From positions 1-33,348 of the forward strand of contig NZ_BOLS01000023.1 of the NCBI RefSeq assembly GCF_016861785.1: a stretch of DNA of 33,348 nt, in the 5' to 3' direction. Position numbers and translations under genes: made by a program. Shown here in pieces: positions 1-33,348 of this stretch. The notes beneath the pieces are model-generated. The model was not told where the DNA came from. It did not search any database and saw only the letters and a list, made by a program, of their open reading frames with translations. Position 1 is the first letter of the stretch; each line of letters begins with the position of its first letter. Origin of the DNA: Lacticaseibacillus mingshuiensis. Lineage in GTDB: Bacteria; Bacillota; Bacilli; Lactobacillales; Lactobacillaceae.

Positions 1-651
1 TGAAACACCAAAGCAGCGCAGTCCCGTGTGAATCGTGGGATTGCGCTGCTTTTTTGAAATTCTATGAATAATCCAGGTGTACTTATGTTGTTCGGCGACC
101 AAGCCGAGAAAATGGCGGTTGTTGGCTTCGGCGTTCGCGTAGGCGAGATGGCGTGCACCAAAATTACTTGAGCCGACATAATAGGTCTTGCCTTGCGCGA
201 TCACATTTTCAAAAGCGCCGTAGACTTCATTCCAATTGATGGCTTCGTCGATATGGTGCATCTGCAGCAGCTCGACATGATTGGTCTGCAGGCGGCGCAG
301 CGAGTCATCCAGCGAGCGGTAGATCTTGTACGCGGAAACGCCGGCCGCATCGTTAGGGCCCATTAACGGATCGTGCATTTCACCATATAGCTTGGTGGCC
401 AGCACCGTTTTTTCCCGGCGGCCGCCGCCTTGCTGGAACCAGCGCCCGATGATCTCCTCGGTCCAGCCCTGGTGGCCGCCCTTGCCGCCACCGTAAACAT
501 TGGCGGTGTCAAAGAAGTTGATACCTAATTCAAGTGCGCGGTCCATGATCGCATCGGCTTCTTGTTCGCTGGTGCGCGGGCCAAAGTTCATCGTCCCGAG
601 GCACAAGCGCGAAACGCGAAGGCCGGTGTGACCTAAAGTGGTGTATTGCAT
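1..651 (-). pseudogene. Aldo/keto reductase, 3' part missing or replaced
   Basis: The minus-strand frame starts at the ATG at 649-651, behind the ribosome site AGGAGG at about 657-662. It reads as the N-terminal two thirds of an aldo/keto reductase of the YajO/Tas type: MQYTTLGHTGLRVSRL, then LGTMNFG, NFFDTANVYGG (Asp and Tyr of the catalytic tetrad), ATKLYG (Lys), MHHID (His) and VGSSNF. These NAD(P)H-dependent enzymes reduce aldehydes and ketones and are usually 310-340 residues long. Family resemblance stops after EQHKY at about base 79. The frame then runs without a stop through a plus-strand terminator hairpin to the window edge, so about 120 C-terminal residues are missing here. I infer a deletion or rearrangement; a contig-end artefact is possible. 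Probably controlled by the divergent TetR gene. Confidence 0.7.
10..56 (+). terminator. Rho-independent terminator at the left edge
   Basis: A strong stem pairs AAGCAGCGCA (11-20) with TGCGCTGCTT (42-51), extended by GTCCC/GGGAT with one wobble, and is followed by a T run at 50-55. The T run lies on the plus-strand side, so it would end a plus-strand transcript entering from the left of the window. It sits where the 3' half of the minus-strand aldo/keto reductase should be. Confidence 0.75.
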
Positions 652-666
652 AAAGCACCTCCTGAT

Positions 667-679
667 TTACAAAATGTAA
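667..679. promoter_or_regulatory. Candidate TetR operator 1
   Basis: Inverted repeat TTACA-N3-TGTAA lying between the aldo/keto reductase promoter and its start codon. A bound repressor here would block transcription of the reductase. The same half-sites recur at 745-758, which suggests one regulator reads both. Assigning it to the adjacent TetR protein is inference from position. Confidence 0.5.
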
Positions 680-693
680 TCGCTATCTTGTTG

Positions 694-723
694 AGCATAG
701 TGCGCTGCGGTGTTCAGTGTCAA
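694..723 (-). promoter_or_regulatory. Promoter of the aldo/keto reductase gene
   Basis: Read on the minus strand, a perfect -35 box TTGACA (718-723) and a -10 box TATGCT (694-699) are separated by 18 bases. The start codon follows about 43 bases downstream. One TTACA/TGTAA repeat lies between the -10 box and the ribosome site. Confidence 0.6.
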
Positions 724-740
724 GTTGCATCCCTAACTTC

Positions 741-762
741 TTATTTACAAACCTGTAAGTAA
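741..762. promoter_or_regulatory. Candidate TetR operator 2
   Basis: Inverted repeat TTATTTACA-N4-TGTAAGTAA with one mismatch in nine-base arms, about 30 bases before the tetR start codon. Its TTACA/TGTAA core matches operator 1. It is well placed for autoregulation of the TetR gene. Confidence 0.5.
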
Positions 763-792
763 GTGGTTGAGTAGACCTATTGGAGGCGTCAC

Positions 793-1371
793 ATGTCAAA
801 ACCACGCAAATTATCGCAACAACTCATCATCGAGGCGGCCGTCAATAGCCTGAATCGCGGCGAAACGGTCACCTTTTCGTCGCTGGCCCGGCAACTCGAC
901 TGTCATTCACAGGCGCTGTATCCGTATTTCAAAACGCAACGCGAATTGATCAGACAAGTGGCGCTTTGGTTCATCGATCAGTTGAATCAGGAATCGGATA
1001 AGGCGATGGCGGGGCTCAGCGGCAAAGCGGCCGTCCGCGCGCTGGCTTTGACTGTGCGAACGATCGGGTTGGCGAACTATCCTGTTTTTACCATGACCAT
1101 GCGCCTCAGCAGCGAAGGGACGATCAGTTATGACCGAGATTCGGCCATGGCCGTGTTTCGGGAACGCGTGCGGGCGCTTCTGATCGAGCTGGCTGCCGAT
1201 GAGCCGCAGCGGGTGCTGCTCAACCGGCTGATTCGCGATTATGTCGTCGGCGAGATCGTCAACGTTGCCTCGGGCTGGTTCCAGAATAAGACATTCAGCC
1301 AGCTGGACAGCTTCACGAAAAACCTCAATCTGTTGCTTGAGGAATTGCCAGAGGCCCTGCGCGCAAAATAA
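793..1371 (+). CDS. TetR/AcrR-family transcriptional regulator
   Basis: A 192-residue protein with the usual TetR layout. An N-terminal helix-turn-helix at about residues 10-50 includes VTFSSLARQLDCHSQALYPYF, ending in the Tyr-x-x-Phe typical of the recognition helix region. An all-helical ligand-binding and dimerisation domain follows. Family members are mostly repressors released by small molecules. The start ATG at 793 has GGAGG at 782-786. The gene is divergent from the aldo/keto reductase, and two TTACA/TGTAA repeats lie between them, so I infer that it represses the reductase and itself. The ligand is unknown. The recombinase-like gene downstream has its own promoter-like sequence. Confidence 0.88.
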   Translation: MSKPRKLSQQLIIEAAVNSLNRGETVTFSSLARQLDCHSQALYPYFKTQRELIRQVALWFIDQLNQESDKAMAGLSGKAAVRALALTVRTIGLANYPVFTMTMRLSSEGTISYDRDSAMAVFRERVRALLIELAADEPQRVLLNRLIRDYVVGEIVNVASGWFQNKTFSQLDSFTKNLNLLLEELPEALRAK

Positions 1372-1382
1372 GGCGAGGCGTT

Positions 1383-1410
1383 ATCTTGGTCTCGTTTCAA
1401 GATTTGGGGT
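1383..1410 (+). promoter_or_regulatory. Promoter-like region with inverted repeat before the recombinase-like gene
   Basis: Inverted repeat ATCTTG (1383-1388), nine bases, CAAGAT (1398-1403). It overlaps a weak possible promoter: TTGGTC at 1386-1391 and TATCAT at about 1410-1415, 18 bases apart. The TCTTG/CAAGA half-sites also occur in the perfect palindrome at 2051-2070 downstream of the gene, hinting at one regulator for both sites. Confidence 0.35.
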
Positions 1411-1448
1411 ATCATCAAACTGTAAAATCGCAACGAGGAGGCGTGCAC

Positions 1449-2048
1449 ATGCAATATGGCTATATCCGCGCGTGGGATGACGCAGAGGCAGCTCATCAGC
1501 GCGCACAAGTCACGGCCAAAAGACCAGACGTGATCTACCAGGATGACGCAAGGGACAACAGTGCTTGGCTGGCGCTTCAGACCCAACTCGCGCCAGGCGA
1601 CACGCTGATCGTGGCGAGTCTGGATCGGCTCGGCATGTCTTTGGATGCCATCGTGTTGGTGCTGGAGCAACTGTTGGCGGCCGGAATCACGGTGGCCACC
1701 GGGGCGGCCGGGGAGTTTGTGGCGCGCGATGGGGCCATGACTGCCCTGACGCAAGAAAAAATGACACTGCTGACGGTGGCGACTCAGGCGGACCAGATTC
1801 TCCTCCAAGAGCGCATGCGGCTTGGCAAGTTGCAGATGATGCAGGACCCGAGCTTTCGCGAAGGCCGGCCGCCTGTTTTGAGCCCGGTCAAGGAGCGGGC
1901 GGTGTTGCGTTACTTGGAGACGCACACACAGATTCAAACGGCCGACCATTACGGCGTTTCTCGCGCAACTGTGACACGGGCGGTGCGTCGGGCAAAAGAT
2001 GCCGCATTGGCGGAACAAGCACAGTCGAAAACTGCTGACAAAAAGTGA
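1449..2048 (+). CDS. Serine-recombinase-like protein lacking the catalytic serine
   Basis: 199 residues starting at the ATG at 1449, seven bases after GAGGAGG; a longer upstream frame lacks a ribosome site. The N-terminal domain is that of a small serine recombinase/resolvase: YGYIRAWDD at residues 3-11, ASLDRLGMSLD at 56-66, and the long helix with QERMRLGK at about 120-127. A Hin-like helix-turn-helix (about 160-183, DHYGVSRATVTRAVRRAK) ends the protein. Against the gamma-delta resolvase pattern GYARVS, Arg7 is kept but the nucleophile serine is Trp9. The arginine of DRLGR after the kept Arg60 is Met63. It therefore should not cut DNA. I infer a DNA-binding regulator derived from a recombinase. 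The palindrome immediately after its stop codon is a plausible target. No transposase genes are nearby. Confidence 0.8.
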   Translation: MQYGYIRAWDDAEAAHQRAQVTAKRPDVIYQDDARDNSAWLALQTQLAPGDTLIVASLDRLGMSLDAIVLVLEQLLAAGITVATGAAGEFVARDGAMTALTQEKMTLLTVATQADQILLQERMRLGKLQMMQDPSFREGRPPVLSPVKERAVLRYLETHTQIQTADHYGVSRATVTRAVRRAKDAALAEQAQSKTADKK

Positions 2049-2050
2049 GC

Positions 2051-2087
2051 GTTTCTTGTTGACAAGAAACCGCTTACTATATAAAAT
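2051..2087 (+). promoter_or_regulatory. Strong promoter overlapped by a perfect palindrome
   Basis: The -35 box TTGACA (2059-2064) and -10 box TAAAAT (2082-2087) are exactly 17 bases apart. The -35 box sits inside a perfect palindrome, GTTTCTTG-TTGA-CAAGAAAC (2051-2070), with eight-base arms. It begins three bases after the recombinase-like stop codon. No T run follows, so it is not a terminator. It looks like an operator controlling the structured RNA downstream. Confidence 0.7.
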
Positions 2088-2093
2088 GAAGTA

Positions 2094-2420
2094 GAATTCT
2101 CGATTGCAGGTGTAGGCCTTGCTAACCTACTGCTCTCCTGTACAATTTTTCGGAGATCCACCCGGTGCGCCGGGTTCCGAGCATCATCAGCTTTTCCCGG
2201 GGCCGCTTGGGACTAGGATCGATCTCCTAGTTTCAAGGGGTATGAAGCCACGACGGCCACGAGTCTTACAATTGTGGCCAGGGCCGCGGACAGTGACATC
2301 GTCCGTGGACACGAGGTGAAAAGGGTCCCGCCAGTTTGGTCGCATGCTGGCGGTCACATAGGGCACTGCAGTCACGTAATCGCATAAAATCAAAAATGGG
2401 GCCTTTCGGGGCCTCTTTGT
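2094..2420 (+). ncRNA. Candidate large structured non-coding RNA, family not recognised
   Basis: About 330 bases between a consensus promoter and a terminator, without a convincing reading frame. Hairpins I can pair by eye: GTAGG/CCTAC (2112-2130), TCTCC/GGAGA (2134-2156), ACCCGG/CCGGGT (2160-2175), ACTAGGA/TCCTAGT (2212-2231), GGCCAC/GTGGCC (2255-2279), CCGCGGAC/GTCCGTGG (2284-2308, one wobble) and CCGCCAG/CTGGCGG (2328-2353). A long-range stem joins GATTGCAGGTG (2102-2112) to CACTGCAGTC (2364-2373), closing the whole as a multibranch fold. A GGGGCC/GGCCTC hairpin with a short T tract near 2396-2417 would end it. It lacks the conserved cores of RNase P RNA (GAGGAAAGUCC), tmRNA, SRP RNA and T-boxes. 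A known ornate class (raiA, GOLLD, ROOL) or a new one is possible. Function unknown. Confidence 0.65.
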
Positions 2421-2477
2421 CGTGGCGTGAGCATGGCTGCATTCATTTTCTGGCGAATGATAAGTGTGTTTGCGGAG

Positions 2478-2665
2478 GAAGTGGGACAAATGTCGCTCTT
2501 GGGTCCGACAGGTAAGTGTTCCAAGCGCCAGGTCCGAACTTTGGACCAGACGCTTGGGGCCTTAGCTGCTCGGACCCGGATATTTGGCCCACGACACTGC
2601 AGTAACATTAGTGCACCATACAGGAACTGGGCCAAAACAAAAAGTTTTGGCCCAGTTCCTTTTTC
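2478..2665 (+). repeat. Dispersed structured repeat, copy A
   Basis: About 180 bases that recur at roughly 92% identity, inverted, at 17722-17904. Three nested stems are visible. The outer one is GTGGG-CAAAT with ATTTG-CCCAC (2481/2594 region). The middle one is GGGTCCGA (2501-2508) with TCGGACCC. The inner one is CCAAGCG plus GGTCC with GGACC plus CGCTTGG. A terminator-like hairpin follows (CTGGGCCAAAAC/GTTTTGGCCCAG, then TTTTT, 2624-2665). In copy B the hairpin has A/T where this copy has C/G at one pair, so pairing is kept. It looks like a multicopy intergenic element or RNA. The 3' hairpin could act as a terminator for upstream transcripts. Confidence 0.8.
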
Positions 2666-2740
2666 CGTTTCTTCTTCACATTTCTGTGCTGGCGATTTTG
2701 CCTTGCAGCAGGTACGATACAGCTAAAGGAAGTGGACACG

Positions 2741-3478
2741 GTGACAATGATCACGGATCAATTTGCGCTGGAGTTTGGACTGGCGCCGGCGACTTTTCGG
2801 GGGGACGCGAATGTCTTCATCACGGGTCAGGCGAACGCCGGCGCCAGGTATTGGGCGCGCGGCGCCGGTGACATGGTGATCTATCAGGACCATCTGTTTG
2901 TGCGGTGCACAAATGCCCAGCTGACGGCTCGTTTGCAACAGGCTTTCGCGCAGACGCCGGGACAATGGTTCTTCAAGTGGTCAACGCTTCGACAGTTGGA
3001 CCAGCTCTTACACTCTTTTGGCTGGCAGATCACCAACCACGCGCCGTTTTTCCTGCCAAAGGGGCCACTCGCCAAGCCGACCGAGCCACATCTGCGACTG
3101 ATCGAGCGAGATGAGATCGCAGCTTTCCGCAATGATGCGCGCATCCACGAAGCCTTTGCGTTTGATGACGATGATCCGGATCTGTTGGGGATGGGCTACT
3201 TTGAAGGAAATCAGCTGAAGATTGTGGCCGGCGCCAATCAAAATGGCCGCTACACCTGGGAGATCGGAATCGAAGTGCTTGATCCGGCGTTTGCCCGCCG
3301 CGGGTTAGCGGGCATGGTGGTGCGTGCCTTGGCCGCTGAGATGCAACAACGGCGGCCGGACTGGCTCGTGGTTTATGGCACGCAGTTTTCCCACATGCGA
3401 TCGATGAATTTGGCGATCGATCAGGGTTTTCGTGTTGGGTGGACCGAGCTGATGTTCAGCCCGCTCCGGCGACATTGA
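2741..3478 (+). CDS. GNAT-family N-acetyltransferase, two-domain
   Basis: About 245 residues. The C-terminal half (about 120-245) has GNAT features: WEIGIEVLDPAFARRGLAG, carrying the acetyl-CoA-binding motif A (RRGLAG), and later FSHMRSMNLAIDQGFRVGW, the usual N-x-A-x-x-x-G-F end of the fold. The N-terminal half (PATFRGDANVFITG onward) is not recognisable to me, as in larger GNAT proteins of Firmicutes. These enzymes move an acetyl group from acetyl-CoA to an amine; the substrate is unknown. Three in-frame starts exist: GTG 2732, GTG 2741 and ATG 2747. AAAGGAAG (2725-2732) is best spaced for GTG 2741. The gene stands alone, between repeat copy A and a bidirectional terminator. Confidence 0.8.
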   Translation: MTMITDQFALEFGLAPATFRGDANVFITGQANAGARYWARGAGDMVIYQDHLFVRCTNAQLTARLQQAFAQTPGQWFFKWSTLRQLDQLLHSFGWQITNHAPFFLPKGPLAKPTEPHLRLIERDEIAAFRNDARIHEAFAFDDDDPDLLGMGYFEGNQLKIVAGANQNGRYTWEIGIEVLDPAFARRGLAGMVVRALAAEMQQRRPDWLVVYGTQFSHMRSMNLAIDQGFRVGWTELMFSPLRRH

Positions 3479-3547
3479 GGCGGCGCCGCTTCCATTGGTT
3501 GCGGGGCGCGGCCAGTTAGCTCCGCTGCGCCAATTTTTGGGGGCATC

Positions 3548-3587
3548 AAAAGGGCCGAGACAGGCAAAAATGTCTCGGCCCTTTTTG
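3548..3587. terminator. Bidirectional terminator
   Basis: Twelve-base perfect stem AGGGCCGAGACA (3551-3562) / TGTCTCGGCCCT (3571-3582), with A residues before and a T5 run after. It serves the plus-strand acetyltransferase gene and the convergent minus-strand lipid kinase gene. Confidence 0.88.
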
Positions 3588-3589
3588 AA

Positions 3590-4519
3590 TTACGGCAGTA
3601 AGAACAGTTGCGTGGTTTGAGTTAACGTGGCATGAAGCGGCGTTGATAACTCTTCGCCGTCGACTTGGATATGTTCGTTCGCCTCTGTTGAAAATTCGAA
3701 CTGTGGGCTGACATGGTGGTGAATCGCCGGATCGTTTGGCTGGTGACGCAAGATTCCCAGCAGGACCTTGGCAAGGACCTGCCAGCGTTCCCGCTCGACG
3801 ATCACCAGGTGCAGGTTGGTGCGATCATCTGCTTCCGGCATGATCAGCCGAATGCCGCCGCCGAGGAACGGATGGTTGGTGAAGACACATAGATAGGAGC
3901 GGTCAGAGTGATGGGCACCTCGGGCATTCGTCCATGTTGAGGTGAAGGGTTTTTGCTTCGCCAGCGCGGTGGCAAAATGAAGCGGATATGACAAGCTGCC
4001 GAGTTTCAGCGCATTCAGCAGATTTTTCGAGCCCGAATGGTTGGTCGCATAGACCACAAGCGCATCGATGCCGATGCCGAAATTGTTGATGAACTACTGC
4101 TGGCCATATTCGCGGGAGGTGATCTGGCCGATGCGAATCGGCTTGGCCACCGCATGCACGAGGGCATTGGCCGCTTCCTGGGACTTCAGGGGAATGTGAT
4201 TAGCGCGGGCAAAATCGTCCCCGGTGCCAGTGGGAATGTAGCCGATCGCCACTTCCGGATGACCGGTCTGTTGCAGGCCATTGACGACATCGTGAAGGGT
4301 GCCATCGCCGCCGATCACGATGATGGTCAGCTCGTCCAGCCGGTCGGCGTATTGGCCAACCAATTGTTCCGCAATGGTGCGGGCATCACCAGCGGCTTGC
4401 GTATGATTTTCGTGCACCGGGGAAAACACGGTCGCAACGGTTTTGATCAGTCCCGGTAGCGCGTCCTTTTCACGGGCGTTACCGGCGTGTTCATTGATGA
4501 TCAGTTCTGCAGAAGACAT
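3590..4519 (-). pseudogene. Diacylglycerol kinase family lipid kinase with in-frame amber stop
   Basis: One frame of 310 codons from the ATG at 4517-4519. It encodes a YegS/BmrU/DgkB-type lipid kinase, which uses ATP to phosphorylate diacylglycerol or related lipids. The N-terminal part shows LIINEHAGN, the nucleotide-binding signature GGDGTLHDVVNGL and PTGTGDDFAR. After SREYGQQ a TAG (4094-4096) interrupts the frame. The same frame continues at once with FINNFGIGIDALVVYATNHSGS and runs to a normal C-terminus at 3590. Family members usually have an aromatic residue where the TAG is, so a Tyr-to-TAG substitution explains everything; no frameshift is needed. The 141-residue N-terminal piece lacks the second domain and is probably inactive. 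Sequence error or amber readthrough are the alternatives. It lies convergent to a terminator and downstream of the phn operon terminator. Confidence 0.85.
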
Positions 4520-4585
4520 GGCGTGGGCTCCAATGATTTGAAATGTGAAGATACAACTATGCTACATTAAATTTTTCACGAATGA

Positions 4586-4622
4586 AAGAAAAAAAGACCG
4601 ACTGTCATCTGACAGTCGGCGT
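4586..4622 (-). terminator. Terminator of the phn operon
   Basis: On the minus strand the stem GCCGACTGTCA / TGACAGTCGG closes a small loop and is followed by TCTTTTTTTC. It lies just beyond the phnW stop codon and before the lipid kinase gene on the same strand. Confidence 0.8.
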
Positions 4623-4629
4623 GTGCGGG

Positions 4630-5724
4630 TCAGACCAAGGTGGCCATCACTTGCGCAATACTTTCGAGCAGGCGGTCGATATCGGCGGGGTAAACAGCGC
4701 CAATATTGCCGATACGGAAGCTGGCGATTTTCGCCACCTTACCGGGATAGATCACGAAGCCTCGTGCCTTGAGCTGATCATAAAATTCAGCAAAGTCAAA
4801 ATTGGCAGTGGGATATTCAAAACTGGTAATGATCGGGCCTTGATCCTGCGCGGCGATGATCAAGTCAAAACCCAGCCGCCGCATGCCTTCTGCGAGGCGG
4901 CGTTGGTTGTCGCGGTAGCGCTGATTGCGCGCCGCCACGCCGCCTTCATCCTGCAGTTCGCGCATGGCCTCGGCTGCCGCCAAGACGACATGGGTCGGGG
5001 AGGTGAAGCGCCATTTGCCATGATGTGCGTCCATGGTCTGCAGCTGATCGAAAAGATCCAGCGACAGGCTCCGGGCATTGCCACTGGTTGCCTCGATCAC
5101 CCGCCGGCGGGCAATGACGAAGGCAAAACCAGGCACGCCCTGGAGGCATTTGTTGGCGCTTGAGATCAAGTAATCGATGTGCAGCGCGTCGGTGTGAATC
5201 GGAATCCCTGCAAAACTGGACATCGCATCGACGATCGTGATCAACCCGCGCCGGTGCATGGCCGGAATCAATGTCTGAATGGGGTTGAGGATCCCAGTCG
5301 TTGTTTCGCAGTGGACCACGGCAAAATGGGTGACTTCCGGATGTGCCATCAAGGCTTGTTCACACGTGGCCAGATCAACAGGGGTCGTCTCATCAAAGGT
5401 GATGGCGACGGATTTGATGCCTAAGATGTCGCACATTTCACACATCCGGCGTCCATACGCGCCGTTGACGGCGATCATCAAACACCCATCCGCTGGCAGT
5501 GCAGTGCCGATCGTTGCTTCCACGGCATAGGAGCCACTGCCTTGAAGCAGGACTGCGGCGTAACGGGTGGCATCGACCTGCGCGACTTCGAGGAGGTCTT
5601 TGCGGAACTGTTCAACGATCGCATTGTAGTCGACATCCCAGGTGCTGACATCGCGCATCATCGCGTTTTTCACCGCGGCGGATGTGGTCAGAGGGCCGGG
5701 GGTCAAAAGCAGATAGGGGGTCAT
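4630..5724 (-). CDS. phnW: 2-aminoethylphosphonate--pyruvate transaminase PhnW
   Basis: 364 residues, the normal length. PhnW is a PLP-dependent class V aminotransferase that moves the amino group of 2-aminoethylphosphonate to pyruvate, giving phosphonoacetaldehyde and alanine. Visible hallmarks are the start LLLTPGPLTTS, RDVSTWDVDY, LQGSGSYAVEA, HCETTTGILNP, VDAMSSFAG and SSANKCLQGVPGFAF, in which the Lys of ANKCLQG is the PLP Schiff-base residue. The last gene of the operon; its ATG overlaps the phnX stop codon by four bases (ATGA), so translation is coupled. With PhnX it forms the two-step AEP degradation route. No defect seen. Confidence 0.95.
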   Translation of the reverse strand: MTPYLLLTPGPLTTSAAVKNAMMRDVSTWDVDYNAIVEQFRKDLLEVAQVDATRYAAVLLQGSGSYAVEATIGTALPADGCLMIAVNGAYGRRMCEMCDILGIKSVAITFDETTPVDLATCEQALMAHPEVTHFAVVHCETTTGILNPIQTLIPAMHRRGLITIVDAMSSFAGIPIHTDALHIDYLISSANKCLQGVPGFAFVIARRRVIEATSGNARSLSLDLFDQLQTMDAHHGKWRFTSPTHVVLAAAEAMRELQDEGGVAARNQRYRDNQRRLAEGMRRLGFDLIIAAQDQGPIITSFEYPTANFDFAEFYDQLKARGFVIYPGKVAKIASFRIGNIGAVYPADIDRLLESIAQVMATLV

Positions 5725-6515
5725 GCCGTGACCTCCTCTTTATGTGCCTGTTGCAACAGGCGCAATAGTTCGCTTGCGTCATCGACAATCAGATCTGCCC
5801 CGGCCGCCTCGTATTGGATGCGCACGCGTTCCTTCAATGCGGCGCGCACGTCATCGTCAAGCGCGTGCCAGTCTTTTTTGGAATAGGCGAGCAGATTGGA
5901 ACCTTCGATGATGCCCACGGCTTGGGCGCCAGCGGCTAACGCGGCCTTGATGTCGTTGATCGTGTCGCCAACAATCAGCACTTGGCTCGGATGGCTGACG
6001 TCAAGCTGGGCCATGGCCAGGCGGTTCATGGCAGGATCAGGCCGACCGATACCCGCGGTCATTTCCGAGGTCACATTGACGCGCGGATGGTAACCGGCGA
6101 CGTTAGCCAGGGGCAAAATGCGGCCGATCATGTCGGCATCGTAGCCGCTGGTCGTGCCATACGGAATCTTGACCAGATCAAGATAGTCGACCAGCGCGCG
6201 CACGCCGGGCTTGAGGACCACCGTTTTTGGCAGTATCTCGAGCAGGGTGCGCTTGAACCGAGCGAAGATCGTGGCGGCCATTTCGCCTTGGTCATCGGTT
6301 GGCAAAATTGTCGCCAACGTGGCTGCGACGTCCGGCGTTTTGAGTAATTGCCGAATGTGGACCATTTTGTCTAAGCCCATGTCGCGGCGAATCTCCTCGT
6401 CGGACAAGCTGATGCCATAATGGGCAAAAGTCTGCTGAAATGCGAGCAAGGGGGCGCGGCTACCATAATCGATCGTGGTGCCTGCCCAGTCAAAAAGCAC
6501 AGCTTCAAGTGGCAT
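5721..6515 (-). CDS. phnX: Phosphonoacetaldehyde hydrolase PhnX
   Basis: 264 residues from the ATG at 6513-6515, preceded by CAAGGAG; a longer upstream frame has no ribosome site. PhnX is a HAD-superfamily enzyme that splits phosphonoacetaldehyde into acetaldehyde and phosphate. The nucleophile motif VLFDWAGTTIDYGS is at residues 6-19. RDMGLDKMVHI contains the Schiff-base lysine, GTTSGYD gives HAD motif II, and VGDTINDIKAA gives the acidic motif. The product of PhnW is its substrate. It follows the permease genes after a 73-base gap in which I see no clear signal, and overlaps phnW by four bases. Confidence 0.95.
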   Translation of the reverse strand: MPLEAVLFDWAGTTIDYGSRAPLLAFQQTFAHYGISLSDEEIRRDMGLDKMVHIRQLLKTPDVAATLATILPTDDQGEMAATIFARFKRTLLEILPKTVVLKPGVRALVDYLDLVKIPYGTTSGYDADMIGRILPLANVAGYHPRVNVTSEMTAGIGRPDPAMNRLAMAQLDVSHPSQVLIVGDTINDIKAALAAGAQAVGIIEGSNLLAYSKKDWHALDDDVRAALKERVRIQYEAAGADLIVDDASELLRLLQQAHKEEVTA

Positions 6516-6588
6516 TGTCTCACTCCTTGTATAGGTGTTTTTTCCAGGTTCAAGGCCGGTTGAGTCGGCGTCGTGCTGGGTGATCTTG

Positions 6589-7437
6589 TTACACCGTTTT
6601 GGCCAGATGTTTCCGCATGGCAACGGCGATCATTTCAAGCAGGATGGCAAAGGCCAACACGAGGTAGACGATCAAACCGACTTCCTGAAAGTCAAAATAA
6701 AAGGCGGAACTCATGAACAGGTAGTAGCCGATGCCGCCTGTGCCAGCAGCGGCGCCGACTGCGACAGCATTGGTAAAATTGATCTCAAAGCGGATAAACG
6801 TCCAGCTCAAAAGACTCGGGCGCACGCTGGGCCAAAGGGCGTGCCGAATGACAAGGCTAAACCGGGCGCCGGAGACGCGCAGCGCGTCCAATTTTTCCTG
6901 CGGGACGGCCTCAAAGGATTCGGCGAAGGCCTTCACGAGGTAGGCCACACTGTGGAAGGACAGGCCGACCACGGCGGCTTCTGTTCCTAGCCCGATCACA
7001 GTCGCGTACACGAGCACCCATAAAATGGTGGGGATGGCGCGAATGAGGGCCATCAGGCTTCGCATGGCCGTCGCCAGTGGGGCTGGGGCGAGATTGCGGG
7101 CCGTGAAAAGCGCAAGCACAAAGGCGATCCCGGCGCCGATCAAAGTGGTCAACAGCGCCAACGCGATCGAGCGGACCAAGGCATCCACGAGTTGCGCCAG
7201 CGTGTCTTGGCCGAGATGCGGATGCAAAAACATTAAGTCAAGATTGTGAAGGAAGCTTTTTCCGGCGACACCCAGATCGACGTTATCCGGGGCGATCGTT
7301 GCCAAGGCATAGAGCGTGATCAGCGCCAGACTTGCGAGCAGGATGCGCGTGGTTTTGCGTGCCGGATTGGCGATCGCGTGTGGCGCGGCCGGGGGGTGAG
7401 GGGCGCGCCGCTGACTTGAGATATCGGACTCGATCAT
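6589..7437 (-). CDS. phnE: Phosphonate ABC transporter permease, second PhnE
   Basis: 282 residues. An integral membrane permease with about six hydrophobic segments. It carries the PhnE/BPD_transp signature around IRAIPTILWVLVYA and the cytoplasmic coupling loop EAVPQEKLDALRVSGARF, which contacts the ATPase PhnC. It would pair with the upstream PhnE to form the channel of a phosphonate (probably 2-aminoethylphosphonate) importer. It overlaps the preceding permease gene by four bases (ATGA). The long, polar, Pro/Ala-rich N-terminus before the first membrane segment is a little unusual. Confidence 0.92.
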   Translation of the reverse strand: MIESDISSQRRAPHPPAAPHAIANPARKTTRILLASLALITLYALATIAPDNVDLGVAGKSFLHNLDLMFLHPHLGQDTLAQLVDALVRSIALALLTTLIGAGIAFVLALFTARNLAPAPLATAMRSLMALIRAIPTILWVLVYATVIGLGTEAAVVGLSFHSVAYLVKAFAESFEAVPQEKLDALRVSGARFSLVIRHALWPSVRPSLLSWTFIRFEINFTNAVAVGAAAGTGGIGYYLFMSSAFYFDFQEVGLIVYLVLAFAILLEMIAVAMRKHLAKTV

Positions 7438-8228
7438 TGTGCGAGCACCTGCCTTAGTTTTGTTGAGGTCAATTCAATGGCGATCGTCACGGCGATGATC
7501 GCGAGCACCACCAAGCCGGCCGAGGGGTAGCGAAAACTTTTGAAGTACAGATCGAAGATAAAGCCGATACCGGTTCCGGTCAGCATGCCGACCAAGGTGG
7601 CGTCGCGGATATTATTTTCGATCATGTACAGAAGCCAGCTCATCAGGGGGGCGGACACCGCGGGGAGCACGCCTTGGCCGATGATCTGCCAGTAACGCGC
7701 GCCGGTCACCTCGAGGGCTTCGATGACCCCGCGTGGCACTTCTTCAAGCGTCTCCACAAAGGCGCGGGTCAGATACCCGATCGTCATCAGAAACAGCGCG
7801 AGAAAACCCGTGAAGTCATTTTGCTTGAAGGAAAAAAGAAGGACCAGCGCCCAGGCGACAAAGGGGATGTTGCGCATGCAGGAGGCAAACAGGCGCACGC
7901 CCATCTGCACCAGCGGCAAGCGACTGGTGGTCTTGGCGCCAGCCAGCGCCAGCAGCAAGGCGACAACACCAGCAATCGAAGTGGCCGCCACGGCGATCAC
8001 GATCGTGCGGCCCAGCTGGTGCAGAATCTCCCCGAGATCACCCAGTGCCGCCTGGTTCGGCATGAAGTTTTTACCCAGCCATTGCCAACCGGCGCCAATG
8101 CCAAACAAGGCATCGGCGAAATCGACATGAAGCAACCATTGCGGCAGGACAAGCAGCAGGGCGAGGACCATCAAGGTCGCGGCGCGCTGCCACCGCTGCC
8201 GGTTGAAAAACTGCGCCAACTCAGCCAT
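7434..8228 (-). CDS. phnE: Phosphonate ABC transporter permease, first PhnE
   Basis: 264 residues from the ATG at 8226-8228, which has AGGAGG upstream; an alternative start 24 bases earlier lies inside phnC and is less likely. About six membrane segments. The permease signature SCMRNIPFVAWALVLLFSF and the coupling loop EEVPRGVIEALEVTGARYW are present. It resembles the next gene in layout, and the two likely form a heterodimeric pore. It overlaps the end of phnC by eight bases and the next phnE by four, so the whole transporter is translationally linked. Confidence 0.92.
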   Translation of the reverse strand: MAELAQFFNRQRWQRAATLMVLALLLVLPQWLLHVDFADALFGIGAGWQWLGKNFMPNQAALGDLGEILHQLGRTIVIAVAATSIAGVVALLLALAGAKTTSRLPLVQMGVRLFASCMRNIPFVAWALVLLFSFKQNDFTGFLALFLMTIGYLTRAFVETLEEVPRGVIEALEVTGARYWQIIGQGVLPAVSAPLMSWLLYMIENNIRDATLVGMLTGTGIGFIFDLYFKSFRYPSAGLVVLAIIAVTIAIELTSTKLRQVLAQ

Positions 8229-8975
8229 AAGCGGCCTCCTCTGGCGCCGCATAGATGTGGGTCAGCGCCTCATCCGAAAGGGCGGCGGGGCCGTCGTCAA
8301 AAACAATGCGGCCGGCATTGACGCCGAGAATGTGGTCGGCAAATTCTCGGGCGAGATCCACTTGATGCAGGTTGATGATCACCATCAAGTCATGCTGAAT
8401 CGCGAGGCCCTTCAGGAGGGTCATCACGGTGTGGGTCGAGGCGGGGTCGAGGCTAGCGATCGGCTCGTCGCACAAGATCACTTGCGGAGCCTGCATCATG
8501 GCGCGTGCAATCCCGACCCGCTGTTTTTGGCCACCGGAAAGGCTGCCGGCTTTTTGCAGCGCGTAGTCGCCAAGTCCGACTTCCTCAAGCAGCGTCAGCG
8601 CCTGCTTTTTTCTTCCTTGGTGTAAAGCCCTAACATCCCCGCGGCCAAGGACTTGCGACCGAGGCAGCCATGCAGCACATTTTCCAGCGCGGACAAGGGC
8701 TCGATCAGGTTGTAGTCCTGGAAGATCATGCCGATCTGGCGGCGCACCAAACGAAGCGCGCGTGGTGGGAGCTGGCGCATCTCCTGGTCGCCGAGCTGAA
8801 TTTCGCCGGTTTCAGGGGTGAGCAGTCGGTTCAAGGAGCGCAGCAAGGTGGTCTTGCCGGCGCCTGAGGGTCCGATAATGGCGGTCACACTGCCCGGCGC
8901 GATCGAGAACCCGACATCGATCAAGCCGCGCTTGCCATTCGGATATGTTTTGGTGAGGTGCGAAACGGTCAGCAT
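8221..8975 (-). pseudogene. phnC: Phosphonate ABC transporter ATPase PhnC, one-base frameshift
   Basis: Full length would be 251 residues, normal for PhnC, from the ATG at 8973-8975. The first frame holds LTVSHLTKTYPNGKRG, Walker A GPSGAGKTT and the Q-loop IGMIFQDYNLI, then ends after TKEEKSRR. The other frame holds LSGGQKQR (ABC signature), Walker [11 protein letters not shown] and the switch region, and ends at 8221. The switch falls on an A6 run (T6 on the plus strand, 8606-8611). One more A restores [19 protein letters not shown] without a gap. As written the ATPase is lost and uptake by this operon should fail. Alternatives are homopolymer sequence error, phase variation, or slippage on the A run. 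The start codon overlaps the phnD stop (TAATG). Confidence 0.88.
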
Positions 8976-10009
8976 TATTTGCCGATCAACTCGTGCGTCG
9001 GTTTGTACCATGCGTCGTCCACGGATACCAGTCGGGTCTCTGGGGTGGATTTGACGAACAGCATCGGCGTTTTGGCATCCGGCTTGGAGAAAAGTTTCTC
9101 ATCGTCGGCAAATTCCTCGGTCAACAGGAGGTCCTTGATCTTGGCCTGGGTGGCTTTGTCCAGCTTTTCAGTGTTCAGTACCCATGGCTCGCGTTGAACG
9201 GGCAAAACAGAGATCGCGGTGGCTTTTTTACCGGCCAAGCCTTGGAATGGTTCCGGGGCATCTTTTTTAACCGTGAACTCACTGCCTGCAGTGTTGTAAT
9301 CGCCCTTGGTCACTTCGAGGTAGGGGCGCAGATCGACGTCATCGAACGCGGCCACATCGACGTCACCTTTCATCAAGTTGACGGCTGAGCCTTGGTGGGA
9401 GCCACCGTACAGGACCTTGCTGAAAAAGTCGCCGCTTTTTTCAAGTGAATGGGTGTCTTTGAGTTTGAAATGTTTGACGATCGCGGCGGCTGGCACCACG
9501 AAACCGGATGTCGAGGTGTTGGAAACAAAGGAGAAGCGGGCGCCCTTGAGCTTGTCGAGGCTGTAGCTGTCGCCGACTTTGTATTGGCCTGCTTTGGCGC
9601 TTGGCACCATCAGGTAGCTGTTGTAGGCAGCGCCCTCAAGCGTTCCCTTTGGCCCGGAGATTGCGGCGATCGGCTGGACTTTATCGTTCAAGGCATGCGC
9701 GTGAATGTAACCAGAGGCCCCCATGAACGCGATCTGCGCTTTGCCGGACGCAAGTGACTGAATCGCGACGTTGTAGTCCGTGGTCGTTTGCAGCTTGACC
9801 GTGCGTCCGGTGGCTTTTTCCAGTAGGCGCTTCAATTCGTCACGCGAGCCCGCAAAACTCTTGGCGGATTCGTTTGGGTAAAAGACCATCGTGAGCGGAT
9901 CTTGGGCTTTATCGGCTTCTGCTGTTTTGGTCGAGCAGGCGGTCAAAGCACCGGCGGAAAAAAGGGTCAGTGCGGCGAGGCCAAAAATCGTTTTCGATGC
10001 GTGGGTCAT
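8975..10009 (-). CDS. phnD: Phosphonate ABC transporter substrate-binding lipoprotein PhnD
   Basis: 344 residues. The N-terminal signal sequence ends in lipobox LTAC with the lipidated Cys25, so the protein is anchored outside the membrane. The rest is a PhnD-type periplasmic-binding fold: VFYPNESAKSF, a typical strand ASGKAQIAFMGASGY, NTSTSGFVVPAA, GGSHQGSAVNLMKGDVDVAAFDD. These proteins capture phosphonates. The phnX-phnW genes downstream make 2-aminoethylphosphonate the likely ligand. First gene of the operon; the ATG at 10007-10009 has AAAGGAT upstream. I saw no convincing consensus promoter in the 180 bases before it. Confidence 0.93.
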   Translation of the reverse strand: MTHASKTIFGLAALTLFSAGALTACSTKTAEADKAQDPLTMVFYPNESAKSFAGSRDELKRLLEKATGRTVKLQTTTDYNVAIQSLASGKAQIAFMGASGYIHAHALNDKVQPIAAISGPKGTLEGAAYNSYLMVPSAKAGQYKVGDSYSLDKLKGARFSFVSNTSTSGFVVPAAAIVKHFKLKDTHSLEKSGDFFSKVLYGGSHQGSAVNLMKGDVDVAAFDDVDLRPYLEVTKGDYNTAGSEFTVKKDAPEPFQGLAGKKATAISVLPVQREPWVLNTEKLDKATQAKIKDLLLTEEFADDEKLFSKPDAKTPMLFVKSTPETRLVSVDDAWYKPTHELIGK

Positions 10010-10190
10010 AGTTGATCATCCTTTACGGTTATATTTGGTACGTCTATGACGATACCGACCCAATGTAAAACGATGGCCTGATGTGGTAATAATTGCGTGA
10101 AGAAAGTGTGTATGAATGTAAATAAAATAAGTGCGCTAATAACCGGCCCAAATACCAGGCGCCTCAGGACCTGATCAGCGGCGCAGCGAC
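10010..10190 (-). promoter_or_regulatory. Upstream region of the phn operon
   Basis: An AT-rich gap of about 180 bases between the phnD start and the terminator of the next operon. It must hold the phn promoter. A weak candidate on the minus strand is TTTACA near 10070-10075 with poor -10 matches. I see no Pho-box-like direct repeats or strong palindrome that I would defend. Confidence 0.3.
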
Positions 10191-10236
10191 AAAAAACACG
10201 CCACCCTTTTTTGCGAGCCAGGGGACGTGTTTTTTT
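10190..10236 (-). terminator. Terminator of the exporter operon
   Basis: A long hairpin with AAAAAACACG on one side and CGTGTTTTTT on the other, extended by ACCC/GGGG-type pairs. T runs flank both strands. The minus-strand T run (plus strand A6 at 10192-10197) would end the transcript of the exporter genes before phnD. Confidence 0.8.
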
Positions 10237-10256
10237 GGATGCCGGATCTTAGTGGT

Positions 10257-10751
10257 TCAGCGCTGCTCTTCTTCGCGCAGTGTCTTGGGCAACGGGACGT
10301 GTTTTTCGACCCAACAGCGAAAGGCGGGGCGAATCTTGGCAAAAATGGCTTCGGCGATCACAAATCCAACCGCCAAGGCGATCGCGATGGTCAGCGTTTT
10401 GATGAACCCTTGGGAAGCGGCGTTGTCTTGGCCAAGTGTGAAGTCTTTCATTGCCATGTAGATGATCGCGCCAGGCACCAAGGCGACCAAGCAGGGGATG
10501 TACAGCACATTCACAGGGGCGCGGACAAGCACCGCCGCTGCGTTTGCGAGCAAGCCAATGGTGACGGCGGCCAGTAAGTTGGGCAGCAGGACATTGCTGG
10601 TGACCGTGCCCATGGCGAGGTACACGACCCAGGAGGCCCCGCCGGTCACCCCTGCAGGAAAAAGGGTGCGGCGCGGGACATTGGTGATGATGCCAAAGCC
10701 GACCGAAGAAGCAAAGGCGACGATAAAACCGATCAACAATCGAAATGCCAT
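10257..10751 (-). CDS. Threonine/serine exporter, small ThrE-type subunit
   Basis: 164 residues, almost entirely hydrophobic, with about four or five membrane helices: LLIGFIVAFASSVGFGI, VVYLAMGTVTSNVLL, VTIGLLANAAAVLVR and others. It matches the short ThrE/ThrB half seen in split threonine/serine exporters of Firmicutes, including the PRRTLFPAGVTGGASWVVYL stretch and IPCLVALVPGAIIYMAM. It works with the larger subunit encoded four bases upstream to export threonine, serine or similar amino acids or peptides. The exact substrate is not shown by sequence. The charged C-terminal tail ends at a hairpin terminator. Confidence 0.85.
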   Translation of the reverse strand: MAFRLLIGFIVAFASSVGFGIITNVPRRTLFPAGVTGGASWVVYLAMGTVTSNVLLPNLLAAVTIGLLANAAAVLVRAPVNVLYIPCLVALVPGAIIYMAMKDFTLGQDNAASQGFIKTLTIAIALAVGFVIAEAIFAKIRPAFRCWVEKHVPLPKTLREEEQR

Positions 10752-10755
10752 GGGC

Positions 10756-11511
10756 TCACCTCACGATCCAGTGAATCAGAAAACTGCCAACCACGACCCC
10801 ACCACCGATCGCACCTGCGACCAACACGGCATCCACTGCGCGCACCATGCCCGAGATCGTGTGCTTGCCGATCAGCTCGCGCAACGAATTTGTCAGCGCA
10901 ACGCCTGGCACTAGAGGCATCAGGGCGGAGATGACAATGTTGTCGGCCGAATTGCCAAGCCCAAGCGTCTGAATCAGCGCCGCAAGCAGGCCAATCACCA
11001 GGCCGCCAACACCGCTGGCAATATACGGTGTTTTGGTGTGCCAGCCGGTCCATTGGGCGGCCAGATAGCCGGCAATGCCGACCCCAAACGCCCAGGCCAG
11101 ATCGCCCCAGGTCGCCTGAAAAAGGAGCATCGGGGCAACGGAAACAAGGCCTGCGCCGAGAATTTTCACCGGCCAGGAAAAATCGATCACTTGCCGATCG
11201 ATGCGGGCGACCCCTTTTTCAAGCGCGGCATAATCGATCAGGCCCGCGGAGAAGCGGCGTGAAAGACTGTTGATCTCGTCGACCTTTTGTAAGTTGAAGT
11301 CCCCGGTGCGCACCTTGACCAAATGGGTGGTCGCATCATCGTTGACGTCGACAAAAATGGCCGTCATGGTTGCGTGACACGTCAGGGCCAGACCCGCTGC
11401 TTGCCCGATATATTCCACCGTGCCCTCAACGCGGCTAGTCTCCGCCCCATTTTCCAGTAGGATCTTGCCGACGCGGCCGGCCAGATCCAGAATCTCTTTT
11501 TGCGCAGCCAT
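10756..11511 (-). CDS. Threonine/serine exporter, large ThrE-type subunit
   Basis: 251 residues from the ATG at 11509-11511, which is six bases after GGAGGT; a GTG three bases earlier is too close. The N-terminal cytoplasmic part (about 1-115) has the ThrE signature GRVGKILLENGAETSRVEGTV and HATMTAIFV. Five or so membrane helices follow, with LMPLVPGVALTNSLREL, the conserved PLVPG motif. ThrE proteins export threonine and serine in Corynebacterium; in lactobacilli the protein is commonly split in two, as here. Four bases separate it from the small subunit, so the two are co-expressed. Confidence 0.87.
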   Translation of the reverse strand: MAAQKEILDLAGRVGKILLENGAETSRVEGTVEYIGQAAGLALTCHATMTAIFVDVNDDATTHLVKVRTGDFNLQKVDEINSLSRRFSAGLIDYAALEKGVARIDRQVIDFSWPVKILGAGLVSVAPMLLFQATWGDLAWAFGVGIAGYLAAQWTGWHTKTPYIASGVGGLVIGLLAALIQTLGLGNSADNIVISALMPLVPGVALTNSLRELIGKHTISGMVRAVDAVLVAGAIGGGVVVGSFLIHWIVR

Positions 11512-11591
11512 CACGCCACCTCCGTTCGATTTATTATAGCAATTTCCGGCGGCATTGCCTTTTTAATAGAAGAAACAGGCTGACGTGTCCG

Positions 11592-11627
11592 CAAAAAAGC
11601 GCTGGGTCGCGATGACTCAGCGCTTTC
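11592..11627 (-). terminator. Terminator of the gal operon
   Basis: On the minus strand AAGCGCTGAGT pairs with ACCCAGCGCTT and is followed by TTTTTT (plus strand A6 at 11593-11598). It lies seven bases past the galT stop codon. Confidence 0.87.
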
Positions 11628-11633
11628 CTTTCA

Positions 11634-13094
11634 TCACTGCAAGGTCGCACAGAAGCGGGCAAATGCTGCCTGTCCGGTTGCGTCACGCTTAAACACGCCT
11701 GCGTCTTCAAGCACTCGGCTGAAGACCTGACCGACCGCTTGCAGCACGCGTTCGTGGCAATTGGTCGCGGTCCAGTCGCCTGCTAGCTTGAGCTGATCTG
11801 CCCAAGGCTTGTGCGCCTCGCGCATCTCGTTTGGCTGGCCGAGCAGGTATTTCTCAACTTCGGCTAATTCCGTTTGCAGGCGGGCTGGCAGGACGGCCAA
11901 GCCCATCACTTCGATCAAGCCGATATTTTCCTTTTTGATGTGCTGGACATCCGCATGCGGGTGGAAAATACCGTCTGGAAACGCAGCACTTGTCTGGTTA
12001 TCCCGCAACACCAGATCAAGCTGATACGCCGTCCCGCTGCGCCGGGCGATCGGGGTCACGGTGTGATGCGGCACGCCGTTTGATGTGGCCCGCACGTCAA
12101 CGGTCTCATCACTGTAGCTTGCCCAAGCCTCGCGAATCCGTTCCGCGGCCGCGGTCAGCGCCATTTTGTCATCGCTGGTCAGACGCAAAACGCTCATCGG
12201 CCATTTGACGATGCTGCATGAAACATTGTCTATGCCGAGTGCGACCGGTTTTTCGACCGGCGCCTTGGCCATGGCAAAGGTGTGGCGACCGCCTTGGTAA
12301 TGTTCATGGGCCAGCATCGACCCCCCAACGATCGGCAGATCCGCGTTTGACCCCACAAAGTAATCGGGCAACAGCGTGACGAGGTCCAGCAGGTTGGCAA
12401 AAGTCTGTTGACTGATGCGCATCGGTTCGTGGACGCTGTCGAGGAAGATCGCGTGTTCATTGAAGTAAGCATAAGGAGAATACTGGAAACCCCAGGTGCG
12501 GCCACCGACAGCCAGTCGCACGACCCGGTGATTGCCGCGCGCCGCCGCGTCAAGTCGGCCGAGATAGCCTTCGTTCTCTAAGCACAGCGCGCAGGCGGGA
12601 TAACCGCTTGCTTTGACCTTGGCCGCCGCCGCGATATCTTTCGGATCTTTTTCCGGTTTGGAAAGGTTGATGGTGATCTCCAGGTCCCCATAATCCGTGT
12701 GAGCGGGGAAGGCGATGTTTTTGGCGATCGCCCGGGTCTGAATGTAGTTGTCCGCCTGGCTGAGATGGAAGAACCAGTCTGTTGCGCGGCGGGGGGCGTC
12801 CGCGTATTTTTCCCAAAAGAGGCGGTTGACCGTGCTTGGCTTTGGCGCCGCCCAGCTCATCAGTTCGGCTTCAAGTATCTGGCGGCCGACCAGTGTGTCT
12901 GGTGTCTTGCCTGCCTGCACGCCGGCTTTGACCAGTTGATCGAGGTTGGCCAAGGCATCATCCTTTGCCGGCAGGGCCAGGGCCTCATCGCCGCAGTCAG
13001 CTAGTAGCCGATTGGTCAAAAAGATCGTGTCGAGCGGGGAAAAGTCCGGGTTTTGGTCAAGAATCCAAGCGACTTGGCGTTCGACGGCGTTCAT
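11634..13094 (-). CDS. galT: UDP-glucose--hexose-1-phosphate uridylyltransferase, class II
   Basis: 486 residues, the length of the Firmicute class II GalT rather than the 350-residue enterobacterial form. It exchanges UMP between UDP-glucose and galactose-1-phosphate in the Leloir pathway. Recognisable stretches are [84 protein letters not shown] and TPIARRSG. Last gene of the operon. The ATG at 13092-13094 overlaps the galE stop by four bases, so translation is coupled. No defect seen. Confidence 0.95.
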
Positions 13095-14086
13095 GCGCGA
13101 TCACCATAGCCTTGGGGATGGGTCTGATGCCAATTCCAGGCGGTCTCAAGAATCTGATCGATGTTGTCGAATTTTGGCTGCCAGCCGAGGACGGACTTGG
13201 CTTTATCAGAAGCGGCGATCAGCGTGCTTGGGTCCCCTGCGCGGCGCGGGCCGATGGTGGCAGGAATTGCCTGGCCAGTCACGCGGCGCGCCGCTTCAAG
13301 AATCTCAAGATTGGAAAAACCGGTGGCGGAGCCCAGGTTAAAGGCGTCGCTGGCATGGCCGTCGCGCAGGTAGTTCAGCGCCAGCACGTGGGCATCGGCA
13401 AGGTCGACGACATGCACATAATCGCGAACGTTGGTGCCGTCTTTGGTTGGGTAATCATCGCCGAAGATCTGCAGGCCGTCGCGTGTGCCGGCCGCCACCT
13501 GTAAAATGATCGGAATCAGATGCGTCTCTGGATGGTGATCTTCGCCAATCGTGTGGTCCGGCATGGCGCCGGCCACGTTGAAGTAGCGCAAGGCAATAAA
13601 CTTGATGCCGTATGCGACATCGGCCCAGTGCATGATCTTTTCCATCGCGAGCTTGCTTTCGCCGTATGGGTTCGTTGGAATCTGCGGGTCGGTCTCTTTG
13701 ATCGGAATCTGGGTCGGCTCGCCGTAAGTTGCTGCAGTTGAGGAAAAGACGATCTTCGTAATGCCGAATTGGTGCATCGCTTCCAGCAAGGTGATCATGC
13801 CGCCGGTGTTGTTATCAAAATACTTCAGCGGGTCCTTCATCGATTCTGGGACGATGGAAAACGCGGCAAAGTGAATGATGCCCTCAACGTTTTCCTGGCT
13901 GAAGACCTGGCTCAAAAAATGGTAGTCGCGAATGTCGCCTTGGTAAAAACGTGCACGCGAATCGATCGCCTGCTGGTGGCCGGTGATCAGGTTGTCGAGC
14001 ACGATGACATCTTCGCCTGCGTTCAATAATTGTTTAACGGTATGGGAGCCGATATAGCCGGCCCCGCCTAAAACTGCAATTGCCAT
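13091..14086 (-). CDS. galE: UDP-glucose 4-epimerase
   Basis: 331 residues from the ATG at 14084-14086, behind AAGGA; the longer upstream frame reaches into galK and has no ribosome site. GalE is an NAD-dependent short-chain dehydrogenase that interconverts UDP-galactose and UDP-glucose. The Rossmann glycine motif [12 protein letters not shown] is at residues 4-15. The catalytic Ser/Tyr/Lys set shows as [10 protein letters not shown] and [12 protein letters not shown] (Tyr-x-x-x-Lys). RYFNVAGA and [17 protein letters not shown] are also typical. It lies between galK (28-base gap) and galT (four-base overlap). Confidence 0.95.
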
Positions 14087-14114
14087 GTGATGTCCTTCTT
14101 TCTTCGTCAATGAG

Positions 14115-15281
14115 TTAGTCGAGGCGGCGTGGGCCGTCTGCGATCTCTGCGACATAGAAGCTGGCGGGGTAGCCGATCGTTTCCTGATAGACCTGTCCGA
14201 CCGCCGCAGTGAAGGCCGGTACCTCCGTTTTTGCGACTAAAGCGATCGCACAACCGCCAAAGCCGGCGCCGGTCATTCGGGCACCTAACACGCCGGGTTG
14301 GGCCAAGGCTGTTTGCACAAGGGTGTCGAGCTCTTTGCCGGTCACTTCATAATCGTAGGCCAGGGACACTCCAGAGGCACTGACCAGATGGCCAAATCCT
14401 GTGAGGTCGCCTTGCTCGAGTGCCGCAGCGGCCTTCAAGGTGCGCTGATTTTCAAAAACGGCGTGGCGGGCGCGCTTGATCAAGGTGTCGTCATAGATCA
14501 GGTAGCTGGCTTGATCAAATGCGTCTTCGCTCAGGTCGCCAAGGCTCTGAATCGAGAGTTGCGTCTGCAGGCGGCGCAGGGCCTCTTCGCATTCGCTGCG
14601 GCGCTCGTTGTACTTCGAATCTGCCAGCTCGCGGCGCTTGTTGGTGTTCATGATGACGATGACGTTGTCGCCGAGCACCAGCGGCAGGCTTTCGTAAGCA
14701 AGCGTATTGGTGTCCAGCAGCGTCGCGTGGTCCTTGGTGCCCATACCGATTGCGAATTGGTCCATGATGCCGGAATTGACGCCGATGAAGTCATTTTCCG
14801 TTGCCCGGCCGTCTTGAATCAGGTCGAGCATGGTGACTTTGAGGGCAAAATTGTCCTTGAGAATGATGCCGGTCAATAGCTCGATCGAGGCGGAGCTGGA
14901 AAGCCCAGCGCCGTTTGGCAAGTCCCCATCGATATAGATGTTCAGCCCGCGGTCGAAGGTGGCGCCGCGTTTGAGCAGCTGCTGGGCCATGCCCTTGAAG
15001 TAATCGCTCCACTGGCCGTCCTTGCCGCCCGTCAGCGCATCGATCGGCAATGTGATGACCGGGCTGTTTGGAATGCTAGCCGAAAAGAGATGAAACGCCT
15101 GATCGCCGCTTTCGCCGACCGCGGCATAGGTGCCCAAGCTGATCGCGCAAGGGAAGACATGGCCGCCATTATAATCTGTGTGTTCGCCGATCAGATTGAT
15201 GCGGCCTGGGGAAAAATACTGCTGAGTGGGCTGGCTACCGAATCGCGCGGCAAATCCTGCCTTTAGATCTGAAACTGTCAT
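14115..15281 (-). CDS. galK: Galactokinase
   Basis: 388 residues, normal length. A GHMP-family kinase that phosphorylates galactose to galactose-1-phosphate with ATP. The galactokinase signature [15 protein letters not shown] is at about residues 27-41. The ATP loop [11 protein letters not shown] and the third motif [16 protein letters not shown] are present. The ATG at 15279-15281 has AAGGAGGAG upstream. It begins 11 bases after the galR stop, so it is co-transcribed with galR, galE and galT. Confidence 0.96.
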
Positions 15282-15292
15282 GATGCTCCTCC

Positions 15293-16282
15293 TTACAGGG
15301 CGGCACTGTCGCGCACCAGCAATTGACTGGCAAGGGTGATGCGCATTTGGCTGCCCGGTGTTTTGGTCATTTTTTCAAGTAATTCGACGCCGGTGATGCC
15401 CATTTCCTGGGTGGCGATGTGCACCGTCGCAAGGCTGGGGTTAATGAAGCGCCCGACTGCCATATCGTTGAACCCAATCACCGCCACATCTTCTGGCACG
15501 TTGAGGTGGTGTTCCTGAAGCGCCTTGATCGCGCCGATCGCCATGTTATCGCTTGCGGCAAAAAGCGCGTCGAAGTGGGCGGCAGCCGGCTGGCTCAGAA
15601 TTTTTTTCATCACCTGGTAGCCGCCTTCAATGGTGAAGGGGCCGCTGTACAGCACGGGCTCTTCGCCGCGCCTGGTCATGGCGGTGGTGAAGGCTTCCGG
15701 CCGCGGGTCATGAAGCGGCTGGCCATCCGTGGTCTGCTCGACACCGGCGATCATGATCGGGTGCGTGCGCCCGTGGGTGAAAAAGTGATCCACGATCGCC
15801 TGCACCGGTGCGCCAAAGCTGGTGGTCACGCAACTAATGTCGTCATCGAGGGTGTCCTGATCGATCACCACCAGCGGTTTTCCAAGGCCCGCAAAAGCGG
15901 CAAGCTGGTCGTGGCTGTATTTTCCGATTGCGATCACGCCAGCTAGGCCGCTTGCAGCCGGCAAGCCATCTGGGGCAAAATTGCGGGCCACTTGATAGCC
16001 ATCCGCCTGCAATTGATTTTCCACGCCCCAGCGAATGGCCCGGTAGTAAAGGTCGCCTTGTTCGCCGGCCTCGGTGGTCCATTGCACCAAGGCAACGGTG
16101 CCGGCCGAGGTCGTGGGATGTGTTTGATGTTTGGTGTAGTTCAAGCTTTCTGCTGCGGCAAAGATCCGCTGGCGTGTGGCCGCGGACACCTGCAGTGAGG
16201 TGTCCGCATTGAGCACACGTGAGACAGTAGCGCTAGAAACATGTGCCGCAGCTGCGATATCTTTTAGGGTGGTGATAGGCAA
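15293..16282 (-). CDS. galR: LacI-family galactose operon regulator GalR
   Basis: 329 residues. The N-terminal LacI helix-turn-helix is TLKDIAAAAHVSSATVSRVL (about 4-23). A periplasmic-binding-protein-like domain (about 60-329) for the sugar inducer includes LFAASDNMAIGAIKALQE and VAVIGFNDMAVGRFINPSLATV. The adjacent gal genes make it GalR. It is the first gene of the operon, so it should regulate its own transcription. In the better known L. casei order galR comes after galT, so this arrangement differs. Two TTTACTAAA sites upstream fit a LacI-type operator. Confidence 0.9.
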   Translation of the reverse strand: MPITTLKDIAAAAHVSSATVSRVLNADTSLQVSAATRQRIFAAAESLNYTKHQTHPTTSAGTVALVQWTTEAGEQGDLYYRAIRWGVENQLQADGYQVARNFAPDGLPAASGLAGVIAIGKYSHDQLAAFAGLGKPLVVIDQDTLDDDISCVTTSFGAPVQAIVDHFFTHGRTHPIMIAGVEQTTDGQPLHDPRPEAFTTAMTRRGEEPVLYSGPFTIEGGYQVMKKILSQPAAAHFDALFAASDNMAIGAIKALQEHHLNVPEDVAVIGFNDMAVGRFINPSLATVHIATQEMGITGVELLEKMTKTPGSQMRITLASQLLVRDSAAL

Positions 16283-16307
16283 CAGCTCCCTTCTTGATCG
16301 GTCACCG

Positions 16308-16430
16308 ATAGTTTACTAAAATCGGGCTGAGAATGAAAGGCTTACTTGTGCGGATGCGTTGGCTTTCTATGTGAAAACCCGCTTAACATCAAGGAAAAAC
16401 GGAGTGAAGAAATATTTACTAAATTTTACG
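16308..16430 (-). promoter_or_regulatory. gal operon promoter with two candidate GalR operators
   Basis: On the minus strand, TTGATG (16387-16392) and TAGAAA (16364-16369) are 17 bases apart. Two similar sites flank this promoter: GTTTACTAAAA at 16311-16321, between the -10 box and galR, and ATTTACTAAATT at about 16414-16425, just upstream of the -35 box. The flanking pair suggests repression by looping or by a double block. Assignment to GalR is inference. I saw no clear catabolite-repression cre site. Confidence 0.5.
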
Positions 16431-16445
16431 TCAGGTGCTATTTTT

Positions 16446-16476
16446 CGTAAAAAAAAGACCAGCATCCGGCTGGCCT
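16446..16476 (-). terminator. Terminator of the small membrane protein gene
   Basis: On the minus strand GGCCAGCC, loop GGAT, GCTGGTC, then a run of T residues (plus strand A run 16450-16456). It lies ten bases past the stop codon at 16487. Confidence 0.75.
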
Positions 16477-16486
16477 GCAAAACTGG

Positions 16487-16783
16487 TTATTGGAAGATCA
16501 ACGAATTGGTGCCGGTCGCGTTCAGGATGTAAAGCGCGAGGACTGCGGCATTGATGATAAACGACAACACGATGATCGCGTAACGGAACGTGAAGTTGTG
16601 GGCCCAGGTCGCGAAGTTGAACCACCCAAAGCGTTTGCCTGAGTAGGTGAACAGCATGATCAACAGTAAAACGGTGATCACGACTTGCAGGCCGAGCCCC
16701 GGCGTGTAATAAGCGTGTTGCGTATTTTGCACGTAATAGCCAGCAAACGCCAGCCCGTCGAGTAAAAGGGCGATGAGTGACAT
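16487..16783 (-). CDS. Small membrane protein of unknown function
   Basis: 98 residues from the ATG at 16781-16783, with AAGGAGGTG seven bases before it; the longer upstream frame has no such site. Three hydrophobic segments are visible: SLIALLLDGLAFAGYYV (about 2-18), LQVVITVLLLIMLFTY (about 32-47) and RYAIIVLSFIINAAVLALYI (about 66-85). FGWFNFATWAHNFTF lies between the second and third. I do not recognise the family. It is a single-gene unit with its own terminator. Confidence 0.72.
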   Translation of the reverse strand: MSLIALLLDGLAFAGYYVQNTQHAYYTPGLGLQVVITVLLLIMLFTYSGKRFGWFNFATWAHNFTFRYAIIVLSFIINAAVLALYILNATGTNSLIFQ

Positions 16784-16897
16784 GATGCACCTCCTTGTCA
16801 TGGTGATGTCAGAATTGTAGCACACTGGCTGGCGGTCTTGGTGGTGCTTGGGGAAAACTTAGCAACTCCGGAGCGGGACAGCTTTGTAATAGTTGCC

Positions 16898-16917
16898 ATG
16901 TGACAGCACCGTCACAT
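16898..16917. promoter_or_regulatory. Inverted repeat ATGTGAC-N6-GTCACAT
   Basis: A perfect seven-base inverted repeat with a six-base centre, 70 bases upstream of the -35 box of the secreted protein gene. It has no T run, so it is more likely a protein-binding site than a terminator. The binding protein is unknown. Confidence 0.4.
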
Positions 16918-16947
16918 CAGGCGCGTTCTTAAGCCATTCTTAACTCG

Positions 16948-16993
16948 TTTTGTAACAAACAGATTACAAAAACATTTCAGACCGTGCTATACT
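16948..16993 (+). promoter_or_regulatory. Promoter with palindrome, secreted protein gene
   Basis: A -35-like TTACAA (16964-16969) and a -10 TATACT (16988-16993) are 18 bases apart. The -35 box is the right arm of a perfect inverted repeat, TTTTGTAA (16948-16955), eight bases, TTACAAAA (16964-16971). This suggests regulated expression of the gene at 17021. Confidence 0.5.
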
Positions 16994-17020
16994 TGAGCCA
17001 TCAAATAAGGGTGAGCCCAG

Positions 17021-17704
17021 ATGAGCGAGGCGTTGATGATGAAAAAAATGGTAGTGATCGGATTGGTTATTTTGGGTGTCGGCACAGCGTCTGGTCTGGG
17101 CGTTCAAGCGCATATCGATCAGGCAAGCGCAGGCCGGACAACGGTGGTCGCACGCACTGCGAAGACCGCTCCTCTCGGCAAGCCTACCGCGTCTGCGAAG
17201 CCGAAGACCGGGTCGGCCGTTCACCCATCTGCGACGACCCAGAAAAAAGCGGTTGCGGTCGGCGAACAGACCGTTGCCAAAAAGACACAGGCGACGACAG
17301 CTTCTCGGCAATCGGTCAATTCGACGCCGGTGACTCAGAAAGCGCAAACGAAGACAGCCGCACCGGCCACTTCTTCAACGACAAAAGCGACGACTACGAA
17401 AAAGAACGTCACTGCGACAACAACACAGACGACCGCAAGCCCCGCCGCTTCCCAGCAGTCGGCGCTTAGCAACTATAACGGCACGTGGCACAACGCGGCT
17501 GTGACCGTCACGTTGACGGCGACCACGATGACCGTGACACAAAACGGCCAGGCGCTCACGAGCCGCTACCAAGCGCAGGCGGCAGGGGATGGCTTCATCT
17601 TCACCCCGCTAGATCACGAAGCCGATGCGCTGTATCTGGTACTGGCAAACGGCCATCTCGAATGGACCACCGGCGCCAGCGCCCCACTTGTTTTGACAAA
17701 GTAA
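17021..17704 (+). CDS. Secreted Thr/Ala-rich protein with small C-terminal domain
   Basis: 227 residues. KK at 8-9 followed by the hydrophobic run VVIGLVILGVGTASGLGV and Ala-Gln-Ala-like VQA at 28-30 form a signal peptide. Residues about 31-148 are low-complexity, rich in Thr, Ala, Lys and Ser with no predicted fold, like a cell-wall-spanning linker. The last 78 residues (from about 150, SNYNGTWHNAAVTVTLTATT) look like a compact beta-rich domain. There is no LPxTG motif or obvious wall-binding repeat. I do not recognise the family. The start ATG 17021 has AAGGGTGAG seven bases upstream; MMKK at 17036 or 17039 would be alternatives. It has its own promoter with a palindrome. Confidence 0.75.
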   Translation: MSEALMMKKMVVIGLVILGVGTASGLGVQAHIDQASAGRTTVVARTAKTAPLGKPTASAKPKTGSAVHPSATTQKKAVAVGEQTVAKKTQATTASRQSVNSTPVTQKAQTKTAAPATSSTTKATTTKKNVTATTTQTTASPAASQQSALSNYNGTWHNAAVTVTLTATTMTVTQNGQALTSRYQAQAAGDGFIFTPLDHEADALYLVLANGHLEWTTGASAPLVLTK

Positions 17705-17721
17705 TGACATTGAAGTGAAGA

Positions 17722-17904
17722 CGGAACTGGGACAAAACTTTTGTTTTGTCCCAGTTCCTGTATAGTGCACTAATGTTACAGCAGTGTCGTGGGCCAAATG
17801 TCCGGGTCCGAGCAGCTAAGGTCCCAATCACCTGGTCCAAAGTTCGGACCTGGCGCTTGGAACACTTACCTGTCGGACCCAAGATCGACATTTGTCCCAC
17901 TTCC
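17722..17904 (-). repeat. Dispersed structured repeat, copy B
   Basis: Inverted copy of the element at 2478-2665, about 92% identical over 178 bases. The outer stem (GTGGG-CAAATGTC with GACATTTG-CCCAC) and middle stem (GGGTCCGA with TCGGACCC) are kept. The inner stem is partly lost, since CGCTTGG of copy A is GATTGG here. The 3' hairpin is CTGGGACAAAAC/GTTTTGTCCCAG, a compensated C-G to A-T change compared with copy A. The T run after the hairpin is poor (GTCTTC), so termination should be weak. It lies between two convergent genes. Confidence 0.8.
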
Positions 17905-17953
17905 GTCTTTTTGTAGCTGCAGGCGAGCACATCGCCTTTGACTGCCGAGCAAT

Positions 17954-18721
17954 TTATTTTGCCAGATGTTCCCCGAAAAAGCGTAATGTGCTCGGCAACG
18001 CAAACTCAGTATAATCGCGTGCATGCCCGGTGCCTGGCACCACATGTAACGTGATATCGCGATCGAACGCGGCGGCGCGGTCGACGAATTGGAGCGCCGC
18101 AGAAAGAGGCTGCAACTCATTCGCTCCATTGAAGAGTAGGGTGGGGCCAAGCGTGTTGGTCAGATGAAAAAGTGGATCGACCGCGATCAATTTTTCCTGA
18201 CTCAAGTCGCCAAGATAGGTCTGAACGAAATATTTATAAAAAGCGTCGTGAATCGCGTGACGGTCGGTAAGCCCCAGCTCTTGGTCGCCGGCCAACGCAG
18301 CGATGACGGCTTGATGCTGGTCGATCCAATTCGACAAATCGAGAATCGCGGACCAAGTCACGACCGGATAGCCTGCCGCGAGACTGGCTGTCAGCGCCAT
18401 GGTCCCGCCGACACTGGCGCCCAGTAGGCCAATGCGCTGGCGGTCAAACTCGTAGTCACTGGCTTTGAACCAAGTGAGGAAATTTGTCAGATCGTTTTGC
18501 GCGGCCGGAAAAAGCGCGGCCGGGGCGAGCCGATAATTGACGGCGGCCACGAGATACCCGGCTGCTGCCAGTGCGGTCGCGAGTTCACTGTCGCGGCCTT
18601 TATCCCCGCGAAACCAGCCCCCGCCGTGAATAAACACCAGCGCGGCGCCATTTGCCTGTACCGGAAAATACAGATCCGCCCGCTGCAAGGCGTCAGTGCC
18701 ATATGCAATTTCAGTTGTCAT
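17954..18721 (-). CDS. Alpha/beta hydrolase of the HSL/esterase type
   Basis: 255 residues. Alpha/beta-hydrolase fold with the oxyanion motif FIHGGGWFRGDKG (about 30-42), the nucleophile elbow LLGASVGG (Gly-x-Ser-x-Gly) and a late catalytic histidine in VPGTGHARDY. The acid residue is probably the Glu in NGANELQPL, where most relatives have Asp. Members are carboxylesterases or lipases acting on short-chain esters; the substrate is unknown. The ATG at 18719-18721 has AAAGGAGGAC upstream. It lies 34 bases after the GH31 gene on the same strand and is probably co-transcribed, which could point to removal of acyl groups from a glycan, but that is speculative. Confidence 0.88.
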   Translation of the reverse strand: MTTEIAYGTDALQRADLYFPVQANGAALVFIHGGGWFRGDKGRDSELATALAAAGYLVAAVNYRLAPAALFPAAQNDLTNFLTWFKASDYEFDRQRIGLLGASVGGTMALTASLAAGYPVVTWSAILDLSNWIDQHQAVIAALAGDQELGLTDRHAIHDAFYKYFVQTYLGDLSQEKLIAVDPLFHLTNTLGPTLLFNGANELQPLSAALQFVDRAAAFDRDITLHVVPGTGHARDYTEFALPSTLRFFGEHLAK

Positions 18722-18755
18722 GTTGTCCTCCTTTGGCGCGCGTGACCTCGCAAAA

Positions 18756-21275
18756 TTATGCCAGAGCCGACTCGGCGTCGACGCGCAAGCCGGCTACGGT
18801 GATGGTGAGACGTTTGGCCGGGTCACACACGCCGCAATCGATGGTCAAGCCAGATAGTGTCCGCCAGCGGCTCAACGGATCGACCGGGGCAGGGCCGAAT
18901 GCGGCGTGCACAGCAAGCAGCGCATCGCCAAGGGTGGCTGAGAGCTCGGCGGCACCGCTGACGGCTGGCATGAAAATTGTCACCGGCCGCGGGGCAACGA
19001 CCCTTTTGCCCTGACTCGGCGCGATCGTCACGGAAAGATCGGATGCGGTGGCTTTTGTCGTCAGCGTGATCAGCGCCTCGTCGCCAGTTTGATACGCAAG
19101 CGTGGCGCCATCGTCTTCGACCAGCGTCGTTGTTTGGCTCCCACCTGGCACCGCCAGCACGATCAGATCCGGTTGGACGGCGGCCGGATTTTGGTGCGGC
19201 AAGGTCAGCGGAATCACCGCGCCTGCACGCAGATACGTGGGGAGTCCGGCAAGCGGAACAGGCACATCGGCCAGCGTCCGGCCGCCTTGTTGCCACCGGC
19301 CAGTCTGAAGATCGAGCCAACTGCCGGCTGGCAAATAGATATGCGCCCGTTTTGCGGCCCCACTTGGCTGCAGCCCATATGCATCGAGCAGCGGCGCCAC
19401 GAGTAGGTCGTCGCCGACCAAAAACTGATCGGTGAGATCTTGCGTCAGCGCATCGCTGTCGCCTGTCCACCAAGTTGGCCGCAGCGCCGGCGCCCCATTT
19501 TCGGCTAAGGCGGCCAGGCTATAAAGATAGGGCACGAGCATCGTGTGCAGGGCGAGATATGCCTGGGCCAGGGTCTTGTACGGGGCAGGGGCGTTTTGGC
19601 CCAGCAACTTCGGCACATCACCCCAGCCGTCCATGGCAAAAAAGTGTGGCGTCATCGCCTTCCACTGCAGGTCGCGTAAGGCGATGAGTGGGTCGCGACC
19701 GGCATAAATGCCATCCACGTCGCTCGCCACATTCACGAGGCCAGATAAACTGGCCGATAAATAGCTGCCGATATGCGTTTTGAGATTGGCCCAATTGCTA
19801 CCGGCTTGATCGCCGCTCCACACCAGCGCATCGCGTTGACTGCCGGCCCAGCCATCGACGGTGACGATCGCAGGCCGCCGATTGCAGGCGCTCATGGCGG
19901 CGCCGGCCTCAGCCGTGGCGTTCAGGCCGAATGTATAGCCTTCGCCGACCCATGCCACATCTGTCTTCAGTGCCGTGATGCCGGCTTCGTTGAGCTCACG
20001 CACCAGATCACGCTCGCCTTTTTGCGGATGGGCCGGGTCGGCAGGTGTCAACGTTTTTTGCGTCCACAGGCCTGTTGCGATGCCGCGGCTGGCCGCATAG
20101 TCGCGAAATGCGCGCAGGTTGGCGAGGTCACCGGCGAGGCTCGACGTCTGGCCATACCCCGCGCCGTAGCCGTCATTTGGCAACAGCCAGCCCAGCGCAA
20201 ACCCATTTTTCCGATAGCGCTCGATCACCGCTCGCGCGGAAAATTGGAAGTCGTGTTCGCCATTCAGCGTTTCGCGAATCGATCGGCGCGGCATGCCATT
20301 CTCGTCCGGGTCCATGAATGTCACCTGGCCGTTGCCGTAAACATTGGGGACCAAGGACTGGCCGGCGACTGTGATCGTCCCGCGACGAAACCCTGTGTTG
20401 AACGTCTCCTTGCTGATCGGCTGATATTCTTTGTACCAATTGCCATCCTCAAATTGGATGGCGCCGGCCGACTCGGCTGTGACCGCGACCCAGTGATCGC
20501 GGTTATACGCATTGAAGTGCCCGGGATAAAAGGAAAAACGCGGCAGGCGGACCGGCTTGCCTGTCAGCTCAAAATACCCACGAATCATGTCGGCCGGCGT
20601 TTGCCCGATGACAATGTAGACGTCACAGACCGGGTCGTCATGACTGAATTCGGCGCCACGGAACAGCTCGGAGAAATCATAGGCCCCCTTGGTAAACGTG
20701 TTGGCCAGCAGTCCAAATCCTTCTGTGGTCCAGGCAAACGGCACGGGGCTAGTGACACCGCCGAGGGTCCAGCGATTTTCGGTCGCGATCGCGATCAGTC
20801 GGTCATTGAGCGACACCAACCCATTTTGCATGCCGCCGCCAAAATAATGTGGCAGGGTTGCGGTCCGCAATCGCAGGGACCAGCCACTATCGGAAAACGT
20901 TGGCAGATAAATGGTGACAAGCGGTGCGTCATTTCGACTAAGCCGCAGTTGGCCGTGGGTCAGGTCGAGTTTGACCGCGCCAACACTGACTTGATCGGGT
21001 TGACTGGCTCTCAGGGGCGTCGTTTCTTGCGCCGTGATGATCGGGGTGCGATAGGCCTGGCCAGTGCCGCCAGTCGCCACCGTTTCGTCGCCACTTTTCT
21101 CGACCGGCAGCGCCGCCTGAATTGTCGGGTGCGTTGGCCACGCGCCGCCTTGCTTCACGGTCAGACGCAAGAGGTGGTCGTTGACGGCAGATAGTCTGCC
21201 TTGCCATTGCGTTGTCGTAAAATAAAATGCACCCTCAGTGAGGTGCTGGTCGATGATCTGAGTCGGGTCTTCCAT
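18756..21275 (-). CDS. Glycoside hydrolase family 31 protein
   Basis: 839 residues. GH31 retaining glycosidases or transglycosylases act on alpha-glucosides and related sugars. The (beta/alpha)8 barrel holds the nucleophile Asp439 in ALKTDVAWVGEG and the acid/base Asp489 in ALVWSGDQAGSN, after LLPNDGYGAGYGQ and GIATGLWTQ. The N-terminal beta-sandwich covers about 1-240. A segment at about 270-345 within or before the barrel is longer than in a minimal GH31 enzyme. The C-terminal beta domains run from about 610. No signal peptide is seen, so it is probably cytoplasmic. The substrate cannot be named; alpha-glucosidase is the safest label. The ATG at 21273-21275 has AAGGAGG upstream. Confidence 0.9.
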   Translation of the reverse strand: MEDPTQIIDQHLTEGAFYFTTTQWQGRLSAVNDHLLRLTVKQGGAWPTHPTIQAALPVEKSGDETVATGGTGQAYRTPIITAQETTPLRASQPDQVSVGAVKLDLTHGQLRLSRNDAPLVTIYLPTFSDSGWSLRLRTATLPHYFGGGMQNGLVSLNDRLIAIATENRWTLGGVTSPVPFAWTTEGFGLLANTFTKGAYDFSELFRGAEFSHDDPVCDVYIVIGQTPADMIRGYFELTGKPVRLPRFSFYPGHFNAYNRDHWVAVTAESAGAIQFEDGNWYKEYQPISKETFNTGFRRGTITVAGQSLVPNVYGNGQVTFMDPDENGMPRRSIRETLNGEHDFQFSARAVIERYRKNGFALGWLLPNDGYGAGYGQTSSLAGDLANLRAFRDYAASRGIATGLWTQKTLTPADPAHPQKGERDLVRELNEAGITALKTDVAWVGEGYTFGLNATAEAGAAMSACNRRPAIVTVDGWAGSQRDALVWSGDQAGSNWANLKTHIGSYLSASLSGLVNVASDVDGIYAGRDPLIALRDLQWKAMTPHFFAMDGWGDVPKLLGQNAPAPYKTLAQAYLALHTMLVPYLYSLAALAENGAPALRPTWWTGDSDALTQDLTDQFLVGDDLLVAPLLDAYGLQPSGAAKRAHIYLPAGSWLDLQTGRWQQGGRTLADVPVPLAGLPTYLRAGAVIPLTLPHQNPAAVQPDLIVLAVPGGSQTTTLVEDDGATLAYQTGDEALITLTTKATASDLSVTIAPSQGKRVVAPRPVTIFMPAVSGAAELSATLGDALLAVHAAFGPAPVDPLSRWRTLSGLTIDCGVCDPAKRLTITVAGLRVDAESALA

Positions 21276-21330
21276 GTCGGCCTCCTTGGACGTTTCCTTC
21301 AGTTTACCTCAATCGTGCCATCAGATTCGG

Positions 21331-21336
21331 TATAAT
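21331..21336 (+). promoter_or_regulatory. Consensus -10 box of the pseudouridine synthase gene
   Basis: A perfect TATAAT. No good -35 hexamer is seen at 16-18 bases; TTTACC at 21303 is 22 bases away. The box decides the start codon of the gene at 21362. Confidence 0.45.
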
Positions 21337-21361
21337 GAAAAGAATGAAAGGGGCGAGTCAG

Positions 21362-22219
21362 GTGTATTTTGAATTCTCATATCCGGTCGACCGCGCCACG
21401 ACCGTTAAACGGCGGCTGGCCGCAGAAGGCGTCAGTCATCGTCTGCTCGCGAAACTATTTGCCGCAGGGGCCGTGCGAAAAAACGGCCAGGTGACTGGCA
21501 ATCAGCCGGTGCTCCCCGGCGATGAGGTTGGCTTCACGATGCTCACACAACCGCTGATCGTGCAAAGCCACCAGCCTCTGGTTGTGGTCAAAGAAACGCG
21601 GGATTGGCTGATCGTCGACAAATCGGTCGGGATGGCCAGTGTCCCAGGCCCCAGCGATCCGACACACAGCCTGTTGAATGCGGCGGCTGGGTATCTGGCT
21701 GAACAGGGCGTCACGGCGCCGCAGCCGGCTGTGATCACCCGTCTGGATCGCGATACTTGCGGCTTGGTGCTGTTGGCCAAGCATCCCTTTGCCCAAGGAA
21801 AATTGGACCAGCTCGGCGTGGATGCGACGGTGACAAAAATTTATCGCGCCGTGGTCGAGGGTCAGCTCGATCCGCCAGCCGGGCGCATCGATCGGCCGCT
21901 TGCCAAAGCGCCCGATGGCATTCATCGCCGCGTTGATCCAGCAGGGGTGCGCGCGGTCACGGATTACCGGACCTTGACGCTGGGCGCAACGACGAGTCTG
22001 GTTGAAGCGCGCCTGGAGACAGGGCGGACGCATCAGATCCGGGTGCATTTTGCGTCGTTGGGGCATGCGCTGGTCGGCGATCCGCTTTATGGACAAGGTG
22101 AGGCGGGCGCGCACCAGTTGCTTCAGGCAAGCAAGCTGGCCTTCACCGATCCATTTTCGGCCGGAGTGATCGAGGCTGAGTTGCCGCTGCCAGAAGAATT
22201 TTCGTCGGCATTGCGTTGA
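21362..22219 (+). CDS. RluA-family pseudouridine synthase
   Basis: About 285 residues. These enzymes isomerise specific uridines in rRNA or tRNA. An S4-like N-terminal part is followed by the catalytic motif TRLDRDTCGLVLLAK (Asp in RLDRDT), KIYRAVVEG, and the C-terminal RLETGRTHQIRVHFASLGHALVGDPLYG. A nominal ATG at 21335 lies inside a perfect -10 box TATAAT (21331-21336), so it cannot be translated from that promoter. The GTG at 21362 is in frame and follows AAAGGGG (21347-21353) at good spacing, and then the protein begins MYFEFSYPVD as in relatives. I chose that start. It is divergent from the GH31 gene. Confidence 0.9.
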   Translation: MYFEFSYPVDRATTVKRRLAAEGVSHRLLAKLFAAGAVRKNGQVTGNQPVLPGDEVGFTMLTQPLIVQSHQPLVVVKETRDWLIVDKSVGMASVPGPSDPTHSLLNAAAGYLAEQGVTAPQPAVITRLDRDTCGLVLLAKHPFAQGKLDQLGVDATVTKIYRAVVEGQLDPPAGRIDRPLAKAPDGIHRRVDPAGVRAVTDYRTLTLGATTSLVEARLETGRTHQIRVHFASLGHALVGDPLYGQGEAGAHQLLQASKLAFTDPFSAGVIEAELPLPEEFSSALR

Positions 22220-22240
22220 GCCCACTTTAATAGAAGAAAT

Positions 22241-22448
22241 GGGGCTGGACGCAGATGACCAAGGACGCATCAACCGCCCAGGCCGAACTACCTGCTCAGC
22301 CCTAAACGCCCCGCTGCGCACCGTGCATTAAGTTGGGCTCCGCCGGGCAGGGGTAGGACATGTAGTCGGCCTGCTCGCCCGATGGCAAAGAGCGCCATCA
22401 ACCGCCCTGGCCGAGCTACCTGTCTACCCCTAAACGCCCCGCTGCGCA
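22241..22448. repeat. Two tandem structured non-coding units
   Basis: The 316-base gap between the pseudouridine synthase and L33 genes holds two units that end in near-identical 53-base blocks (22268-22320 and 22396-22448, six mismatches). In unit 1 GGGCTG (22242-22247) pairs with CAGCCC (22297-22302). In unit 2 GGGGTAG-ACA (22350-22360) pairs with TGTCTACCCC (22421-22430). Four of the six mismatches fall in these stem strands or beside them, so pairing is kept. Unit 2 also has GTAG-TCGGCC/GGCCGAGCTAC and GATGGC/GCCATC nested inside. The strand and role are unknown. It resembles multicopy intergenic RNA elements of lactobacilli. Confidence 0.6.
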
Positions 22449-22467
22449 TCCTGTCAATTGATTTTCC

Positions 22468-22495
22468 TTGACATTTCCCGCTAATTCAGTATGCT
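22468..22495 (+). promoter_or_regulatory. Promoter of the L33 gene
   Basis: TTGACA (22468-22473) and TATGCT (22490-22495), 16 bases apart, about 40 bases before the start codon. I saw no Zur-like palindrome. Confidence 0.6.
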
Positions 22496-22535
22496 TATAT
22501 AGTTAGTCTAGACTTGATGAGAGAGGTGACAGAAG

Positions 22536-22688
22536 ATGCGTGATCATATTCTTCTTGCCTGTGCCGAAACCGGCGAACGGATCTATCTGACTTCTAAGAA
22601 CAAGCGTAACACGCCTGATCGTCTGACTTTGAAGAAGTATTCTCCAAAGTTGCGTCGGCGCGTTGAGTTCGTCGAAGTTAAGAAGTAA
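22536..22688 (+). CDS. rpmG: 50S ribosomal protein L33, cysteine-poor form
   Basis: 50 residues. [22 protein letters not shown], then RNTPDRL and [19 protein letters not shown], is a clear L33 sequence, a component of the large ribosomal subunit near the E site. It has a single Cys (residue 9) and lacks the two CxxC pairs of the zinc-binding form, so it is the zinc-independent type. Firmicutes often carry both forms and switch between them with zinc supply. The ATG follows GAGAGGTGACAGAAG. The gene stands alone with its own promoter and terminator. Confidence 0.95.
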
Positions 22689-22710
22689 TTCATTCAAACA
22701 GGCCTGTTTG

Positions 22711-22748
22711 AGCCCTACTGCAATTGATTGCGGTGGGGGCTTTTTTTA
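22711..22748 (+). terminator. Terminator of rpmG
   Basis: AGCCC plus ACTGCAAT pairs with ATTGCGGT plus GGGCT (one wobble and small bulges), then T7 at 22741-22747. Confidence 0.85.
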
Positions 22749-22763
22749 TTTCGGAGGTGGGCA

Positions 22764-23294
22764 ATGCTCAGTGATGGGAGAATTCAGATCCGGCCGTTTC
22801 AGGTGGCCGATGCGTCAGCGTTTTTTGCGTATGCAAGTGATTCGGCCGTCACGACGCCAGCCGGCATGGCGCCGCTAACAACGATGGATGAGGCTGTGGC
22901 CACGGTCACGCGGTACCGCCAGGAGAATACGGACCACGCGATCGTTTTTCAAGGCCAGGTGGTTGGCCACATCGGCGTCTACCCGCGGGCAAATGATCCG
23001 GCCGACCCGGCATTCATGACACGTGAGATCGGCTATGCACTCGGCCAACCATTTTGGGGGCAGGGCCTGATGACCGCCGCGGTGCGGTTGGTCTGCGCAG
23101 ACTTGTTCGCCCGCCAGATCACCCAGATCTGGGCCGGCGTCTTTCCTGACAACGCGCGTTCGGTTCGGCTGCTTCGCCACACGGGTTTTCGCTATCAGTT
23201 CACCGTGCCGCTTCCCGCCAGCCTGTATGGCAAGGCGGCCAGCGAAGAGGCCTATTATTGTCTATTACCTGAAAACTGGGCGTCAAAAAAGTGA
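22764..23294 (+). CDS. GNAT-family acetyltransferase, RimJ/RimL type
   Basis: 176 residues from the ATG at 22764, which follows CGGAGGTGG; a start at 22728 would lie in the rpmG terminator. Features of the RimJ/RimL (Acetyltransf_3) group are IQIRPFQVADASAFFAYASD near the start and EIGYALGQPFWGQGLMTAAV, the acetyl-CoA-binding motif. Near the end it has VFPDNARSVRLLRHTGFRYQF. Such enzymes acetylate N-termini of ribosomal proteins or small amines; the position next to a ribosomal protein gene is suggestive but not proof. Substrate unknown. Confidence 0.88.
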   Translation: MLSDGRIQIRPFQVADASAFFAYASDSAVTTPAGMAPLTTMDEAVATVTRYRQENTDHAIVFQGQVVGHIGVYPRANDPADPAFMTREIGYALGQPFWGQGLMTAAVRLVCADLFARQITQIWAGVFPDNARSVRLLRHTGFRYQFTVPLPASLYGKAASEEAYYCLLPENWASKK

Positions 23295-23398
23295 CCGCCA
23301 TGGAAATTGTTTTTTTTCATTGCTTTTGTTCATTATTACTCGTGGATTTGTTTTGAAAATGATATAATGAAACCAACATTCAAACTGGAGGTTTCAGA

Positions 23399-23950
23399 AT
23401 GAGCGTCCAAACAGATTATGATCAGGCCTACACCAAACGTTTGGCGATGATCGAAAAAGATCCGGCGTACACGATCTTGTCGAGTATGAACAAGCCGATG
23501 TCCGAGACAGGTGGCCAAGTGAGCCAGTACATCGTCTACACGGATTATCAAAGCAAGCGTCAGCCACGCAACAGTTTTTCGATCTTCGTGTATACGCCAT
23601 TTGAAAACGTCGATAAATATGGCCACTCCAAGGCGGACTATCTCGCCCAGCTGCTCTTCGATATCGACCACTGGAAAAATACGATGCACATCACGGTGCT
23701 TGAGACGCTTGGCTCTGAAAGTCGCCTGGCCTTTTATGATTTTCAAAATATGGGCCTCGCTCAGCTTGCTCTTAAGGCGTTCATCAATCTGGCGCGGAAG
23801 GCTGATGTTCAGGCCCTTGATGGCAACATCAGCTCGTTTGACCGGGATAATTTTGCCAAGCTCCAACATATTTTCACCAAGTATGGCTTTCATTGCCAGA
23901 CGGAGGATGCAGAGCAGGGAATCGGCCGCATCACACTTAAACTGAATTGA
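23399..23950 (+). CDS. Conserved-looking protein of unknown function
   Basis: 183 residues, soluble, mixed alpha/beta, no signal peptide or membrane segment. I do not recognise the family. The part around RNSFSIFVYTPFENVDKYGHSKADYLAQLL has an ordered look, and DGNISSFDRDNFAKLQHIFTKYGF near the end is reminiscent of the last helix-strand of GNAT-like folds, but no acetyl-CoA motif is visible. The ATG at 23399 has CTGGAGG upstream. A TATAAT box (23363-23368) lies 30 bases before the start. A strong terminator follows, so it is a single-gene unit. Confidence 0.8.
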   Translation: MSVQTDYDQAYTKRLAMIEKDPAYTILSSMNKPMSETGGQVSQYIVYTDYQSKRQPRNSFSIFVYTPFENVDKYGHSKADYLAQLLFDIDHWKNTMHITVLETLGSESRLAFYDFQNMGLAQLALKAFINLARKADVQALDGNISSFDRDNFAKLQHIFTKYGFHCQTEDAEQGIGRITLKLN

Positions 23951-23974
23951 TTCGTGGCCCACAGATGCAGGGCC

Positions 23975-24011
23975 AAAAGAAGCCGGCAGGTGGTTGCCAG
24001 CTTCTTTTTTT
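23975..24011 (+). terminator. Terminator of the gene at 23399
   Basis: AGAAGC plus GGC pairs with GCC plus GCTTCT, followed by TTTTTT (24005-24011). Confidence 0.85.
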
Positions 24012-24090
24012 ATCGAGCTTTTAAGTACAGTTTGAGAGCGAAAATGAAACAGATGAGACGCGCTTAGTTGGGAACTGGCAAAATAATATT

Positions 24091-24118
24091 TTGAAATCAA
24101 CAACAGAACGCGTATGAT
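24091..24118 (+). promoter_or_regulatory. Promoter of alsS-alsD
   Basis: TTGAAA (24091-24096) and TATGAT (24113-24118), 16 bases apart, 33 bases before the alsS start. Confidence 0.5.
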
Positions 24119-24150
24119 GTGAAACAGACAACGGAAAGCGAGGCATTGTG

Positions 24151-25824
24151 ATGTCAAACCCTCAGCGCCATGGCGCAAACTTAGTGATCGATAGCCTGAT
24201 CGCGCATCAGGTCCCATACGTATTCGGAATTCCAGGCGCGAAAATCGACCGCGTTTTCGAATTGCTCGAACATCCGACAGCGCCTAAGACCCCACAACTG
24301 ATCATCACCCGGCATGAGCAGGATGCGGCGTTCATGGCCGCTGCGGTCGGGCGAATGACCGGCCAGCCGGGTGTTGTGTTGACCACCTCAGGGCCTGGTG
24401 CGGCAAATCTTGCCACGGGCTTGGTGACTGCAACGGCGGAGGGCGACCCGGTCCTTGCACTTGCAGGTCAGGTCCAGCGCAAGGACCTTTTGCGGGCGGC
24501 CCACCAAAGTATGAAAAATGCGGAGATGTTTGCCCCTATCACCAAGTATGCCGCTGAGGTCCAAGATCCCGACAATGTTTCTGAATTGATTGCCAACGCG
24601 TGGCGCGCCGCTGCTTCTGGCAAGCAAGGGGCCAGTTTTGTGTCGATTCCTCAGGATGTGACTGACGCGCCGACAGATGCAGCCGCCATTCGCCCGAGCG
24701 TTGCGCCAAAACTCGGGCCGGCCAGCCCCGCCGACATGACCAATTTGGCGACACAGATCAAGGAGGCGGCGTTACCAGTCTTGCTGCTTGGGATGCGCGC
24801 CTCCTCTGAAGAGGTGACGCAGGCCTTGCGGGATCTTCTTGCCACGGCTGACCTGCCAGTCGTTGAGACTTTCCAAGGGGCGGGCATTGTCTCACATGAA
24901 CAGGAACATGATTTCTTCGGTCGCGTCGGATTGTTCCGTAACCAGCCAGGGGACCAGCTGTTGCAGCAAAGTGACCTGGTGATCGCGATCGGGTACGACC
25001 CGGTGGAATACGAACCGCGCAACTGGAATAGCGAAGGCCGCGCGCGCATCATCGTCATTGACGCGCAGCCCAGTGAGATCGACCAACATTTTCAGCCGGA
25101 AAGCGAATTGATCGGGGACATCTCTCAGACCTTGGCAATTCTGACGCCGCTGGTGCGCGGCTATCGGGTCGCGCCGAGTGCAAAGTCAATTCTTGAAGGG
25201 CTGCAGGCGCAGCTCCAAGCCCGCGATGTCCCACCGGCTTTGGCTGAGCAGACGCGGGTCCATCCGCTGAGTATCATCGCAGCACTGCAGGAACGCGTCG
25301 ATGATCACATGACGGTGGCGGTCGATGTCGGGAGCCACTACATTTGGATGGCTCGCCATTTTCGCAGCTATCAGCCGCGGCGCCTGCTTTTTTCAAATGG
25401 CATGCAGACCTTGGGCGTCGCGTTGCCTTGGGCGATCGCCGCGACGCTGGTTCGACCTGGGGAAAAAGCCGTTTCTGTGTCTGGCGACGGGGGCTTTCTG
25501 TTTTCGGCGATGGAGCTTGAAACAGCCGTGCGCCTGCATAGTGATCTGGTTCATATCATTTGGAATGATGGGCACTACGACATGGTCAAGTTCCAAGAGG
25601 AAATGAAGTATGGGCAAGCAGCCGGTGTTGATTTTGGTCCCGTCGATTTTGTGAAATACGCAGAGGCGTTCGGGGCCAAGGGGCTGCGTGTCGACAAGCC
25701 GGCCGACCTCGGGCGTGTGCTCGATGAGGCCTTTGCGACCAAGGGCCCAGTGATCGTCGATATTCCAGTTGATTATTCGGATAACCGCAAGCTCGGCGAC
25801 GCGATGCTGCCGGATCAGTTCTAG
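24151..25824 (+). CDS. alsS: Acetolactate synthase, catabolic AlsS type
   Basis: 557 residues from the ATG at 24151 (a GTG just before it is less likely). It joins two pyruvates to give alpha-acetolactate and CO2 with thiamine diphosphate. Visible are [16 protein letters not shown] near the start, [18 protein letters not shown] with the catalytic Glu, and [15 protein letters not shown]. The C-terminal cofactor motif [17 protein letters not shown] ends about 27 residues later in [11 protein letters not shown]. No separate regulatory subunit gene is present, and alsD follows 9 bases later, so this is the catabolic, acetoin-forming enzyme rather than the branched-chain amino acid one. It disposes of excess pyruvate. 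Confidence 0.93.
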
Positions 25825-25833
25825 GAGGCTCAG

Positions 25834-26556
25834 ATGACAGAAAAAGAGGACCAGTTACTTTACCAACATGGGACGCTCGGGGCCTTGGTGCCGGGATTAT
25901 TTGCCGGCACTCAGACGCTGACCGAGCTGTTGCAGCACGGCGACACCGGCATTGGCACACTGGATGGGCTCGATGGGGAGCTGATCATTTTGGCCGGCCA
26001 GGTGTATCAAGTGGCCGCGAGTGGACAAGTCCACCTGATCGCGGATACGGATGCGGCCAAGGTGCCGTTTGCCAATGTCCATCACGCGGCGTTTGAGACA
26101 GTCGGTCAAGTTGTCGCCGACACTCAGGATGCCTTCGCGAACGTTGTGCTGAAACTACTTGGCACCCGCAACCTATTTGCCGCGGTGCGCCTTCACGGGA
26201 CGTTTGGCCAGGTCACGACGCGGGCCGTGGCCAAACAGGTGCCGCCCTATCCAACCCTGACCGAAACAGCAGCCGACCAAGCTGTTTTCACGCGAAAAAA
26301 TGTGACTGGAACGCTCTTGGGTTACTATTCGCCTCAGCTGTATGCGGGGATGGCAACGCCGAGCTTTCATCTGCATTTTCTCAGTGATGCCCATGATCTT
26401 GGCGGCCATGTGTTGGCGCTCGGTCAGATCGCAGGGGCGCTGGAGACCCAACTGTTCAGTGACCTACAGCTGCATTTGCCGACGGAGAACTCCGCATTTT
26501 TGCAGGAAGATCTCGATGGCGATCTGCTTGGCGAGATCGCGCAAGCGGAGCATTGA
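25834..26556 (+). CDS. alsD: Alpha-acetolactate decarboxylase
   Basis: 240 residues, normal length. It turns alpha-acetolactate into acetoin in the pathway opened by AlsS. Typical stretches are LYQHGTLGALVPGLFAGT, GIGTLDGLDGELIIL, FAAVRLHGTFGQVTTRA, GTLLGYYSPQLYAGMATPSFHLHFLSDAHDLGGHVL and LQLHLPTE. The histidines in FHLHF and GGHVL are the zinc ligands of the family. The ATG follows TAGGAGGCTCAG. The operon ends without an obvious hairpin before the next promoter at 26579. Confidence 0.95.
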   Translation: MTEKEDQLLYQHGTLGALVPGLFAGTQTLTELLQHGDTGIGTLDGLDGELIILAGQVYQVAASGQVHLIADTDAAKVPFANVHHAAFETVGQVVADTQDAFANVVLKLLGTRNLFAAVRLHGTFGQVTTRAVAKQVPPYPTLTETAADQAVFTRKNVTGTLLGYYSPQLYAGMATPSFHLHFLSDAHDLGGHVLALGQIAGALETQLFSDLQLHLPTENSAFLQEDLDGDLLGEIAQAEH

Positions 26557-26578
26557 ATTTTCAGGCCAGCCCGAATAT

Positions 26579-26607
26579 TTGACAGCGTTTTCACTTGCGA
26601 GTAAAAT
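26579..26607 (+). promoter_or_regulatory. Consensus promoter of the gene at 26645
   Basis: TTGACA (26579-26584) and TAAAAT (26602-26607) with an ideal 17-base spacer. It lies 22 bases after the alsD stop. Confidence 0.75.
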
Positions 26608-26644
26608 ATTGACGTTGGACAAACCGAAGAATGGGGGCCATCGG

Positions 26645-27433
26645 ATGCGGCTTACACCGAGCACCAAGGTCTTTATGTACATGGCAACGATGAGTGGGGA
26701 CACCGATGTCATGCACGACACCCTTTGGCGCGACCGGTACCGCTTGGATCCGTTACGCACGATGCATGCATTGATGCGCAACGGGTACATTCAAGCGGGC
26801 GGGGCGCTAGGGGATGTTGTGCTGACAGCCAAGGGCCAGTCCGCGCTCAGCGATATTGCCGATCAATTGTGGATCCACGAATATTATCTACCGGATGTGA
26901 TCGATTTTGCCCATGCGCGGCGACGCTTCTGGGAACGACCGATGCAGGGGTATGTGCTCGTTGAACACCTCCTTGATGAGGCGTTGGTGCGCTATGGCGA
27001 TGATCCAGGGTACGCGGCGGTCTTGCTGCGGCACCGCTTGAAGCTGGAGCTCGACACGCAGCATGATCAGGCGGCTGCGGCGGCGCTGATGGCGCTGATC
27101 GTGCAGGACCTGGAGCCGGGTGATGAATTCGATGCGGCGGCCTTCGCCTACGCGACCACGTGGGTGAAGATCACAAGCTTTGACAAGCAGACGCTGAAAA
27201 CACTGCTTGGCCGGCTGAACTGGAGCCTCTCAGATTTTGAGATGCATTTTTCCGATTGGCTGGGGATGCAACCGCGCAAGGCGACGCTGTTCACCCATTT
27301 TGAGATCATGACGATCGTGATGTATGAGATCGCAGACAACGCGGGCCAGCTGACGGCGCTTTATGCCGCCGCAGCCCACCGGATGTTGCGAAACAAAATG
27401 CTGCCAGCGGTCGATGAGAAAGTTTTGCTATAG
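26645..27433 (+). CDS. Unknown protein with winged-helix-like N-terminus
   Basis: 262 residues from the ATG at 26645, preceded by GGGGG and a consensus promoter; a much longer upstream frame overlaps alsD and is not real. I do not recognise the family. Residues about 30-65, with TMHALMRNGYIQAGG and VVLTAKGQSAL, read like a winged-helix wing and the L-T-x-x-G element of PadR/MarR-like regulators, which is only a hint. The remainder is helical, with many Ala and Asp/Glu residues and no membrane segment. It lies next to two Mga-like regulators and Flp, so a regulatory role is possible. Confidence 0.72.
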   Translation: MRLTPSTKVFMYMATMSGDTDVMHDTLWRDRYRLDPLRTMHALMRNGYIQAGGALGDVVLTAKGQSALSDIADQLWIHEYYLPDVIDFAHARRRFWERPMQGYVLVEHLLDEALVRYGDDPGYAAVLLRHRLKLELDTQHDQAAAAALMALIVQDLEPGDEFDAAAFAYATTWVKITSFDKQTLKTLLGRLNWSLSDFEMHFSDWLGMQPRKATLFTHFEIMTIVMYEIADNAGQLTALYAAAAHRMLRNKMLPAVDEKVLL

Positions 27434-27437
27434 CGCC

Positions 27438-27473
27438 AAAAAAGCGTGATGCGGGGAGGCATCACGCTTTTTG
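27438..27473. terminator. Bidirectional terminator
   Basis: AAAAAAGCGTGATGC / GCATCACGCTTTTT, a perfect nine-base GC-rich core with A and T runs on both sides. It separates the convergent genes at 26645 and 27537. Confidence 0.88.
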
Positions 27474-27536
27474 TATGGCATCTGAGCCCTCGGCTGAAAC
27501 TGGCAGGTTGAAGACGCAGCTGGAACCGGCGCAGGG

Positions 27537-29080
27537 CTATGCGCGCGCCTTTGTCTCCTTGAGCGCCAGCTTGTTCACGGCGGCTTGCTTTTGCTGATAC
27601 AGCGCATAAATTCGTTCGTACAATTGATGCCGGTCGGTCACGGTGGCGTCCAGGTACCAATCGATCACCTTATTGGCGTGGCCGTTCAGCCAGCGCTGGA
27701 TATCAGACGCCATATAATCATCCCGAACCGCCACGACCAGGTCGGCTTCGTCGAGGTCGGCGCAAACAGGAAGCCGGGTCGCGATGCCAAGGTCATCGAC
27801 AAAGTCAAACAAGGCGCGGTTCAAAATGTCGGTCGGCTCGACCAGCAGTTTGAGCTTGACCTTTTCTTCCTCGGTGAATTGGGCAAGGACCGGCACAAAT
27901 AGGTAAAACAGCAACTCGGCGAAGGCCTCTGGATCGCGTTTGAACGCGCTATAGGCGGGTCGATCGGGCAATGACTCGACAAATTCGAGAAATACTTGGC
28001 GCTGGCGCTGCTCCCGATATGACGATTTATTCGCCCCAAAGAAATCTGCCTGCTTGAAGTAATTGCCGTCCATCAGATAAAACGAAAACGAGACACGCAG
28101 GACATTGAGTGCCAGATGGGTCGACCGGTGCAGCTGATCGGCGGACAGGCCTGGAAAACGTGCCGTCAAAAATGGCCCCAGCGCTTCGACCACGTCGTTC
28201 GCCGGGGTCTTTTGACTCAGCAGGAATTCCTGCAAGGCCTGCTCATTTTCAGTCAGCGGCGTGAAATTGATCGTTTTATTTTGATAAAAGTAAAAGAAGC
28301 AGCTCTCGGCACGGCGAGCTTCAGGGTCGCGCTTGGCGAACAGTTCCTGCTTGTAGATCGTTTCGTCGAAGCTGGCCATCTCGCCAAAGACGTCCTCAAA
28401 TCGCGCACAATAGCCGACATAATGGCCATGTGCCATCCGAATCCGGCAGACGGCCCAAAACAGCTCCTCTTGCAGGGCCGCGATCGGGTCGACTTTGTGT
28501 GTTTTGAGCTCATTGTACTGGCGGTCCAGCTGTGCAGACGAGATCGATGAAAAGGGCCAGCCCGAGCCGTGTGTTGCCAGCCAGTAAAACACGGTCAAAA
28601 AAAGCCGGATCTGTTTTTCATCACCGACAAAGCCCGGCAATGTCAGCGACATCTTGATCTGGTACCGGGCCAACAATTGGCGAAGCGGGGCGGTCTTTCG
28701 CAGCAGGGTCGAACGGCTGAGTAGCGCTCGTTGCAGAACCGGTCGACGCTTGGCCGACTGCCCTGAACCAGATAATCGACAAATTGATATGCGATCGCGT
28801 CTTCCATTAATAAGAAGCGATACTGGTCGATCGTCACTCTTAGCGGCAGTGGCCCCATCAAGGACTTTTTGACAGTGGCCCGGCTGTCTCCGGTGATTGC
28901 GGCCACATCTTCGATCAGTTCTTGGAAAATGTTATAGGTCTGCTGATAGGAGATGCCGATCTTCGCCGAGAGTTCGGTGATCGTCAAACTGTCGGCGTCA
29001 AATGCGGTGAGCACACTGAACATCATGAATTTTTGCAGATCCGCTTTTTCAAGAAAGATCTCTTCGAATTGCATGCTCAC
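27537..29080 (-). pseudogene. Mga/AtxA-like transcriptional regulator, one-base frameshift
   Basis: Full length would be 514 residues, close to the 523 of its divergent neighbour. The first frame (from the ATG at 29078-29080) has the N-terminal helix-turn-helix LTITELSAKIGISYQQTYNIFQEL and runs through YLVQGSRPSVDRF before going wrong. The other frame takes over with LQRALLSRSTLLRKTAPLRQLL, the second, Mga-type helix-turn-helix, then GFVGDEKQIRLFLTVFYWLATHGSGWPF. Both match the neighbour's FLQAMDTSKATMLRHLKPL and GDEKRVRLFLTMIFWMATDGAGWPF. Restoring one T at about 28737 (minus strand GGTT to GGTTT) joins them exactly. The C-terminal part to 27537 is intact. As written the gene is broken; sequence error is the alternative. 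Mga-family proteins activate surface or metabolic genes and may sense sugar phosphorylation through PRD-like domains. Confidence 0.82.
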
Positions 29081-29301
29081 CCCTCCTTGTCCATTACTTC
29101 CCTTTTATCATTCAGTATAGCAAATTTTACAAAAACTGACACTTTTTGGCAATCGGGCCCGTGCGAATGGGGATTCGATTTGCTTACAAACGCCAACGAT
29201 TTTGGTCAAAATCTCGTAAGCATAATTGAAAAGATGGACATTTGCCCTTATAATTTGGAGGCATTGCAGTCCATAATGACGATTTTTGGGGGAGTTTAAT
29301 A
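29081..29301. promoter_or_regulatory. Divergent regulatory region between the two Mga-like genes
   Basis: Rightward promoter: TTGAAA (29226-29231) and TATAAT (29249-29254), 17 bases apart. Leftward -10 box: TATACT on the minus strand (29114-29119) with a weak -35. Just upstream of the rightward -35 box are nested inverted repeats: TGCTTAC (29181-29187) with GTAAGCA (29216-29222), and inside them GATTTT-GGTC-AAAATC (29198-29213). This is a good candidate binding site for one of the two regulators. Confidence 0.6.
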
Positions 29302-30873
29302 ATGCGCGGTCGTGAAGATATTTTCCTGTCAATGTCAGAATCTGAAAAAATGAGCCTATTTCGGCGCATCGTGAACGCGCGGGTGGCGTCCACGCCAGTC
29401 GTGGATCGATTGGCCGGTGAACGGGCGGGGGAGCCATTGATCGAAGAGGTCAACTTGAAGCAGATCGCCTCGCTGACGGGCCGCAATTATGGCAGTGTTT
29501 ACAACACATACAACGGCCTTGTTGCCGCGCTTGAAATCATGACCCACACAAAAAATGCGTCGATCAAGCGTCTTTTCAACATTCCATCGAGTGATGTCCG
29601 GCTGTATTTTGTTCAAAATGGGCATCCGTATCAGTTCTTGGAGGCGTTGCTGACGCATGGCTATCCCAACTTCGACGCGTTTTTGCAAGCCATGGACACC
29701 TCGAAGGCAACGATGCTGCGCCACTTAAAGCCGCTGCGCGAATTTTCGCGGAAGTTTGGCGTTCGCTTTTCGTATGAGACCTTGCGAATTCAAGGCGACG
29801 AGAAACGCGTTCGGCTGTTTTTGACGATGATCTTTTGGATGGCCACGGACGGCGCGGGCTGGCCGTTCGAGCGCGCCTCTCGCACTGAAATGGGCGTCTT
29901 AGTCGATCAGGCCGTCGCGCTGTACGACGTGGGGACGCCGAATTTGGTGACGCGCGAGATCGCGATGTATTATGCGGCTGTCTCGAAGCAGCGGGTGGCA
30001 GATGGCAACGCGATCGTCTACCAGCCGGAGCATTTGACGTTGAAGTATCCGGTCGCCAACCTCTTTGAAGCAGAAGCGGGGCCGATGGGGGAATTGCAAC
30101 CGCAAATGACCCTGTCCGAACAGCTTGGTGAATCGGCGGCGATGTATTTTCTGTTCAACTTCCTGCCGTTTTATGTGACGACGAGCTCGACCTTGATCGA
30201 GCAGACCATTCAGCGTTTCAAACGCTACAATCCGGTGATCTATACACTTGTGACCGAATTTTTGGCAAAACTGCCGGTGGCGTTTCTGGAAGATGACCTC
30301 TTGCCGAAAGAGACGCTGAATATGCTGAAGGCCAACTTGTTTGCCAACACCGTGTCGTCGCTGGAATTTGGCGAGGATATCTCTGAAATGATCGCCTATG
30401 AGGCCAACAATAAGCTGAGCCAGATGCCAGAGAACCCCGCCCTTGCGAAAAAAGTGCGGCAGACACTAGAGCATGTGATCTTCACCAATCAATTCACTGG
30501 GTTGGCGGATATGATCGACCCACTTAGCCAGTCGTATTATCGCAACCTGCTGCAACTAGTCATTCAGTTTATCCCGCCGGTCAAAGTCCGCGTGGCGCCT
30601 GTTGTTGAACAAAGCGTGCTGGGGTACATCGACCTGCTGTCGTTTTTGATCACCCAGCCCTTTGTCGAGATCGTGTCGCCGGATGAGGACCTGAGCACGG
30701 TCGACCTGGTCGTCGAAAGCTCGACGGTGCCGGATGCCAAGGAAAAACGCGGCGGCGCGTTGACCTACAAATGGGCGGCCAGCACCTCAAACGACTGGTA
30801 CGGGGAATTATACGCGACGATCCGGCAGTTATGGGATGAAAAAATGAGCCTGGGGGGTGCGGTCGATTACTGA
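29302..30873 (+). CDS. Mga/AtxA-like transcriptional regulator
   Basis: 523 residues. The layout follows Mga: an N-terminal helix-turn-helix (about 50-75, VNLKQIASLTGRNYGSVYNTYNGL), then the Mga helix-turn-helix (about 125-155, FDAFLQAMDTSKATMLRHLKPL) and IQGDEKRVRLFLTMIFWMAT. Two helical PRD-like regions follow, and a C-terminal part from about 440 (VEIVSPDEDLSTVDLVVES) is like the EIIB-like end of the family. Mga proteins are activators whose activity can depend on PTS phosphorylation; targets here are unknown. The ATG follows GGGGGAG. It is a distant paralogue of the frameshifted divergent gene. flp overlaps its 3' end by 17 bases, so the two are likely co-transcribed. Confidence 0.85.
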   Translation: MRGREDIFLSMSESEKMSLFRRIVNARVASTPVVDRLAGERAGEPLIEEVNLKQIASLTGRNYGSVYNTYNGLVAALEIMTHTKNASIKRLFNIPSSDVRLYFVQNGHPYQFLEALLTHGYPNFDAFLQAMDTSKATMLRHLKPLREFSRKFGVRFSYETLRIQGDEKRVRLFLTMIFWMATDGAGWPFERASRTEMGVLVDQAVALYDVGTPNLVTREIAMYYAAVSKQRVADGNAIVYQPEHLTLKYPVANLFEAEAGPMGELQPQMTLSEQLGESAAMYFLFNFLPFYVTTSSTLIEQTIQRFKRYNPVIYTLVTEFLAKLPVAFLEDDLLPKETLNMLKANLFANTVSSLEFGEDISEMIAYEANNKLSQMPENPALAKKVRQTLEHVIFTNQFTGLADMIDPLSQSYYRNLLQLVIQFIPPVKVRVAPVVEQSVLGYIDLLSFLITQPFVEIVSPDEDLSTVDLVVESSTVPDAKEKRGGALTYKWAASTSNDWYGELYATIRQLWDEKMSLGGAVDY

Positions 30874-31552
30874 GCAAACGAAAGAAACGGCTGGCGGGGA
30901 TCTTTGTGTGCAGGTCGTGCCGATCTTCAATCATCTCCCGCTGTCTGCGTTGACGCAGATTCAGGCGTTGGTCCATCACGTTCATTTTGCCGCGGGGGAC
31001 ACGTTGTATTTTGCTGGCAGTCAGGCGGACGCGCTTTATATCATTCACCAGGGCCAGGTGAAGATCGATCAGGTGACGGCTGGCGGTCGCGACCAGTTGA
31101 TTCGGCTTTTGGCGCCCGGCGATTTCGACGGCGACCAGGCACTGTTTTCGCGGTCTGTGCATCAGGCCGAGGCGGTCGCAATGGCACCGGTTGTTGCGTG
31201 TGTGCTGCGCAAACCGGATTTTCAGCAACTGATTCGTGAGCATCCGGATGTTGGCCTTGCTGTGATGGATGAGCTCGCGCAACGTCTGCAGCAAGCGGAA
31301 GCGCGGGCGACCATGACGGCAACGCGCACCGTTGAAGCCAGACTGGCGGACTTTTTGTTGAGGCAAGGCCAGGCTGAGTTCACACTTCCGATGAAGAAAA
31401 AAGAGCTGGCCGCGTTTTTGAGCACGACCCCGGAATCGATCTCGCGCAAGCTTCGCGATTTTGAAAATGCGGGTTGGCTCAAGCAAACTGGTAGCAAGCA
31501 GCTGACTATTTTAGACCGCGCGGCTTTGACCCGCGTGGCGGCGGCCGATTGA
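30857..31552 (+). CDS. flp: Crp/Fnr-family regulator, Flp type
   Basis: 231 residues if the GTG at 30857 is used. This start overlaps the upstream gene. The GTG at 30908, with GCGGGGA upstream, is an alternative but would drop the conserved first cysteine. It has a cyclic-nucleotide-binding-like beta roll (about 20-130, with HHVHFAAGDTLYFAGSQADALYIIHQG) and a C-terminal Crp helix-turn-helix (KKKELAAFLSTTPESISRKLRDFE). CVQVVPIFNHL begins with Cys17, and a second Cys115 lies in VVACVLRKPDF. The 98-residue distance is nearly that of the redox-active Cys5/Cys102 pair of Lactobacillus casei FLP. I infer a disulfide-switched, oxygen- or redox-sensing regulator. There are no Fnr-type cysteine clusters for an iron-sulfur centre. 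Confidence 0.85.
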   Translation: MRSITEQTKETAGGDLCVQVVPIFNHLPLSALTQIQALVHHVHFAAGDTLYFAGSQADALYIIHQGQVKIDQVTAGGRDQLIRLLAPGDFDGDQALFSRSVHQAEAVAMAPVVACVLRKPDFQQLIREHPDVGLAVMDELAQRLQQAEARATMTATRTVEARLADFLLRQGQAEFTLPMKKKELAAFLSTTPESISRKLRDFENAGWLKQTGSKQLTILDRAALTRVAAAD

Positions 31553-31556
31553 CTGG

Positions 31557-31585
31557 TTGTCAATGGCTGGCTTTTGCGGTATTGT
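31557..31585 (+). promoter_or_regulatory. Promoter of the serS leader
   Basis: TTGTCA (31557-31562) and TATTGT (31580-31585) with a 17-base spacer, directly after the flp stop codon. Confidence 0.6.
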
Positions 31586-31591
31586 ATGAGC

Positions 31592-31822
31592 GGAAGAACT
31601 ATGAACATCATTTTAGCCAATAAACGTCTGTGCCTATGTGGACTTTTCAGAGAGATGGCGGCCGGTGTGAGCCATCAACGTCCCTATTCCAGCACAGCGA
31701 TACGGCCAGCGACGAGCTGGACGGCAGCGCCCGTTATCCGCAAAGAGGGTGGCGCGTTGCGTCAAACTTGGGTGGTACCGCGGAAAAAAGCCTTTCGTCC
31801 CAATGAGATGAGGGGCTTTTTG
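31592..31822 (+). promoter_or_regulatory. Serine-specific T-box leader of serS
   Basis: A T-box riboswitch, which senses uncharged tRNA and lets transcription continue into serS when seryl-tRNA is short. The conserved T-box GGGTGGTACCGCGG is at 31770-31783. Stem I is closed by CTGTGC (31628-31633) / GCACAG (31692-31697) and GGAC (31640-31643) / GTCC (31680-31683). The bulge between them holds TCC (31688-31690), a serine codon, as specifier. AGAGAGATGGCGGCCGGTG lies in the upper part of stem I. The terminator follows as AAAAAGCCTTTC ... GAGGGGCTTTTT (31785-31821). Confidence 0.93.
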
Positions 31823-31850
31823 TGTACACAGACCGATGAGGAGGACCATT

Positions 31851-33131
31851 ATGCTAGATATCAAAGTTTTACGTGCAAAGCCGGATTGGGCAAAAGAGAA
31901 ATTGGCGGCCCGCGGCGTGAAGGCGGAAGAGATCGATGACGCGATCGCCCTTGATGACCAAAGACGTGAGGTCATTATGGCGGTCGAGGATCTCAAGGCG
32001 AAGCGCAACAGCGCCTCCGACGAGATCGGCCGTAAGAAGCGCGCCAAAGAAAACGCCGATGACGCGATCAAAGAGATGCGCGAAGTCGGGCAGCAGATCG
32101 CCGCACTTGATCAGAAACGGGCTGACCTTGAAGAAAAGGTCAACTACATTCTCGTGCGTCTACCAAATTTCCCAGCAGATGATGTGCCAATGTCGCTGGA
32201 TGAAAATGATGCCCGGGAAGAATATAAATGGGGAAATATTCGCCAATTCGATTTTGCCCCGAAAGCACACTGGGAGATCGGGGAAAAACTGGGCATCCTT
32301 GATTTTGAGCGGGCAGCCAAAGTTGCAGGTGCACGCTTTGTCTACTATAAAGGTGCCGGCGCACGCCTCGAGCGTGCGGTCTACAACTTTTTCCTCGACG
32401 AGCACTATAAGGAAGGCTACGAGGAAGTGATCACCCCGTATCTCGTCAACGCGGACTCGATGTTCGGCACGGGCCAGTTCCCTAAGTTCACGGAGGACGT
32501 TTACACGATCACTAATGAAGGCGAACCACTGACCTTGATTCCGACCGCGGAAGTGCCACTCGTGAATTACTATCGCGGTGAGATCGTGGACAGTGCGAAG
32601 CTGCCGATCAGCCTGACCGCCTTGTCGCCTGCTTTTCGCTCTGAAGCCGGTAGCGCCGGTCGTGATACCCGTGGCCTGATTCGGATGCACCAGTTCAACA
32701 AGGTCGAGATGGTCAAGTTCTGCAAGCCAGAAGACTCTTGGAACCAGCTGAAGAATTTGATTCACGACGCGGAAGACCTACTGCAAAAATTGGGCCTTCC
32801 GTATCACGTGATCACATTGGCCAGCGGGGATGCCTCGTTTACCTCTGCCAAGACCAACGACCTTGAAGTTTGGATGCCGGCGCAGGATAAATACCGTGAG
32901 ATCTCCAGCTGTTCCAACTGCACCGACTTCCAAGCACGTCGCGCACAGATCCGGTACCGGGACGAAAACGGCAAGCCACAGTTTGTCCACACCCTGAATG
33001 GCTCCGGCCTGGCGGTTGGCCGCGCGGTCGCTTCGATCTTGGAAAATTATCAAAATGAAGATGGCAGTGTGACCATCCCTGAGGTTCTTGTGCCTTATAT
33101 GGGCGGCCAGACCGTGATCACAGCTGAATGA
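31851..33131 (+). CDS. serS: Seryl-tRNA synthetase
   Basis: 426 residues from the ATG at 31851, behind GAGGAGGACC; an in-frame ATG-like start 15 bases earlier lacks a ribosome site. It charges tRNA-Ser with serine. The N-terminal coiled-coil arm (about 30-105) that grips the tRNA long arm is rich in Lys, Glu and Ala. The class II catalytic core has motif 2 ([24 protein letters not shown]) and motif 3 ([20 protein letters not shown]). [22 protein letters not shown] is also typical. Expression is controlled by the serine T-box upstream. A terminator follows. Confidence 0.97.
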
Positions 33132-33138
33132 TCTTTCT

Positions 33139-33167
33139 CCAAAAAGCCGCAGCAGTGCGGCTTTTTA
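33139..33167 (+). terminator. Terminator of serS
   Basis: AAAAAGCCGC (33141-33150), loop AGCAGT, GCGGCTTTTT (33157-33166). Confidence 0.9.
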
Positions 33168-33207
33168 TGTCCTGTCAGACAGGCTTTTGGACCTTGGCCA
33201 AACTTTT

Positions 33208-33348
33208 TTGACAAATATCCTTGACGTAGAAGGGGGGAGTTGGTACTATATTTAAGTTGTCTTTTGGACAAGTCGTCCTTTGAAAACTGAACAAAGTTTC
33301 GTAAATGTGTAGGTGATTCGGCCTTAATTGGTCGGAGAATTAAACATG
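33208..33348 (+). promoter_or_regulatory. Ribosomal RNA operon promoter and leader
   Basis: TTGACG (33221-33226) and TACTAT (33244-33249), 17 bases apart, form a good promoter; a second TTGACA lies at 33208-33213. Downstream, CTTTGAAAACTGAACAAAG (about 33280-33298) is the conserved leader element found before 16S and 23S genes of lactobacilli. The window ends in AATTAAACATG, which matches the bases that usually precede or begin 16S rRNA (ACATGAGAGTTTGATC). The 16S gene itself therefore lies just outside. Confidence 0.82.

Follow-up and report, generated by a model that had tools for sequence, protein, structure and literature searches.

A dispersed family of structured RNA genes in Lacticaseibacillus mingshuiensis and a sister species, with predicted carbon catabolite control

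Introduction

The window, i.e., the whole stretch of 33,348 nucleotides from Lacticaseibacillus mingshuiensis that was analysed, carries at positions 2094-2420 a locus that a sequence-only reading had described as a large structured RNA with its own promoter, operator and terminator. Such a locus raises the question of whether it is a gene in its own right, to which family it belongs and what its RNA may do in the cell. Its standalone character is confirmed, as a structured and apparently non-coding RNA on the + strand is framed by its own promoter and terminator (Table 1). It is one member of a dispersed family of standalone structured-RNA genes of two subtypes, with about nine genes in its own genome and eight in a sister genome. 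As to function, the evidence tips somewhat in favour of sibling small RNAs (sRNAs) controlled by CcpA and acting in trans, a reading in which we infer expression, control and targets.

Copies, subtypes and distribution

The search of the L. mingshuiensis genome (G000) returned 14 matches, corresponding to eight full copies and two halves, each cut off by the end of a contig (C15 and C29). The two halves could be both sides of one gene, so that nine loci are likely and ten possible. Subtype A comprises the window copy, two copies on C3 and both halves (three full copies), and subtype B the copies on C27, C4 and C1 and two on C5 (five full copies). Both subtypes share about 65 nt of 5' end, the inner motifs AGCTTT, GGTATRA and ACATAGRGC, and the terminator, whereas their middles differ. 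The sister genome (G021), from the same genus, contains eight copies, four of each subtype, designated here with the prefix s.

In a collection with one genome per named species (84,980 species), which may omit the window's own or very near records, the exact 5' pattern occurs in seven stretches, all from Lacticaseibacillus yichunensis 33-1. One of these (L059) displays the same pepF-RNA-metallophosphoesterase order as G021, which is thus probably L. yichunensis. A covariance model (R1) built on the 5' domain matched only these two genomes, whether among 30 genomes of the genus, 350 of a family sample or 395 of an order sample, these samples overlapping and the family and order scans using stricter filters than the genus scan. 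Plasmids and phages gave no blastn match to the RNA, neither the exact 5' pattern nor the exact A-specific 3' pattern was found in viral contigs, and a literature search found no published report of this RNA family. The restriction to two species suggests that the function is young or dispensable.

Promoter, terminator and limits of the unit

The start at G2094 was deduced from the spacing to the -10 element and from the point where conservation between A and B begins. The consensus promoter proposed from the letters holds, with TTGACA (2059-2064) and TAAAAT (2082-2087) separated by a 17-nt spacer and agreeing at 11 of 12 positions, and so does the terminator, a hairpin at 2398-2415 followed by TTTGTCG. 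The proposed palindromic operator is not conserved. Indeed, the inverted repeat TTTCTTGT-TG-ACAAGAAA (2053-2070) is entire in the window copy alone, its core being shorter or gone in the promoters of the A-type siblings, and the cre-like box is a better operator candidate.

The limits of the unit were examined by comparing 1400-nt flanks of the copies, upstream and downstream separately. Upstream, only the 35-38 nt directly before the RNA, i.e., the promoter, are common to all A copies (92-100% identity), and nothing is common downstream past the terminator, the A unit consisting of promoter, RNA and terminator. About 165 nt upstream are common to A2, A3, sA2 and sA4, and copies of the B3-B5 type have in common about 95-103 nt upstream and 44-83 nt downstream.

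A cis-acting leader or riboswitch was considered and rejected. The RNA genes neighbour many kinds of genes, with no fixed type downstream, and the nearest downstream gene is convergent in six of the eight full own copies (A2, A3, B1, B3, B4, B5) and on the same strand in two (A1, B2), a mostly convergent arrangement that argues against a leader.

Table 1. Features of the window copy of the RNA gene (window coordinates).
Feature	Position	Strand	Remark
A-type structured RNA gene	2094..2420	+	predicted start G2094
Sigma-70-type promoter TTGACA-17-TAAAAT	2059..2087	+	11/12 consensus positions
cre-like (CcpA) box AGAAACCGCTTACT in the -35/-10 spacer	2065..2078	+	2 mismatches to TGWAANCGNTNWCA
5' domain shared by both subtypes, from which model R1 was built	2099..2198	+	
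Long-range 5'-3' stem, 2102-2113 with 2363-2373	2102..2373	+	invariant in 7/7 A copies
5' hairpin with nearly invariant CCUUGCUAA loop	2112..2130	+	both partners changed in two pairs; all cells paired (100%)
Second stem-loop of 5' domain; inner stem CCCGG/CCGGG 2161-2165/2170-2174	2149..2181	+	two pairs changed on both sides
Internal hairpin	2255..2279	+	one compensatory pair, A1-type vs A2-type copies
Internal hairpin	2283..2309	+	four pairs changed on both sides, A1-type vs A2-type copies
Hairpin, then ACATAGGGC motif common to both subtypes	2328..2353	+	
Intrinsic terminator hairpin, then TTTGTCG	2398..2415	+	preserved in 16/16 full copies

Coding potential and class assignment

The absence of a credible gene, already remarked from the letters, is borne out on the + strand, where no frame of at least 20 codons is common to both subtypes. 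The frames that exist leave a very slight chance that this RNA, or its antisense, serves as a small mRNA encoding a short peptide. Thus, a 30-codon GTG frame is open in all nine B copies, a TTG frame is open in six of seven A copies, and an antisense TTG frame, which starts in the terminator and is preceded by an AGG-rich stretch, stays open in 9 of 16 copies (three A and six B). The + strand frames, however, differ between A and B and have neither an ATG nor a properly spaced ribosome site, whereas 7 of 16 copies lack the antisense frame, which ranges from 31 to 89 codons and is unrelated in sequence between A and B. None of these frames was taken as a probable gene.

No Rfam covariance model reached its gathering score anywhere in the window, which agrees with the earlier failure to fit the RNA to RNase P, tmRNA, SRP RNA, 6S RNA or a T-box; the search of Rfam proposed at that stage thus gave no housekeeping RNA. 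With E values allowed up to 10, a scan of three of the 16 full copies had as best E values 6.3 for the window copy, 0.73 for A2 and 4.7 for B1, all far below gathering scores. The suggestion of raiA RNA found no match near any gathering score either. raiA and other ornate RNA classes have a long stem closing the 5' and 3' ends and many hairpins. The A-type RNAs resemble them in both respects but differ in having no Rfam match, and the closing pairing is absent in most B copies.

Fold and compensatory changes

Folding of the + strand gives -130.8 kcal/mol (z -3.20), a value equalled by 1 of 100 shuffles, the corresponding figures for the - strand being z -1.70 and 5 of 100. The minimum free energy structure has seven hairpin loops, in line with the at least seven hairpins counted beforehand. 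It also contains the 5'-3' stem at the coordinates first proposed. This stem recurs in the A copies, whereas the pairing with the 3' region is mostly missing in B. Indeed, the 5' GAUUG segment pairs with the 3' region with an ensemble probability of 0.98-1.00 in all seven A copies and, among the nine B copies, of 0.99 in one, 0.24-0.41 in two and at most 0.05 in six. On these modelled probabilities, the closing stem appears to be mainly an A-type feature, and as all its pairs are invariant in the A copies, compensatory change provides no test of it there. A helix within the 5' end that both subtypes share (2102-2110 with 2137-2147) is a competing alternative to this stem, with a probability of 0.00-0.02 in the full-length ensemble of the 16 copies.

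The stem of the first 5' hairpin occurs as AGG/CCU, GGG/CCC or GAG/CUC among copies. In our reading of the alignment, a hairpin of unrelated sequence seems to replace hairpin 2328-2353 in B. A pseudoknot between a GCCUUG loop and UAGGGC, judged by eye, is broken in copy sB2. The 5' ends of the RNAs are palindromic: A RNAs start with GAAUUC and B RNAs (L013-L017) with GUUAAC, and in the latter a second, internal GUUAAC (alignment A3, columns 171-176) can pair with the first.

A single global fold for A and B was abandoned, as the centre of the global alignment (alignment A1) is unreliable; pair counts were therefore restricted to the alignment of the 5' domain (alignment A4) and to the alignments within each subtype (alignments A2 and A3). 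Half copies are absent from every alignment but one. Across the 16 copies (13 distinct) of the 5' domain, pairing holds in 99.1% of cells, and four pairs are changed on both sides, in 14 cells. None of 500 shuffles matched this cell count or the covariation score, whereas 71 matched the number of pairs changed on both sides and 467 the pair types. Pairs changed on both sides number 7 of 80 in A copies (3 of 500 shuffles as high; 385 for pair types) and 3 of 107 in B copies (46 of 500; 496 for pair types). Thus, further pair types do not stand out in any alignment, nor do both-side-changed pairs in two of three, and the structures tested came from the same alignments as the counts. The double changes trace to few splits, mostly A versus B and A1-type versus A2-type, most helix pairs being invariant and thus uninformative. 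Some helices may nevertheless be regarded as maintained by compensatory changes. The conservation and covariation expected from the initial reading were thus found, but confined to paralogs and one sister species, a narrower distribution than that test presumed.

Genomic sites, stability and rearrangement

Dispersed copies restricted to two species are also what a selfish or mobile repeat would produce, the fold and promoter then being of no cellular use. This explanation is improbable but has arguments in its favour, as an evidently mobile repeat family of about 188 bp is common in the same genomes and as the site between tsaD and abcF is empty in two less close relatives (G015 and G016), where matches to these genes lie 67 bp apart, leaving no room for the RNA. 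Against it, six of the eight full own copies stand at sites matched on both flanks in the sister (A1=sA1, A2=sA4, B2=sB2, B3=sB3, B4=sB4 and B5=sB1), so that the copies are mostly stable. Only B1 is unmatched, with no sister counterpart within 1400 bp, A3 and both halves matching different sister copies on each side, as after an exchange. Moreover, no transposase common to the sites and no repeated ends were seen beside the copies, compensatory changes preserve helices, and cre-like boxes are carried by three different B promoter contexts as well as by the A context.

The 188-bp repeat is itself structured, with a strong terminator-like hairpin at its end. It occurs in the window at 2477-2663 and 17717-17904 and, with sub-matches counted, has 38 matches in the own genome against 21 in that of the sister. 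It seems to move, given that the orthologous sites beside sA1 and sB3 are without it and have a different hairpin there.

The upstream flank of A3 matches sA2 and its downstream flank sA3, with the two halves combining the sister flanks the other way round. Accordingly, gene orders are abcF-RNA-tsaD and pepF-RNA-metallophosphoesterase gene in the sister, whereas the own genome has pepF-RNA-tsaD and, where two of its contigs end, an abcF-RNA half and an RNA-metallophosphoesterase half. The stretches concerned are L010 5566-6174, the contig ends of L011 and L012, and L019 and L020. This pattern may fit an exchange between two A copies, or an assembly error or chimera at the repeat. That the repeats would matter chiefly as recombination sites shuffling the chromosome is hardly probable. 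The orders are those expected from such an exchange, but this is a side effect of any long repeat, and an assembly error is conceivable with two contigs ending inside the repeat.

Two neighbourhoods deserve description. Directly upstream of the window copy, 1449-2048 encodes a protein in which Pfam recognises a resolvase domain and a helix-turn-helix; its sister counterpart is 93% identical, against at most 39% in the 12 other genomes of the genus with a match. The gene convergent with B5 (L017 3518-4972) encodes what we take, from its motifs, to be a family-1 glycosidase, and adjoins that of a mucin-binding wall protein (L017 1-3345). Sugar genes such as glycosidases are often CcpA targets.

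Homogenisation of the B copies

B copies are 94.3-98.6% identical within the own genome and 95.4-99.4% within the sister, whereas orthologous pairs (B2/sB2, B3/sB3, B4/sB4 and B5/sB1) are only 88.9-90.9% identical. Over a block of about 20 alignment columns (231-251), all five own B copies carry one version and all four sister B copies another, sB2 being one base apart. The B copies are thus homogenised within each species, that is, they undergo concerted evolution. No clear homogenisation is seen in A, where orthologs (A1/sA1, 97.6%; A2/sA4, 96.7%) are as similar as paralogs.

cre-like boxes in the promoters

The cre consensus TGWAANCGNTNWCA is matched with at most two mismatches in all 17 promoters examined, those of the 16 full copies and of the C15 half. 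In A promoters, the box AGAAACCGCTTAC(T/C) begins 29 nt ahead of the presumed start in 8/8, with two mismatches. All nine B promoters have a box with no or one mismatch. Thus, the B3-B5 type has a box with 0-2 mismatches over the -35 hexamer and a one-mismatch box 44 bp further upstream (6/6), B2 and sB2 have one-mismatch boxes at -67, upstream of -35, and the sole cre-like box of B1 is TGTAACCGTTTACG at -86. The 44 bp separating the two box starts in the B3-B5 type (L016 4892-4949 and matching stretches) amount to about four helical turns.

How far such matches exceed chance depends on the promoter. In random 131-nt windows from the own-genome loci (4000 draws, coding DNA included), a box with 0, at most 1 or at most 2 mismatches occurs in 0.2, 2.0 and 8.8%, and in 0.4, 3.2 and 16.8% with the looser consensus TGWNANCGNTNWCA. 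Single dinucleotide shuffles match the observed box in 8.2% (A), 1.1% (B1), 1.3% (B2) and 1.9% (B4) of cases, the A box with its two mismatches thus being weak. The summed match over four representative promoters (A4 half copy, B1, B2 and B4) was reached by 0 of 1000 dinucleotide shuffles and by 0 of 3000 permuted motifs, the latter count being 4 of 3000 for the looser consensus and 1-2 of 3000 for palindromic permutations; the motif was chosen after the promoters had been read. As paralogs are not independent, the number of promoter contexts that carry weight is only about four. The B box over -35 has bases in common with the TTGACA hexamer, and the upstream boxes of B1 and B5, lying between the RNA and a divergent neighbour, might serve this neighbour instead.

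Each of the two genomes has one CcpA gene above the NCBIfam cut-off, so that both a cre-like box at the promoters and the regulator are present, as in a CcpA regulon. The occurrence of the box in every promoter examined supports the prediction that the RNA genes are under carbon catabolite control via CcpA. According to passages of PMC3463425, boxes upstream of -35 tend to activate and boxes over the promoter to repress, with exceptions. CcpA bound at the spacer box between -35 and -10 would then repress A promoters, whereas B1 and B2 have their only box upstream of -35, the position often activating in Bacillus. A bolder and rather doubtful extension is that glucose swaps RNA versions, CcpA shutting off A genes and turning on at least B1 and B2, with RNAs of shared ends and different middles.

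Mode of action and comparison with known systems

At the sequence level, the family displays what is expected of sibling sRNAs, i.e., several homologous standalone genes per genome, each with its own promoter and terminator and no coding frame. They would act in trans, and the most likely mode is base pairing with mRNAs via conserved C/U-rich and loop segments (CCUUGCUAA, CUCCUG and CUUUUCCC), although these candidate seeds are not consistently unpaired (means 0.34-0.62). Several genes with differing sugar tuning would together set one output, multiple copies would provide dosage, and gene conversion would keep the copies alike.

The main rival, unlikely but ahead of the other alternatives, is that the RNA acts by binding a protein, either as a polymerase decoy like 6S RNA or as a CsrB-like sponge, and not on mRNAs. 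The size, strong fold and roughly nine genes suit a titrating RNA, and cre-like boxes are reported, in the sections of PMC8414754 drawn upon, upstream of about one-third of the 6S genes of lactic acid bacteria. The same sections describe these 6S RNAs as present in one copy per species in this order and as built of helical arms round one central bulge. Our RNA is likewise a structured RNA whose promoter carries cre-like boxes, but its many hairpins and copies, its other architecture and the absence of any Rfam match at the locus led us to set aside an identity with 6S RNA (RF00013). The rival can also invoke that no 6S match was found in either genome at E 0.001 or above the Rfam cut-off. However, none of 30 Lacticaseibacillus genomes (G000-G029) has a 6S match at the cut-off of the model, ten having full-length matches below it; the model is thus weak in the genus and a loss of 6S, an idea dropped for this reason, is not inferable.

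For sibling sRNAs controlled by CcpA, the preferred reading, comparable systems exist. RsaI of Staphylococcus aureus is, from the portions of PMC9266662 used, a CcpA-repressed sRNA of 111 nt that pairs with ribosome-binding sites. Control by CcpA in a Gram-positive host (here predicted) and pairing with ribosome-binding sites (here proposed) are points of likeness, whereas our RNAs are 330-350 nt long, in about nine copies and two subtypes, and no link to RsaI emerges from Rfam. Streptococcal csRNAs, which answer to CiaR, have 2-6 copies and Vibrio Qrr sRNAs 4-5, the largest sibling-sRNA family listed in the passages of PMC4211561 consulted having 2-6 members. Like these, the present family consists of several similar, mostly dispersed genes with one regulator (predicted here) and conserved segments in common. 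It differs in its larger copy number, its division into two subtypes, the homogenisation of B copies within species and its presence in two species only.

Significance

If the doubtful swap of RNA versions by glucose were true, this would be an unusually large, partly homogenised sibling-sRNA family, with an RNA-isoform switch driven by carbon source. A family of about nine large, strongly folded RNA genes, found in only two sister species, partly homogenised like ribosomal RNA genes and seemingly wired to the global sugar regulator, would clearly illustrate how a new regulatory RNA is born and amplified in a food-type group of lactobacilli. The birth of sRNA genes, their dosage and their concerted evolution would be testable in two close species, with RNA-free near relatives as natural controls.
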